A stretch of DNA of 64,000 nt from Candidatus Peribacter sp. (GTDB lineage: Bacteria > Patescibacteriota > Gracilibacteria > Peribacterales > Peribacteraceae). Below the pieces are notes generated by a model. That model saw only the letters and a program-made list of their open reading frames with translations. It was not told the origin of the DNA and did no database searches. A program made the translations under genes and the position numbers. The stretch is taken from NCBI GenBank assembly GCA_030647195.1, contig JAUSKD010000022.1, positions 1 through 64,000 on the forward strand. The letters run 5' to 3'. Shown here one piece after another: positions 1 through 64,000 of the stretch. How positions within the stretch are numbered: the stretch's first letter is position 1; the number at the start of each line of letters is the position of its first letter.

Positions 1-908
1 ATCACATCGGGCAGGCTGCCGGGCTGGGGTTGCCCCATTCCCTGGAGTGCCGTCGGTTGCTGCTGTTGCTGGGTAGCCGGTTGCTGCTGCAGCGTCGCGG
101 CACGGGTCTGGGCCTCCTCGGGCGTCAGGCCGGTGGAATGCCCCGAGAAGAACGCGGTGCGGTCGATGCGATCCAGGGGGAGCCCGCCCTCTCCGGCGAG
201 CGGCTCGGTCAGGCGCACCTGATACACCGTTCCCGCCGCCTGGCGGATGGTCTGTACCGTGGCGTTCTTTCCTTCGATGGTGAGCTGCTCGATTTGCAGC
301 GGCAGGCCCTGGGCATCAATGATCGAGAAGGCGGAGGGAGCCTGCGATGCCTCAATGACGGGGACAGCCGAGAAGGTGAGGCCGATGCGCGTGGCGGACA
401 GTGCCTGTGCCGAGAGCAGGTGCAGGGAGGTTGCCGTAGATGAAGCTTGCGGCGCAGGTGAAGAATAAGAGGAGACGGGCGCCTGCGTATTCATAGATGA
501 GGCAGAGACGGGCGCGGGCGAAGTCGTCTGCGTGACCATGCGATCCACGCGCACCTCCTCTGTGAAGTACGGACTCTCTTCCCCCTGCGCGTTGACCGCC
601 ATCACACTCACGTAGACGGTCGCGAAACCCGACGGAACACCACGGAGCACATGGCTCGTCGCAGTGCCTTCGGCCGTTTCCACATCATCGTAGTATCCGT
701 CGTTCTCCAGAATGGATTTCTGACTGAAATAGATACGATAAGCCGCGATACTCCCCGACACAGGGGCCCACTGCACCATGATGGATCCGTCCGCCTGTGC
801 TTGCGCCTGTACGCCCACGACGCTTCCCGGGGCTGCGGCGTGTGCCAGCAGAGGAGCTCCCAGAAAACCAAGGAGCATGAGCACGAAGAGGGTTGAGCGG
901 CTTGTCAT
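1..908 (-). CDS. Secreted fibronectin type III-like protein, 3' end truncated by window edge
   Basis: Open reading frame from ATG at 908 to the window start, missed by the ORF track because it runs off the edge. Signal peptide MTSRSTLFVLMLLGFLGAPLLAHA, then Fn3-like VQWAPVSGSIAAYRIYFSQKS...SHVLRGVPSGFATVYVSVMAVNAQGEES. Confidence 0.8.
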   Translation of the reverse strand, partial: MTSRSTLFVLMLLGFLGAPLLAHAAAPGSVVGVQAQAQADGSIMVQWAPVSGSIAAYRIYFSQKSILENDGYYDDVETAEGTATSHVLRGVPSGFATVYVSVMAVNAQGEESPYFTEEVRVDRMVTQTTSPAPVSASSMNTQAPVSSYSSPAPQASSTATSLHLLSAQALSATRIGLTFSAVPVIEASQAPSAFSIIDAQGLPLQIEQLTIEGKNATVQTIRQAAGTVYQVRLTEPLAGEGGLPLDRIDRTAFFSGHSTGLTPEEAQTRAATLQQQPATQQQQQPTALQGMGQPQPGSLPDV

Positions 909-939
909 AGGGGTTGGGTGTGTCTTTAAGACTATTATA

Positions 940-2439
940 TCAGATCTCGCCTTTTCCGCCAAGGCCGAGCGAATGGCGGTGCAGAGCCCCGAGAAGGCGC
1001 ACGAGGCCGGTCGCCCAGAGCAGCGCGCCCAAGACGATGCCGGCGCAGGCAAGTCCGGCGAAGGTGAGCATGTCATTTGCAAGGAATGGCTGAGAGATCC
1101 ACAAACACACTGCGAGTAGGAGCGAGAAAACGAACCACCGCACGAAGGCAGTGGGAGGGAAGTGCGGCTGGGAAAATTTCAAAGTCGACGGCAGAAGCAG
1201 GCTGACTAAGAGCGATTGCACGATGATGGCGGTCGTGGCCGCTCCCACGAAGCCAAGACGCGGGATGAGCAGCAGGTTGCAGCCGACCGAGAAGAGCGCG
1301 CTGACAGAGAGCGTGAGGATCAGGCGTTTCCACTCCCCGTGCACAAGGGCCATGTAGAACGAGAAGAGGATGAAGCCGTAGAGGAACATGGGAACGCTGG
1401 CGAGTCTGAGCGCCGTATCCGCACCGGGGTGTCCGGGCGTTGAAAGATATTCGCGCGTGGTGAGCAAGGCGATGATCGGGCGCGGCCAGAACATCGCGAA
1501 TAACCCGGCCGTCGTGCCGAGGAGCAAAAGAAGCAGGAAGGTTTTGCCCAACAGCATGCCGGCATCCTTTCCCTGTTCACGGCGTTCACTCACAATCGGG
1601 AGGATGGAATTGAGCAGGAATGTGGGGATGAGGAAGCCCATTTCCCCAATCCGGAGCACGAAACCGTAGAAGGCATTCTGCATCTGAAAATCCGGTCGCA
1701 GGAGCGCGATCAGGGTCATGTCGAACTGGCGGCAGAACGAGAGCAGCAGGTAGGCGGTTCCGAACGGAAGCGCGCTCGCGAGCAAGTGGCGCATCGTGCG
1801 TGCGTGCCACCGCACGTTGAACGTGATGAACCTGTGCGCGAACACATACGAAAGCAGCAACAGCAGCAGGGCGCCGATGCCACCGACCAGCAGGCAGAAC
1901 AGGAACACATTTTCATTCGTGCTGCCGCGGATGCCCAGCACGATGAGCATACCCAGCATCACGGTGGTCAGGATGCGCTGGCTCACTTCCGCGACAAACA
2001 CATACTGCAGGCGGTAGTTGATCTGAAAGACGGATCGCAGTGTGCCGGCGAGCAGGGTAAAGAAAGGTGTCAGCGCGGCGATGGTGATGCCCAATGGCAA
2101 GGGCGTACCGCTCCACTGCGGGAGCAGCCATGCAAAGAGGATGGCGGAACCAAGGGAGATCGTGAGGATGATGGCCCGGAGGAAGATGAGCGCGCTCAGG
2201 ATCTCTTCTTTCCGGTCGGAGCGGCTCATTTCGCGAACCGAGACGGCATAGAGTCCGAAATCCGCGAGGATGCCGAAGATCTGCAGGTATCCGTAGGCTG
2301 AATTGTAGTATCCGGCCAGTTCGAGGCTCAGGGACACCGCGACGAACTTCACGCTCAGGATCGAGAGCGCCGCCATGGTGATCTGGCTTGAGAGTTGCCA
2401 GAGCGTGGAGGCTGCGATTTTTTTCGCAATGGAGGACAT
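940..2439 (-). CDS. Polysaccharide/lipid flippase, MATE/Wzx-like multi-TM protein
   Basis: ORF 940..2643 with likely start MSSIAKKIAASTLWQLSSQ at 2439; 12+ hydrophobic segments; Wzx/MVF-type layout. Confidence 0.75.
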   Translation of the reverse strand: MSSIAKKIAASTLWQLSSQITMAALSILSVKFVAVSLSLELAGYYNSAYGYLQIFGILADFGLYAVSVREMSRSDRKEEILSALIFLRAIILTISLGSAILFAWLLPQWSGTPLPLGITIAALTPFFTLLAGTLRSVFQINYRLQYVFVAEVSQRILTTVMLGMLIVLGIRGSTNENVFLFCLLVGGIGALLLLLLSYVFAHRFITFNVRWHARTMRHLLASALPFGTAYLLLSFCRQFDMTLIALLRPDFQMQNAFYGFVLRIGEMGFLIPTFLLNSILPIVSERREQGKDAGMLLGKTFLLLLLLGTTAGLFAMFWPRPIIALLTTREYLSTPGHPGADTALRLASVPMFLYGFILFSFYMALVHGEWKRLILTLSVSALFSVGCNLLLIPRLGFVGAATTAIIVQSLLVSLLLPSTLKFSQPHFPPTAFVRWFVFSLLLAVCLWISQPFLANDMLTFAGLACAGIVLGALLWATGLVRLLGALHRHSLGLGGKGEI

Positions 2440-2512
2440 CAAAAGGGATTGTAGCGGCATTCCCTTTGCGGTGCTTGCTCTCTGCGGTGCGCAGCTTACA
2501 CTGGGAGCTGCC

Positions 2513-3430
2513 ATGCCACTCCCCTTTCGCCACATCACCTCGACCAAGCAGTTCGTCCGTGCGGATACCGACGCCATTCTTGCGGTGGCGGAAAAAATGG
2601 AAAAAGTCCTGGCAAAAGGCGGGAGCGATCTTCTGAAGAACAAGATCCTCGCCGCACTCTTCTACGAGCCCAGCACGCGCACCAGGCTCAGTTTCGAGAC
2701 GGCCATGCAGCGGCTGGGCGGTCAGGTGATCACGGCCGACGGCCTGCAGTTCAGCTCCATGTACAAAGGTGAAACGATTGAGGACACGATGATGGTGGTG
2801 GGCCAGTATGCGGACATCGTCGCCATGCGGCATCCCGAGCAGGGCAGCGCGGACCGCGCCGCCGCAGTGTGTCCCGTCCCATTCATCAATGCGGGCGACG
2901 GACCGGGGCAGCATCCCACGCAGGCGCTCCTCGATCTTTACACCATCCTCAAAGAGCGCGGATCCCTCGACGGACTCCATATTGCGATGGTGGGCGATCT
3001 CAAATTCGGCCGCACAGTACATTCCCTTTCATTCCTCCTCGGGCTCTACAAAGATGTCCGCTTCACGCTGATCGCTCCGAAGGAGCTCATGATGCCCCCC
3101 AAAGTCACCAGTTTCTTCAAAGAGAAGAACATCTTCTTCGCCGAGAGCGAGAATCTCGAACAGGGGCTCACTGCGGATGTGCTCTACATGACGCGCGTGC
3201 AGAAAGAACGCTTCGAGGACAAAGAGGAATACGAACGACTCAAGTTGAAGTACGTTCTGAAGGCCGATCATCTGCATGGCCGCTCCGTGACCGTCCTGCA
3301 TCCGCTTCCGCGCGTGGGAGAGATCGCAACGGACGTCGATCCCCTGCCCGGCGCCGCATACTTCCGCCAGGTGCGTAACGGCGTCGTCATGCGCATGGCG
3401 CTGCTGGCGATGCTCCTCGGCAAAGCATGA
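2513..3430 (+). CDS. pyrB: Aspartate carbamoyltransferase catalytic subunit
   Basis: FYEPSTRTRLSFETAMQRLGG and HPTQALLDLYTI motifs; start MPLPFRHITS. Confidence 0.95.
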   Translation: MPLPFRHITSTKQFVRADTDAILAVAEKMEKVLAKGGSDLLKNKILAALFYEPSTRTRLSFETAMQRLGGQVITADGLQFSSMYKGETIEDTMMVVGQYADIVAMRHPEQGSADRAAAVCPVPFINAGDGPGQHPTQALLDLYTILKERGSLDGLHIAMVGDLKFGRTVHSLSFLLGLYKDVRFTLIAPKELMMPPKVTSFFKEKNIFFAESENLEQGLTADVLYMTRVQKERFEDKEEYERLKLKYVLKADHLHGRSVTVLHPLPRVGEIATDVDPLPGAAYFRQVRNGVVMRMALLAMLLGKA

Positions 3431-4755
3431 CGTCGCTTCTCATTCGCGGTGGCACCATCGTCCGTCCGACAGGCGACGAACGCGCGGACATCCTCATGAA
3501 CGAGGGGATCATCGGCGAGATTTTCGTGCGCACAACCGGTCCACAGAAGCTTCTTGCGGCGGATCAGACCATCGAGGCGAACGGGCAGCTGCTCTTTCCC
3601 GGGTTCATCGATTGCCACGTGCACTTTCGCGAGCCGGGCCTGGAGCAGAAGGGCACCATGGAGACCGAGTCGCAGAGCGCGATTGCGGGTGGTGTCACCA
3701 CGGTCTGCGAGATGCCCAATACCAATCCGCCCACCGTTTCCATCGCGGCTCTGCGCGAGAAGGTGAGAATCGCAGAGGGCATTTCTACATGTGATATCCG
3801 TTTCTTTTTCGGCGTTACGCAGAGCGAGAATCTGCAGGAACTCCGACGTCTCTGGACGGAACAGGAATACTCCAGCCTGCGTGACCGTTGCTGCGGAGTG
3901 AAGCTCTACATCGATCACTCCACGGGCAATCAAAAAGCCGCAAAAGGCGTTGTCGAAGAGGCGTTCCGCGTCTGTGCGGAGCTCAAAATTCCGCTCGTCG
4001 TGCACTGCGAGGATCCCGTGCTCAACGCGCGGGCGGCGAAATTAAACATGCATACGGAGATCGCGGCACATTCCCTCATCCGTGCTCCCGAGTCGGAGCA
4101 GCGTGCAATCACCTCTGCCATTGAGAGCGCGAAAGAGACCGGTGCGCAGCTGCATATCGCGCATCTGTCGACGAAGCGCGGACTTGAGCTTGTCGGGCAG
4201 GCCAAGAAAGACGGGCTCCCCATCACCTGCGAGGTGGCGCCGCATCATCTTTTTCTTTCCACGGAGGACTACGAAACACTGGGAACTCTGGGGAAAATAA
4301 ATCCTCCTCTGCGCACGCCGGATCACTGCGAGGCGCTGTGGGCGGGCATCGAGAGCGGGACGATCGATTGTGTGGCCAGTGACCATGCCCCGCACACATT
4401 CGAAGAGAAGCAGGTTATGCCGGCTCTCACTGCTCCCAGCGGCGTTCCCGGGGTTGAAACAATGATTCCCCTGCTGCTCACCGTGGCGGCGGGCCGATGG
4501 CCGCATCCGCGCCGTCGTTCCTTCCAGCCGAAGTTGATGTATGCCGATATCAGGCGGCTCTGCTTCGACCGTCCCAATGAAATCTTCGCGCTCAAGCGTC
4601 CGATGATCGAATCAGCCGCCAAAGCTAATCTTGCCCTCGTCGAACCAGAAGCGGAGTGGGAGATCCATGGAGCGGATCTGCACAGCAAGTGTGGATGGAC
4701 CCCCTATGAGGGTTGGAAGATTACCGGGAAAGCGACGGTCGTGGGAGGATGGTAA
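3427..4755 (+). CDS. pyrC: Dihydroorotase
   Basis: GFIDCHVHFREPG, HIAHLSTKRGLELV and SDHAPHT motifs; ATGA overlap with pyrB. Confidence 0.93.
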   Translation: MTSLLIRGGTIVRPTGDERADILMNEGIIGEIFVRTTGPQKLLAADQTIEANGQLLFPGFIDCHVHFREPGLEQKGTMETESQSAIAGGVTTVCEMPNTNPPTVSIAALREKVRIAEGISTCDIRFFFGVTQSENLQELRRLWTEQEYSSLRDRCCGVKLYIDHSTGNQKAAKGVVEEAFRVCAELKIPLVVHCEDPVLNARAAKLNMHTEIAAHSLIRAPESEQRAITSAIESAKETGAQLHIAHLSTKRGLELVGQAKKDGLPITCEVAPHHLFLSTEDYETLGTLGKINPPLRTPDHCEALWAGIESGTIDCVASDHAPHTFEEKQVMPALTAPSGVPGVETMIPLLLTVAAGRWPHPRRRSFQPKLMYADIRRLCFDRPNEIFALKRPMIESAAKANLALVEPEAEWEIHGADLHSKCGWTPYEGWKITGKATVVGGW

Positions 4756-4932
4756 ATTCATGGGATGGCCACCCCTAGTGTCCCTCCCATGGGCCCACCC
4801 TTCCTCGAGTGGTGTCGCTCCAGTGGTGGGGCCCGTCACCCCTCGACATCGCTCGGGGTGCCCTGAGCGACGAGTGGAAAGGAGTGTAACGAGGAGTCGA
4901 ATGGGCAGAGCCACCCACCGCTTCGCGACGAT

Positions 4933-5577
4933 TTATTTCATTTGTGAAAGTAAAGCGGGCAATTCCTGCAGGGAGCGGATCACGTGCATGGCGTTCTGGT
5001 GTGCCTGAGGTGAGGTGTGTTCCCGCGCGATGAGACAATTGGCCATGTTGGCGCTTCGTGCTGCCTGGATATCAAAGTCCTGGTCACCGATGTATATACA
5101 ATGCTCTGGGGCAATGCCCAGACGCTCGGCAGCAAGCAGCAGACTGTGCGGATGGGGTTTGTCATAGGGCTGGCAATCATCGGCTGTCACGATCATGGAT
5201 GAAATTGGCGAGAGATCAATGCGTCGTTCGATAGCATCGACGTATGACCTCCATGAGCCCGTAACAATGGCGCGTGGGGTTTCATTCTTGAGTGAATCCG
5301 CGAAATCTTTTGCATCTTCGAACCACTTCACCTTTTCACTCAGTGTTTTAGTGTAGAGATCATCTCGGTACTTGCGGATCTCTGCATCACGATGACTCAA
5401 ATTAAAACGCATAAGCACATTGGTGAGTTTGTGGTTTTCCCAAAAAATCTTATTGAATTCCTGCTCGCTTAAAACAAGCCCGAAGACACTCAATGTCTGA
5501 AAGTAGGCCTGCTTGTAGAGCGGTATGGAATCAACGAGTGTCCCATCAAGATCGAAGAGGATCGCTTGTACTTCCAT
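4933..5577 (-). CDS. HAD-superfamily hydrolase (phosphoglycolate phosphatase-like)
   Basis: MEVQAILFDLDGTLVDS, AIVTGS and YIGDQDFDIQAA motifs. Confidence 0.85.
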   Translation of the reverse strand: MEVQAILFDLDGTLVDSIPLYKQAYFQTLSVFGLVLSEQEFNKIFWENHKLTNVLMRFNLSHRDAEIRKYRDDLYTKTLSEKVKWFEDAKDFADSLKNETPRAIVTGSWRSYVDAIERRIDLSPISSMIVTADDCQPYDKPHPHSLLLAAERLGIAPEHCIYIGDQDFDIQAARSANMANCLIAREHTSPQAHQNAMHVIRSLQELPALLSQMK

Positions 5578-5891
5578 ACATGTGCAGGAATGAGTTCCGT
5601 GTGAGCGTATCACAGTGAAGCTCCCCAGCCTCACAGCGGGGTATCTTTTGAAACGCCTTCGGCGATCCCTCGCGGAACCCGGCGCCCGCCTCGGCCGAGC
5701 CGAGATCGGACGGGTAGCCCCGCAGTTGCGGGGCGAAGTTGGGTGAAGGACAGGTAAAAAAAGAGCCCCGTATGAGGAAGCCCTGTTTTTGTGTACCGAT
5801 GATGTGCGTCGGGATCCTTTATCCCCTGCGTCCCCATTGGTGGGTCATTGGTTGTATTGGAAATGAAATAAAACGAATTGAAGTGCCGGGG

Positions 5892-7874
5892 TCAGACTTC
5901 CACGATAAGTGGAATGACCATCGGCTCGCGGTCCAGTTTGCGGTCAAAGTAACGGTAGAGGGCGCCGCTGATCGTCCGCTTGATATCTTTGCGATCGATT
6001 TCGCCGCGGTTTACCGCCTCTTCATAGGCCTTGCGCGAAAGCTCAATCACTTCGCGCGTGATCGTCGCCTGTTCTGATCCATAGATCAGACCTCGCGAGA
6101 GGACATCGGGATCACCGACGAGGCGCTTGCTCTGGCTGTAGACGCGCAGGACCAGCATGATGATTCCGGCGGAGCTCATCACCTTGCGGTCATTGAGGAC
6201 GCGCTGGCCTTCGCCAGCGCTCCCGAGCCCGTCGATGATGACATCCTGAATCAGGTGCTTCTGCTTGCTCTTGCGCGCATTGCCCTGCTGATCGAATTCC
6301 AGAATCTCACCGTTGGTGAGCATGTGGATGCAGTTTTCCTCGTAGCCGAGCGTTCGGGCCAAGTCCGCATGCGCAGCGCACATGTGCGGCTCCCCGTGTT
6401 CGGGGATGATGTGCTTGGCGCGGACCAGCTGGTGCATCAACAGGATGTCACCGGCATGCCCGTGGCCCGTGGTGTGGAGGGCGAGCTCCGCATTCGTCTT
6501 CACCTTCGCACCCTTGAGGTGGAGGTTATTCACGACTTTGGCCACCGAGCGCTCGTTCCCGATGATGGGGTTCGAACTCAGGATGACCGTGTCGCCTGCC
6601 TTGACGGAAATATTGCGATGCGTGCCCAGTCCGATGCGTGCGAGCCCTGCCATCTCTTCACCCTGGCTGCCCGTGGTGATGATCAGCACTTCGCGGTCGG
6701 GGATTTTCTCCATGCCGGGGCTCACCTTGCGGATCAGCCCGCGCGGAGCCTTGAGATAGCCCAGATTCTGGGCGATTTCGATGTTCGTCTCCATGCTGCG
6801 GCCCGAGACGAATACCTTGCGGTTGTAGGTCTTGGCGTGGTTGACGATCTGCTGGATGCGACTCAAAAGAGAGCTGAAGGTCGAGATGATCACACGGCCC
6901 TTGGCATCGCGGATGAGCTGGTGGAGCGTTTCAGAAATATCCCGCTCACTCTTGCTGTAGCCGGGCTTGTTGACGTTGGTCGAATCGGCGACGATCGCCA
7001 GAACTCCTTCTTTGCCCAGTTGGGCAAAACGCTGGAAGTCCGCCGGCTGTTCATCCACCGGTGTTAAGTCAAACTTGAAATCCCCCGTATGCATGATGGT
7101 CCCATAGGGGGTCCGCAGCGCGATGGCTGCCGAGTCGGGGATGGAGTGCGTGACGCGCAGGAACTCCGCTTCTGAGCGGCCGATCTTTACGCGCTGACCG
7201 TAGGTCACCGTATTGAGTTGGGCCTTGCCGGTCATCTTGGCTTCATCCAGGCGCTTCTTGATGAAGGCCATGGTCAGCTTGGTGCCGTACATCGGCGGAA
7301 AGTGCAGAGCGGGCAGCAGATGCTGTACGGCTCCGATATGGTCCAAGTGTCCGTGCGTGAAGAGGATGCCTTTGATCCGGTTCTCGCGTCCTTTCAGGCT
7401 GGAGATATCCGGCACAAGGTAATCGATCCCCAGCATGTCCTCGTCCGGGAATTGCAAACCCAGATCGATGATATAGAGGTCCTGATCCACTTCTATGACG
7501 AAGCAGTTGCGTCCCACCTGTTCAAAACCGCCAAGCGGGTAGACCTTGAGTCCACCCACCCTTCCTTGTGGGAGGGGGGCAGGCCGCGGTTGCGCTTGGG
7601 GAACAGGAGCACGTTGCTGCTGTGGCTGACCGGGCCGAGGTTGCTGTTGTCGATTATGCCGGCCATGCCTGTGTGGATGGCGGAACGGCTGGCCCTGTGG
7701 GCGTCCGCCCCCCGGTTGCTGTGGCGGGCGCTGTGGCATCTGGGAAATAACAGGCTTCGGGGAATCCTTCCCTGCAGCCTGTGCAGCGGAAGGGGATTGC
7801 GGGAGACGGCTCGATTGCTCAATTCGTCCGGGTTCTCCCAGTTTATTCTGGAGCCATTCACCGATGGTTTTCAC
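5892..7874 (-). CDS. rnj: Ribonuclease J with Pro/Gln-rich N-terminal extension
   Basis: MBL core FTHGHLDHIGAVQ, HTGDFKFD, ADSTNVNKPGYS, PEHGEPHMCAAHADLA; ~100 aa N-terminal RPPQQPGGGRPQGQPFRHPHRHGRHNRQQQ tail. Confidence 0.92.
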   Translation of the reverse strand: MKTIGEWLQNKLGEPGRIEQSSRLPQSPSAAQAAGKDSPKPVISQMPQRPPQQPGGGRPQGQPFRHPHRHGRHNRQQQPRPGQPQQQRAPVPQAQPRPAPLPQGRVGGLKVYPLGGFEQVGRNCFVIEVDQDLYIIDLGLQFPDEDMLGIDYLVPDISSLKGRENRIKGILFTHGHLDHIGAVQHLLPALHFPPMYGTKLTMAFIKKRLDEAKMTGKAQLNTVTYGQRVKIGRSEAEFLRVTHSIPDSAAIALRTPYGTIMHTGDFKFDLTPVDEQPADFQRFAQLGKEGVLAIVADSTNVNKPGYSKSERDISETLHQLIRDAKGRVIISTFSSLLSRIQQIVNHAKTYNRKVFVSGRSMETNIEIAQNLGYLKAPRGLIRKVSPGMEKIPDREVLIITTGSQGEEMAGLARIGLGTHRNISVKAGDTVILSSNPIIGNERSVAKVVNNLHLKGAKVKTNAELALHTTGHGHAGDILLMHQLVRAKHIIPEHGEPHMCAAHADLARTLGYEENCIHMLTNGEILEFDQQGNARKSKQKHLIQDVIIDGLGSAGEGQRVLNDRKVMSSAGIIMLVLRVYSQSKRLVGDPDVLSRGLIYGSEQATITREVIELSRKAYEEAVNRGEIDRKDIKRTISGALYRYFDRKLDREPMVIPLIVEV

Positions 7875-8022
7875 TACTAGTTATTGGAAAAAGAATTACG
7901 TGTCACCAGTATAGGCTTCGCAGGGAAAATAATCAAGCTCTTCTTTGTCGAAGCATAGAGATTTTGGCTTAGATACAACGAATTTTTAGTTCAACTAACT
8001 GAATTTTGGAGGGGCAAATGCA

Positions 8023-8175
8023 ATGAAAGTTTTAAGATTTCCTTCGGGATGGCCGGTGGAGAACCCACAAGATCCTCCATCAGTACCGACTAGTGATACA
8101 GATCGAGAGGATTCATCGGAAAAGACAACCGGCTCGCCGGCTGTTCCGGGTGCTTGCTGTCACTCCCCTCCTTAA
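8023..8175 (+). CDS. Small ORF, 50 aa (MKVLRFPSGWPVENPQDPPSVPTSDTDREDSSEKTTGSPAVPGACCHSPP)
   Basis: Below the size cut-off of the track; SD-like GGAGGGG at 8008-8014, 8 nt before ATG; co-directional with and 18 nt upstream of the next gene. Confidence 0.5.
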   Translation: MKVLRFPSGWPVENPQDPPSVPTSDTDREDSSEKTTGSPAVPGACCHSPP

Positions 8176-8193
8176 GGTAGCCTTGCTTTCCGT

Positions 8194-10143
8194 ATGGACG
8201 TTACGGTCCAGACGGGCATGACCAAATCAGTGAAAGGGGTTTCCCTCGTCGCTCTTTCATTTGTTTCTTCTCAGAAGGAACAAGTGTGTCTGCTGCTCGA
8301 GATCGAGGCGGATACCTCTGAGGCGAAGACCACCGAAAAAGAGTGCATTACCATTGTTGAACATGCGTTGCTTGAGACGGACGGAGGCGCCGCGGAGAGG
8401 CTGGATGGTACATTGAAGGAATTGAACGGGCTTCTGAAAGGGCTGATCCTCTCCAAGGCAATCGAAGGGGTTCACGCCATTGTGGCCATTGTGGATCGTG
8501 ATCTGACGCTCCACGTTTCACACGCGGGGAGTGCCGAGGCCTACATCGTGCGTGCCGGAGGGGCGAGCCAGATCACCGAATACACCCGCGGCAAGCCGGT
8601 TCCCGCGTTCGTCCACATCGCCAGTGGCCGCCTGGAGGCGCGCGATACGGTTGTTTTTTCCACGCAGCGGTTGCTCAGGGCTGTCACGCCGGCGCAACTG
8701 GCCCAGCATGCCCAACGGGGTGATCAGCTGCTGGACGAGCTGACGAATACCCTTGAGGCCGAACGGGAGCATGCGGCGCTCGGTGTGCTGCACGCGAGCG
8801 GCGGGCAGATGAAGATCGGCGAAGCGCCCCTGCGCCCTGCAGGGCGGGCTCTGGCGTCGCGTCATGACCGTCGTGGGAGGAATTGGGGAGCCAGCACGAT
8901 CGTCGCCAGGATGGGCGAGCGGGGACGCGCGTTCCTTTCGCTCGGGATATTCCGGCAGATCTGGGAAAAGACGAGCGATTGGGCGGCAACATTCTTTGCG
9001 GATCTCAAAAACCCCAAGCGCAAGCGGCGTGCGCACCTGCTCATCGTGGCGGGGGCTCTCGTCGTCTTCATTCTGCTCTGGGTGATCGTCAACCTCTCCA
9101 CCTCTACGGAGCGCGGCAAGACGAAGGCAGAGCTGACACAGCTCATGGAGCAGATCGATCAGGAGATCCGCACGGCGGAGAATCGCCAGCTGAGCGGAGA
9201 CATCGACGGGGCGAACCTCGTGCTGGATCGCGCACAGGAGGAGGCGCAACAAGTGATGAATAACGAGAGCGGTCTCTACCGTCGGGAATCTCTGGATCTT
9301 CTTGACCGCATCCGCACGAAGAAAGAGGACATCAATCACATCGTCCGTCTCTCGCCGCGTCTCGTGGTGAATGCGTCGGCCAAGAGCGCCGACATCACGC
9401 TCCTTGGCATGGTGGGGCTCGCGGACGGGGAATTCGCTCTGTACGACAAGCAGAACCTCTACCGCGTCCTCCTCAATGCCATTGATGATCCGCAAAAAAT
9501 CACGACGCAGGAAGCCATCGCCGATGCGGCGGGCTTTGCACGCTATCAAACCATTGTCTTCCAGACCGCCACGAACGGCATTATCGAGACGATCGGCGGC
9601 CAGCCCACCACCATGAAGACAGAGGATCCCGCAGGCTGGATCAGCGGAAAGGACGTGAAAACCTACCTTCGTTTCCTCTACATCCTCTCGCCCGAAAACA
9701 ATCAGATCTACAAGTACGAACGGCTCTCGAACCGCTACGGCGCCCCGACGGAGTACAACGTGGATGGGAAGCTCGAGGGGGCGATTGATATGGCGATCGA
9801 TGGACCGATCTTTGTCCTCAAGCGCGGCGGGGAAGTGGTAAAACTCTTCCGCGGAGAGGCGCAGCCCTTCACGATCCGGCATGCGCCGGAGAAGAACATC
9901 CTTGCGACGGCAACCAAGGTGATCAAGGCCGCCGGCAGCAATCTCTACTTCCTCGATCCCACGGGCGCCCGCATCGTGGTGGTGACGGAAGGTGGAGCCA
10001 CCGGAGAATCCTCCTACAAGACGCAGTATGTCTTGGAGGGCGATCAGGTTGGCACGCTGCAGGACTTCTTCGTGGATGCCGACGAGGGGCACCTGTACGT
10101 CATGGATGAAAAGCGGCTGTATGTTGTGGACCTTGTGAAATAG
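8194..10143 (+). CDS. Degenerate PP2C-like domain + TM + putative beta-propeller protein
   Basis: N-terminal VSHAGSAEAYIVRAGG...ITEYTRG...VVFSTQRLL aligns with PP2C signature positions but lacks the catalytic Asp; TM segment LLIVAGALVVFILLWVIV; repeat-like C-terminus. Confidence 0.6.
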   Translation: MDVTVQTGMTKSVKGVSLVALSFVSSQKEQVCLLLEIEADTSEAKTTEKECITIVEHALLETDGGAAERLDGTLKELNGLLKGLILSKAIEGVHAIVAIVDRDLTLHVSHAGSAEAYIVRAGGASQITEYTRGKPVPAFVHIASGRLEARDTVVFSTQRLLRAVTPAQLAQHAQRGDQLLDELTNTLEAEREHAALGVLHASGGQMKIGEAPLRPAGRALASRHDRRGRNWGASTIVARMGERGRAFLSLGIFRQIWEKTSDWAATFFADLKNPKRKRRAHLLIVAGALVVFILLWVIVNLSTSTERGKTKAELTQLMEQIDQEIRTAENRQLSGDIDGANLVLDRAQEEAQQVMNNESGLYRRESLDLLDRIRTKKEDINHIVRLSPRLVVNASAKSADITLLGMVGLADGEFALYDKQNLYRVLLNAIDDPQKITTQEAIADAAGFARYQTIVFQTATNGIIETIGGQPTTMKTEDPAGWISGKDVKTYLRFLYILSPENNQIYKYERLSNRYGAPTEYNVDGKLEGAIDMAIDGPIFVLKRGGEVVKLFRGEAQPFTIRHAPEKNILATATKVIKAAGSNLYFLDPTGARIVVVTEGGATGESSYKTQYVLEGDQVGTLQDFFVDADEGHLYVMDEKRLYVVDLVK

Positions 10144-10199
10144 CCAAAAACACAGATTTCTATTTTCATTATTCCGTTTTCCATTCAGCATGTCCGCGC

Positions 10200-10583
10200 A
10201 TGCGCGTCCTTCTCTTCGGCACCTTTGATCGGCTGCATCCCGGCCACAGATTCATCCTGACCGAGGCCGAGAAACGCGGCGAGCTCACGATCATCATTGC
10301 CCGCGACACAACAGTTCGGCAGCTCAAGGGCAAACTTCCCGCACAACCGGAAGAAGAAAGGCGATCGGCAGTCAGTCGCGTTGTGCCGTCGGCGCGGGTG
10401 CTGCTGGGTGACAGTGATGACTACCTCCGTCCGGTACGGGAAAACGTCCCGGACCTGATCCTGCTCGGGTATGACCAGGTGCTCCCTCGCGGGGTGAAGC
10501 CCGAAGACCTGCCCTGTCCCGTGGAACGCCTCCCCGCCTTCCACCCGGAGCTCTACAAGAGCAGCCTGCAGAGAGGGAACTGA
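10200..10583 (+). CDS. Cytidylyltransferase-family nucleotidyltransferase (RibL/FAD synthetase-like)
   Basis: LLFGTFDRLHPGHRFIL (HxGH) motif. Confidence 0.75.
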   Translation: MRVLLFGTFDRLHPGHRFILTEAEKRGELTIIIARDTTVRQLKGKLPAQPEEERRSAVSRVVPSARVLLGDSDDYLRPVRENVPDLILLGYDQVLPRGVKPEDLPCPVERLPAFHPELYKSSLQRGN

Positions 10584-10666
10584 CTATTCCTCTTGGTGAT
10601 GCCGTCTTCGGGGGCGTGGATACCGGGGCCAATTTGTGCTAGAATAATGAGATTCCTCCGCAATCC

Positions 10667-11296
10667 ATGGAAACAAACACAGAACCCAAACGGCCCTCTC
10701 TGCTCAAGCAATTGCTCGGGGCAATGGGCGGGGCGGCGATCGCTTTGCTGCTCTATCAGGGATACAAGATCGGTGCCCCGGTGGTGACGGCATGGCTGGT
10801 GGCCCCGCAGTCGCAAATCAGCGCGGATCATCCCGGAGCGGTGCGTGCGAATCGGGAAGTAAGCGCGTACGAGTTCAATCGCCTGGCGGCCAAGGCCAAA
10901 GAGATTTACCAGCGCTTCTCTGCAGAGCCGGGACCGCAGGCGACGATCTCGCAAACGGGCATTGAAGTGACGCAGCCTCTTATGGCGCATTCCAGCTCCG
11001 TTGCGCGCGCGGATCTTGCGGATCTGGTGGCGGCGCAAATAACAGCTTCCTCCTCTTCTGCCGCCTCCCTTTCCTCCTCAGCTTCTTCCGAAGCGTCCTC
11101 TTCGTCCGCATATTCCATTCCGGCGGAACCGGTGGTTGCCGATGCGGCTTCTTCTGCACGGGTACGTGCAGAGACTCAATTGCAGGCGAAGCTGGCGGGG
11201 AACAAGCTCCCCAGCTCAGGAATCGGAACATCGCTGGTGGCCGCGGTCGCGTTTGGCACCGCCGCGTTGCTTCGCAAGAAGCACGGTGAGCGGTGA
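10667..11296 (+). CDS. Ser/Ala-rich surface protein with C-terminal LPSSG-hydrophobic-RKKHGER tail
   Basis: N-terminal TM, SSASSEASSSSAYS low-complexity region, LPSSGIGTSLVAAVAFGTAALLRKKHGER C-terminus. Confidence 0.6.
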   Translation: METNTEPKRPSLLKQLLGAMGGAAIALLLYQGYKIGAPVVTAWLVAPQSQISADHPGAVRANREVSAYEFNRLAAKAKEIYQRFSAEPGPQATISQTGIEVTQPLMAHSSSVARADLADLVAAQITASSSSAASLSSSASSEASSSSAYSIPAEPVVADAASSARVRAETQLQAKLAGNKLPSSGIGTSLVAAVAFGTAALLRKKHGER

Positions 11297-11336
11297 ATCT
11301 TTCTGATCGGTATGTAATCCACTAGAGTGTGGTGCG

Positions 11337-12092
11337 ATGCCACCCATCGATGACTCCCTGATCGTTTTATTCGCGGTGCTTGGGCTTGTGTTCGGCAGCT
11401 TTGGGACGGTGATCATTTCACGGGTTCCCGCAAAGCAGCATTTGGGTGGTCGCTCGCGCTGTCCCCGGTGCAAGCATGTCCTCGGAGCCGCAGAGCTCGT
11501 CCCTCTTTTCAGTTACCTGCTGCTTAGGGGCCGCTGCCGCCACTGTCACCGGTCCATCAGCATCATCTATCCGCTCATTGAGCTTTCGTCCGCATGCCTC
11601 TTTGTGCTCGCCATCATGATCGGATCTTTGCCTCTGCCTTCACTCCTGCTGGCGTTCTCTCTGTGGCTGCTCCTGCTCATTGCGATCATCGATGCACAGA
11701 CGCAGACCATTCATGATGCGCTCAACCTCTCCTTCATCACTGTGGCCGTTGCGCACAGTGTGGCCATCGGTCGGGTGCAGATTGCGGGGGCGCTGTTCCT
11801 CGCGCTCTTCTTCGGCGCGCAGTGGATCGTCAGTCGCGGACGGTGGGTGGGGAGCGGCGATATTCTGCTGGGGGCCGGAATCGGTTTTCTGCTCGGAGGA
11901 TTCGCTCCTGCTCTCCTTTGCCTCGGCCTTGCCTACGTGATCGGTGCGGGTGTGGCGGTTTTTTTGCTGATGACGAAACGGGCCACGCGCAAAAGCCATG
12001 TGCCCTTCGGGCCGTTTTTGGCCGCAGCAGCTTTACTCACGATTATATTTGGGGATCGTATTCTTCCGGTGATTATTCCAGGGCTGTTGTAG
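11337..12092 (+). CDS. pilD: Type IV prepilin peptidase (A24 family)
   Basis: CPRCKHVL...CRHCHRSI zinc motif, GSFGTVIISRVP, multi-TM. Confidence 0.9.
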   Translation: MPPIDDSLIVLFAVLGLVFGSFGTVIISRVPAKQHLGGRSRCPRCKHVLGAAELVPLFSYLLLRGRCRHCHRSISIIYPLIELSSACLFVLAIMIGSLPLPSLLLAFSLWLLLLIAIIDAQTQTIHDALNLSFITVAVAHSVAIGRVQIAGALFLALFFGAQWIVSRGRWVGSGDILLGAGIGFLLGGFAPALLCLGLAYVIGAGVAVFLLMTKRATRKSHVPFGPFLAAAALLTIIFGDRILPVIIPGLL

Positions 12093-12149
12093 TTGAAGAA
12101 GCACATACAAAACACGAACAGTAAACAAACAGAACAAATGAAATATGCG

Positions 12150-12400
12150 TGCGAACCCCGCACTTTTGCTATGCAAGAGTGCGGGGTGGAGGCACACCAT
12201 TGAAGGGAAAAGAGAGCCCGTGAGAGAAAAACCGTAGGTTTGTCTCTCACGAAGTATTAAAAAGTGGGCTCTCGCCCGACAAGAGTGGGCAAGAGCCCAA
12301 TGGAGTGCCATCGTTTGCACTATTCGGCCCCAAAAGGGGTCCGCCGCCACTCAAGGAAATCCTTAGGTGAGGAGCTTTATGATGGCTGCACTATCGTACA
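12150..12400 (+). ncRNA. Candidate structured RNA/leader upstream of smpB
   Basis: Series of hairpins: CCCCGCACTTTT/AAGAGTGCGGGG (12156-12186); GAGAGCCC-GTGAGAGA...AAACC-GTA-GGTTT...TCTCTCAC...GGGCTCTC (12212-12273); competing GGGCTCTCGCCC/GGGCAAGAGCCC; AGTGC/GCACT; CGGCCCC/GGGGTCCG. Confidence 0.45.
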
Positions 12401-12495
12401 GAAACTCTCTGGAATGTCAAGTTACCGTAACTTCCCTGCTTTGGCCGGGGGAAGCCATTGGCGGCTTTTCTCCCTTTCCCGCATACTTCCCTCCG

Positions 12496-12933
12496 ATGAA
12501 GGTCATAGCCGAAAACCGCCGGGCACGTTTTGATTTCGAAATCCTCGAGACAGTGGAAGCCGGCATCATGCTCACGGGACCCGAAGTGAAATCCTGCAGG
12601 GAAGGCCACGTGAATCTGGCGGGAGCGTATGTCTCGTTTCACAACGGCGAGGCGGTTCTGAAAAATGCTTCCATTTCTCCCTATTCTTTTGCGGCACGCA
12701 TGCCGCACGAGGAACGGCGCGATCGCAAGATGCTTCTGAAGGCGGCGGAGCTCAAAAAACTTACGACTCGGGCGGAAGAAAAAGGATTCACAGTCGTTCC
12801 TCTTTCCTTGCGCGTGGGGAGATTCGTGAAGGTAGAGCTCGGTATCGGGCGCGGTCGCAAGAAGACAGACAAGCGACAGCACATTCGCGAGCGGGAGGTG
12901 GCTCGCAAGCTCAAGCAGACGGGGGATTACTGA
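12496..12933 (+). CDS. smpB: SsrA-binding protein
   Basis: ENRRARFDFEILETVEAGIMLTGPEVKSCREGHVNL...GRGRKKTDKRQ. Confidence 0.95.
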   Translation: MKVIAENRRARFDFEILETVEAGIMLTGPEVKSCREGHVNLAGAYVSFHNGEAVLKNASISPYSFAARMPHEERRDRKMLLKAAELKKLTTRAEEKGFTVVPLSLRVGRFVKVELGIGRGRKKTDKRQHIREREVARKLKQTGDY

Positions 12934-12935
12934 TG
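12906..12935 (+). repeat. 30-bp direct repeat, copy 1 (3' end of smpB)
   Basis: CAAGCTCAAGCAGACGGGGGATTACTGATG, identical to 14765-14794. Confidence 0.95.
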
Positions 12936-12964
12936 ATTTTCCACCGATATACAAAATTATTAAA

Positions 12965-12981
12965 TCATGATATAATCATAG
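12965..12981 (+). promoter_or_regulatory. Putative extended -10 promoter for the membrane gene at 12997
   Basis: TGATATAAT within an AT-rich stretch immediately upstream of the GTG start. Confidence 0.5.
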
Positions 12982-12996
12982 GTAATACCAATAGCT

Positions 12997-14748
12997 GTGC
13001 CTTCCGTCATTCCAACCATTCCTCCCGAGGCGGAATCTGAACAACGGGCTTCCCAGAGCGCGGGATTTTTATGGGCAATCATGCGCGGGATTCCTCACCT
13101 GATTCCTTATCTGGTGATCTCTGTCCTGCTCGTCACGCTCCTATCGCTGATTCTTCCGTTCACCATGGATGAGTTCAGTCAGTTTTCGCCAATCATCTGT
13201 CACTATTATCCGTACAACGCGCTCAATGTTTTTCGTGAAGCATGCGGCCTTTATGATCTGCGGATTCCGCTTCCCGTGTTGAACAACATGCACCTTCCCC
13301 TGCGGGCGTTCTACTACGTCGGCAGTGTGCAGGCATTGATCTATTTCCCTCTTTTCCTTCTCTGGAAGAGCCCGCTGTCTGCACGTCTGCTGGGGATGAT
13401 CTGGCTCATCGCAGAAGCGAGTGTTCTTTCGATACTCTTCCCCGGTATTCGCAGACGCTGGTTTTTCTTCGGGCTCATCGGCTTCTTTTTCTATTTCCTG
13501 ATGCATGTGGTGGACCGCGGGCCAATAGGACCACAATTTTTCTTCGCGTTCCTGAGTTACTGGCTGATATGCCAGTGGATCAACACGCTGCGCCTGCGGT
13601 ATGTGGTCTGGCTGGTCATCATCACTGTCGCGGGTCTCTGGCTCAAGCTCTCTTTCATCTGGATTATGGTCGGTGTTGCAATGGTGAGTACGTCCTATTT
13701 TCTGCAGCGGTGGCGCATGGTATTCGCCACCCCGCAATCGACGCGAAAGTTTCTCTGGCAGGCGGCCGTGGGCCTGCTCGTCCTGGCGCTGCTCTGGTAT
13801 GTAATTTTCTTCGCACAGATGAACGACGGCGTGCGGTACTACAAAATCATGGGGCTCGAGGGGATGTTGTCCTGGAAGGAGCTTCTTCAGGGGGAAGTAT
13901 TCTCCAGCCATTCGTGGGGCATTCTGTGGAATATGTGGCATGCAAATGCGCTGGGGAAATGGGAGCAGATATTGCCGCCAACCGCGCAATCCATTGCCTA
14001 CACGCTCGTTACAATTCTTTCGCTGCCCATCCTCGCGTTGGGGCTGATGGCCACGCGCAGACTGACCATACGACAGATTATCGAACCTGCTGTATTCTAT
14101 GCGGCCTTTCTGGTTGTCCTCAGCTTGATTTTGCTCTCGAAGACCGCGTGGGCCATTCATCACATCATGCTGGCATTCCCGTTCCTGATTCTCAGCTTTG
14201 CCTCCCTGTTTGATGCATGCAGGCATTCGATGCGAAAGATGTGGGCCGGGTGGTACGTCGTCGGATGCATGCTCCTCGCGGTCAACGGTATCGCCTATGC
14301 CACGTACTTCAGGCAGCCGATCCGTGTTGGCGATTCATTTTCGCGCCAAGTGATGCACGAAGTTCTCTACGATCACACCCTCTCGAGCCGGTACATCTAC
14401 GTGATTGTGGATTTTGGCATGTATTTCTACCAGGGCCTATATGGAAACCGCGATCAGTCTGTGCTGTTCATTCTGCCACTCAATAAGGCGGAACAAATTG
14501 CACAATTGAAAGAAATCGCGCTGGCACAGCATCGCAAGTTATTGTTCGTCCATCAAACTGGCTGGTCTGAAACAAACAAGGAATTGATCGCATCATCATT
14601 TGACCTTCAGCGGTGCTCCGCCGTTCCTGCAGATGCCGTCTGGCAGATTCTTCTCGAAAAAGACGGGAGTATCGATTCTCCCTGTCACACCACGCATCCT
14701 GCGGTGCAAGCTCCCGCCGAGCGCTCTCTCTCGACGATTCTCTGGTAG
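12997..14748 (+). CDS. Polytopic membrane protein, PMT/ArnT-type glycosyltransferase-like
   Basis: ~583 aa, >10 hydrophobic segments, DE-containing first loop (FTMDEFSQF); GTG start. Confidence 0.6.
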   Translation: MPSVIPTIPPEAESEQRASQSAGFLWAIMRGIPHLIPYLVISVLLVTLLSLILPFTMDEFSQFSPIICHYYPYNALNVFREACGLYDLRIPLPVLNNMHLPLRAFYYVGSVQALIYFPLFLLWKSPLSARLLGMIWLIAEASVLSILFPGIRRRWFFFGLIGFFFYFLMHVVDRGPIGPQFFFAFLSYWLICQWINTLRLRYVVWLVIITVAGLWLKLSFIWIMVGVAMVSTSYFLQRWRMVFATPQSTRKFLWQAAVGLLVLALLWYVIFFAQMNDGVRYYKIMGLEGMLSWKELLQGEVFSSHSWGILWNMWHANALGKWEQILPPTAQSIAYTLVTILSLPILALGLMATRRLTIRQIIEPAVFYAAFLVVLSLILLSKTAWAIHHIMLAFPFLILSFASLFDACRHSMRKMWAGWYVVGCMLLAVNGIAYATYFRQPIRVGDSFSRQVMHEVLYDHTLSSRYIYVIVDFGMYFYQGLYGNRDQSVLFILPLNKAEQIAQLKEIALAQHRKLLFVHQTGWSETNKELIASSFDLQRCSAVPADAVWQILLEKDGSIDSPCHTTHPAVQAPAERSLSTILW

Positions 14749-14764
14749 CCCGCAGAAACGCAGA

Positions 14765-14794
14765 CAAGCTCAAGCAGACGGGGGATTACTGATG
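14765..14794 (+). repeat. 30-bp direct repeat, copy 2 (upstream of recR)
   Basis: Exact copy of the smpB 3' end (12906-12935). Confidence 0.95.
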
Positions 14795-14845
14795 CTCTGC
14801 GAAATACGTTCCCTTCAATTTCCACATACTGCATACTGCTTCCGC

Positions 14846-15442
14846 ATGTCCCTCCTCCCACCGCAAATCACAAAGGCCATTGAGGAATTCTCTAAGCTCC
14901 CGGGCATCGGGTCCAAGTCCGCCGAACGGCTCACTTTTCACTTACTGAGGAGCTCCAAAGCCTCGCCGGAGACGCTGGGCAAGGCGCTGACGGATCTGAA
15001 AGTTGAGCTCAAGTATTGCAGACACTGCCAGATGGTCACGCTGCAGGACGAGTGTTCGATCTGCGCCGATACCTCCCGCGATCATGCGATGATTCTGATC
15101 GTCGAAAATCCATTGGATGTGATCGCGTTCGAACGTTCCGGATACAAGGGTGTTTATCACGTTCTCCACGGTGTCCTCTCCCCCATCGACGGGATGGGGC
15201 CGGAGCAGCTGAGACTGAAGGAGCTCGTCGACCGCTGTGCGGACGGCAAGGTGGAAGAGGCGATCGTGGCGACCAATCCGGATGTGGAGGGTGAGGCCAC
15301 GGCCAGCTTCATCCGCGAGCGGCTCAAGGATAAGGTTGAGAAAATTACGCGCCTCGCGCACGGGCTCCCGATGGGCGCGGATATCGAATTCGCGGATCAG
15401 GTGACGCTGAAAGAGGCGGTGGATGGAAGGCGGAAACTGTAA
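14846..15442 (+). CDS. recR: Recombination protein RecR
   Basis: LPGIGSKSAERLTFHLL, CRHC...C..C zinc finger, Toprim VATNPDVEGEATA. Confidence 0.95.
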   Translation: MSLLPPQITKAIEEFSKLPGIGSKSAERLTFHLLRSSKASPETLGKALTDLKVELKYCRHCQMVTLQDECSICADTSRDHAMILIVENPLDVIAFERSGYKGVYHVLHGVLSPIDGMGPEQLRLKELVDRCADGKVEEAIVATNPDVEGEATASFIRERLKDKVEKITRLAHGLPMGADIEFADQVTLKEAVDGRRKL

Positions 15443-15515
15443 ATGTACCGGTGCTCCGTCGGGAAGAGGAGGCCCCTTGGGGACCCCCTCCGTTTACGAC
15501 GGACGTTGAGCGCGC

Positions 15516-16076
15516 TCAGGACGAGGAGCTGGAAGAACCGGAGCTGACCGAAGACGAGGATGAAGAGCTGGAAGAGGAAGAACTGGAGGAGGTGCTTGAG
15601 CTGGAACCAGAGCCTACTGCGGCGCTGATGGTCGCCGAAATATCGGTGCGGAGCGAAAGGAGCGCGCCATGAATCTTTGCGAGAATATCGACGTAGAGTT
15701 GCGTGCGTGCCTGCGCCGACAGCGCTGCGATGCCCTTGCGCGCATCATGCAGCTGCGCCTTGAACCATGAGCTGAACGTATTCAATTCCATCCGCAGGCC
15801 GCTCATCAGCCTGCCGTTGGAGGCGCGTTCCTCAAGCGAAGATCCGGTTTGGGCCTTTGGCTTTGCTTTCTCATCATCTTCGCTGGCCTTTGCCACATCT
15901 TTTGCGTGCTGTTCTGCGCGACGCAGAATCCGCTCTGTGCGGCCGCCGTGTACATTGGCACGCAGGGACATCTGAGCACCGACGGAACTTTGCGCGGCAA
16001 AGGCGGGAACAGCGGAGCCCACAGTCAGGCCGAAGATGGCGCCGATGATGCCGAGCCTGGAGAGAAAAGAACCCAT
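15516..16076 (-). CDS. Secreted Ser-rich protein
   Basis: Signal peptide MGSFLSRLGIIGAIFGLTVGSAVPAFA; polyserine C-terminus; preceded by ECF-type promoter copy B. Confidence 0.7.
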   Translation of the reverse strand: MGSFLSRLGIIGAIFGLTVGSAVPAFAAQSSVGAQMSLRANVHGGRTERILRRAEQHAKDVAKASEDDEKAKPKAQTGSSLEERASNGRLMSGLRMELNTFSSWFKAQLHDARKGIAALSAQARTQLYVDILAKIHGALLSLRTDISATISAAVGSGSSSSTSSSSSSSSSSSSSSVSSGSSSSSS

Positions 16077-16108
16077 AGAGAAAGGGGGAAAGAAGTACGG
16101 ACACAAGA

Positions 16109-16136
16109 GAAGACGACGCAAGGGGCCGATTCTTAC
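16109..16136 (-). promoter_or_regulatory. Putative ECF promoter, copy B
   Basis: GTAAGAAT-N13-CGTCTTC on the minus strand. Confidence 0.65.
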
Positions 16137-16184
16137 CAGCCGCCCCTCCTTTGCTTTCGCGGGATCTTGATCACTGCTTCTGGC

Positions 16185-16216
16185 AAAAAGGGGCCGCTGG
16201 CAGAGCCAGCAGCCCC
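16185..16216 (-). terminator. Strong intrinsic terminator
   Basis: GGGGCTGCTGGC-TCT-GCCAGCGGCCCC-TTTTT (12-bp stem, one G-U) on minus strand. Confidence 0.85.
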
Positions 16217-16285
16217 CTGGTCATCCCGGTGATGGCAATGGGACAGATAAAAATGTCCATACATGTGGGGAAAGAAATATGGACG
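16185..16285 (-). ncRNA. Candidate ~100-nt small RNA driven by ECF promoter copy C
   Basis: Promoter copy C at 16291-16318; short hairpin GGACA-TTTTTATC-TGTCC; then terminator 16216-16185; no convincing ORF. Confidence 0.5.
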
Positions 16286-16290
16286 CCAGA

Positions 16291-16318
16291 GAAGACGATG
16301 TGCTCCGCCGATTCTTAC
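16291..16318 (-). promoter_or_regulatory. Putative ECF promoter, copy C
   Basis: GTAAGAAT-N13-CGTCTTC, overlapping the stop codon of the anti-sigma-like gene. Confidence 0.6.
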
Positions 16319-17556
16319 CGATGGGTTTCTTCCTCCTCTTCAGATGAGCGTTCTGACGAAGACAGAGAAGAGGATCGAGATTCGGTCTTTTCGGACTCAG
16401 AGCGTGACGATCGGGAAGAGGCCGACGAAGATGAGGATCGCAACAAGGGGGACCATGAGGACGCGAAGGAGCTCGAAGAAGAGCGTTCCTCTCCCTCCCC
16501 CTCTCTTGGCCAGGGGAAGGGTGCCGGAGACGAGAACGGTATGCCAATCGGCAGGATGCCCGCCCCCGGTCCCTCTTCCTGCTCATCGTGGCGTTCCTTT
16601 TTCCCGTTCCCCGATGATGCCGAAGAAGCACTGTGCATGGATGAAGCTGATGAAGAAGCCCTGTCCTCTCCCTCATCGGAATCGCGACCCATGGAGGAAT
16701 CGGATTCTCCATCCCTCAGGTCGGGCAGAGGAGTGATGGCTGGCAGGCGAGCCTTTTCCTCATCCTGCTGTCGGTCGTGATTTTCCTGCGCGCGGCGGGA
16801 AGAAGAGAGAGACGAAGAGTCAGTCCGACGATCGTTCTCGTGCCAGTCTTCGGATTTCTCATCTGCATCATCTACCAGCGCCTTCAATGCGGGCGGCACG
16901 CCCGTGGTGGATTGCATGTGCGCGAGAGAATCCTCGTGCTGATTGAATTCCGTGCGCAGATTCTGCCCCGCTGTCCGTCGTTCGCCGTCGGGCAGATTGC
17001 GCAGACGCTCCTGAAGATGCACAGCATCTTGTTCCATCTGGGAATGGAGAATGGTCTGCCGATTCGCCGGATCTGGCTGGCGGCCCAGGGCATCAGCCTC
17101 TTCGAGCCGCCGCTCGATGGTGCGGATTCCCCACTGTGTACGCCGGGCAGGGGTGAGGGCGAGGCCAGAGATCACCGGTTCCATCACATGCACCTTGATG
17201 GGATAGAGCATGTCGCCCGGCAGCGAGCCCTCGGCGGCATACGCCATGCCCCCTCCGATGAGCAGCAGGGCCATGGCAGAGGAGAGGGCGGCGGTAAAGG
17301 GCCGGAAGAGCATGCGTGCAAGAGAGAACGTCCGTTCCTCGATAGGATTGGCCCGCATGAAACTGAGAAGCCTGGCGCGGCCAATCGCCTTTTCATAATC
17401 GGTCAGCTGAAGAGCAGCCGACGATTCCCGGAGCACGGCCGAAGGTGTCGTCTTCAGCGTATGCGCGGCAAGCGCGGCGCGCGCCTGCGCGTGTTCCACC
17501 GGCGAGAGGGTGCAGGAACGGGCGGCGGCCAAAAATGATGTGATGCGCTTATCCAT
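16315..17556 (-). CDS. DUF5667-like membrane protein, putative anti-sigma factor, Ser-rich C-terminus
   Basis: Overlaps 3' end of the sigma gene; TM AALSSAMALLLIGGGMAYAAEGSLPGDMLYPIKV; long Ser/Glu-rich tail. Confidence 0.65.
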   Translation of the reverse strand: MDKRITSFLAAARSCTLSPVEHAQARAALAAHTLKTTPSAVLRESSAALQLTDYEKAIGRARLLSFMRANPIEERTFSLARMLFRPFTAALSSAMALLLIGGGMAYAAEGSLPGDMLYPIKVHVMEPVISGLALTPARRTQWGIRTIERRLEEADALGRQPDPANRQTILHSQMEQDAVHLQERLRNLPDGERRTAGQNLRTEFNQHEDSLAHMQSTTGVPPALKALVDDADEKSEDWHENDRRTDSSSLSSSRRAQENHDRQQDEEKARLPAITPLPDLRDGESDSSMGRDSDEGEDRASSSASSMHSASSASSGNGKKERHDEQEEGPGAGILPIGIPFSSPAPFPWPREGEGEERSSSSSFASSWSPLLRSSSSSASSRSSRSESEKTESRSSSLSSSERSSEEEEETHR

Positions 17557-18049
17557 GAGGAACCAAGAGGGATTGGAGCTTTTCGATGCCGCGGTTCACG
17601 CGGACGGAAATCACATTGGGGGAAACGTCGAGGAGTTGGGCGATCTCGCGCGGCGGCAGGCCATCGATGAAGCGCAGGATGACGGCTGTCCGGTAGGGTT
17701 CATCGATGTTCTGGAGCGTCTCAAGGACGAAGCTCTCTTCCAATGCCGCAGCGGGTCCCTTTTCGTGGCTGGGAGGATTGAATCCTGCATCCATCATGTC
17801 TTCCAATGAAGAAGTGGGGCGGCGCTTCCTGCGGCGCGCGGTATCGATGATGAGATTATTGGCGATGCGGTAGAGATAGGCACGCATGTTCCGGACAGTC
17901 ATGCCGCCGACGATGGCCTCCCATGCGCGGATGAACGTATCCTGCATAAGATCTTTGCCGTCTTCGCGATCCCCAAGCCGAAGCGCGCAGTGACGGAAAA
18001 TCGCATCCGCGTACAGGTCGTAGGCCTCTAGGAATTCCTGTTGGGTCAT
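17549..18049 (-). CDS. ECF-type RNA polymerase sigma factor
   Basis: DLMQDTFIRAWEAI (sigma2) and LPPREIAQLLDVSPNVISVRVNRGIEKLQ (sigma4). Confidence 0.92.
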   Translation of the reverse strand: MTQQEFLEAYDLYADAIFRHCALRLGDREDGKDLMQDTFIRAWEAIVGGMTVRNMRAYLYRIANNLIIDTARRRKRRPTSSLEDMMDAGFNPPSHEKGPAAALEESFVLETLQNIDEPYRTAVILRFIDGLPPREIAQLLDVSPNVISVRVNRGIEKLQSLLVPHG

Positions 18050-18068
18050 AGAGGGAGGGTGGCGAAAG

Positions 18069-18096
18069 GAAGACGCTCGCGAACGCCTATTCTTAC
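18069..18096 (-). promoter_or_regulatory. Putative autoregulated ECF promoter, copy A
   Basis: GTAAGAAT-N13-CGTCTTC ~20 nt upstream of the sigma ATG. Confidence 0.65.
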
Positions 18097-18119
18097 ACAC
18101 ATTGATCCGGACGTGGCAA

Positions 18120-19637
18120 TTAGTGCTTAAACCCTCTTACCCCGGTGACGACCATCGGCATGTTGAGGGCGTTCGCCTTTGCGATCACCTCTGCATCCCG
18201 CACCGATCCTCCCGGGTGGATGATGGCGGCGATACCGTATTTGGCGGCCTCCTCCACGCTATCTGGAAAGGGGAAGAACGCATCCGAGGCCATGACGGCA
18301 CCCTTGGCCTTTTCACCCGCCCGCCGTGCCGCGATGATCGTACTGTCCACCCGGCTCGTCTGACCGGCGCCGATGCCCACCGTGCAGGCATCCTTCACGA
18401 AGACGATGGCATTCGACTTGGCGTGCTTGACGACCTTCCAGGCGAAGAGCAGGTCGCGGATCTGTTCCTTCGTCGGCTTTGCATCCGTCACGCACTTCAG
18501 ATCCTTCTCCGTGACCACGCGCGTATCCAGATTCTGCACCAGCATGCCGCCGAGCGCGGTGCGGAACGAGGTGATTTCCGCATCGGGTTTGGAACAGTGG
18601 TTCTCGATCACGCGGATTTTCGGCTTCGTCTTGAGCAGAGCCAGAGCCTCCGGATCGTACGAGGGGGCGATGATGATCTCGACGAAAATTTTCTGCTCCA
18701 GGACTTTCTCAATCACCGCTTTCGTGCAGGTGCGGTTGAGGGCGATGATCACGCCGAAGGCGGACAGGCGGTCGGCGTCGTATGCGCGCTGGAAGGCTTC
18801 CGCGATATCGCTGTGTGAAGCGACCCCGCAGGGATTGGCATGTTTGATGCAGGCGGCCGTCGGTTCCTCAAATTCGCAGACCAGATTCCACGCGCCATCC
18901 GCGTCGAGGATGTTCAGGTAACTCATCTGCTTCTCCTCCTGCTGCAGAGTGATCCACTCCGGGGGATTTCCGGCGACTTCATAGAAGGCACCCCACTGGT
19001 GAGGATTCTCCCCATAGCGCAGTTTCATGCGGTTCGTCAGCAGCACGCCCGCGTGGTCGCCATCCGAGAGCGTACGCGTGATGGCGGTGTCGTAGGCGGC
19101 GGTGTGCAGAAAAACTTTCTCAGCCAGCCTCTTCCTCGTTTCCGGTTTCGTGTCTTTGGCGTCTTTCAATTCCGCGAGAATGGTCATGTAATCCTGCGGA
19201 TCGCAGATCACCGTTACGCTCTCGGCATTTTTGGCTGCGGCACGGAGCAGACTGGGTCCGCCAATATCAATTTGCTCAATCATTTCCTCGCGCGTCACGC
19301 CGGGCTTGGCGGCAGTTGCTTCGAACGGGTAGAGATTCACGCACACGAGGTCGATCGGTTCGATGTTCAATTTCTTCGCCTCGGCCACGTGGGTCGCATC
19401 ATTGCGCTTGAAAAGAATGCCGCCGAAGATGAGCGGGTGCAGGGTCTTCAGTCTTCCTCCAAAACACTCGGGAAACCCCGTGACCTTCTCAACTGGTGTC
19501 ACGTTGATCTTGGCTTTCTCCAGCGCCTTCTGCGTTCCTCCGGTAGAGATGATCTGAAACCCAAGTTCGACGAGTCCCCGGGCGAAATCTTCGATACCGT
19601 GCTTGTCACTGACCGAGAGAAGGGCGCGTCGAGGCAT
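18120..19637 (-). CDS. purH: Bifunctional AICAR formyltransferase/IMP cyclohydrolase
   Basis: RALLSVSDKHGIEDFARGL, STGGTQKALE, KHANPCGVA, GAGQTSRVDS. Confidence 0.95.
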   Translation of the reverse strand: MPRRALLSVSDKHGIEDFARGLVELGFQIISTGGTQKALEKAKINVTPVEKVTGFPECFGGRLKTLHPLIFGGILFKRNDATHVAEAKKLNIEPIDLVCVNLYPFEATAAKPGVTREEMIEQIDIGGPSLLRAAAKNAESVTVICDPQDYMTILAELKDAKDTKPETRKRLAEKVFLHTAAYDTAITRTLSDGDHAGVLLTNRMKLRYGENPHQWGAFYEVAGNPPEWITLQQEEKQMSYLNILDADGAWNLVCEFEEPTAACIKHANPCGVASHSDIAEAFQRAYDADRLSAFGVIIALNRTCTKAVIEKVLEQKIFVEIIIAPSYDPEALALLKTKPKIRVIENHCSKPDAEITSFRTALGGMLVQNLDTRVVTEKDLKCVTDAKPTKEQIRDLLFAWKVVKHAKSNAIVFVKDACTVGIGAGQTSRVDSTIIAARRAGEKAKGAVMASDAFFPFPDSVEEAAKYGIAAIIHPGGSVRDAEVIAKANALNMPMVVTGVRGFKH

Positions 19638-19726
19638 GAGGAGAAAAGAGCGGATGCAGTCTAGCGATGGGGAAGGGGGAAGCAAAGGAGAAGCACACTT
19701 TTCCGCTAAGCCGTATGTCACCAAAA

Positions 19727-19754
19727 GCAGCCGGGGTTCATGAACCCCGGCTGC
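19727..19754. repeat. 28-bp perfect palindrome (REP-like), copy 1; may act as hppA terminator
   Basis: GCAGCCGGGGTTCATGAACCCCGGCTGC; identical to 46463-46490; minus strand followed by TTTT. Confidence 0.85.
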
Positions 19755-19772
19755 CGGAAAGACAAATAATGC

Positions 19773-21890
19773 TCAGATGAACAGCGCCGCGAGTGCGAGC
19801 GTCAGGGTCGAGAAGAGCTTGATCAGCACATGCAGGCTGGGGCCGGCCGTATCCTTGAAGGGGTCGCCCACGGTGTCGCCCGTGACGGCGGCCTGGTGCG
19901 CGGGGCTCTTCTTGCCGCCGTAGGCACCCGACTCGATGAACTTCTTCGCGTTATCCCACGCACCACCGGCGTTATTCAGGTACGCGGCGAGGATGACACC
20001 GGTAATGGTGCCGACCATCAGGAATCCGGCGGCAGCTTCCGCGCGGAAGATCATGCCGACCGCAATCGGGGCTATGACTGCCACGAGGCCGGGCAGGATC
20101 ATTTCTTTGAGTGCGCCCTGCGTGGCGATATCCACGGCAGCGGCGTAATCCGGCTCCTCCGTCCCCTCCATGATGCCGGCATGCTCCCTGAACTGCTTGC
20201 GGACCTCTTCCACGATCACGCTGGCCGCCCGACCCACGGCGCGGATGGTGAGGGATGTGAAGAAGAAGACGACGACCGCGCCGAGAAAGGCCCCGATGAA
20301 CACGGGAACGCGGGCGAGATCGACGACGGTGATGTGCACTTCTTCCAGGAATGCCGAGAAGAGCAGGAAAGCGGCGAGCGCGGCGGAACCGACGGCGTAC
20401 CCCTTGGTGAGGGCCTTGGTGGTGTTGCCGCACGCATCCAATTCATCCGTGACCTTGCGCAGCTCATCGGGGGCCTTGCTCATCTCCACGATGCCTCCGG
20501 CATTGTCCGTGATCGGTCCGAACATATCCATGGCCAGCACGTAACCCACCATCGTGAGCATGCCCATGGTGGCCACGGCCGTGCCGTACAGGCCGCCCGC
20601 GGCGATACCTGTCTGTTCACCGCACCAATATGAGGCGAAGAGGGCGGCGCAAACCGTCAGCACCGAGAGACCCGTCGACTCCATGCCGATGGCGGTTCCC
20701 GAAATGATGTTCGTGGCATGACCGGTCGTGCAGGCCTTGGCGATCGCCTGAACCGGGCGATGATCTTTACTGGTGTAGTAATCGGTGATGTACACGAACG
20801 CGACGCTGGTCAGGATGCCGGCGACTCCGCAGAGGAAGAACCACGGCGCGGCATTCGAAAATTGGAAGAAGGCGATCAGCGCGCCCACGACTCCTGTTGA
20901 GGCACTGGTTCCGAGCATGAGTGCGGAGCAGACAAAGAGGATGACCGTTGTGAGGGCGGTGGTGATCCAGTAGCCGCGCACCATCGCGCCCATGGGAGTA
21001 TCACTTGGTTTTGCATGGACGGTGTAGACGCCGACGATGGTGGCGAGCAGACCGAATGCACGGAGGACGAGCGGGAAGAGAATGCCTTTGAGACCGAAGA
21101 CGGGGAAGAGCGCGACCCCCAGCACCATTGCTCCAATATTCTCCGCCGAGATGGATTCGAACAGGTCCGCACCGCGGCCGGCGCAGTCGCCGACGTTGTC
21201 GCCCACGAGGTCCGCGATCACGGCAGGGTTGCGGGGATCATCCTCCGGAATGCCCGCCTCGATCTTGCCCACGAGGTCCGCACCCACGTCGGCTGCCTTG
21301 GTATAAATTCCGCCGCCGAGTTGCGCGAAGAGTGCAACGAAGCTGGCGCCGAATCCGTAGCCGACAATCAGAGAAGGAATGCGCTCGGCCGAGAGACCCA
21401 TGCCGACACGGTAGAAGAGATAGAGGGCGCTGATTCCTAAGAGTGAGAGGGAAGTGATGACGAGCGCGGAGACCGTGCCGCTGCGCAGAGCCATCTTGAG
21501 CGCGCTGTCGATCCCCTCGCGGGAACTGGCTGCAACCTTCAGATTGGCGCGGGTCGCCACAACCATGCTCACGACTCCGGCGATGCCGGAGAGCAGGCAT
21601 CCGAGCAGGAAGGACACGCCGACCTCAAAGCCGTGTGCCCAGCTCTGCTCCCCTCCGCTCAGGCCGTAGACGATGATCATGAGCAGTCCGACGGCGATCG
21701 AGAGGAGCGTGATCGTACGGTACTGTCGCTTGATGAAGGCGCGTGCCCCGAGCGAGATCGCGTTTGCGACCTTCTCCATGGCCGGCGTGCCGGTGGGAGC
21801 GGCTTTCACCGCGTTCCAAAATACAAGACTGTAGAGAAGTCCGAAGACAGCGATGACGGGAGCCAGGACTTCCAGGAGCAGGGCATTCAT
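19773..21890 (-). CDS. hppA: Membrane H+-translocating pyrophosphatase
   Basis: [64 protein letters not shown]. Confidence 0.95.
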
Positions 21891-22070
21891 ACGAAAAGGG
21901 GAGAAAAGTGTACGAAAGCATCCTTCTGCCTACTGTGTGCAGGGGGGACGTCGCTCCAGAGCCTAGGTGTGGTGTTCCCATTTCGTCAACTTTTCGCCTG
22001 CAAACCTGCCCCCGGCAGTCTTTGCAGAAAATGCGGTTTTGTGCTATCATACGTAGTAAGACTCACACCC

Positions 22071-22523
22071 ATGCCGAATTCCAAAAAACCCGCCCCCACT
22101 GCGGAATTGAGCCAGGAAAAGGCTGTTCCTTCGGCTGCGCCGCAGGAGCCTGTCAAAGGCCAGAATCTGAAGCGCATTCTGATCGTGGAAGACGAACGGC
22201 CGCTTGCGCATGCCCTGGAATTGAAATTTCGCCATGAGGGGTTCGATACGCAAATCTGTCTCGATGGCGAAGAGGCCCTCAAGGAGGCGACGGAGGGGAA
22301 GTACAACGTTATTCTGCTCGATCTCATCATGCCGCGGATGGATGGGTTCACCTTCCTGCAGGAAATGAAGAATCGCGGCGTCAAGATACCGACTGTCGTC
22401 CTCAGCAATCTCGGTCAGGACGAAGACAAGGCGCGCGCAAAGGATCTGGGCGCCGTGGGGTACTACGTCAAATCCAACACGCCGATCATGGAGATCATCA
22501 AGCAGGTGCAATCCCTTCTCTAA
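22071..22523 (+). CDS. CheY-like response regulator
   Basis: RILIVEDERPLAHALELK...VILLDLIMPRMDG...VVLSNLGQ...YYVKS. Confidence 0.92.
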   Translation: MPNSKKPAPTAELSQEKAVPSAAPQEPVKGQNLKRILIVEDERPLAHALELKFRHEGFDTQICLDGEEALKEATEGKYNVILLDLIMPRMDGFTFLQEMKNRGVKIPTVVLSNLGQDEDKARAKDLGAVGYYVKSNTPIMEIIKQVQSLL

Positions 22524-22528
22524 TTCAC

Positions 22529-24346
22529 ATGACTCTTTCCGATAGCGATCTCGGCTCCATCCTGGTCCAGCAGAGTTACCTCTCTGCGGAGGAATTGAAA
22601 CGCGTTGAGGCGCTGGCCAAAGAACGGAATCTCCCGCTCCTGTCGCTCCTGTTCGAGCAGGGGCTGTTGACGCAGGATCTGTACGAGGGGGCGATCGCAG
22701 AACATTACAAGTTGCCCTATTACGATCTGCAGGCGCACTTTCCCTCCCCCGAAATCATTGCGGAGCTGCCCGAAGAGATTGCGCAGACGTACCACATGAT
22801 CGTTGCGGAACACGCCGGTGACCTCGTGACGGTCGCCACTTCCGATCCGGGACAGGAGAAACTGGAAGAGATCGTGCGTCTGAACCTGGGGCAGAAAACG
22901 GCAGTTGCCCTGCCGAAGGCCGAAACGGCGGAAACGGAAGGCAAGCCGCAACAGAAAAAAGTCGTGCAGCGGCTTTTGACACTGGGCAAAAAAGAGGAGA
23001 AGCCGGAAGCTCCGCAGCGGTTCGCCGGAACCGTGAAGTTCGTCTACACCCCGCAGTCCGGCATCGATGCGGCATGCCAGCATTACCGAAAGCCCCTCTC
23101 CACCCGTTTTCAGACCATTATTTCGAGCGAGAAGAAGGTCGCCCCGGAAATTCTGGAAGAGATTATCAACGACGGAGTCGAGCTCAGGGCATCGGACATC
23201 CACTTCGAGCCGCAGGAAAAGATCGTCGTCGTCCGCTTTCGTATCGACGGCGTGATGCACGAGGCGGGACGCATTCCTAAGGAGCACTACGAGGGCGTGG
23301 TGAACCGCATCAAGATTCAGGCCAACATGCGCATTGACGAGCACTATGCCGCGCAGGACGGCGCCATCCGCCACGTGTCGCCGCACGGCACCCTGGATAT
23401 CCGCGTCTCGATCGTGCCGCTCGTCGAGGGTGAAAAGGTGGTGATGCGTCTGCTCTCCTCCTACGTGCGTTCCATCACACTGCTCGACCTCGGTTTTTCC
23501 CAAAAGAATCAGGAAACACTCACCGAGGCCGCTCATAAGCCGTTCGGCATGGTGCTGACCACGGGTCCGACGGGTTCGGGAAAATCCACGACCCTCACGG
23601 CGCTCCTCAAGATGCGCAACACGCCCGATGTGAATATTTCGACCATCGAAGATCCGGTGGAGTACAAGATCCCCGGCGTGAACCACATCCAGGTGAATCC
23701 CAAAACGAACCTCACCTTCGCCTCCGGGCTGCGCGCCCTCGTCCGTCAGGACCCGGACATCGTGCTCGTAGGCGAGATCCGCGATGGCGAAACGGCCGAT
23801 ATTTCGGTGAATGCCGCGCTCACGGGCCACCTGGTGTTCTCCACCCTGCACAGCAACGATGCCGCCACGGCCATTCCGCGTCTGCTCGACATGGGCGTGG
23901 AGCCGTTCCTGCTCGCCTCGACTCTGGAGGTGGTGATCGGGCAGCGTCTTGTGCGGCGCGTGTGCCCCCGGTGCCGCCACAGCGTGGGCGTGAGCGCCGA
24001 CGAGGCGGCCAAACTCTTTCCCGGCGCGGAGAAGATGATTCCGGATACGAAGTCCCTCACGCTCTACCGGGGCAAGGGTTGCGAATCCTGCGGCAACACG
24101 GGATATCGCGGTCGTATCGGCATCTACGAATTGCTCGTCATCACGCCGGCAATCGAAGAGCTCATCCTCAAGCGCGCTTCGAGTTCCGAGCTCAATGAAG
24201 CCGCGGTGAAGGAGGGCATGCGGCTGATGTTTGAAGACGGATTCGACAAGGTCCTTGCCGGTGTCACCACCATCGAGGAGTTGCTGCGCGTCGCGGCACC
24301 GCCTGCCATCATCTTCAGCGCTCCCCATGGCGGACACAGCGATTGA
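22529..24346 (+). CDS. pilB: Type IV pilus assembly ATPase
   Basis: GPTGSGKSTTLTALL, TIEDPVEYKIPGVNHIQVNPK, CxxC zinc motif CPRCRHS...CESCGNTGYRGR. Confidence 0.95.
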   Translation: MTLSDSDLGSILVQQSYLSAEELKRVEALAKERNLPLLSLLFEQGLLTQDLYEGAIAEHYKLPYYDLQAHFPSPEIIAELPEEIAQTYHMIVAEHAGDLVTVATSDPGQEKLEEIVRLNLGQKTAVALPKAETAETEGKPQQKKVVQRLLTLGKKEEKPEAPQRFAGTVKFVYTPQSGIDAACQHYRKPLSTRFQTIISSEKKVAPEILEEIINDGVELRASDIHFEPQEKIVVVRFRIDGVMHEAGRIPKEHYEGVVNRIKIQANMRIDEHYAAQDGAIRHVSPHGTLDIRVSIVPLVEGEKVVMRLLSSYVRSITLLDLGFSQKNQETLTEAAHKPFGMVLTTGPTGSGKSTTLTALLKMRNTPDVNISTIEDPVEYKIPGVNHIQVNPKTNLTFASGLRALVRQDPDIVLVGEIRDGETADISVNAALTGHLVFSTLHSNDAATAIPRLLDMGVEPFLLASTLEVVIGQRLVRRVCPRCRHSVGVSADEAAKLFPGAEKMIPDTKSLTLYRGKGCESCGNTGYRGRIGIYELLVITPAIEELILKRASSSELNEAAVKEGMRLMFEDGFDKVLAGVTTIEELLRVAAPPAIIFSAPHGGHSD

Positions 24347-25553
24347 TCCACCGGCCCAGCCGGCGATGCCTGCGCCAGCCCCGGAACGGGTGGCCGTTGC
24401 GCCGGCTCCTGAGCCGGACGGCGCTCCGCCCGTCCCGAAAAAGATCCCGCCGCGATTTGCAGCGCAGCGCAAAGAGCTGCAGAAATTCCTTTCGTCCCTG
24501 AACCATCTGGGCATGGGCAGGCAGCGGATGATGTTCATCCAGAGCATGGCCATGATGCTCACGGCCGGGCTGTCGCTCGTCGACTCTCTGCAGACCCAAA
24601 TGCTCGAGGCAAAATCCAAGGCCGTAAAAGGTCTCATTCAGGGGATCATTGCGGCCGTCGAGGGCGGATCGCCCCTCTGGAAGGCGATGGATGACCAGTC
24701 GCTCTTCTCCCCCTATGAAATCGCCTTGGTGCGCATCGGCGAGGAGGGCGGCAATCTGGCGCGGAATATGCAGTACCTCGCGGAGCAGCAGGAAAAGGAT
24801 CGCGCGCTCAAGGCGAAGGTGAAGATGGCGATGATCTATCCCGCGATTGTGATCGTGCTGGTCTTCGTGCTCATCATGGGGCTGGGGCTCTTCGTGCTGC
24901 CCAACCTCGTGCAGGTGCTCTACTCGCTCCATGTGGATCTGCCGCTGGCCACGCGCATCGTCATCGGCTTCTCGCAGCTCTTCGAAGCACATGGAGTGGT
25001 GATGACGCCTCTGCTCTTCCTGGTACTCATCCTGGTGCTCCTGATGGGAAAGTACACGCGCTTTCGCGTGGTCTCGCAGTGGGTGGTCTTTCACACGCCC
25101 GGCATCGGCAGTCTGGCGAAAGAGGCGACCATCGCGCAGTTCGGCGTGATCCTCGGGGGGCTGTTGCGCGCGGGGGTGCCTCTGGTGGAGGCGCTCTCCT
25201 CCCTCGCGGAGGTCACGCACATCATCGCGTACAAGAGTTTCTACCAGAGATTGCTGGAGCACGTGAACGCCGGTGATTCCTTCAGCAAGAGTTTTACACT
25301 GCTCCCCGAGACCAGTCGTTTGCTCCCCGTATCAGTGCAGCAGCTGATTGTCACCGGCGAGCGGTCGGGGGCGCTGGCGGACGTGCTCATGAAGATCGCA
25401 GACATGTATGACAAGAAAGCATCCGAGACGGCAGAGAAACTTCCGGTGATCCTGGAGCCACTTCTGCTCATTATCGTTGCCGGTATCGTCGCCGGCATCG
25501 CATTTGCTATCATAGTGCCTATCTACAAAGTCGTCGGGAACATCGGTCACTAG
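24327..25553 (+). CDS. pilC: Type IV pilus inner-membrane platform protein
   Basis: T2SF domain repeats, MLTAGLSLVDSL, IVAGIVAGIAFAIIVPIYKV. Confidence 0.92.
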   Translation: MADTAIDPPAQPAMPAPAPERVAVAPAPEPDGAPPVPKKIPPRFAAQRKELQKFLSSLNHLGMGRQRMMFIQSMAMMLTAGLSLVDSLQTQMLEAKSKAVKGLIQGIIAAVEGGSPLWKAMDDQSLFSPYEIALVRIGEEGGNLARNMQYLAEQQEKDRALKAKVKMAMIYPAIVIVLVFVLIMGLGLFVLPNLVQVLYSLHVDLPLATRIVIGFSQLFEAHGVVMTPLLFLVLILVLLMGKYTRFRVVSQWVVFHTPGIGSLAKEATIAQFGVILGGLLRAGVPLVEALSSLAEVTHIIAYKSFYQRLLEHVNAGDSFSKSFTLLPETSRLLPVSVQQLIVTGERSGALADVLMKIADMYDKKASETAEKLPVILEPLLLIIVAGIVAGIAFAIIVPIYKVVGNIGH

Positions 25554-25582
25554 GCTGATTCCCTTTCTTTCCCCCTCATCGT

Positions 25583-28432
25583 ATGGCGCACAAAGGGTTT
25601 ACCGCGGTGGAGATGCTCCTCACACTGGGCATCATCACGATTACTGCCGGTGTGAGTGTTCCGCTCTATCGTACGTACCAGTTGCGCAGCGATCTGGATA
25701 CGGCAGTCGAGCAGGCCAAGCACGCATTGGAGCGTGCTCAGGTGCTGGCGCGTGCCGGCCAGAACGATTCCATGTGGGGGTATGCGGCGAGCGATGGCGT
25801 CCTCTTTCAGGGGGAGGCGTTCGCTATTCGCGAAGCGGAATCGGACGAGCTGTACATCGTCCCCGCCACTGTGCGCGTGTCGGGTTTGCCCGAAGTGGTG
25901 TTCCAGCGGGTGACGGGCGAGCCGGTCACCACCGGAGAGATCGTGTACGAAGCCGGGAACGGCGAGCGGCGAACCATAACGGTGACCGACGAAGGCACAC
26001 TCACCGTAAGTCCCCTGCTGCCTCCGGTGGAGCAGCAGTCATCGAGCAGTACTGTGACGAGCGAAGGGGCGCTCAGTTCCGTTCCGGGATCAAGTGCCGC
26101 AAGTGCGGGAGCGAGTGAGGGGAGTACGGCTTCCACCGGTTCGACAGGTTCCACCGGTTCGACGGGGAGCAATGGCTCTGATGCCGGACAGGGAGGGACG
26201 AGTTCCAGCAGCACGGCGACCTGCGAAGATGCGTTCACGCTTCTGCCGGACGGTTCCGTGCAGACCACGGGAACCGTGGATGCGACGGTGAAGGTGCTCG
26301 GATCACAGGTGAGCGAGGGGGCGGGCGGCGGTTCTGCCAAAGTGGTCGTTTCGGTCAGTACCGATGAGGGGGAAACGTGGACATCCCTCTTCAGCGGCAA
26401 GGCCGTGAAGGGGGGCGAACAGGAGACAGTGCAGAACCTTCCCTCAGGGACGAAGCTGCTCGTTCAGGTCAACGGACGGCATTCCTGGCTCTTCAATCGC
26501 ACGTTCCGTTCGAATAATTCCGAGGGACACATGCTCGTGCTCCGCAACGGCCATCTGGTGCCCGCCACCACGTACGACGCCTTCGGCAATACCGTCAGCC
26601 TTGCACCATTCCTCCGCGCGGTCATCGAGAACGGGCACGTGAAGATCCATCCGCATGCCGTACTCTTCCTCACGGAGCTCGATGCCCTCTGGAAGGGGTC
26701 ATCCAAATTCCAGGATGCCGCGATCCAGGTCACGTTCGCGGTGAAACCCGGCAGCTGTGCGCAGGCCGCCGATCCCAAAGTGAAGGTCGTCTTCGACCGG
26801 CTCGAGAATCAGGGAGCGGGCGACACGAAGCGCCGCGTCTATGTGGGGGAGCAGGGCATCCTGTTCAACGAGGATCAGTGGATTCCCCTCGCGGCGGCGG
26901 GCGTGACGATGACGGACGATTCTCTGGTGGAGAATGTGCCGGGCTTGGCAATGGAACGCCGCAGCGGAGTTCTGCGCGTGCTCCTGCATGGTTCGCACGT
27001 CATTCCCTCCGGCAAAGAGATCGTGGATGCGCGCATCATTTTTGATCGTGCCGTCGTTTCTTCCGTCGAGTCCGATACCGGACAGAATGCCCCCGAGCAG
27101 CTCTCGGATGGCATCGTGAACGACGGACCGGGCGGGGATGAAGCGACGATTGCCGAGGATCGACATTCGGTGCTCTATCAGGCGCGTGTCACCGCGGCGG
27201 ACGATGCCATTCTCATCCATTGGAGCACTGCTTCCAGTGCCGCTTCCAGTGCGTCATCGGGAGCGAGCTCGTCTGCATCCAGCGCCTCCTCGTCTTCGTC
27301 CCAGGCAGGGACAGAGGAGGATCAGAGCGGAAGCGGCAGCAGTCTGCCCGCCGATGCGTGTGCCGCTGCATACACGATGGATGATCGCGGGCGCATCGTC
27401 CTGGGCGAGAATGCGGATGTGGCGTTCACCGTGCTCGGTTCCTTCGCGACGTACGGTGCGAACGGTCCGATGATCCATGTGCGCCTGAATGCCAGTCTTG
27501 ACGGCGGGAGCACGTGGCGCGGGCTTTTCAATTTCCGCGACATTCTCGGAGGGGATACCCAGACATTCCGTGACGTGCCCGCCGGATCCATCGTTTCGCT
27601 CTCGGCGGAAGGACGCTATTCGTGGCTGTTCAAGCGCATCGCCAATCTGGCCGACCATGCGGATCGTGTGAAGCTGCTGCGGCCGGGGAACGCGCTCCCC
27701 GCTCTGGGATTGCTCTCCACCCCCTCGCATCTGAAGTCGTTCCTGCGCGATCGCATCGTCAATGGTCATATCAGTCTTGGCCGCAGACAGGTGCTCGCAC
27801 TCGTGGAACTGCAGGATCTGGATGAGAAGGCGGACTTCCAGGATGCCGTTGTGGTGATTTCTGTCACGAAGAATATCGCAAGCTGCAGAGATGCGAGTAC
27901 GAGCAGCCAGACGAGTTCGGCAACCAGCGGAGCATCGTCTTCCGCCTCTTCGCAGGTTGTCGGACAAAAGGTGAAGATTTGTCACTACAGCACCACCAAC
28001 CGGATGCATCCCTCCACTATGGAAGTCGCCGAATCCGCATGGCCTGCCTACAGTGCCATGGGGGATCGTCTGGGGGCGTGTGAAGCCGATGACGATGGCG
28101 ATGATATTCCCAATGCACAGGATTTCTGTCCGGGGACGTACCTGCCCGAATCCGTGCCGACGGAATTCATGCTCTTCAGTCGCTATGCTCTGACGGGCAC
28201 CACGGGAATCTTCCGCGAGGGGCCCCGCAAACGTGTCAGCTCCTTCACACTCAGCGATACACGTGGATGCAGTTGCGAACAGCTGGTGGACGTTGCGGAG
28301 GGCGTGCGTGAGTACTACTTCACAAGTGAGCCTTCTCTGCTCAGGGAATTGAAGAGTCTCTTCCCGTTCTATACGAACGGAGCACGGCAGTATGGATGCG
28401 GATCGGCCATCCTGCGCATGGCGCGGCCGTAA
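25583..28432 (+). CDS. Giant pseudopilin/adhesin with duplicated domain and TSP3-like Ca-binding motif
   Basis: Prepilin signal KGFTAVEMLLTLGIITITAG; internal duplication (DAFTLLPDG...ITELDALWKGSSKFQDAAIQVTFAVKPGSC vs AAYTMDDRG...LVELQDLDEKADFQDAVVVISVTKNIASC); Ser/Ala linkers; DDDGDDIPNAQDFCPGT. Confidence 0.85.
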   Translation: MAHKGFTAVEMLLTLGIITITAGVSVPLYRTYQLRSDLDTAVEQAKHALERAQVLARAGQNDSMWGYAASDGVLFQGEAFAIREAESDELYIVPATVRVSGLPEVVFQRVTGEPVTTGEIVYEAGNGERRTITVTDEGTLTVSPLLPPVEQQSSSSTVTSEGALSSVPGSSAASAGASEGSTASTGSTGSTGSTGSNGSDAGQGGTSSSSTATCEDAFTLLPDGSVQTTGTVDATVKVLGSQVSEGAGGGSAKVVVSVSTDEGETWTSLFSGKAVKGGEQETVQNLPSGTKLLVQVNGRHSWLFNRTFRSNNSEGHMLVLRNGHLVPATTYDAFGNTVSLAPFLRAVIENGHVKIHPHAVLFLTELDALWKGSSKFQDAAIQVTFAVKPGSCAQAADPKVKVVFDRLENQGAGDTKRRVYVGEQGILFNEDQWIPLAAAGVTMTDDSLVENVPGLAMERRSGVLRVLLHGSHVIPSGKEIVDARIIFDRAVVSSVESDTGQNAPEQLSDGIVNDGPGGDEATIAEDRHSVLYQARVTAADDAILIHWSTASSAASSASSGASSSASSASSSSSQAGTEEDQSGSGSSLPADACAAAYTMDDRGRIVLGENADVAFTVLGSFATYGANGPMIHVRLNASLDGGSTWRGLFNFRDILGGDTQTFRDVPAGSIVSLSAEGRYSWLFKRIANLADHADRVKLLRPGNALPALGLLSTPSHLKSFLRDRIVNGHISLGRRQVLALVELQDLDEKADFQDAVVVISVTKNIASCRDASTSSQTSSATSGASSSASSQVVGQKVKICHYSTTNRMHPSTMEVAESAWPAYSAMGDRLGACEADDDGDDIPNAQDFCPGTYLPESVPTEFMLFSRYALTGTTGIFREGPRKRVSSFTLSDTRGCSCEQLVDVAEGVREYYFTSEPSLLRELKSLFPFYTNGARQYGCGSAILRMARP

Positions 28433-28456
28433 GAAGAACATCGTACGAAGTACGTA

Positions 28457-28489
28457 GTATGCAGGGAGCGCAAAACTCCCTGTATACTG
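28457..28489 (+). repeat. 13-bp stem hairpin just upstream of the pseudopilin-propeller gene
   Basis: AGTATGCAGGGAG-CGCAAAA-CTCCCTGTATACT. Confidence 0.75.
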
Positions 28490-28490
28490 C

Positions 28491-29945
28491 ATATCCGTTC
28501 GCCCCTTCCTCCGTCCCCGGTCCGGCTCACTCCTGCTCGAAGCCCTGCTGGGAGTCGCGATTTTTGCCGTCCTTGCCGGTGCGGTGACGTCCGTTCTGTT
28601 CATCGGGCAGGAAGGCGCGCTGCAGAGCGGCGATCAAATTCGTGCGGTCTATCTTTCTTCCGAGGCGCTGGCGGCGGCGCGTTCCATGCGCGATGCCTCT
28701 TTCAGCCAGTTGACGGCGGGGCAGCACGGCACCTGCATCGGGGCAACGGGCCTGTGGGAGTTCTGCGGGCAGCAGAATGAGACGTCAGACGGGTTCACGA
28801 CGACTCTCACCGTGCAGTCTCTGTCCGAGAGTCACGTGCGCGTGACGGCGGAAACGCGCTGGCGTGAGGGGCAGTCGCGGTCGGGATCGGCGGTTCTTGC
28901 GGAAGAGCTCTTCGACTGGCGCGCCGTGAAACCCATCGGCGACTGGACGGCTCCGCGGCTGGATGGTTCCTACGCCATCGAAGGGCAGCCGCTCTTCTCG
29001 AGTATCGCGCTCAAGGGGGACATTGCCTTCGTCACCAGCGCGTACGGGGAGGGCGGCAAGGGGCTTCAGGCATTCGATTACTCATCGGAGGGTGATCCGC
29101 TCCCCGTGGCGGCCGGTTTTGATCTGGGAGTCGCCGCGTACGCGTCGCTTGTTTCGGGCGATGTGCTGTACGTTGCAACGGCGGATTCTTCTGCAGAGAT
29201 CCAGATATTTGACGTCACCGTTCCTGCCGGGCTCTCTCTCAGCAAGCGTCTTGCCATCATCAACCTTCCGGGAGATGGCCGCGCACGCTCCCTTGCATCC
29301 TTTGGTTCAACCCTGTTCGTGGGGACAACGGAAGATGCCGCGGAACCGGAATTATTCGCGTTCGATATCACAGATCCTGCTTCCCCTGAGCCACTCGGAA
29401 CATTGCAGGATTCCACCTCCGTCTTCGGATTAAGCCTGCACGACGGGTTCGCCTACATTGCAGGATCCATGGATGCGATGGAGCTTCGGGTTGCCGACGT
29501 CTTCGATCCGGCGGATCTCTCGATCGCGCAGGGAGAAGGATACAACCTGACCGATGTGCATGATGCACTCTCCGTTGCGACAGTGAATGACGACCTGCTG
29601 CTCGGACGCCGCAATGGTGACGGCATTGAAGAGCTGGTGCTGCTCGACCTGAGCAACGGGGCGATTCCCTCTTCGTCGCCCGGTCCGTGGTTTCAGGAGA
29701 TCGGCGGGAGTGTGCCTTCGCTCGTGGCGGAACCCGGAGGACGTTTTGCCTTCATCGCCACGGATAATATTTCCGCACAGTTGCAGGTCGCGGACCTCGC
29801 GAAGTTCCGTGCCGGGCAATTCCCCGTGGTGGCCACGGCCACGACGCTGACCGGCGGCGGCCGCGCCATTGCTTACGACGCACAGCGCGACCGGGTCCTG
29901 CTTGCCACGGATCGTGGCATCCTCCTCTTCCGTCCCGGCCCATGA
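28491..29945 (+). CDS. Pseudopilin fused to beta-propeller-like repeat region; start codon unclear
   Basis: The in-frame sequence upstream of the tracked ATG (28584) reads RSGSLLLEALLGVAIFAVLAGAVTSVLF, a class III prepilin signal; no in-frame ATG/GTG/TTG between the stop at 28455 and this motif; C-terminus has repeats of LFAFDITDPASPEPLGTL type. Confidence 0.7.
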   Translation: MSVRPFLRPRSGSLLLEALLGVAIFAVLAGAVTSVLFIGQEGALQSGDQIRAVYLSSEALAAARSMRDASFSQLTAGQHGTCIGATGLWEFCGQQNETSDGFTTTLTVQSLSESHVRVTAETRWREGQSRSGSAVLAEELFDWRAVKPIGDWTAPRLDGSYAIEGQPLFSSIALKGDIAFVTSAYGEGGKGLQAFDYSSEGDPLPVAAGFDLGVAAYASLVSGDVLYVATADSSAEIQIFDVTVPAGLSLSKRLAIINLPGDGRARSLASFGSTLFVGTTEDAAEPELFAFDITDPASPEPLGTLQDSTSVFGLSLHDGFAYIAGSMDAMELRVADVFDPADLSIAQGEGYNLTDVHDALSVATVNDDLLLGRRNGDGIEELVLLDLSNGAIPSSSPGPWFQEIGGSVPSLVAEPGGRFAFIATDNISAQLQVADLAKFRAGQFPVVATATTLTGGGRAIAYDAQRDRVLLATDRGILLFRPGP

Positions 29946-30364
29946 CATTCCTCCGTGCCCGCGGCGGCTATATCTTCTTACTGAGCATCATCATGGTCGG
30001 GGCGGTTGCCGTGGCCACTTTAAGCTCGCTCCTCATGATCGGCGTCGGGTCGATGCAGATCGGTTTCACCGTGCGGCAATCCGAACAGGCCCGCTCGCTG
30101 GCCCAGACCTGCGCGGAACGCGCACTCCGTTCCCTGTGGGAGGATACCGCCTATGCCGGCACTGAAGAATTGAGCTTCGTCGAGGGTCAGTGCGATATCC
30201 TGCGGGTCGGCGGGTCCGGCAATGAGAACCGTTCCGTCTGCGCCGAGGGGCGGGTCGGCTCCACCGTGCGGCGCTACGAGATTCTGCTGGAGCGCGTGCT
30301 TCCTTCTATTCAGGTGTCCGCCTGGCGCGAGGTGGACCAATTTACCGCCTGTTCCTACCAATGA
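29942..30364 (+). CDS. PilX-like minor pilin
   Basis: GGYIFLLSIIMVGAVAVATLSSLLMIG...RSLAQTCAERAL; ATGA-type overlaps with neighbours. Confidence 0.6.
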   Translation: MTFLRARGGYIFLLSIIMVGAVAVATLSSLLMIGVGSMQIGFTVRQSEQARSLAQTCAERALRSLWEDTAYAGTEELSFVEGQCDILRVGGSGNENRSVCAEGRVGSTVRRYEILLERVLPSIQVSAWREVDQFTACSYQ

Positions 30365-31002
30365 ATTTGTATCACGCTCACCGCCGGCCGGGAACGACGC
30401 TTGTGGAACTTCTGCTCTTTCTCGCATTCTTCGCCGTTGTCGGGGGAACGGTGATCTCCATTCTTTTCGCCACAAGCGATCAGCGTGTGCGACAGCAGAC
30501 CATCGCGTCCGTCGAGCGCACGGGGCTGCAGGCTTTGCAGGGGCTGCGGTGGCGCATCGAGCATGCCGAACGGGTCACCGATCCTCCGAGGGGGCATTCG
30601 GGATCGAATCTGGCACTGCAAATGGCTTCCGAATCGGACGATCCGCTGATCATTGGTGCGGACAGCGGCTCTCTGGTGTTCGTGCTGCACGATACGAAGA
30701 AGACGCTCACTCCCGAAGGGATGACCGTTTCTCATTTTGTCGTGCGCAACATGTCCCCCTCCGCCACCCATCCGGCCGTTCTTCTTTCGTTCGATCTTGC
30801 CGAAACATACCCGCTCCCCAGCAGCCAGGTTTCGCAGTATCTGCAGCATTTCGAGATGGCAGTTTCCCTCCTTCCCGATGATGCCCCCGTGGGCAATGAG
30901 TGCGGATGTGCCGTGCCCGCATGTCAGGGCGGGACCTATCGATGGCAGGTGTGTACGGCGGACGAATGTGTCCCCGCCATCACCACGCTGCCGTGTTCCT
31001 GA
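30361..31002 (+). CDS. PilW-like pseudopilin
   Basis: RPGTTLVELLLFLAFFAVVGGTVISILF prepilin signal. Confidence 0.7.
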   Translation: MNLYHAHRRPGTTLVELLLFLAFFAVVGGTVISILFATSDQRVRQQTIASVERTGLQALQGLRWRIEHAERVTDPPRGHSGSNLALQMASESDDPLIIGADSGSLVFVLHDTKKTLTPEGMTVSHFVVRNMSPSATHPAVLLSFDLAETYPLPSSQVSQYLQHFEMAVSLLPDDAPVGNECGCAVPACQGGTYRWQVCTADECVPAITTLPCS

Positions 31003-31134
31003 TGAGGATTTCAAAATCATTCCTGCCATCGGTCAACGGAATCAGAGCGGGTGAACGAAAAAGTTGTTACACTACGCGTGAGCATTTTTCGTTATCCGTG
31101 CTCGTTCTCTTCTTATTTTTTCCCACTTTTTCTC

Positions 31135-31581
31135 ATGAAGCTCCGTCTCTCTCGCGAGGGGTTCACGCTGATTGAACTTCTCCTTGTCATCGGGATCATC
31201 GCGATCCTCGCTTCCATCGTCATCGTGGCGATCAACCCCACCAAACAGATGGGGGATGCGCGCAATGCGCAACGCCGCAGCGATGTGAACACCATTCTCA
31301 ATGCCGTGTATCAGTACGCCATCGACAAGAACGGCACCATGCCGGGATGTCTGGCTACCGGTAGCGGAGGAAATATCTGCGTGAAGGCCTCCTCCTGCTC
31401 CGGCGTCACCGGTGGGTGTGACCTTGATTCACTCACCACCTCGTACATCGTGGATCTGCCCAAAGATCCTTCGGGCGCAACGGGCAATGATACGAATTAC
31501 CGTGTGTCCATTTCCAACGGACGCGTGACCGTTTCCGCACCCGAGGCGGAACAGAGTCAGACCATCTCCGTCACGCGCTAA
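31135..31581 (+). CDS. Type IV major pilin-like protein
   Basis: REGFTLIELLLVIGIIAILASIVIVAINP prepilin signal. Confidence 0.9.
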   Translation: MKLRLSREGFTLIELLLVIGIIAILASIVIVAINPTKQMGDARNAQRRSDVNTILNAVYQYAIDKNGTMPGCLATGSGGNICVKASSCSGVTGGCDLDSLTTSYIVDLPKDPSGATGNDTNYRVSISNGRVTVSAPEAEQSQTISVTR

Positions 31582-31602
31582 GAGAGAACGAGACTGTCAT
31601 TT

Positions 31603-31637
31603 ACCCCGCGCTTCTGTCACCAGGAGTGCGGGGTTTT
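31603..31637 (+). terminator. Intrinsic terminator of pilin operon
   Basis: CCCCGCGCTTCTGTCACCAGGAGTGCGGGGTTTT. Confidence 0.8.
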
Positions 31638-31692
31638 GGTGTTTTGCATGATTATTGGCGGGAATCCCATAGTGGAAAGACTTGAATAAATA

Positions 31693-31702
31693 TGGTATAA
31701 TC
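31693..31702 (+). promoter_or_regulatory. Putative extended -10 promoter of the histidine kinase gene
   Basis: TGGTATAAT ~25 nt upstream of the ATG. Confidence 0.45.
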
Positions 31703-31724
31703 ACTCATAAGACACATTCCCTCA

Positions 31725-33257
31725 ATGCAAGCCCCTTTCAAGCCTTCCCGGCCCAAGCGCCCTCAGCATACGGGGTCCATCTTTTGGAACACGATGCGGC
31801 AGTTCGCACTGCTTGCGACGTTTTCGGTGCTGCTCTTCTCCGGGGCAACTGCGATTGCCGCCCGGCCACTGCCTCCGTTTCTTACGTCTCTGTTTCTGCT
31901 GCTTGGACTCCTGGTCTTCACTCTTGCGATTGCCCTGGCGTACTTTCTTGCCAAAGGACTCACGGGTCCGATCGTCTCTTTGAGCCGCAAGGTCTCACGG
32001 TTGGGTCCGGACCACTGGTCGTACGAGAATGCGGAACGTGTGGCGGACGAGGTGGGGGTGCTGGACGATGTGGTCGCAGACATGGCACATCGCCTGGAAC
32101 GCGGATATGAGTATCTGCAAAGCGAGGTTATGAAGCGGACGGGAGAGCTCAAGGAACAGTATCTCAAAGACCGCACGATCCTGACCTCCATCCACCACGG
32201 CGTCGTCGTGACGGATGCGCAGGGCGTGATTACCGACGTGAATCCCATGGCGGTGCAGATTATGGGGATGAGCAGGGCAGAGGAGGCACTGGGCAAGCCC
32301 GCGATTGCGATGCTCCCCCTCTCGAGCCACCACCATCCCGTTCCGGCACAAGAGCATCCCGTGTCGCTCTGCCTTCGGTCCCACACCGAGGTCCGTCCGC
32401 GGCCCCAGGAGCAGGTGAGCGTGGAACGTCCCGATCACTCCCGTATTCCCGTGATGTTCATCGTGAGTCCTCTTCTTTCCGGCGGAACCCTGTTCGGTTC
32501 CGTTGCCGTCTTCCATGACGTCACTGAGGAGCGGAAGCTCGATTACATGAAATCCGAATTCATCTCGCTTGCCAGTCACCAATTGCGCACCCCGCTCTCG
32601 ACGATTTCGTGGTATGTGGAGCTGCTGCAGACGGACAGCCAGGAAAAGCTCTCAGCCACACAAGAATCCTACGTCGCCGAAATGCGCGCCGCCAGCCTGC
32701 GCATGACGCGCCTGATCGATGCCCTGCTGCATGTTTCCAAGCTGGAAGGCGGCGGGGTTGCCCCCGTCCCGCAGGAGATGGATATTGCGGCGCTTGTGCG
32801 GGATATCGCCGAAGACGAGCGTTCTCTTGCCAAGGATCGCAAGATCAGTCTGGAGCTCGCCATACCTGACCAATTGATGATCGTCACAGACCCCACGTTC
32901 GCCCAGATCATCCTGCACAACATTCTCAGCAATGCCGTGAAGTATTCGAAGTCAGGAGACAGCATCGCCGTTTCCATGCGCCAGACCGATACGCATGTCG
33001 CAATCAACGTGCAGGATACGGGCCTTGGCATTCCCGAGAAGGAGCAGCGCTACCTGTTTACGCGCCTGTTCCGCGCCTCCAATGCGACGAAGGTCGATAC
33101 GACCGGCAGCGGTCTCGGTCTCTACATTTCGCGGATGCTTGCCGAACAGCTGAAGGGGCGAATCTCGTTTCTCTCGACGGAGGGCAAGGGGACATCCTTC
33201 ACTCTGGAATTGCCGCTGGGTACGTGGGAGAAACCCGACACCGTTCCTGCGGCGTAA
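31725..33257 (+). CDS. Sensor histidine kinase (2 TM-HAMP-PAS-HisKA-HATPase)
   Basis: ITDVNPMAVQIMGMSRAE (PAS), SLASHQLRTPLSTISWYVELL (H box), ILHNILSNAVKYS (N box), DTGLGIP (G box). Confidence 0.95.
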   Translation: MQAPFKPSRPKRPQHTGSIFWNTMRQFALLATFSVLLFSGATAIAARPLPPFLTSLFLLLGLLVFTLAIALAYFLAKGLTGPIVSLSRKVSRLGPDHWSYENAERVADEVGVLDDVVADMAHRLERGYEYLQSEVMKRTGELKEQYLKDRTILTSIHHGVVVTDAQGVITDVNPMAVQIMGMSRAEEALGKPAIAMLPLSSHHHPVPAQEHPVSLCLRSHTEVRPRPQEQVSVERPDHSRIPVMFIVSPLLSGGTLFGSVAVFHDVTEERKLDYMKSEFISLASHQLRTPLSTISWYVELLQTDSQEKLSATQESYVAEMRAASLRMTRLIDALLHVSKLEGGGVAPVPQEMDIAALVRDIAEDERSLAKDRKISLELAIPDQLMIVTDPTFAQIILHNILSNAVKYSKSGDSIAVSMRQTDTHVAINVQDTGLGIPEKEQRYLFTRLFRASNATKVDTTGSGLGLYISRMLAEQLKGRISFLSTEGKGTSFTLELPLGTWEKPDTVPAA

Positions 33258-33267
33258 ACGGGCACGG

Positions 33268-33302
33268 TCATGAGCCCAAGGGGATTCCCTTCAGGCTCAT
33301 GA
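33268..33302. terminator. Shared hairpin between convergent histidine kinase gene and rnpB
   Basis: TCATGAGCCCAAGGGGATTCCCTTCAGGCTCATGA. Confidence 0.5.
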
Positions 33303-33310
33303 TGATGTTT

Positions 33311-33681
33311 GGTCCCGCTCTTCTGTACGCCGGGTTCTGTTCTCCGTGCCATGAAGCGCGGAGAGATGACCATCTCTCTGGGGTCCCGGTTACCCGGAAA
33401 CCTCGATGCGGAGGGGTGATCGGCGCAGCGGAACCACTGCGTGATCCGAAAACCCAAATCCTCCTTGCTCCACCTAGAGTTTGCCAACCCCGTTTGCACG
33501 GGGCCTCGGTGCTCCGAGGCGTTTCACTCCCCTTGCGGGGCTCGTCTCTGTGGCACTGGTCCGTACCCGCCTTTACCGGATATGTGACGGGCAGGTGGGC
33601 GTTACCCACTAGGCGTTCCAATGGAGCCCGGACGTTCCTCCCCGTACCGCGAAGGTAGGGGCGATCATCCAAAGAGCAGGA
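33311..33681 (-). ncRNA. rnpB: RNase P RNA, bacterial class A
   Basis: Minus strand GGGGAGGAACGTCCGGGCTCC (CR-I), AGTGCCACAGAGACGAG, GAGTGAAACG, CAGAACCCGGCGTACAG (CR-V region); P1 GCTCTT/AAGAGC. Confidence 0.9.
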
Positions 33682-33755
33682 AGCATTATTCTCGTCTTCG
33701 ATTGCCTTTCGGGCAAGGACTACGTACGCTTTTCTGCGGTTCATTTGTGGAATAG

Positions 33756-33830
33756 GCCGCTTTAGCTCAGTGGTAGAGCAACTCACTTGTAATGAGTAGG
33801 TCCGGGGTTCAAATCCCCGAAGCGGCTCCA
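33756..33830 (+). tRNA. tRNA-Thr(TGT), CCA encoded
   Basis: GCCGCTTTAGCTCAGTGGTAGAGCAACTCACTTGTAATGAGTAGGTCCGGGGTTCAAATCCCCGAAGCGGCTCCA; full cloverleaf. Confidence 0.95.
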
Positions 33831-33923
33831 TTCAGGTTTGTCTCATATGTGCGGAATACGCAGAGCTTTCTCTTGACGAGAGTGTTAGAAATATATAACA
33901 TCCCATTGTTTCCTCCCATCCCT

Positions 33924-34313
33924 ATGACGCTCAAGCAGTACACCACGTTCCGGATCATCATTGCCGTTTTGCTCGCGGCGTTCATCGCTTCATCCGTCGT
34001 CCGGCACGACTACTTCTGGCCGGTCGTGGCGATGGTCTTGGCCATGCTCATTCTTTTCGTGCTGCGTTCACGTGTGAAAGAAGTTCTGGCCGATGAACGG
34101 GATTATGCACTGGGCGGCAAAGCGGCTCGCTGGGCCATGCAAATCTTCAGCCTTGTGGCGGTGATCGTGATGTTCATTTTTCTCAATCTTGGTGAGAGTG
34201 ATCCGCAGCAGACGGTCGTGGCCCACGTCCTTGCCTACTCCGTTTGTGCGCTGATGTTGCTGTATTCAGCTCTCTTCGGGATCTTCCGGCGCTTCAGTAT
34301 CCCGGTCCGATGA
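33924..34313 (+). CDS. DUF2178-like membrane protein
   Basis: Four TM segments; adjacent to an XRE regulator, a common pairing for this family. Confidence 0.6.
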
Positions 34314-34498
34314 AGAATCGCATTCGCGAATTCCGCACGCAGAAAAATATGACGCAGGAGGCCCTCGCGCAGGCTGCGGGCGTGCGTCGCGAGACGATCG
34401 TGTTTCTCGAGCAGGGCAAGTACAACCCGTCCCTGGAGCTGGCGCACAATGTCGCCGTTGCACTGGGTCAAACGGTTGATTCCTTATTTTTGTTTTAG
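34310..34498 (+). CDS. XRE-family HTH regulator
   Basis: [52 protein letters not shown]. Confidence 0.92.
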
Positions 34499-34540
34499 GA
34501 GAGGGAATCGGCGGGGTATTCGTAGTACACTTTCTCTGCA

Positions 34541-35935
34541 GTGAAACGTTCCGAACTCCTCCTCGGCTTACTCCGCCTGCCCGTCGATGCGCTAGCGGTG
34601 ATGGCATCACTGCTGCTCGCCTTCCGGCTGCGCGAAGCGCAAATGGACCTGATTCCGGGTGTGCAGCTGCTGGAGCCGGCAACCACCCTTCCCCCGCTCA
34701 GGCTCTACACCGATTCGTTCGTCCTGCCGAGCATGGGGGCTTTTCTTCTCCTTTCGGCGATTCTGGGTCTCTACGCGCTGCGCTCCACGAAGAGTGCCTG
34801 GCGAGAGATGGGGAGCGTCATTGTCGCATCTTTGCTCTGGCTCGTGGGTGTCGTGGCGTGGTTCTTCTTCGTCGAGAAGCAGCTCTTCTACTCCCGCATT
34901 CTTCTCTTTCACGCCGTCTTCTTCCTCGCGGTGTTCAGCATCGTGGGGCGGACGACACTCGTCCTGCTTCAGCGGTCGATGCTTAGGCTGGGTATCGGCG
35001 TGCGCACCGTCGTGTCGGTGGGAGGACATCCCATCACGGTTCTTGCCCGCCATACACTCGAGCACGATGCGCGCTACCGGTACGTCGGGCACCTGCAGGA
35101 TCTGGCCGGCATCCGCCGTCTTGCGCATGCTCCGGTGATCGATCTCGTGCTGCAGACGGATCCCAACCCCGACAGCGAAGAGACGATGCAGCTCATCGAT
35201 TTCTGTCGCAGCCACCACATTGGCTACGGGTTCTTCCCTCCCGTGTTTTCGGATGTTCCGCATCAGCTCCGTATCGAGCGGCTGGGCATGCTGCCGATGA
35301 TGCGATTTCAGCCGACTCCTCTCGATGGCTGGGGACGTATTGTGAAGCGGGCGGGAGATGTCGTCGTGAGTGCCGTACTCCTGGTCCTCTTCTCGCCGCT
35401 CTTCCTACTCCTTGCGCTGGGTGTCATCCTCGATAGCGGATGGCCGGTATTCTTTATCTCTTCGCGTGTGGGCGACTTCGGCCGCCGCAGGATTCCGATG
35501 CTCAAGTTCCGCTCCATGGTGTGCGATGCCGAGGCGCGCAAGCAGGAGCTCAGTCACTTGAGCCACCGCAGCGACGGACCTCTCTTCAAGGTGCACTGCG
35601 ATCCGCGCGTGACCCGGTTCGGACACTTTTTGCGCCGCTGGTCGCTCGATGAGTGGCCGCAGCTCTTCAATGTGCTCGTCGGCCAGATGTCTCTGGTGGG
35701 CCCGCGCCCGCACCTTCCTTCCGAAGTGGAACACTACACATCCATGCAGCGGCGCGTCTTCGCCGTGCGCCCGGGCATGACGGGGCTCGCACAGGTGATG
35801 GGGCGCAGCACGCTGCCGTTCGGCGAAGAGGTGAAGTATGACCTGCAGTACGTGGAGGAGTGGTCGCCGCTTCTGGATCTGTGGATCATGTGGCGGACGA
35901 TCTTTGCGGTCTTGAAAAAGGATGGAGCGGATTGA
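34541..35935 (+). CDS. Polyprenyl glycosylphosphotransferase (WbaP/EpsE-like)
   Basis: KRAGDVVVSAVLLVLFSPLFLLLALGVILDSG...PMLKFRSMVCDAE...RRWSLDEWPQLFNVLVGQMSLVGPRP. Confidence 0.92.
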   Translation: MKRSELLLGLLRLPVDALAVMASLLLAFRLREAQMDLIPGVQLLEPATTLPPLRLYTDSFVLPSMGAFLLLSAILGLYALRSTKSAWREMGSVIVASLLWLVGVVAWFFFVEKQLFYSRILLFHAVFFLAVFSIVGRTTLVLLQRSMLRLGIGVRTVVSVGGHPITVLARHTLEHDARYRYVGHLQDLAGIRRLAHAPVIDLVLQTDPNPDSEETMQLIDFCRSHHIGYGFFPPVFSDVPHQLRIERLGMLPMMRFQPTPLDGWGRIVKRAGDVVVSAVLLVLFSPLFLLLALGVILDSGWPVFFISSRVGDFGRRRIPMLKFRSMVCDAEARKQELSHLSHRSDGPLFKVHCDPRVTRFGHFLRRWSLDEWPQLFNVLVGQMSLVGPRPHLPSEVEHYTSMQRRVFAVRPGMTGLAQVMGRSTLPFGEEVKYDLQYVEEWSPLLDLWIMWRTIFAVLKKDGAD

Positions 35936-36097
35936 GGCAGCTTGTTAGGTTGCCCGCCCGTACCGAACGGTACGTTCGGGCGGGTAGCTTCTTCGCTGGT
36001 TAGGATGGGAGTAGTGAATGCAAAGAATGTGAGTGCAAGTGAAGCGGTGTTCCTAAAAAGCTAACAAGCTAACCAGCTAAGAAGCTAGAAAAGCTCC
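35936..36097. repeat. Convergent-gene intergenic repeat structure: GC hairpin plus inverted AGCTAAC-type 8-mer repeats
   Basis: GCCCGCCCG-TACCGAACGGTA-CGTT-CGGGCGGGT (35952-35985); array AAGCTAAC AAGCTAAC CAGCTAAG AAGCTAGA (36058-); near-inverted copy AGCTTCTTCGCTGGTTAGG (35986-36004). Confidence 0.7.
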
Positions 36098-38409
36098 ATC
36101 TGCGATTTGCCGGTATCGGTTGCCGGCTTTTCTTCGTGGGCAAATTGCTTCAGATACGCCATCACGCGCTTGCCGTACGATTTGGTCTTGAGCCGGTCAT
36201 CCGTCACCAGCACTTCGCCGTGGAACGTGCGGTGGCGGCAGAAGGTGCGAATCAGGCGGAACAGTCGGTGCTCCAGCCGCGGGAGGAAGTAATCCTCGAA
36301 GGCATTGGGGTAGTGCGCGGCGCGGCGCGAGAGCACGGTGTGCGAGGGATGATCGAAGGGGAGAGACGCGATGATCAGGCGGTCCACGATTTCCGCAGGC
36401 AGATCGACATCCTCGTATCCCCACGGCGTAATGAGCCACAGGGCCGGAGCAGGTGCCGCCAAAAATTCCGCCGTCATCCGCTCCAATCCCCCGCTCAAAT
36501 TCTGGCAGATCATTTCCACGCCCTGCTTCTCCAGTGCTGCCATGTACTCCACATATTTCTCTTCAATGACGCGTCGGCTGCCGACGAGGATGACCGATTT
36601 GCCGGGCGGTGGGTTCCTCAGCAGGTCATCGAGTGCGATATCCGTGCGAATCGAAAGAGGGATCAGAGAAGGCGGAAATGGCTGCGCCGCAGGCAGGTTT
36701 TGCGCGGGGAGAATCTCACGCAGCGTCGCGCTGCTTCCCGGTGGAATCGTGAGGACTGTCGGATGTTCCTCATACAAGAGCGACGACAAGAGCGGCCCAA
36801 TACGCTCCGGCACGGACTGGATGGATTGGCTGCCCCCCTGCCGCTGTTCGATCCACGCGATGCGGTGTGACAGGAGCTCAGGGGTGAGGATGCGTTCCAA
36901 ATCGGCAAGATCGCGGCGTGGAAGCTCGGGGAGCGATTCATCGGCGATGAACGGAGCAAGTCGCTCTCGAAGCAGGCGCGTTTCTTTGGTATCTAGATCC
37001 TGACCGGTCAGGTAGCGCACATCCTGAAACGCACGCACACGCTCAATCCAGAGTTGCAGCAGGTCCAAGAAGCCTGTCAGATCCGCGCGTCCTTCTGCGG
37101 CGGCGCGCAGGTGGTCCAGCACCGCCTGCCACTTGAAGGCTTTGGTTGCAGTGTCTTCGAGCATAGAGGCATCGGTGACGAGCAGGCGCGTCGCAGGCGT
37201 GAGAGCGGCCCGGCCGGGATGATCGGGGTGTTCGAGGATCGAGAGGAGCTGCTGATGATCGATCAAAGCCACATGGGGCGGAGGACTGAATTGCCGGTGG
37301 TAGGTCAGGGTGGATTCGGTGCAGGCGAGCTTGCCGTACCACACGGCGCGTTCCTCGCCGTGGACCGGAAGATCGCGATGCGCGCGCGGGCGGTACCAGC
37401 GCAGCTTGACGGCGAGTGTCGCTTCGTCGGAGGTGAAGGCCTGTTGCAACAGAAGCGCCTCGGCCGCTTCGGGATCGAGGAGCAGGGGTGCTGGCATGAG
37501 TACCTGCGCTTTGTCTTCCGGCAGCGTCAGGCCGCGCACGCTCGCTTCCAGATTCTTCACGATGATCCACGTGGGATCCTTGGCGGCGAGGGCGGTATCG
37601 ACGATGCGCTGCAACGTCTGGGGGGCGAGGGAGTCTTCGATCAGCGTGACGCCCGGTTTCTGGCTTTCTGGCAGGCTCACCCGGTCACCGCTCACCTGCT
37701 TCTTCCCCCGCGAGGGGCGCGTACCCGAGAGCATCCACTTGGGCCGCTTGGCGGCGGGAACCGTAGGCAATACTTCCGCGAGGCGGCGGTACCCCGGAGA
37801 GCTTTGCGAAAATATTTCGAAGAGGATACGCAGTTCATCGGGTGGGAGCTCCTGCAGGCGTTCCCAGCATTTGCCCAAAAGCTCGAGCGTGGCGTGCACA
37901 TCGCCGAGCGCGCGGTGCACGGGATCGTGATTGAGCTTCAGGACCGTGCTCACGTAGCCGAGCGAGTAGCTGGGGAGTTCCGGAAAGACCAACGACGCCA
38001 GCATGGAAGTGTCGACCCATGCACGTTCTGTGAGATCGATGCCTTCTCCTTTGAGCATGCGGATGTCGAAGCCGACATTCTGCCCCACGATCACCGTATG
38101 CTCGCCGACCTTGGATTGGATCATCTCGCGCACCTGCTCAAAGGTTGGCTTGCCCGTGAGCATCTGCGGGGTGATGTGCGTCAGCACTTGTACCGTGGGC
38201 GGCACGTCCTCGGGGATCGAGATAAGCGTCTCGTATTCCTCCAGCGTTTTCCCTCCCTGCACCTGCACGGAGGCAAACTCAATCACACGGTTCACCCGGG
38301 GCACGAAGCCCGTGGTCTCGGTATCGAGAACGACGAAGGGAAATGAAGGAAGATCCACGAAACGAGGATACAGAAGAAACAGATGGAGCAGAAGAAACAG
38401 AGGAATCAC
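36085..38409 (-). CDS. DEDDh exonuclease fused to DinG-like, apparently motor-degenerate helicase region
   Basis: FVVLDTETTGFVPRVNRVIEFASV, HRALGDVHATLELL; C-terminal DinG-like WLITPWGYEDVDLPAEIVDRLIIASLPFDHPSHTV; no GxGKT Walker A found. Start may be internal (GTG near 38358). Confidence 0.8.
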   Translation of the reverse strand: MIPLFLLLHLFLLYPRFVDLPSFPFVVLDTETTGFVPRVNRVIEFASVQVQGGKTLEEYETLISIPEDVPPTVQVLTHITPQMLTGKPTFEQVREMIQSKVGEHTVIVGQNVGFDIRMLKGEGIDLTERAWVDTSMLASLVFPELPSYSLGYVSTVLKLNHDPVHRALGDVHATLELLGKCWERLQELPPDELRILFEIFSQSSPGYRRLAEVLPTVPAAKRPKWMLSGTRPSRGKKQVSGDRVSLPESQKPGVTLIEDSLAPQTLQRIVDTALAAKDPTWIIVKNLEASVRGLTLPEDKAQVLMPAPLLLDPEAAEALLLQQAFTSDEATLAVKLRWYRPRAHRDLPVHGEERAVWYGKLACTESTLTYHRQFSPPPHVALIDHQQLLSILEHPDHPGRAALTPATRLLVTDASMLEDTATKAFKWQAVLDHLRAAAEGRADLTGFLDLLQLWIERVRAFQDVRYLTGQDLDTKETRLLRERLAPFIADESLPELPRRDLADLERILTPELLSHRIAWIEQRQGGSQSIQSVPERIGPLLSSLLYEEHPTVLTIPPGSSATLREILPAQNLPAAQPFPPSLIPLSIRTDIALDDLLRNPPPGKSVILVGSRRVIEEKYVEYMAALEKQGVEMICQNLSGGLERMTAEFLAAPAPALWLITPWGYEDVDLPAEIVDRLIIASLPFDHPSHTVLSRRAAHYPNAFEDYFLPRLEHRLFRLIRTFCRHRTFHGEVLVTDDRLKTKSYGKRVMAYLKQFAHEEKPATDTGKSQMELF

Positions 38410-38474
38410 TCACTTCCCCGCCTTTTCCTTATCAGACCCGTCTCTTCCAGGATTTAACGAAACATACCATGTTC

Positions 38475-38768
38475 TCAACTTATCATTGCCGCCGCGAGTG
38501 CGTTGATCACTTTCTGACGAGCCTCTGCTCGTGTTTTTCCAGTGGTCATTCCTGCGGCAGCCATAAGTGCCCCTTTTTCTGCTAGAGTTCTTCGGTTTTG
38601 ATTTTTGTTAACGGTGGAAAAGCGTGCAGAGATTCCCTCTGAGGTCTCCTCGTACGCAATGGATACATCAGTCTTGAGTTGGTCTCTGTCGATCTTGAAT
38701 CCAGCGGGGAGTATTTCAGTGTTCTCGGTAGGGGTAGCTGCAGGTGTGTTCATAACTGCACGATGCAC
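38475..38768 (-). CDS. Small conserved-looking hypothetical protein
   Basis: 97 aa ORF in otherwise free interval; likely start MNTPAATPTENTE. Confidence 0.5.
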   Translation of the reverse strand: MHRAVMNTPAATPTENTEILPAGFKIDRDQLKTDVSIAYEETSEGISARFSTVNKNQNRRTLAEKGALMAAAGMTTGKTRAEARQKVINALAAAMIS

Positions 38769-38829
38769 TGACTAATAAGATATGTCAAGGAAGAGAAATC
38801 AGCAGTGATACGGAAGCGGCCTTCTCCAG

Positions 38830-40032
38830 TTATTCCGTTTTCGCTGCATCCTCCTGAGTTTCTGGTGCCGTCTCGGCAGGAGCCGCTTCCCCCTGAGGGA
38901 CATCAACGGGGGCGGATTCCGCGGGGGCCGTTCCCTTTAGCTCCGACAGCTTGGCCTTGAAGGCCGGCAGTTCCTCGTAGTTGTACATGTCGAGCTCGAA
39001 ACCGGTCAGCTCCGTCGCCAGACGGATGTTCTGCCCCTTTTTGCCGATGGCCATGGGGCGCTGAGCCTCTTCCACGAACACAGCGGCACGCTTCTTGATG
39101 CGGCGGCTCTGGTCATCGAACCGCTCCTGGTCGTTGACGATGATCACGGCCGAGATGGAGGCCGGCTGCAGGGCGGTCGAGATCAGTTTGATGGGATCTT
39201 CACTCCACTCGATCATGTCCACCCGCTCGCCATTGATCTCTTCCATCACGGCCTGAATACGCACGCCTTTCTGGCCCACGCAGGCGCCGATGGGATCGAT
39301 GCGGGGATCACTGCTTGCGACGGCAACCTTGCTGCGGAAGCCGGCATCGCGCGCGATGGCCCGGATGGTCACATCACCGTTGCGGACTTCGGGGATTTCG
39401 AGTTCGAGCAGTTTTCGCACGAGGCCGGCGTGCGTGCGCGAGATCCGCAGTTGCGGACCCTTGCCGGTCAGTTCCACTGTATCCAGGTACACACGAATAC
39501 GCTTGCCGGTGTAGTAGTGCTCGCCGGGGATCTGTTCCCTCCAGGGCAAACTCACTGCCATGCCTTCGATTTCCAGCGTCACCCAGTTGGGCTCCACCTT
39601 GGTCACGGTGGCCGTCAGAAGCTCGTTCTCGCGATCCTTGAACATCTCGTACAGACTCTGCTTCTCGGCCTCCTGCAGCTTCTGCAATATCACCTGCTTG
39701 GCGGCCTGCGCGGCGATGCGCCCGTAGCCGACGGGCGTCACGTCGATGGTGATCTCGTCGCCCACCTCGGCATCCGGTTTCACCTTGCGCGCGTCCTTTA
39801 CGCTGACTTCAAAGTTTTCATTCTCTACGGCCTCCACGACCTCTTTCACGATCAGGATCGTGGGCATGTCTTTGCCCTCATCCAAATCCACGCGGATCTC
39901 CTGCTCTTTGTTGCCGAAGTCCTTGCGGTAGGCGGTGGCGATGGCTTGCTTCACGGCCTCGAGCACCTGTTCGGGCTTGACGCTCTTCTCGGCACAGATC
40001 TGGTTGATGGCGGCGATGAATGATGCGCGCAT
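38830..40032 (-). CDS. nusA: Transcription termination/antitermination factor NusA
   Basis: IGACVGQKGVRIQAVMEEINGERVDMIEWSEDP; RPMAIGKKGQNIRLATELTGFELDM. Confidence 0.95.
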   Translation of the reverse strand: MRASFIAAINQICAEKSVKPEQVLEAVKQAIATAYRKDFGNKEQEIRVDLDEGKDMPTILIVKEVVEAVENENFEVSVKDARKVKPDAEVGDEITIDVTPVGYGRIAAQAAKQVILQKLQEAEKQSLYEMFKDRENELLTATVTKVEPNWVTLEIEGMAVSLPWREQIPGEHYYTGKRIRVYLDTVELTGKGPQLRISRTHAGLVRKLLELEIPEVRNGDVTIRAIARDAGFRSKVAVASSDPRIDPIGACVGQKGVRIQAVMEEINGERVDMIEWSEDPIKLISTALQPASISAVIIVNDQERFDDQSRRIKKRAAVFVEEAQRPMAIGKKGQNIRLATELTGFELDMYNYEELPAFKAKLSELKGTAPAESAPVDVPQGEAAPAETAPETQEDAAKTE

Positions 40033-40180
40033 GACGGGTAAGGGGAAATCACCGTTCCGACTCTACGGAACAGTGTCAGCTAAACAACGTACCATTTACA
40101 GAGACAGTATAGCCTATTTTAGCTTTCGTACAAGATTGTTCGTAGCTGTTTTCGGCCGGGTTTTTCTCTAGCATGGGGCC

Positions 40181-40630
40181 ATGGGATCCATATTTTCCAT
40201 TGCCATCCTGTCCGCTGGAGCGAGCGTTCTTGCCGCAGTTGCGGCCGATAACTTTCTCTCGCAGAGGATCGGCGTCATGGGCTCATTCGCAGGACTTCAG
40301 TATTCGCTCAATCCGGGGGTGGCCTTCGGCATCTCTTTCGCGCCCTTGCTCCAGCTTTCCCTCATTGCAATTGCCCTGCTAGCCGTCGTCTGGATGGCCT
40401 ATCGTTCCGTGCGTTCCGCAGGCTCTCAAAGCTACAAGCTACAAGCTATCAGCTACGGTCTGATCCTCGGAGGCGGCATTGCCAACATCATCGACCGTCT
40501 ACCCGATGGCCTCGTCACCGATTTCTTTCAGGTGGGGACATTTCCGATCTTCAACGTGGCGGACAGTTTTATTACCATTGGGGTGGTGCTGCTCTTCTGG
40601 GAGGTTATGAGACGCAAGAAGCCTCTCTGA
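40181..40630 (+). CDS. lspA: Lipoprotein signal peptidase
   Basis: LNPGVAFGI, GGGIANIIDR, FPIFNVADSFITIGV. Confidence 0.92.
   Translation: MGSIFSIAILSAGASVLAAVAADNFLSQRIGVMGSFAGLQYSLNPGVAFGISFAPLLQLSLIAIALLAVVWMAYRSVRSAGSQSYKLQAISYGLILGGGIANIIDRLPDGLVTDFFQVGTFPIFNVADSFITIGVVLLFWEVMRRKKPL
40429..40456 (+). repeat. 7-nt tandem repeat within lspA
   Basis: AAGCTAC AAGCTAC AAGCTAT CAGCTAC. Confidence 0.8.
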
Positions 40631-40718
40631 GGGGTGGTTTGACGTTGAATGTCGCTGTATAGATTAAGGGTTTGTCGATTGGCGACCCGGGTGTTTGCGG
40701 CCTACAATGGCCGCCTCT

Positions 40719-42056
40719 ATGGATATTCGCTACCGCGTACGTGGGGGGATTCCCCTCCGCGGCGACATCGATATCAGCGGCTCGAAAAATGCGGCGCTCC
40801 CACTCATCGCGGCGTCGGTTCTGGCCAATGGCGAAACCGTGCTCCATAACGTTCCGCGGCTGCGCGACATTACCGTGATGCTCAGGATTCTCGAGTTCCT
40901 CGGTGCCGAGACTTCCTTTCAGGCGGATACCGTCCGCATCCGGACGCACAAGCTCCAGAACCGTCGCATCCCCGCCGAGCTCGTCAGTAAGCTTCGTGGT
41001 TCCATCGTACTCTTGGGTCCCCTGCTCTCGCGGTTCGGGGAGGTCGAGATGGCCTACCCGGGCGGGTGCGTGCTGGGCAAGCGGCCGGTGCATGCGCACA
41101 TCGCGGCATTGGAACAACTGGGGGCGAAGGACTTGAGCTCCGACGAGATGCTGCACCTCAATGGCGAGCTCAAACCCGGGCGCGTGATCCTGCCGGAGTT
41201 TTCGGTGACTGCGACTGAGAATGCCGTTATGGCGGCGGCCCTCGTTCCGGGTGAAGTCCGGATTGACCTTGCCGCTGCGGAACCGCACGTGCAGGAGGTG
41301 GAAAAGATCGTGGCGTCCATGGGTGCGCAGGTGGAGGGCATCGGCACGCACACGGTCCTGATTCACGGCAAAAAAACACTGCAGTCCCCGACACACACGG
41401 TCATCGCCGACTATCTCGAGGCCGGCGCATTCATCATTTCCGCTCTCGTGACGAAGGGCAAAGTGCGGCTGCACGGAGCGGATAGCGAGCATCTGATTTC
41501 TTTCCTGAGCGTCCTCAGGCGCATGGGGGCCATCGTGAAGATTGAAGAGGGTGTCCTGTTCGTGGATGGTGAGCTTTCGACTCTCAAAGCGCTCGAGGTG
41601 CGCACGAACATCTTCCCGGGCTTCCCTACCGACCTGCAGGCCACGATCGGTGTGGCGATGTCGCAGGCGCACGGGGTCAGTCGCATCTTCGAACGTCTCT
41701 TCGAGGGGCGCATGGCGTACCTCTATGAGCTCGAAAAGATGGGTGCGCACATCGAGATCCTCAATGCCCACGAGGCGCTGGTCATCGGTCCCACGGAACT
41801 TCGGGGGCGCGTCGTTTCCAGTAACGATATCCGCGCCGGTGCCGCGATGGTGCTGGCGGGTTTGTGCGCGCATGGCGAGACGATGATCACCGACGTGCGC
41901 TACATCGAGCGCGGCTATGACCGCTTCGACGAAAAGCTCAAGTCACTGGGGGCGGACATCGAAAAAATCACGATGGAGGCGCAGACATCGCAGGATGACG
42001 ATGCCATTGCGCCGCTCAAGGAAGGCAAGCCCGTCACGATGACTGCGACACGGTAG
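40719..42056 (+). CDS. murA: UDP-N-acetylglucosamine 1-carboxyvinyltransferase
   Basis: ISGSKNAALPLIAAS, PGGCVLGKRPVHAH (catalytic Cys), RAGAAMVLAGLCAHG. Confidence 0.95.
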   Translation: MDIRYRVRGGIPLRGDIDISGSKNAALPLIAASVLANGETVLHNVPRLRDITVMLRILEFLGAETSFQADTVRIRTHKLQNRRIPAELVSKLRGSIVLLGPLLSRFGEVEMAYPGGCVLGKRPVHAHIAALEQLGAKDLSSDEMLHLNGELKPGRVILPEFSVTATENAVMAAALVPGEVRIDLAAAEPHVQEVEKIVASMGAQVEGIGTHTVLIHGKKTLQSPTHTVIADYLEAGAFIISALVTKGKVRLHGADSEHLISFLSVLRRMGAIVKIEEGVLFVDGELSTLKALEVRTNIFPGFPTDLQATIGVAMSQAHGVSRIFERLFEGRMAYLYELEKMGAHIEILNAHEALVIGPTELRGRVVSSNDIRAGAAMVLAGLCAHGETMITDVRYIERGYDRFDEKLKSLGADIEKITMEAQTSQDDDAIAPLKEGKPVTMTATR

Positions 42057-42091
42057 CCTTCGGAGGCGCCCGAATCCTGTACTGTAGAGAT

Positions 42092-43933
42092 ATGCAACAA
42101 ACGGAGGCACGAACGGCCGGATCTCCTTCGCCTCGCACACGGCGCCTGGCCATCGGCGTTCTTCTTCTTGCGACATTCGTGACGTTCCTTCCTTCCCTGC
42201 GAAATGGCTTCGTGGACATCGATGACGGTCTGCTCATCACGAAGAACGCCATTGTCCTTCATCTGACGCCGCAGACGCTCTGGGCCAGCTTCACGACGTT
42301 CGACCCCGAACTGTACGTGCCGCTCACCTTTGTCACCTACCAACTGGAAGCAGCGCTCTTCGGCGTGCATCCGTTCGTGTTCCATCTGACGAATCTTCTT
42401 CTGCACATGGGGACGGCTCTGCTCGTATTCGCCGTAGTGCGGCGGCTTGCTGCACGACGCTTTCCTGCCGACGCATTCCTGATCGGCTTTTTCTGCGCGC
42501 TCGTCTTTGCCATTCATCCGCTCAATACCGAAGCCGTCGTGTGGGCGGCGGCCCGCAAAGACGTTCTCTCGTCCTTCTTCTTTTTCGCTTCGCTCCTGCT
42601 CTTCCTGATTTATCGCGAGAAGGAGGTGCGGCGTTTTCTCATCTGGAGTGTTGTGTGTTTCCTTCTCGCTCTTCTTTCGAAGGTATCGGTGCTCATGTTG
42701 CCCTTCATCCTCCTGTTCGTCGATGCCGGGGAGGGACGGCGCTTTTCTTGGGCAGCCTGGAAGGAGAAGATTCCATTCTTCGGTTTGTCGCTTCTGTTCG
42801 GGCTGATCGCCCTCTTCGGAAAACAGGCGCAACTTTCTTCCCTGAGTGTATTCGAGAAGGGCTTGCTCGCGTGCAAGGCGACGGTCTTCTATCTCCGCGC
42901 CCTCTTCTGGCCATCCGGACTCACGATCTTCCATCTGCAGGAGATGCCCCTCGCTCTCTCGCACCCCGATCTGTGGGCGCCGCCGCTCATTGTGCTGGCA
43001 CTGCTCATCATCACTTTTTTCTCCTTCCGGCGACATCGCGTCGTCTTCTTCGGCATCGCTTTCTACCTGCTCCTTCTGCTGCCGAGCTTCATCACCTTCT
43101 GGAAGAACGGCTTCGTGTATTTCGCTTCGGAGCGCTATGCGTACGTGCCGATGGTCGGCATCCTCTTCGCGCTCGGTGCGGTGATCCTCCCTCCGCTCCG
43201 CAAGGCTTTACAGCGGCGTCCCGCCTTTGGTCGCATCATCGGCCTCACGGGAGGCATGCTGTTCGTCGTCACGCTGGGAGGCCTCACTCTTCAGCAATCC
43301 CTCACCTGGCACGATCCGGTTATGCTCAACGAACGTGCGCTCCTGATCAACCCTCGTTCGGCGCATGCGCTCAACAATCTGGGTTCGGCGAATTTTGCGG
43401 CAGGCAAGTATCGTGAAGCACTTTCATTCTTCGAACGCACACTCGCCATCGATCCGGCTCTTCCGGCGGCGCATGCCAATCGCGCACAAACACTTCTGAA
43501 ACTCGGCGATACGGACGGGGCGCTGAAGGCGTATTCACAGGGAATCGAATCGATCCCCAAAGACCGTTCTCCGCTTCCGCAGGATCTTACCCCATTTCTT
43601 GGTCTTGCGGAGCTCCTGGATACCCTGGGACGGTCGCAGGAAGCGGCACAGATCCTTCGCGGGGCGATTCAGCGTCTGCCCGAGGCTCCGCTGCCGCATT
43701 ACTACCTTGGGGTGAAGGAACAGCAATTCGGCCATCTGCCCGAGGCTCTGACGCAGTTTCAGCTGGCCACCAAGCTCGATCCGCGCCTGACTGATGCGTT
43801 CTACCGGCTGGCTGCGGTCAGCGCGGAGCTGGGGCATCTGCCGGAAGCGATTGCTGCCCTCGAACAGGTGCTTGTGCTCGATCCGGGGAATGAGCTTGCA
43901 CGGGAACACTTAAAGAACATCAAGAACCTGTAA
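42092..43933 (+). CDS. TMTC-like membrane protein with C-terminal TPR repeats
   Basis: Polytopic N-terminus; AHALNNLGSANFAAGKYREALSFFERTLAIDP, ADAFYRLAAVSAELGHLPEAIAALEQVLVLDP-type TPRs. Confidence 0.85.
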   Translation: MQQTEARTAGSPSPRTRRLAIGVLLLATFVTFLPSLRNGFVDIDDGLLITKNAIVLHLTPQTLWASFTTFDPELYVPLTFVTYQLEAALFGVHPFVFHLTNLLLHMGTALLVFAVVRRLAARRFPADAFLIGFFCALVFAIHPLNTEAVVWAAARKDVLSSFFFFASLLLFLIYREKEVRRFLIWSVVCFLLALLSKVSVLMLPFILLFVDAGEGRRFSWAAWKEKIPFFGLSLLFGLIALFGKQAQLSSLSVFEKGLLACKATVFYLRALFWPSGLTIFHLQEMPLALSHPDLWAPPLIVLALLIITFFSFRRHRVVFFGIAFYLLLLLPSFITFWKNGFVYFASERYAYVPMVGILFALGAVILPPLRKALQRRPAFGRIIGLTGGMLFVVTLGGLTLQQSLTWHDPVMLNERALLINPRSAHALNNLGSANFAAGKYREALSFFERTLAIDPALPAAHANRAQTLLKLGDTDGALKAYSQGIESIPKDRSPLPQDLTPFLGLAELLDTLGRSQEAAQILRGAIQRLPEAPLPHYYLGVKEQQFGHLPEALTQFQLATKLDPRLTDAFYRLAAVSAELGHLPEAIAALEQVLVLDPGNELAREHLKNIKNL

Positions 43934-43978
43934 GGAGCGTTGACGGTTTTTTGTCTTCCAGTACCATGTCTTCGATCT

Positions 43979-44524
43979 ATGGCGACCATCACCTCTCTCG
44001 GCGGCCTCACTCTGCAGTGCACGTTCGGCAAGACGGACTTCATCATCTTCCCGACGACGCAGGGCAAGGCGGGTCCCGAAGGCACGGTCACGCTGTTTTC
44101 GCATCCTGACGAAGCTCCCGCGGCGCGCACCATCAGCTGGCCGGGGGAGTATGACTTCAACGGCATCTATGTTCGCGGCCTTGGTCATGAAGAGGGGCGA
44201 CAGGTTTCGTACGTCGTCAATGCCGACGGTGTGAAGTGTCTCTTCCTTTCTACCCCGGTTCATGCGCTCAGCGATACGGAGTTGGAGTGGGTCGGCGATA
44301 TCGATGTGCTCATCCTGCCGATCGACGACGTGAAGGTCGTGCAGAACCTGCTCGATGTCGTGGATCCCCGCGTGTTCATCCCGCTGGCGGCCAAGGATGA
44401 CAAGGCATTCCAGGAGGTGCTGAAGATCTGCGGAGCCGTGGGCAAAGAGGCGGTGGATGAGTACAAGGTGAAGGGGCTCCCGGCCGAAGGCAGAGAGGTC
44501 GTTTTGCTAAAGGGGAAGAAGTAG
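43979..44524 (+). CDS. MBL-fold-like protein (UlaG-related, lacking clear HxHxDH)
   Basis: WPGEYDFNGIYVRGLG, IDVLILPIDDV. Confidence 0.6.
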   Translation: MATITSLGGLTLQCTFGKTDFIIFPTTQGKAGPEGTVTLFSHPDEAPAARTISWPGEYDFNGIYVRGLGHEEGRQVSYVVNADGVKCLFLSTPVHALSDTELEWVGDIDVLILPIDDVKVVQNLLDVVDPRVFIPLAAKDDKAFQEVLKICGAVGKEAVDEYKVKGLPAEGREVVLLKGKK

Positions 44525-44594
44525 GGTTAGGGCGTAGGGAGAAGGAGTTCTCGTATTTTGCGTGCAGCACAGTACAATGGCGACAGGCCATGAA

Positions 44595-44669
44595 GCTCCT
44601 GTAGTTCAACGGATAGAACAACCGCGTCCTAAGCGGTGGATGCAGGTTCAATTCCTGCCGGGAGCACCA
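44595..44669 (+). tRNA. tRNA-Arg(CCT), CCA encoded
   Basis: GCTCCTGTAGTTCAACGGATAGAACAACCGCGTCCTAAGCGGTGGATGCAGGTTCAATTCCTGCCGGGAGCACCA. Confidence 0.95.
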
Positions 44670-44675
44670 CGATCA

Positions 44676-45515
44676 TTACTTCAGCACACTCCCCAATTCT
44701 CCTTTCATCTTCTCCGCCGCCTTCGCCGCGGCTTCCTTCCAGTCCTTCCCCTTCGAGGCAAAAATGATGCCGCGCGAGGAATTGACGATGGCTCCGTTGC
44801 CGTTCACGAATCCGACCTTCACATCCGCCGCCGTGCCGCCCTGCGCGCCGAATCCGGGAATCAGGATGGGAGTATTGGGCATGAGGCTGCGCAGGTACTT
44901 GAGCTCCTCGGGGTACGTGGCGCCCACCACCGCGCCCACACTGGAGTAGTGCGAAGAGGGGCCGAGTGCATCCGCGCCCCAGCTCGCCACCAACTGTGCC
45001 ATGTGTTCGTGCACCGTCTCGTCGCCCGTCGGCAGATCCTGCAGTTCGCCGGAGCTTAAGTTACTTGTCTTCACGAGGACAAAAATGCCTTTTTCATTGT
45101 TCTTGCACCGTTCGATGAAGGGCTTAATACCGTCCGAGCCTAGGTACGGTGAAACAGTGAGCGCGTCGATGGGGCTATCTTTCTGCAGGTAGGCCTCGGC
45201 GTACGCGTCGCAGGTCGAGCCGATGTCATTCCTCTTCCCATCCGCGATCACGAGCAGCCCCTGAAGCTTGGCGTAGGCGCACGTCTCCCAGAATGCGCGC
45301 ATCCCCTCCCATCCCAGCACTTCGTAGTAGGCCATCTGCGGCTTCACACAGGCGGCGATGTCTTTCACAGCATCAATGATGCCGGTCGAGAAATCGAGGA
45401 GACCTTTGGCGTCCCGGGATATTCCTTCCGGGAGCTTGTCCAAAGCAGGATCGAGACCGACGCAGACGGGGGATTTTTGTTGAATGGCGTTTGTGAGGGA
45501 GTCGGCGAAGTGCAT
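44676..45515 (-). CDS. pyrF: Orotidine 5'-phosphate decarboxylase (class 2)
   Basis: CVGLDPALDKLP, VIADGKRNDIGSTC, ILIPGFGAQGG. Confidence 0.93.
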   Translation of the reverse strand: MHFADSLTNAIQQKSPVCVGLDPALDKLPEGISRDAKGLLDFSTGIIDAVKDIAACVKPQMAYYEVLGWEGMRAFWETCAYAKLQGLLVIADGKRNDIGSTCDAYAEAYLQKDSPIDALTVSPYLGSDGIKPFIERCKNNEKGIFVLVKTSNLSSGELQDLPTGDETVHEHMAQLVASWGADALGPSSHYSSVGAVVGATYPEELKYLRSLMPNTPILIPGFGAQGGTAADVKVGFVNGNGAIVNSSRGIIFASKGKDWKEAAAKAAEKMKGELGSVLK

Positions 45516-45628
45516 GGCCAAAATGGTACAGAAGGATGCGTTTGTATTCCATCTGTTCAAAGGTGCGGGCCAAGTCGTTGACAGAGGGCATCAAGAGGCG
45601 CAAATTTCACCCCTTCCCCCTTTGCCTT

Positions 45629-46216
45629 ATGGAAACGCCATTCAATCAACCGGAGATCGGAAATCTGCTCACACTGCACACTCCGCGACTTGTGGAGTTG
45701 GGGAGAAAGGCTCTGCAGAAAGCGCATTTGGATCCTGACACAGATCCCGAATCCCGAAACGCGGTCGTGAGGAATGGAGAGTCTAGGAACCTGCAGGTAT
45801 TGAAAAAAATTTGGGAGCGGGAGGTCTATGAAGAGGGGCAGAAAGGAGAAGAAAATCGTCGGGTACAGGTGGAATATGTACGAGAAACCAATACGGCAGA
45901 TCACCAGGAAACCGATGTGCTTGCGCTTGAGCTTGCGGAATTCATTAAAGGTGAGCGGGAAGCCTGCGGAACGGTGTTCAAAAAACCCACGGGTCATCCC
46001 GATGCGGAGTTCGAAATGAAAAATATGTCGGTATTATCCGCGCATGGCAGGAGGATCCTTGGTTTTTGGGAAGAGCCTCTTCGTGATTCCGAGATTGTCG
46101 ATGCAATGGAGCAGGTGCTTTTGGAGATTATTGCGATTCTCGAGCAGGAAGTTGTCGGTCCCGAGTACCGTGCAAAAATTCTGGGCCCCATTCAGAGACT
46201 GCTGCGAGTGAGTTGA
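45629..46216 (+). CDS. Hypothetical protein
   Basis: ORF with clear coding composition; start METPFNQPEIG. Confidence 0.55.
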   Translation: METPFNQPEIGNLLTLHTPRLVELGRKALQKAHLDPDTDPESRNAVVRNGESRNLQVLKKIWEREVYEEGQKGEENRRVQVEYVRETNTADHQETDVLALELAEFIKGEREACGTVFKKPTGHPDAEFEMKNMSVLSAHGRRILGFWEEPLRDSEIVDAMEQVLLEIIAILEQEVVGPEYRAKILGPIQRLLRVS

Positions 46217-46238
46217 AAGGCTCGTCGATTGTTCTGTT

Positions 46239-46766
46239 TTAGTCCAGCCAGACCTCGGTGAGATCAATCAGGTCTGGAAATCGCAGAGAAGACCATAGCC
46301 ATCCTTCCGGATCAGCTGTGAGCCCATGGCGCCAGGCGTTGTATTGGACATAGGTGAGGGCATTGGATCGCTGCACTGCATCGCGGATGCGTTCATCATG
46401 GAATCCGTTTTGCCAGTGAATATCACCGGTTTTGAGTGTGAGAATTGTCTTTGTCTCGTCAGGCAGCCGGGGTTCATGAACCCCGGCTGCCAAAGAGAAA
46501 CATTGCCGTATGTGCCATGAGCTATTCCGTTTGAATGAATGCATAAATGCGCTTAATCCTTGTTTTCCTGGGCTCATGATGATGTGCATATGATCCGGCA
46601 GGATGCAGAATGCATGCACTCGTGCGTTTTGAATATTCCGTGTCATCAAAAGATTATCGATGAGTAGTTCAGGAATCCCTCTCAGTGTGCACCAGGCAAC
46701 TTTTTCTCGAGTATTCGTGGTGATGTGAAACGTGCCATATTGTCTGGAGTGTTGTGGTGGCATCAC
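46239..46766 (-). mobile_element. RAYT-type (REP-associated tyrosine transposase, Y1/HUH) gene
   Basis: HAFCILPDHMHIIMSP (HUH), WQNGFHDERIRD; overlaps comM stop. Confidence 0.85.
46463..46490. repeat. 28-bp perfect palindrome (REP-like), copy 2, inside RAYT CDS
   Basis: GCAGCCGGGGTTCATGAACCCCGGCTGC, read in frame as AAGVHEPRL. Confidence 0.9.
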
Positions 46767-48262
46767 TCATCAATATTTTGTCGATACTGCAAAGCCTCCG
46801 CCACGTGCTCAATCCCGATGTGTTCCGCATCCGCCAGATCGGCAATCGTCCGTGCGACTTTGATGGCGCGGTGGTACCCGCGGGCGGACAGACCCATCCG
46901 ATCCACCGCCTGCGAAAGGAGGCTCTGGGCATCCGCTTTGAGCGGGCAGAGGGCGTCGATCTCTTTCACTCCCATCTCTTTGTTGGTGCGGATCGTGTGT
47001 AGGGCGAATCGCGACGCCTGACGCTTGCGCGCCTTGAGCACCCGCGCGAGGACGGCGGCCGTCGTATCACCGTTCGTCTTGGCCGGGCGCTGCAGGTCCG
47101 CGATGGGCACGGGCTGCACGTTCACGGTCAGATCGATGCGGTCCAAGAGCGGGGCCGAGATGCGGCGGTGCACGTGTTCTTTGCTGCCCGCGGTGAAGCG
47201 TGGCGGGTTCATGGCGGCGATCATGGTGAAGTCTGCAGGGAAGGTGACGGAACCCTGTGCCCGCGTGATGGTGATGCGACGGTCCTCCAGTGGTTGGCGG
47301 AGCACTTCCAATACCTGTGCCGGGAACTCTGCGAGCTCATCCAAAAAGAGCACGCCGCGATGTGCGAGGCTAATTTCACCGGGACCGGGGGTCTGCCCGC
47401 CCCCGACGATGCTCACTCCGCTTGCGGTGTGATGCACCACGCGGAAGGGACGACTGGTAATCAGAGGGACTTCGGGAGGGAGCAGGTTGGCCACCGAGTA
47501 GATGCGGGTGACTTCGATGGATTCCTCCTGAGACAGGGGCGGGAGGATCCCGCGGAATGCCCGCGCGAGCAGTGTCTTGCCGGCGCCCGGTGCACCGCTC
47601 ATCAGCACGTTATGCCCGCCGGCCGCTGCGATCTCGAGCGCGCGTTTGGCATGTTCCTGCCCGCGGATGTCGGCGAAATCGACCATCTCTGGATCACCTG
47701 ATCCGGCACTCGAGGCCGGTACGGAAACAGGAGCCGCAGATGCCTCGCCTTTGAGAATCGCAATGACTTCACTGATGTGTTCCGCGGCGATGACTTCGAC
47801 GCCCGGAATCAGCGCGGCCTCAGATCCGTTGACGGCGGGAACGACGAGTCGTGTGATCCCCATCTTCCGGCAGGCGATGGCGGCGGGCAGGATGCCGGTG
47901 ATGTGGCGAAGGCTCCCGTCGAGTGCGAGCTCGCCCAAAAATGCCGTCGATTCCAGGACATTTTCGGGTAGCTCAATGGACCCGTTGACGATCAAAACCC
48001 CGAGGGCGATCGCCAGGTCGTAACGCGGACCGGCTTTGCGCAGATTCGCGGGTGCCAGATTCACAGTGATCGTGAGACCGGTCGCGAAGTGGTACCCCTG
48101 CGCACGCAAAGCGTGCCTCACACGTTGTTTACTTTCCTGCACAGACATATCCCCGAGTCCCACGATGAAGATCTTGCCCTCGCCCGGCGCGGAGCCCACC
48201 TCTACGGTGATGCGCTCACTCTCGAGTCCGATGGTGGCAAAGGAGGTCAGTTTCGTGAGCAT
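46763..48262 (-). CDS. comM: YifB/ComM-family Mg-chelatase-like AAA+ ATPase
   Basis: GLGDMSVQESKQRVRHAL, SGAPGAGKTLLARAF, RPFRVVHHTAS, MAAMNP. Confidence 0.95.
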   Translation of the reverse strand: MLTKLTSFATIGLESERITVEVGSAPGEGKIFIVGLGDMSVQESKQRVRHALRAQGYHFATGLTITVNLAPANLRKAGPRYDLAIALGVLIVNGSIELPENVLESTAFLGELALDGSLRHITGILPAAIACRKMGITRLVVPAVNGSEAALIPGVEVIAAEHISEVIAILKGEASAAPVSVPASSAGSGDPEMVDFADIRGQEHAKRALEIAAAGGHNVLMSGAPGAGKTLLARAFRGILPPLSQEESIEVTRIYSVANLLPPEVPLITSRPFRVVHHTASGVSIVGGGQTPGPGEISLAHRGVLFLDELAEFPAQVLEVLRQPLEDRRITITRAQGSVTFPADFTMIAAMNPPRFTAGSKEHVHRRISAPLLDRIDLTVNVQPVPIADLQRPAKTNGDTTAAVLARVLKARKRQASRFALHTIRTNKEMGVKEIDALCPLKADAQSLLSQAVDRMGLSARGYHRAIKVARTIADLADAEHIGIEHVAEALQYRQNIDE

Positions 48263-48374
48263 GAGGAGAGGAAAACCTCTGTAGGTGTACTATAGTCCAC
48301 CCATCATGTCGAGTGGAAAAGCTGGACGAACGTACACCTTATCATTACGGTGCTATCCACTCCTCCGTGGAGCC

Positions 48375-48734
48375 ATGACGACGAACGCCGACACCGGGCT
48401 CAAGGGTGAAGAAATTGCGACACGTTACTTTGTGTCGATCGGGTATGACATCCGCGGACGCAACGTGCGCATCGGTCGGGACGAGATCGATATCATCGCG
48501 CACGATCCGGTCGATGACGTGATCGTCTTTGCCGAGGTGAAGACCCGCACGAAACTCCTCGAGGATTTTCCGCCGGAGCTGAGTCTCGATTGGCGCAAGA
48601 AACAGTGTCTCATCCATGCCGCCCGCGCGTGGGTGAATCGCTATCGTTATGATCGCGGATACCGGATGGATCTGGTGAGCGTTGCGGGAGGGAGAGTCAC
48701 CGGGCACCTGAAGGAACTGGAGTGGGAATCATAG
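48375..48734 (+). CDS. YraN/UPF0102 family endonuclease-like protein
   Basis: GLKGEEIATRYFVSIGYDIRGRNVRIGRDEIDIIAHDPVDDVIVFAEVKTRT. Confidence 0.9.
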   Translation: MTTNADTGLKGEEIATRYFVSIGYDIRGRNVRIGRDEIDIIAHDPVDDVIVFAEVKTRTKLLEDFPPELSLDWRKKQCLIHAARAWVNRYRYDRGYRMDLVSVAGGRVTGHLKELEWES

Positions 48735-48912
48735 AAGTTGCCCGGCTTCGTCTGCAGACTATCCGTCGCGGCTCGGCCGCGCCGAGACGGGCGCCGTGGC
48801 ATCCGGCACAGTGATAGCATTGAACGAAATCCCGGCGTAGCTCCCGAGGGGGCGAAACCGGATGGATTGGAAGTGCGTGTAGAATGAAGGTTGCTTTCTT
48901 TCCGTCCTCGCT

Positions 48913-49155
48913 ATGATCAATATTAAAGCCTTCGCTCTCACATGTGGCATCTTCTGGGCGGCGAGTCTCATCCTCATTGCGGCGCTCACCATGAAGGCGG
49001 GGCTGGGTTTGAGCTTCGTCAACATGGTGTCGGAGGTCTATCTGGGATACGGGCCCACGCCCGTCGGAGCAGTGATCGGGGCGGTGTGGGGATTCCTCGA
49101 TGGTCTGGTCTGCGGTGCGATCTTCGCCTGGCTCTACAACAAAATCGCCGGGTAA
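48913..49155 (+). CDS. Small holin-like/hypothetical two-TM membrane protein
   Basis: 80 aa, two hydrophobic helices with GxxxG-like spacing. Confidence 0.6.
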   Translation: MINIKAFALTCGIFWAASLILIAALTMKAGLGLSFVNMVSEVYLGYGPTPVGAVIGAVWGFLDGLVCGAIFAWLYNKIAG

Positions 49156-49297
49156 GCGTTTTGTCATGAAAACTAGACATGCGCAACGAGGGGAAATACT
49201 GGCCGGAACCAACGTGTCTGTTCCGCGATGCACTCATGAAAAGCCCTACATGAAGCCAAAAACTAAGATCACTTGAAGACAACATCTCTTAAAGATA

Positions 49298-49801
49298 ATG
49301 TCAAGCATGCTTAGCATGGAGCATTCAGAAGAATCCCATGGGCAGAGAGAAAAAGTGCCGGATTCATCCTTCTACACATTGATTCTTGGCGATATCAGAC
49401 AGGCCATCCGTGATGGACGCGAAGACGAATATGAGCACCTGCGCAGATGTATTGTGGATGCGAGCAAACAATGGGATCTGATCGATCGTGAAGCCAATGT
49501 GCTTCTTCGTACTCTCGATATTCTCAAAGTGAAGGACGAAGAGGTGCGTCTGAAGCTCATGCTCGAACTCACACCCGACCTTCTTTCGCCTTACGAGCGC
49601 AGGCAGGCGGAACTCGGCCACCAATTTCGTCTGGCGAACGGGAGGGAGCGCATCTGCTTCTTTCTCCAGGCCAATGCACATTCGCTGTGTGCCGAATGCA
49701 TGAAATCCACGCAAGACGGCTGTACGGAGCAATGTCCCGCACGACGCACAGAAACCCCTGTTTCCGCACAGGTTATGCAGCAGGAACCAGTGCTTGCATA
49801 G
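49298..49801 (+). CDS. Hypothetical protein
   Basis: 167 aa ORF, coding-like composition; several possible starts. Confidence 0.5.
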   Translation: MSSMLSMEHSEESHGQREKVPDSSFYTLILGDIRQAIRDGREDEYEHLRRCIVDASKQWDLIDREANVLLRTLDILKVKDEEVRLKLMLELTPDLLSPYERRQAELGHQFRLANGRERICFFLQANAHSLCAECMKSTQDGCTEQCPARRTETPVSAQVMQQEPVLA

Positions 49802-50028
49802 GCGCAAAAAACCACTTATAGTATCCCCGACATCACCGCCCTATCCAGAGAGATGCCGAGGGAACTGGCCCGCTACAAGGCATCCCCCAACCATCCGCCC
49901 GAGGCGGAAACGGTGGGAACTCCAGCCCCTGCAAGGGGGAAGATAGCTTCTCGAAAAGCCACGCTTCCTCAACACGGGGAGGCGGGATTCTCCTTACCCC
50001 TTCATACTTCTCCCTTACCCCTTCATTC

Positions 50029-51240
<1,212 letters not shown>

Positions 51241-51262
51241 TTCTTCTTTTCCCCCTCTCATC

Positions 51263-51484
51263 ATGATGCATCTTTCCGCTGATGACCTCAGCGCCGCGGA
51301 AGTAGTACAGGCCTTCGTGCTGGTGCAGCAGGATAGGGCTCCGGAAGACATCATTCATGCCCTGCGTGGCAAAGAGGCGCAGCTGCTCGACCCCGACCAG
51401 TTTCCACGCGAGGTGCAACGGCGGCAGCAGGAATTGGATGCGCAGTCGAAGCCACGCAGGAACGAAGCTGACGATGAGGAGTGA
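51263..51484 (+). CDS. Small hypothetical protein
   Basis: 73 aa; translationally coupled (ATGA) to downstream hydrolase. Confidence 0.5.
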   Translation: MMHLSADDLSAAEVVQAFVLVQQDRAPEDIIHALRGKEAQLLDPDQFPREVQRRQQELDAQSKPRRNEADDEE

Positions 51485-52053
51485 TGCGCTATCATCGCGG
51501 CATGGCTGAGCTGCCCAAGATCATCTTTCTCCACGGTAACAGCGGGGAGGGCGTCGGGCATTACTGGTTTCCGTACGCCAAGCGCGCCTTTGAACAGATG
51601 GGTTTGACGGTGGTCGCGAAGGACTTTCCCGATGCGCATCTGGCGCGTAAAAGTATCTGGCTCCCTTTTCTCGAGCATGAGTGCGGAGCGGATGAACATT
51701 CCATTCTGATCGGGCACAGTTCCGGCGCCATTGCGGCCATGCGGTGGGCGGAGAAACATCGGATATTCGGGTCCGTGCTGGTGGGCGCGTACTACACGGA
51801 TACTGGATCGGAGAACGAGCGCCTGAGTGGGTATTTCGATGATCCGTGGGACTGGGAGTCGATCAAAAAGAATCAGAAGTGGATCATCCAATTCGCTTCC
51901 GTGGACGATCCGTTCTTCCCGATCGAAGAGCCGCGCCTGGTCAGCCGGGAGCTCCACACCGAATACCATGAATTTACGAATAGAGGGCACTTCTTTGAGA
52001 AAGAGTTTCCGGAGCTGGTAGAGGCAGTGAAAAAGAAAGTATCAATCGCCTAG
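51484..52053 (+). CDS. Alpha/beta hydrolase (RBBP9/YdeN-like)
   Basis: KIIFLHGNSGEGVGHYW, LIGHSSGAIAAMRW, FTNRGHFFEKEFPEL. Confidence 0.85.
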   Translation: MRYHRGMAELPKIIFLHGNSGEGVGHYWFPYAKRAFEQMGLTVVAKDFPDAHLARKSIWLPFLEHECGADEHSILIGHSSGAIAAMRWAEKHRIFGSVLVGAYYTDTGSENERLSGYFDDPWDWESIKKNQKWIIQFASVDDPFFPIEEPRLVSRELHTEYHEFTNRGHFFEKEFPELVEAVKKKVSIA

Positions 52054-52728
52054 CCGGTATGTTCTCAGCGCTTTCCTGCTTTCTTTATAGTTGGGCAACC
52101 AAGCCGCAACAGAGTCCCAGAATGCGCGCGAATGATTGGGATGCAGGATGTGCGCGAGCTCATGGACCACAACGTACGTGCGAAGTTCCTCTGGGACGAA
52201 GAGCAGCGCCGTATTCAGCGTGATCCGTCCTCCCGGCGTACAGCTGCCGAAACGGCTCTGCATGTGGCGCAGACGAACCGTTGTGATGCGCGCGCGGAAC
52301 GTGCGGTCATTGATCTCATGCACCAGTGCTTCCATGCGCGGTTGTTCGGAAACACTCAAGAGACGCCACAGGAACTTCCGGAAATCTGCATCCGTACTCT
52401 TGGGCCCGCGCCGGACTGACCACCCTTGTTCCATGTGTTTTGCCGATGTTCTCTTTCCGGCTTCTATGGTGAATGTGCGGGTGGTCCCGTCCCCGAGCGT
52501 GATCGGGCACGTCCCGCAGGCCCGGAGGAGCGGACGGAACGGGTCGATGGTCCGAGACACGCGGTGATCGGCGAAGCGGCGTGCCATGCGCTTTAACAGA
52601 GACGCGATGTGCCGTTCCTCCTCCCGCGTACTCAGGCGTCCCGCGAGGCGGATCAGTACGCCGTCACCCTCGAATGTGGCGCTGGAGGTCCGGTTGCGCG
52701 TTCGCTCGATGCGGTAGGGGATGTTCAA
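52042..52728 (-). CDS. YgjP/DUF45-type metallopeptidase
   Basis: RFGSCTPGGRITLNTALLFVPEELRTYVVVHELAHILHPNHSRAFW. Confidence 0.9.
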   Translation of the reverse strand: MNIPYRIERTRNRTSSATFEGDGVLIRLAGRLSTREEERHIASLLKRMARRFADHRVSRTIDPFRPLLRACGTCPITLGDGTTRTFTIEAGKRTSAKHMEQGWSVRRGPKSTDADFRKFLWRLLSVSEQPRMEALVHEINDRTFRARITTVRLRHMQSRFGSCTPGGRITLNTALLFVPEELRTYVVVHELAHILHPNHSRAFWDSVAAWLPNYKESRKALRTYRLGD

Positions 52729-52812
52729 GGTAAGGGAGGTAAGGAGGGTAAGGAAGGTTAGGAAAGACAGAGAGGAAAAACAAACACAAACACAAACAGC
52801 AATCGTCCGAAT

Positions 52813-52836
52813 CCCTACTCCCTACTCCCTAATCCC
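52813..52836 (-). repeat. Regular four-tract G-quadruplex motif
   Basis: Minus strand GGGATTAGGGAGTAGGGAGTAGGG (4 x GGG, all loops 4 nt). Confidence 0.8.
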
Positions 52837-54839
52837 AAAATTGTCGTTCCCGGATAGTAGTACTGCAGAATCTGCTCGGCGGTCTTTCCTTCTTTCGCCT
52901 GTCCCTTCGCCCCGCAGCCCGACATCCCCACTCCGTGCCCGGCCATCGAAAGGCCCTTGCACCACGGATCCGCTTTGCTCGCGAAGACATCGGCGAAGGG
53001 GAAATCTTTCCATCCGTTTTCCGCCGGGGTTCGCGTGCGGCCGTCGTCGGACGAGAAGTACGCAGCCTTCACGATCTCCCCGTTCACGGTGAGCACCTGT
53101 CCTGCCGTGGATTTCACTGCCCGCACCCAGCGTGGGTTCGCCCGCTCCGCGGAGATGCCGCTGTATGCCTGAAAGCGGGCAGGGGAATCGTCGCCGTCGT
53201 AGGGCATGCCGGCGAATTTTCGATGGGCGCCGTCCAGATAGAACGCGGCATAGCTCCGCGCGGCCACGGCGAAGGCGCGCTGCTTCTCGTACGGTTCCGT
53301 ATCGGGTTCCTCCGACAGACCTGCGAGGTAGTCTTCCAGATCCACATCGTTGATCAGTGCGGCTTTGCCGGCGATCACCGTGCAGGTCACTGCTCCGCGG
53401 TACTGCTTTCCAATGGAAGCGATGTCATAGGCGCCGCAGGTGGCCGAGCCGGTTTCGCGGGTCGTCAGGCGGAGGCGGATCAAGGGAGACGAGGCCGAAG
53501 ATGCAGACGAGGCCGAGGAGACCGAGGAGGCCTGCCGCTGTGCACCGGGTGTTGGAATATTGATGCGGTCGGTTTCCGTGGACGTCATGGGGACGGGTTC
53601 GGAGACGGGGCTCCTCGTGCGCCTGCCCTGGGCATCCAGCGTGAGCGTGACGGGGCCGATATCCACCGAGTACGTCGCGGGGATTTCGGGCACCTGGATG
53701 CGCAGCCGGATGGTTTCCACCTCGCCGTCATGGATCAGTCGCGGAGCAAAAATCTCTTGCCGGATGCGCATGTTCTCCTGATCCAGAAGCTGCCAGATGC
53801 CGATGCGGGGGCTTGAGCGCATGACGGAGGCGATGCGGGCGCGGCGCTGCACTGAGGAGCCTCCGGCGCGGAAGAGCAGCGACACCGTCACCTGCCCGCC
53901 CGGTCGCACGGGAACAGACGAATCCCCGATGACGGTGAGCGTGGGAGCGGTCGGGTCGATCTTGAGCGTCTTCAGGCGCTCCGATCGGCGCACATCGGTG
54001 CGGTCGACGTAGTTCTCATTTATCGGAGGGGGGAAGCTGACGCGCGCGGAGATATCGCCGGAAGCAACGTGCTGACGGATCTGATTGAGGACCCCCGCAA
54101 GGAAGTACCCCGGGCAGGCCGTGCTCACGACATCGCGGTGGCCGACGATCGCCTCTTTGGAATTCCCGTGAAACTTCACCGTATTCCGCGGATCCAGGTT
54201 GTAACGATCCGTCAGGTTCTTGAGCAGCCACTGCAGGCTTAAGACCTGGATCTGGCTCGGCTCCTCCGTTTCGAAATTCCCCATCAGCGCCACGCCGAGG
54301 GTCCCCACATTGGCGCAATACGCGTGGCCGCCGATGACGTTGTCGCCTCCTGCACGCCCTTCGTAGATCGTCCCGTCCTCGTCGATGATGAAGTGATAGC
54401 CGATATCGCCCCAGCCGAGCGTCTTGGCGTGGTACACGTAGAGCGCGCGCATGCGTTCCAAGGGCGTCCTGGGGTCATCGTGCAGCGTCTGGGCCGTGTG
54501 GTGCACCACGATCATCTTGACGCTCGGCGAGTACGACTGCGGCCACCGGAGCTTCTTCCCCTGCGCGTTCTCTTTGACCGTGCGCGCCGCCCGGAATTCC
54601 TGCGGATAATTTTGCTGTGCTTCGGTGCACTGTTTCACGCGCTCGGCGATACCGTTGCCTTCGTCGGCGGGCACCTGATTCTCGGCCGGTTTCGGTTCTT
54701 CCGAGGTTGTGAGCAGCAGCGACTCGTCCGCGCCCCATTCTGTGCGCGTGAGGATGCGGGGGGCGGCCGAGGCGGACTCAGCCCATCCCAGCCCGGTCAG
54801 GCAGCTGAGGACGAGTGCGATGGCGAAATTTCTTCGCAT
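52815..54839 (-). CDS. N-acetylmuramoyl-L-alanine amidase (PGRP/Amidase_2) - SpoIID fusion
   Basis: MIVVHHTAQTL...GWGDIGYHFIIDEDGTIYEGRAG...VGHRDVVSTACPG; C-terminal DLEDYLAGLSEEPDTEPYEKQRAFAVAARSYAAFYL...MAGHGVGMSGCGAKGQAKEGKTAEQILQYYYPGT. Confidence 0.93.
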   Translation of the reverse strand: MRRNFAIALVLSCLTGLGWAESASAAPRILTRTEWGADESLLLTTSEEPKPAENQVPADEGNGIAERVKQCTEAQQNYPQEFRAARTVKENAQGKKLRWPQSYSPSVKMIVVHHTAQTLHDDPRTPLERMRALYVYHAKTLGWGDIGYHFIIDEDGTIYEGRAGGDNVIGGHAYCANVGTLGVALMGNFETEEPSQIQVLSLQWLLKNLTDRYNLDPRNTVKFHGNSKEAIVGHRDVVSTACPGYFLAGVLNQIRQHVASGDISARVSFPPPINENYVDRTDVRRSERLKTLKIDPTAPTLTVIGDSSVPVRPGGQVTVSLLFRAGGSSVQRRARIASVMRSSPRIGIWQLLDQENMRIRQEIFAPRLIHDGEVETIRLRIQVPEIPATYSVDIGPVTLTLDAQGRRTRSPVSEPVPMTSTETDRINIPTPGAQRQASSVSSASSASSASSPLIRLRLTTRETGSATCGAYDIASIGKQYRGAVTCTVIAGKAALINDVDLEDYLAGLSEEPDTEPYEKQRAFAVAARSYAAFYLDGAHRKFAGMPYDGDDSPARFQAYSGISAERANPRWVRAVKSTAGQVLTVNGEIVKAAYFSSDDGRTRTPAENGWKDFPFADVFASKADPWCKGLSMAGHGVGMSGCGAKGQAKEGKTAEQILQYYYPGTTILGLGSRE

Positions 54840-54864
54840 TGGGTGGAGTATACCGATGGAACTT

Positions 54865-55998
54865 CTAACTTCCGCTTGCCGGAGGCGAAGCGAGCAGGGC
54901 CTCGTACGCATCCACCATCTTCTCCAGTGAAAATCGTTCCCGTGCGGCCACTTTTCCACGATGGGCAATAGATTGGCGGAATGTCTGATTCTGCATTTTT
55001 TGCAGTGCGTCTTTGAGGGCGGGCACGGATTCTGCCGGCACGACGAGTGTCTCTTCCTCCTTCTTCAGATAGCCCGCTGTTCCGCAGGCATCGGTCATGA
55101 TCACCGGCGTGCCCATCCACAGTGCTTCCATGGGCGCGAGCGGGCAGGGATCGTGCTGGCGCGACGGGAGCACAAAGACATCCAGTGACTGGTAGAACGC
55201 TCCCATGCTTGTGGCCGATGGCGAAAGGAACCGGATGCGCTCGCAGCCTGCGTTGATCTGTGACGCCAATGCGCGCACCGCCGGTTCATCGCTACCCTGT
55301 TCGCCTGTGGGCATGATATCCAGCGTCACCCCGGGCAGATCCGCAATCGCGTTCATCAAAAGATCCACGCCTTTGTCGCGCGAGAGACGGGCGACGGTGC
55401 CCACATGCAGTGCCGTTCGTTCAGGCCGTGGATACTTCCCTTCTCCCGCAAGGTGCTTCGCATCGACGCCGTTACCGATTGCTATGACGCGCTCGGGAGC
55501 GAAACCCAGTTGATCAACGTAGATGGCGCGGCTTAAGTCCGACACCGTCACAATGGTCGCACCTTCGCTGGCGCGCCGGAGCATGGGCAGCCAGGGATTA
55601 TTACTGAGCCACCGTCCGACGCGATCATGTTCCACCCAGATCACGCGGATTCCTCGTTCCCGGGCAAACGGCGTGAGCAGGAGTTTTTCGGTCATGCTCA
55701 GCATGACCAGGGCGTCAATCGGGCCGAATTCCTCTATGGCGGAAATGAGCCGCCGCTGCATAGCTTGTTTGCGCCAGAGGAAACTCAGCGCTCCCCACTT
55801 GGTGACGGGAGGATCGCCGATCGCAAGTTCCGCCGCGAGGATGTCTTCATTCCAGCAGAGCTTCAGGAGGGTCGGGCAGCTGCCAAGGAAAGCCACGCCG
55901 TGTTTGCGTGCCGCAAGTCCGTGCATCAGTGCCATGGTCTGCACCTCGGCACCGCCGTAGCGACTCTCTAATGGGAAGCGCGTAAAAAGGATGCGCAT
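54865..55998 (-). CDS. Glycosyltransferase family 4
   Basis: MRILFTRFPLESRYGGAE, VGTVARLSRDKGVDLLMNAI, VFVLPSRQHDPCPLAPMEALWMGTPVI. Confidence 0.92.
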   Translation of the reverse strand: MRILFTRFPLESRYGGAEVQTMALMHGLAARKHGVAFLGSCPTLLKLCWNEDILAAELAIGDPPVTKWGALSFLWRKQAMQRRLISAIEEFGPIDALVMLSMTEKLLLTPFARERGIRVIWVEHDRVGRWLSNNPWLPMLRRASEGATIVTVSDLSRAIYVDQLGFAPERVIAIGNGVDAKHLAGEGKYPRPERTALHVGTVARLSRDKGVDLLMNAIADLPGVTLDIMPTGEQGSDEPAVRALASQINAGCERIRFLSPSATSMGAFYQSLDVFVLPSRQHDPCPLAPMEALWMGTPVIMTDACGTAGYLKKEEETLVVPAESVPALKDALQKMQNQTFRQSIAHRGKVAARERFSLEKMVDAYEALLASPPASGS

Positions 55999-56067
55999 GG
56001 CGGTAGTGTAGAGCGTGGAAGAGGTAAGGGGTAAGTATGAAGGGGCCATAATACTTGTCCCTGATCC

Positions 56068-56454
56068 CTATTTCTTCCACTCATCCAATAGCTTCAGGAT
56101 CCTCTCCGTCACGAAGTTCTCGGGATAGGCGGTTGAGATGGTAATGTCGGCTCCTGCACGTTGTGCCTGCAGCTCCATGGCATCTCCTGTGGATGCCGTG
56201 ATCAGGGCGATGCGCGCATGAGGGTGTGTTCTGCGGAGCATTTCCACGACAGGAATGCCTCCTGTCTGCGGCATGCGGTAATCCACGAACGCGCCCACGA
56301 TGTTGGACATCTTCGCGATCATCTCTTCGCTTTCCTTCGTCGTGCCCGCCACCACCACCTTCGCGGGGAAATGACTCTTCTTTAAGAGCGAGCGCAGATA
56401 GAACTGCTTGCCCGGAGTGTCATCCGCGATGAGAAAGTAGGGGGCATCCATCAA
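56068..56454 (-). CDS. Stand-alone response-regulator receiver domain
   Basis: FLIADDTPGKQFYLRSLLK...GAFVDYRMPQTGG...IALITAS. Confidence 0.85.
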   Translation of the reverse strand: MMDAPYFLIADDTPGKQFYLRSLLKKSHFPAKVVVAGTTKESEEMIAKMSNIVGAFVDYRMPQTGGIPVVEMLRRTHPHARIALITASTGDAMELQAQRAGADITISTAYPENFVTERILKLLDEWKK

Positions 56455-56837
56455 TCGACGAGGTCACGCAGCACCGCGCACGTCTCGCCCACGGACTGTT
56501 TCGAGGTGTCGATCACGCGGTCGTAGACAGCCTTGGCGCGTGTCTTGCCGAGGTACACCGAGGTCAAATCCTTGGGAAACGATTCCTGCACGGTATCGAG
56601 CATTTCCGCGGCCGGGCAGGTGATCACCACGCTGTAGCCTTCCTTCAACGCCTCCTTGGCGCACTCGCAGGCGACGAGCAGCGCGAAGAACGGTCCCATG
56701 CCGATGATGTCATCGGGGTCCTGCGTGGTATCCAGATCTTCGAGCGCGAGGTGCCGCCAGTCGGGATGATCGGCGAGGAATTTATCGACGATCACGCCGC
56801 GTGTGACTTCGGTGCCGCCAGAGAGAAGTAAGACCAT
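56451..56837 (-). CDS. P-loop-kinase-like small protein with degenerate Walker A
   Basis: MVLLLSGGTEVTRGVIVDKFL; 4-bp overlap with receiver gene. Confidence 0.5.
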   Translation of the reverse strand: MVLLLSGGTEVTRGVIVDKFLADHPDWRHLALEDLDTTQDPDDIIGMGPFFALLVACECAKEALKEGYSVVITCPAAEMLDTVQESFPKDLTSVYLGKTRAKAVYDRVIDTSKQSVGETCAVLRDLVD

Positions 56838-56928
56838 GGGGTTCTATTTGGATATCAGAACATAGTACCACAAATTGAGATTTTTAGAAACGGTCAAGCG
56901 AGCCCTTGGGTAAGCCAAGAATAGACAG

Positions 56929-59619
56929 CTACTCTTCAGAACCGGCGATTTTCTCCGCATGCCGCTTTGCCCGGCGCTTGCGCTTCCACCGTGCGTTTCT
57001 GCTCTGATTTTTCTGTTCCTCGGGGCGCACCTGGCCCGGCAGGGTCGAGAAGGTTCGGATGATCTGCCCGCGCTGCTCGCAGATGTCGTAGAGCACGCGG
57101 AAGTACGCGGCGCTCTCGGGATCGGGATTGTCATTGATGAGAGTCCTGCGATCCCCGTAGACGACCAGGCTGTCGCGTGCGCGCGACCCGGCCACGTTTG
57201 TCCGCCGCACGTCATCGAGGAATCCCACGGTACCCTCCTTGTTGCTGCGTACGGCGTCCATGTGAATTTCTTTCTTTTCAGTCCCCTGAAAGCTGTCGAC
57301 CGTGGCGACATTGCCCCGGAGCGTCTCGAGGAACTGTGCCGGAATTCCGCCCCGCTTAGGATGCACTTTGCGTGCCTGACGGAGGATCAAATTCACCTGC
57401 GCACGGTACATGGCGATCACGCCGAATTCTCCCTGTAAGAGTTCGCCGCGCTCAAATTCATCCATCAGACGCCGGGCGATGAGCCGTGCCTCCAGCGGGT
57501 TCACGCGCGAGACACCCGAAGATGTCTCTCCACGATCCGGTCGCTCTGACGTATCGATCCAGAGCAGGGAACCGGTGTTCTCGGGGTTCGTGTGATCCCT
57601 GCGACCGGCCTTGAGCTTGCCGCCGTATGATCCCCAACTCACTGCACGCACGAGATCTTTGAGGGAACGGCGGTTGGTGCGCAGCATGACCTGTGGAATC
57701 GCCTCCTGCTCCGCCAGATACTTGAACGGCCCACCCTCGAAGGTATCGGTATCCGCCTCGCAGATGGTGTTGGGATTTTCTCCAACCGGCTGTTCCTGCT
57801 GCTCCGCGGGATCCTCCAGGTGTTTCTTCAAGACCGGTGGGATATCGATGTTGCCGAGCTGCTTGTGGTCGCCGATGAAGATGATCTGCTTACCGGCCTT
57901 CTTGAGCGCCGGCAGGAACTCGTAGAGAAATCCCTTTGAGGCCTCGTCCACGATCACGACGTCGAAGTCGAGTTCCTGGATGATCTCGTCACTGATGAGG
58001 GAATTGAGGGTCACGCCGACGGTGAGTCCCCGTTCTTTCCGGAGCTTACTGAGGAGTTCCAACTTCTGCTGTTCAAAGTCGTCCCATGCCGCGTTCCACT
58101 GCTCTTTATCGAGCTCCATATGTGTGAAATCCTCGCGCACGAGTGCGGGCCCACCCGGGGCCGGATCGTGCTGCTGCTCGGCTTTTTCAAAAGTCTTGTG
58201 ATCGAAGACCGGCACCAAAAACTCCACCCTGCGGGGATACTTGAGCCCCTTGCGGATGAAGGTATCTCTGAGCTGCCGGTCACAGGAGCTCTCTTCCGTT
58301 CCGCCGCGGTGCAGGGCGACGCCTTTCTTGCGTGCGGCCTTGAGTAAGTTGTCGAGCCCGCGGTTCGAGTGTGAGAGGATGAGGGTTTTCTTGCCCTCCT
58401 CCTGAAAACGCTTGGCCAGCAGACTCGCCACCGTCGTCTTGCCGGTTCCGGGCGGCCCCTGAATGAGCATGCAGGGGTGGCCCATGGCCCCCAGCGCGAA
58501 TGCGCTGCACTGCTCAGCGTCATCCAGGATCTCACGCGGGATATCTTCCTGCTCAAAGAGTCCGCCCAATGCAAAGGAGCGCAGAGTTTCGTCACGGTCA
58601 CCGGTATTTTCTTCACTGAAGAAGAATTGTTCGGGCAGCGAGAGTTCGTGCAGACCCCTGAATGCGTGGCGATCATAGTCATATCTTCCGTATATATTCT
58701 GGTCGTGGGAGTACCGGCCATATTCATCTTCTGCAGGGGCGTTGTTCATGCCCCTTCGTTTTCTCTTCGGGGTCGGCTCGGCGTTCTCGTCAAAGTCGGA
58801 TGGCCAGCTCTGCTCGCCCGCGCGGGTGGTCATCTGGCCGGCACATCCAAGTTTCTGACAGTACTCGTGTACATATTCCCTGTAGGTCTCGAGTGATCGG
58901 CGGTTGCTGCGCTTGCGAAGAAAACAACCATTCCTCAAGCGCACCGGGGAATGGAAATGGAGCCGCACCGTATCGCCAGCGACTTCGCGCACCACCGCGC
59001 TCCCGATGTGTTCCTCATGAGCATCGAAAATATCTACGCGGTCGTCTTCTCCGAGGACGGGAAGATCCGCGTTTGAGTGGTCACGCTGATACTCTCGGAG
59101 CGCTTTGCGGTAGGCCTCCTGATCGAGACAGGGCGTACCCTCTGCATCCGGCTGCGTGCACTGCGCCTTCAGGCGTTCCTGGAGTTCCAAGTCCTCCTCC
59201 ACCGGAGTGCTGCCCCAGGTGTTCTTCGTGCGGATCACCGCATGATGCTTGCCACGCTGGCCGAGGCGGAGCACGGGCAGGCGGATCCCTTGGGTGCCGC
59301 GGTCTACGTTCCCTGATACCTGATCATCGATTTCCAGAAGTTCATCGATGTGTCGGACCGAGATATTGAGCTGCCGCCGCATGGCTTCGTGACGGCGATA
59401 GGCGACATCCCAGCTCTCATTGTGGACACGGATGACGGGCTCGGGAGCACCCGTCTGCTCTGCCCATGGAGGCGGAGCGGATCCATCCATCACGTGCAGA
59501 GCTTCTTCGTAGGTGTGCGACCGGATGGCATCGATCTCCACCGACGTAAGCTGCCGCGGATAATTTTCCTCGATTTCGTACAAAGGCGCCTCTGTTGTCG
59601 GAGAGCTGGTCTCGGGCAT
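56929..59619 (-). CDS. UPF1/IGHMBP2-like superfamily 1 helicase with large N-terminal region
   Basis: MLIQGPPGTGKTTVASLLAKR, VVIVDEASKG, FIGDHKQLGNI, ATVDSFQGTEKKEIHM, RRTNVAGSRARDSLVVYGD. Confidence 0.92.
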   Translation of the reverse strand: MPETSSPTTEAPLYEIEENYPRQLTSVEIDAIRSHTYEEALHVMDGSAPPPWAEQTGAPEPVIRVHNESWDVAYRRHEAMRRQLNISVRHIDELLEIDDQVSGNVDRGTQGIRLPVLRLGQRGKHHAVIRTKNTWGSTPVEEDLELQERLKAQCTQPDAEGTPCLDQEAYRKALREYQRDHSNADLPVLGEDDRVDIFDAHEEHIGSAVVREVAGDTVRLHFHSPVRLRNGCFLRKRSNRRSLETYREYVHEYCQKLGCAGQMTTRAGEQSWPSDFDENAEPTPKRKRRGMNNAPAEDEYGRYSHDQNIYGRYDYDRHAFRGLHELSLPEQFFFSEENTGDRDETLRSFALGGLFEQEDIPREILDDAEQCSAFALGAMGHPCMLIQGPPGTGKTTVASLLAKRFQEEGKKTLILSHSNRGLDNLLKAARKKGVALHRGGTEESSCDRQLRDTFIRKGLKYPRRVEFLVPVFDHKTFEKAEQQHDPAPGGPALVREDFTHMELDKEQWNAAWDDFEQQKLELLSKLRKERGLTVGVTLNSLISDEIIQELDFDVVIVDEASKGFLYEFLPALKKAGKQIIFIGDHKQLGNIDIPPVLKKHLEDPAEQQEQPVGENPNTICEADTDTFEGGPFKYLAEQEAIPQVMLRTNRRSLKDLVRAVSWGSYGGKLKAGRRDHTNPENTGSLLWIDTSERPDRGETSSGVSRVNPLEARLIARRLMDEFERGELLQGEFGVIAMYRAQVNLILRQARKVHPKRGGIPAQFLETLRGNVATVDSFQGTEKKEIHMDAVRSNKEGTVGFLDDVRRTNVAGSRARDSLVVYGDRRTLINDNPDPESAAYFRVLYDICEQRGQIIRTFSTLPGQVRPEEQKNQSRNARWKRKRRAKRHAEKIAGSEE

Positions 59620-59657
59620 AAAGGGGGTAAGACTAGCGGACTTTTTGGAAAATGGGA

Positions 59658-59702
59658 GAAAAAAACGACCTCCTTTCTCCACAAGTGCGGAGAGAGGAGG
59701 TC
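59658..59702 (-). terminator. Intrinsic terminator of minus-strand ncRNA candidate
   Basis: GACCTCCTCTCTCCGCACTTGTGGAGAAAGGAGGTCGTTTTTTT on minus strand. Confidence 0.8.
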
Positions 59703-59993
59703 TGGTAACTCCGCTAGCGCGGAGGGACTATCTTCCCCGACGCATGGTCGAGGAATTCACTTCTGGGTCCGGGAGGACCGCGTACTTGCGACCAGGCCAC
59801 GGCGTCACCATCTGGCTGGAGGAAGCAGAAGTGATATTCGCACCGATGGAGCAAGCTCCTTCGGTGCACCCCACCTCGACCCGCGAATGCAGGAACGAGT
59901 GAGGACCTGCAACCCTCCTTCGTTTCCGAAGGAGAGGAGGCCCTTGGGGCTTGGAGGCGGCAGGCGCGTAGCACGGAGGCCAAGCCGCATCCG
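59664..59993 (-). ncRNA. Candidate ~330-nt structured non-coding RNA
   Basis: Possible promoter TTGACA-N16-TACTTT (60027..60000); hairpins GGCTTGG/CCAAGCC, CTCCTTCG-GAAA-CGAAGGAG (59934-59915), GCACCGAAGGAGCTTGCTCCATCGGTGC (59867-59840), GGTCC-TCCC-GGACC, CTCCGC-GCTA-GCGGAG; intrinsic terminator. Confidence 0.55.
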
Positions 59994-60079
59994 TATGCCA
60001 AAGTACCTGTAAGCCAAAGAGTGTCAAGCAGCCAGCTCAAGAACTTCGGCAAGCCTATCTTCGTGCGGATATTTCTTTA

Positions 60080-60256
60080 TCAGGGCTGGTCCTCCGATGC
60101 ACAGTTGAGGCGGCGGTAGATTTCGTGCCTTGTCTTTGGATCAGGTTCCAATCGCCGTGCCGCGGCGCGCAGAAAGCCCCGATACTGCTCCGCGAATTGT
60201 TCCTGCAGTTTCCGTTGCTGCACTGTCAGATCCGGGCCATTCAGGATGGTGCTCAT
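60080..60256 (-). CDS. Small protein (58 aa), paralogue of 61790..62026
   Basis: MSTILNGPDLTVQQRKLQEQFAEQYRGFLRAAARRLEPDPKTRHEIYRRLNCASEDQP; below track cut-off. Confidence 0.75.
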   Translation of the reverse strand: MSTILNGPDLTVQQRKLQEQFAEQYRGFLRAAARRLEPDPKTRHEIYRRLNCASEDQP

Positions 60257-60268
60257 TGCGCGCGGCGT

Positions 60269-61717
60269 TTATTCTTCGTCTGTCACGATTACCGGGATTT
60301 CAGAGAATGTGGGGCCGGACCAGAAAATACTCATCGATCCGGCGCGTTTGATGGGAATGGGTTCCGTCAGCTTTTCATTCTGATGCTGTATCCAGAAGGC
60401 CCGTGCTTCCGGCGGGGCGAAGGCTTCGGGGGGACGCGTATCCATGGACCAGAAGTCGGCAGGAAGCTGCGAGGCGACGTATAGGGCGCACAGGATCAAC
60501 GCCGTCTGTGCGGTCAGTCGAATGATCCGCGGGTAACCATCCCAAAACGCGCTCAGGAGGAAGGCGGCAATCAGCGGAATAAAAAGGGCATAGCGCAATT
60601 CCAGGTACAACAAGATGGTAGAGATGCCCGCGATGGCGCAGAAGAAGGCGGCGAGCGGAAACCGGGGGATGATTTTTTTACCAAAACCGATGAGCAGCAA
60701 AACCGTTGCGATGCACACCGTCACGAAGAACCATCCTCCCATGCGTTCATGCTGGCTTCCCGGCCGAAAATTCTCGTCGAAACTCCAGTGGTATGGTTCA
60801 TCCGAGAAGAGGCGGTTGATTTCAAAGGCAGAAAGCAGAAAGGGTATCGGAGGCATGCGTCCCCGCACGATGGGAGGGAGAGCCGGGGTGTTGAGAATGG
60901 GATCGGAAGGACGCGTGAGGACGAGGCGGGTGAACGGGACGTAGCTATCAGGATTCGTTGAGCCGTATCGCAGAAAATTGGAGGTCGGAAAGGCTCCGAT
61001 GCCAATGAGCAGGGTCAGACCGAGTGCCCATCCCAGCCGTGCGGTGATGTCGTGGCTGCGGACCAGGCGGACGATTTGCACAAAGCCGAAAAGACCAAAG
61101 ATGATGGCAGGCATCCATGCGAGGGCCTTTGAAAACATCGCCGCCGTGAGCCCCGCAACAAAAATGAAACCAGAGAGGCGCAAACGTAAACGCAGCGTCA
61201 TACCCAGAAACCCCACAAATCCAATCAGGAGCATGCAACCCGTAAAAAGGTCGATATACCCGATGGTCATGTGCAGAACGATGAGCGGGACGGCAAGACA
61301 GAAGGTGAGGAACCAGCGCACCATCTTCTCATTGCGGAAGATCAGGAACATCGCAAGAACGGCCGCCATCAATCCCACCATGCCCACGCCGTTCGCGGCG
61401 CTCATGCGCCCCGTCACCCAAACACTGAATCCCTGAACGAGGTGGGCAAGGGGGGGAAAATACTTCATGCGCAAGATGAGAGACGGTTGGTAGGTGAATG
61501 TCGTCAGATGGAACAACCGCAACGCATGGGGCAGGTGGTACCACACAAAATCATAGGTGGGTCTGAATACGAGAAATGCTTTCAGGATCAGGAATCCGTA
61601 GGTGCCCGCAAGGATGAGCCAGTGCAGCGCAACCGAAACCCCATGCATCCGTGGCCGGATGTTCTGGCCTGCGGCCCCCCCATTCGTCATGGGCGAAATC
61701 AATGACCCCTCAGTCAT
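60269..61717 (-). CDS. Polytopic membrane glycosyltransferase-like protein
   Basis: 482 aa, ~10 TM segments, PMT/ArnT-like composition (FDFVWYHLPHALR first loop). Confidence 0.6.
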   Translation of the reverse strand: MTEGSLISPMTNGGAAGQNIRPRMHGVSVALHWLILAGTYGFLILKAFLVFRPTYDFVWYHLPHALRLFHLTTFTYQPSLILRMKYFPPLAHLVQGFSVWVTGRMSAANGVGMVGLMAAVLAMFLIFRNEKMVRWFLTFCLAVPLIVLHMTIGYIDLFTGCMLLIGFVGFLGMTLRLRLRLSGFIFVAGLTAAMFSKALAWMPAIIFGLFGFVQIVRLVRSHDITARLGWALGLTLLIGIGAFPTSNFLRYGSTNPDSYVPFTRLVLTRPSDPILNTPALPPIVRGRMPPIPFLLSAFEINRLFSDEPYHWSFDENFRPGSQHERMGGWFFVTVCIATVLLLIGFGKKIIPRFPLAAFFCAIAGISTILLYLELRYALFIPLIAAFLLSAFWDGYPRIIRLTAQTALILCALYVASQLPADFWSMDTRPPEAFAPPEARAFWIQHQNEKLTEPIPIKRAGSMSIFWSGPTFSEIPVIVTDEE

Positions 61718-61789
61718 CGCTCTTAGCGTAGCAAAGAGTCCGGCTTGTTGCCTAGGCCGATCGATGCATGCCGTTCGCTGCCCTTGGTA

Positions 61790-62026
61790 TTATTTTTCCG
61801 ACTCGCAGTTGAGGAGCCGGTAGATCGCGTGCCGCGTTTCGTGATCGCGCTCCAGTCTCCGGGCCACTGCCCGCAAGATGCCGGCGTAGCTCTCTGGGAA
61901 CCGTTGTTTGAGACCCTCCTCCGTGCCGCGTGCTCTGAGGAGAGACTGCGCGATGTGCACTTCTGCGATCGCAAGGTTCATCAGCGTTGCGCGTTCGGCC
62001 GCTGTTGGTTCTGGGGTTTCGGGCAT
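61790..62026 (-). CDS. Small protein (78 aa), paralogue of 60080..60256
   Basis: LKQRFPESYAGILRAVARRLERDHETRHAIYRLLNCESEK aligns with the 58-aa protein. Confidence 0.75.
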   Translation of the reverse strand: MPETPEPTAAERATLMNLAIAEVHIAQSLLRARGTEEGLKQRFPESYAGILRAVARRLERDHETRHAIYRLLNCESEK

Positions 62027-62084
62027 GGTTTATTAGTATAGCCCTCGCAGAGCTTGCGGGTGCGGAAAAGCAGCAATTCTTTTC

Positions 62085-63386
62085 TCACCCAATTCTCTCT
62101 TGTCCGCCCATATACGGCCGCAGCGCTTCCGGAATCGTGATCGATCCATCCTCATTCTGATTCATCTCGAGGAGCGGGATTAAGATGCGCGGAGAAGCAA
62201 TGCAGGTGTTATTGAGCGTGTGGACGAAGAGCTTCTTGCCGTCACTGGTCTCGTACTTGATGTTGAGCCGGCGTGCCTGGAAGTCTCCTAAGTACGAGCA
62301 TGAGTGCGTCTCGCCGTAACTGTTTCTGCTCGGCATCCACGTTTCGATATCCTGCATATAGACCTTGCCCTTGCCCATGTCGCCTGTGCAGATATCCAGC
62401 ACGCGGTAGGGGAGACCAAGGAGCTGCAGCACCTCTTCCGCGTTCGTGCGGATTTCCTCAAAGAGGTCGAGGGCGATATCGGTGTTCGCGGGGCACAGCA
62501 CCACCTGCTCCACCTTGTCGAACTGGTGGATGCGGTACAGGCCCTTCGTATCCTTGCCGTATGTTCCCGACTCTCTGCGGAAGCAGGGTGAGAATCCCGC
62601 ATACCGTTTGGGCAGATCGTTCTCCTTCAGCACTTCATCCTTGTGGTAGCTGCAGACCGAAACTTCGGAGGTACCGATCATATAGAAGTCATCGGGTACG
62701 ATTTTTTCACCGCGCTTCTCCTGCGCCCCCACGGCATAGGTCTGCTCCTCGGCGCCGGGGAAGAACCCCGTGCCCATGAGGCACTCCCAGTTGGCCATGT
62801 ACGGCGGCGTGAAGTGAATCCAGCCCTTCTTGCCCAGATGATCAAGGGCGAGCTGTAGGACAGCGCGGTGGAGTCTCGCTCCATCCCCTTTCAAAAAGTA
62901 ACTGCGCGCCCCGGCCAGCTTGACCCCGCGCGGGATGTCGATGATATCCAGAGCCTCGCCGAGCGCGACATGATCTTTGGGCTCTTTGACCTTGAGGAGC
63001 TTTTTGGGGTCGCCCCACTTCTTCACTTCCACGTTTCCTTTCTCGTCTTTGCCCACCGGCACGCGCGGGTGTGGCAGAGAGGGCAGCATGAGCTGGAGCT
63101 GCATCCATGTCTCTTCGGTCTGCTGCAGCTCGTTCAGGCGGTGCTTCAGCTCCTCCGATAATTCCTTCATCTCTTTCAGTGCTTCCTCCTTCTCCTTTCC
63201 CTTCAGCCCCGGGATGCGCTTGCTGGCGGAATTCTGGCGCGCGCGCATGTCGTCGGTCATCTTCTGCAATTCGCGCCGGTACTCATCGATTTTGAGGAAC
63301 GCCTTAATATCCACCTTGATGTTCTTCTTATCGGCGGCGTCCTGGTAGACAGAGGGCTGTTTGCGGAGGTCTTGGAGATCAATCAT
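62085..63386 (-). CDS. serS: Seryl-tRNA synthetase
   Basis: MIDLQDLRKQPSVYQ; GTSEVSVCSYHKDEVL; FSPCFRRESGTYGKDTKGLYRIHQFDKVEQ; NNTCIASPRILIPLLE. Confidence 0.96.
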   Translation of the reverse strand: MIDLQDLRKQPSVYQDAADKKNIKVDIKAFLKIDEYRRELQKMTDDMRARQNSASKRIPGLKGKEKEEALKEMKELSEELKHRLNELQQTEETWMQLQLMLPSLPHPRVPVGKDEKGNVEVKKWGDPKKLLKVKEPKDHVALGEALDIIDIPRGVKLAGARSYFLKGDGARLHRAVLQLALDHLGKKGWIHFTPPYMANWECLMGTGFFPGAEEQTYAVGAQEKRGEKIVPDDFYMIGTSEVSVCSYHKDEVLKENDLPKRYAGFSPCFRRESGTYGKDTKGLYRIHQFDKVEQVVLCPANTDIALDLFEEIRTNAEEVLQLLGLPYRVLDICTGDMGKGKVYMQDIETWMPSRNSYGETHSCSYLGDFQARRLNIKYETSDGKKLFVHTLNNTCIASPRILIPLLEMNQNEDGSITIPEALRPYMGGQERIG

Positions 63387-63658
63387 GGTTCCAGTGTAGC
63401 GGAATCCGATTTTACCTTCCCTGTTGGCTCGCCATTCGTCTGCAGGGCGGTGCGCAGGGCCTCGCGGATGGCGCGGCCAATGCCGGAACGGTGGCTCGTG
63501 AGCTCGACACCGAGAGCCCGGGCTATGTCCTGTTTCCGGCGGGCATCGACATTGGCAATGGCCACGGTCACCGGCTGCCCGTCCACGATGCATTGCGCTG
63601 CGTGATTGGTGTCCCCGGGGACGCCGATTTCTCTGCCGGTGAGCTTGATTTCAGTCAT
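63383..63658 (-). CDS. Small hypothetical protein coupled to serS
   Basis: 91 aa; stop overlaps serS ATG. Confidence 0.6.
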   Translation of the reverse strand: MTEIKLTGREIGVPGDTNHAAQCIVDGQPVTVAIANVDARRKQDIARALGVELTSHRSGIGRAIREALRTALQTNGEPTGKVKSDSATLEP

Positions 63659-63686
63659 GAGAAGCGGGGAGAAGGAGGAGAATGAA

Positions 63687-63977
63687 TTACGGCGTGACGT
63701 TACCAGTCATCGTATCGTGCACCGCTTCCAATGATTCGATCACGATATCATTCACACGTCCCCCTTCGGGATTCTCCAGACGTTGCAGCATGTTCTTCAT
63801 GGCCGGGTGATCGAAACTGAATCTGCCTCCCTGGATCGAGACATCGATGAACTGTCCCTCCCGCTTGCGGGCAGTAAAGATCACCTGATGGCCCCGCAGC
63901 ATCCGCGGGAGGTCGAATTCCCTGATATCTGCATTGTCGATGATGACCCGTAGGAAGTTTTCTGGGGAGTCATTCAT
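63687..63977 (-). CDS. Hypothetical protein
   Basis: 96 aa ORF, coding-like composition. Confidence 0.55.
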   Translation of the reverse strand: MNDSPENFLRVIIDNADIREFDLPRMLRGHQVIFTARKREGQFIDVSIQGGRFSFDHPAMKNMLQRLENPEGGRVNDIVIESLEAVHDTMTGNVTP

Positions 63978-64000
63978 GGAGGGCGAATCTACGCTGCGGG

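Follow-up and report, generated by a model that had tools for sequence, protein, structure and literature searches.

The described systems that come closest to the locus analyzed here are the genomic islands of tRNA and tmRNA genes (Islander type; PMC4383910), in which direct repeats of the gene 3' end flank the insert and the target stays intact, and the integrase-free joining of DNA through short homology, including homology-facilitated illegitimate recombination (HFIR), for which work in Escherichia coli has shown that integration of a short-homology molecule can duplicate part of the locus (PMC3240628). DNA uptake, competence and horizontal gene transfer have been described for Patescibacteria as well (PMC12455944). 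The locus under study lies in a 64-kb stretch of DNA, all of which we call the window, from a Candidatus Peribacter genome (a 1.35-Mb draft in 57 contigs with 2.2% contamination) whose recR relatives belong to Candidatus Peribacteria / Peribacteraceae. It shares with the islands the gene-end repeats around the insert and the intact target, and differs from them in that the target is the protein-coding gene smpB, that there is a single cargo gene and no integrase, and that the cargo gene also occurs in a relative without att-like repeats. The resemblance to the E. coli events lies in DNA joined without an integrase and in the partial target duplication seen in single-crossover integrants; the E. 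coli duplications, however, span 109-950 bp and involve engineered molecules, whereas the window has a 30-bp repeat and presents the end product only.

A direct repeat of the smpB 3' end around a single gene

The sequence CAAGCTCAAGCAGACGGGGGATTACTGATG is present twice in the window in direct orientation, at 12906-12935 (copy 1) and 14765-14794 (copy 2), with 30 of 30 bases identical, exactly as the earlier note had reported for a perfect repeat of the smpB 3' end. No other exact direct repeat in the window is as long; a 29-bp palindrome comes next and then a repeat of 18 bp. The estimated chance expectation for a 30-bp exact pair in 64 kb of random sequence is about 2e-9 (64000^2/2/4^30). A third copy is absent from the 1.35-Mb assembly even at 3 mismatches, and a search of viral contigs gave no match. 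Elsewhere in the window, at 19727-19755 and 46463-46491, we observed a perfect palindrome of about 28-29 bp, GCAGCCGGGGTTCATGAACCCCGGCTGC, which has 12 copies in the host genome (at most 2 mismatches) and none in four congeners, and which thus appears from its distribution to be a species-specific dispersed palindromic repeat.

Copy 1 (plus strand, as are all features of the locus given below) consists of the last codons of smpB, its stop codon and the dinucleotide TG, and its first 28 nt are identical to the smpB 3' end of two congeners (G004 and G002). The smpB gene (12487-12933; PF01668, E = 1.6e-48; 71-88% amino acid identity in congeners) is complete and open and ends in copy 1; it escaped damage, as what was duplicated is the 3' end of smpB itself. 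Copy 2 is a duplicate of this end, non-coding at its site, and the TG after the stop (TGATG) is common to both copies. It is located 51 nt 5' of recR (14846-15442; Pfam Toprim_4 / RecR_HhH), from which it is separated by a spacer of the empty-allele type (14795-14845) with a -10-like CATACTGC stretch immediately before the recR start. The segment comprising copy 2, the spacer and recR (14765-15441) aligns uninterrupted to the empty site of G004 (86%, 678 columns), and the junction 3' of the insert is therefore an intact one of the empty type. Rfam searches of the locus gave sub-threshold matches only, with none at copy 2, and a tmRNA gene, sought as the true target, was not found within the 64-kb window. 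In the approximately 270 nt 5' of smpB (12100-12370), several inverted repeats can be seen by eye, e.g., GAGAGCCC / GGGCTCTC, for which there is no Rfam match.

The sole gene between the two copies, denoted MP (12997-14748), has a GTG start and 583 codons and encodes a polytopic membrane protein with about 10 hydrophobic segments. It is preceded by a promoter-like site (12948-12976) of the form TATACA-17-TATAAT with TG before the -10 element, so that both the single GTG-start gene and the extended -10 promoter described in the earlier note are indeed there. The same note had called the insert more AT-rich than its surroundings, which is mildly true for overall composition (53% GC in MP and 52% in an orthologue in a relative, L045, vs 58.7% in the window) and does not extend to third codon positions, where the GC content of MP (0.66) is inside the range of the neighboring genes (0.64-0.75). 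Base composition does not mark MP as foreign.

MP itself has no significant match in Pfam, NCBIfam or PDB. Proteins of the same family, approximately 27-33% identical, are found in several Peribacteria, and a second copy is encoded in the host genome. An invariant DE, in an MDE(F) motif that follows the first membrane segment, is conserved in this family, one member of which alone shows a weak match to PMT_2 (E = 0.015). An AlphaFold model of MP built from a two-sequence alignment had a pLDDT of 36 and was unusable. The polytopic architecture and the conserved acidic MDE in the first loop after TM1 are reminiscent of the GT-C superfamily (PMT/ArnT-like), although MP differs in having no significant profile or PDB match of its own; by this resemblance, MP might tentatively be considered a GT-C-type glycosyltransferase.

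The smpB-recR slot in near relatives and across Peribacteria

We compared the locus with those of four congeners, which are about 80% identical at the DNA level, and with a 12.6-kb region around recR of Peribacteraceae STD1_115 (L045). Two of the congeners (G004/L043 and G003/L006) have an empty slot, with a gap of 54-56 nt between smpB and recR, and in the other two (G002 and G001) the gap is about 1.2 kb and contains a minus-strand gene of 376-380 aa the end of which abuts or overlaps the smpB stop. L045 contains an orthologous MP (63% amino acid identity) in the same slot, with a TATAAT-to-GTG distance identical to that in the window, and no repeat. Thus, the repeat is not needed for MP to occupy the slot, and an arrival of MP together with the repeat is not supported. 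Removal of the insert and one repeat unit yields, as anticipated, a plausible smpB-recR junction, which matches the real empty sites of G004 and G003. The search among relatives for empty sites and different cargo proposed in the earlier note found both, and the uniform pattern that it named as contrary evidence, with MP and both repeats diverging vertically in all relatives, is not what is seen, given the empty sites and the filled sites free of repeats. Both parental allele types, empty (G004/L043, G003/L006) and MP-filled (L045), thus exist among the relatives; the sampled genomes are only about 80% identical in nucleotide sequence, and none is close.

Across Peribacteria, 68 loci contain both genes; in 42 of these the slot is empty (15-182 bp) and in 26 it is filled (0.5-2.5 kb). 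The filled slots hold at least 3 gene families along with unclustered ORFs: a minus-strand family at 9 loci, a family with a GDCEDY motif at 3, MP at 2, and a variety of single ORFs, not all of them necessarily genes. The minus-strand family is the commonest occupant and is spread across the whole group, which suggests that it is probably an old occupant of the slot that was lost in many lineages. Its members (L044:4779-5906 and L047:4780-5919, both on the minus strand, and those in L053, L059, L061, L080, L089, L099 and L106) are always convergent with smpB, and most of them end near the smpB stop or overlap it; the two that were scanned have no Pfam match.

No clear repeat was detected in 24 of the 26 filled slots, and no att core recurs across the 26. 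Among the other filled slots, only that of L114 (the same locus as L026) has its own smpB end clearly repeated: an imperfect 25-bp direct repeat that comprises this end and the next bases (L114:4790-5970) surrounds a gene of the GDCEDY-motif family. This repeat, with 21 matches in an ungapped alignment of 25 positions, an exact core of 14 bp and a local score of 31 (p = 0.006 relative to other locus pairs), is unrelated in sequence to the 30-mer of the window, and its second copy borders a hairpin-like sequence and may have another origin. A match in L082 is marginal (p = 0.03 in 26 tests).

The neighboring slot, recR-purH, is occupied at 33 of 49 loci, as compared to 26 of 68 for smpB-recR; being filled at least as often, it indicates that smpB-recR is no exceptional insertion point. 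Together with the lack of a tmRNA gene in the window, this result runs counter to the proposal of an smpB/ssrA integration hotspot. In the window, the recR-purH gap (15516-18100) encodes a Ser-rich protein, a DUF5667-like protein and an ECF sigma factor; these three genes are present in G003, L045, L046 and L049 and were not found in the examined stretches of G004, G002 and G001. At the other end of recR, 50 of 70 loci (vs 15 expected) have a TANNNT motif (14820-14845 in the window) that terminates 5-13 nt ahead of the recR start. By the placement of this motif, recR transcripts are probably leaderless or nearly so, and because recR seems to have its own promoter, the smpB-recR gap would tolerate changing contents.

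Age of the duplication and mixed gene histories

At third codon positions, smpB, recR and purH are only about 50-66% identical to those of the congeners, and for 30 free sites, a complete lack of changes becomes improbable (P < 0.05) once divergence exceeds 0.1 substitutions per site. Given that the two copies are identical in all 30 positions although copy 2 is non-coding, the scar is young, and the duplication is younger than the split from L045, G004 and every sampled relative. The presence of MP in the slot of both the window and L045 is compatible either with descent or with later transfer.

The genes of the locus do not share one history. In the tree of the gene at 8194 (g8194), the window groups with L045, and the grouping of the window with G004 is rejected (p = 3e-9). 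The trees of smpB, recR and purH favor G004/G002, with p values for the window-L045 grouping of 0.047, 0.145 and 0.036, respectively, and with weak support in the case of recR (75/77). This discordance along the locus shows that alleles are mixed in the neighborhood and is what frequent allelic exchange would leave. Mapping of the mosaic by identity and trees indicates that the discordance runs gene by gene, with no breakpoint placed and a switch at MP that is not specific.

Origin of the scar

The reading that we prefer, with a probability of roughly 0.5, is that a single recombination between MP-bearing and empty alleles, with no integrase involved and with one unequal illegitimate junction, left the repeat as its scar. 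An smpB-MP-recR allele (L045-like) and an smpB-recR allele (G004-like) would have been joined at unequal points, just after the MP stop in the former and 28 nt before the smpB end in the latter, which would leave MP with a complete smpB on one side and, on the other, an intact empty-type junction of smpB tail, spacer and recR. The likely route would be uptake of a DNA fragment with homologous recombination at one end and an illegitimate joint at the other, i.e., HFIR; we infer this geometry of the two ends, the involvement of transformation and the direction in which DNA was transferred. For the two junctions that HFIR would leave, one homologous and one at short or no homology, the sequence gives an ambiguous picture: the side of copy 2 and recR is continuous with the empty allele, and the left junction shows microhomology only, CAAGC or CAGACAAGC-type, with smpB. 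The host genome encodes ComEC and DprA, and a search for Ku in it found none. Besides the distance of all sampled genomes, the weak recR tree and the gene-by-gene discordance, two observations go against allelic recombination. The shared TG after the stop demands either TGATG in both parents, which is easy if they were conspecific, or a true 30-bp target duplication, and the 16 nt that lead from the MP stop to copy 2 (14749-14764) match neither candidate parent well. This junction resembles an upstream part of smpB at 10 of 16 positions (shuffle p of about 0.008, post hoc), as would follow if copy 2 had originally been a longer smpB-derived segment that was subsequently shortened by a 36-bp CAAGC-to-CAAGC deletion, a possibility that we considered; the spacer that follows MP in L045, however, fits the 16 nt about equally well.

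The main competitor, which we regard as possible and clearly less probable, is a one-step insertion into an empty site with duplication of the target, through either a Campbell-type single crossover of a circle that bore some 30 bp from the end of smpB or a fragment captured at a staggered break with a 30-bp duplication. Under this scenario, the extension of the repeat 2 nt beyond the stop in both copies (TGATG) is what a true duplication would produce, removal of one unit gives the empty-site structure of G004/G003, and the leaning of smpB, recR and purH alike toward G004/G002 rather than L045 is accommodated; moreover, target-duplicating single-crossover integrants dominated the E. coli test designed for HFIR (PMC3240628). 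What such an insertion explains poorly is the repeat-free MP of L045, which obliges one to assume either that MP inserted twice, independently and at the same point, or that L045 lost the repeat, and 30 bp is long for the target duplication of a transposon. The insert contains no transposase and has no visible terminal inverted repeats, so that it does not qualify as a transposon or IS. A mobile element of another kind, in which the 30-mer is the att core (attL/attR) of a single-gene cassette targeted to the smpB 3' end by a tyrosine recombinase acting in trans, has the geometry of islands that restore the 3' end of their target, and the genome encodes two Xer-like tyrosine recombinases, albeit on other contigs and with scores below the XerC/XerD cut-offs; the imperfect 25-bp repeat around the L114 cargo points in the same direction. 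The identical repeats that restore the smpB end are present, as in integrative islands, but there is no recombinase in or beside the insert and no shared att core, the L114 repeat is unrelated in sequence, clear repeats are missing from 24 of the 26 filled slots, and the 30-mer recurs neither in the genome nor in viral contigs, all of which makes this explanation quite unlikely. We give slightly less credence still to its broader form, namely that recombinase-less single-gene cassettes repeatedly insert at the smpB 3' end of Peribacteria and duplicate the gene end each time, as in the window and more weakly in L114, mobilized either in trans by a Xer-like recombinase resident in the genome or along an uptake and insertion route dedicated to them. 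The integration or recombination scar without an integrase at the locus that the earlier note had proposed is therefore supported, and the reading as a mobile cassette at a hotspot is not.

An assembly artefact, that is, a chimera of MP-bearing and empty strains in the metagenome, is conceivable for a draft of 57 contigs with 2.2% contamination, considering that both allele types occur among the relatives. De Bruijn joins depend on a k-mer common to both sequences at the point of joining, and the final k-mers in usual use are too long to be misled by a 30-bp repeat. The junction between the MP end and copy 2 has no more than a few bases in common with either allele type, and MP, smpB and recR are all intact, so such a chimera is improbable. 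Retention of copy 2 as a regulatory or RNA element of recR would account for its perfect identity and its position just 5' of the gene; nevertheless, no cargo-bearing relative keeps such a copy, except weakly L114, copy 2 has no Rfam match, and the -10-like element of recR is located 3' of it, which leaves this possibility with hardly any weight.

An allelic recombination of the kind that we favor would be an ordinary event in a well-preserved state and reveals no new class of element. The smpB-recR gap, empty in 42 and filled with different genes in 26 of the 68 loci, can be read as a small natural record of gene swaps, and the clean, young scar in the window illustrates how single genes between core genes may be swapped in a patescibacterium with a reduced genome, with no integrase taking part.
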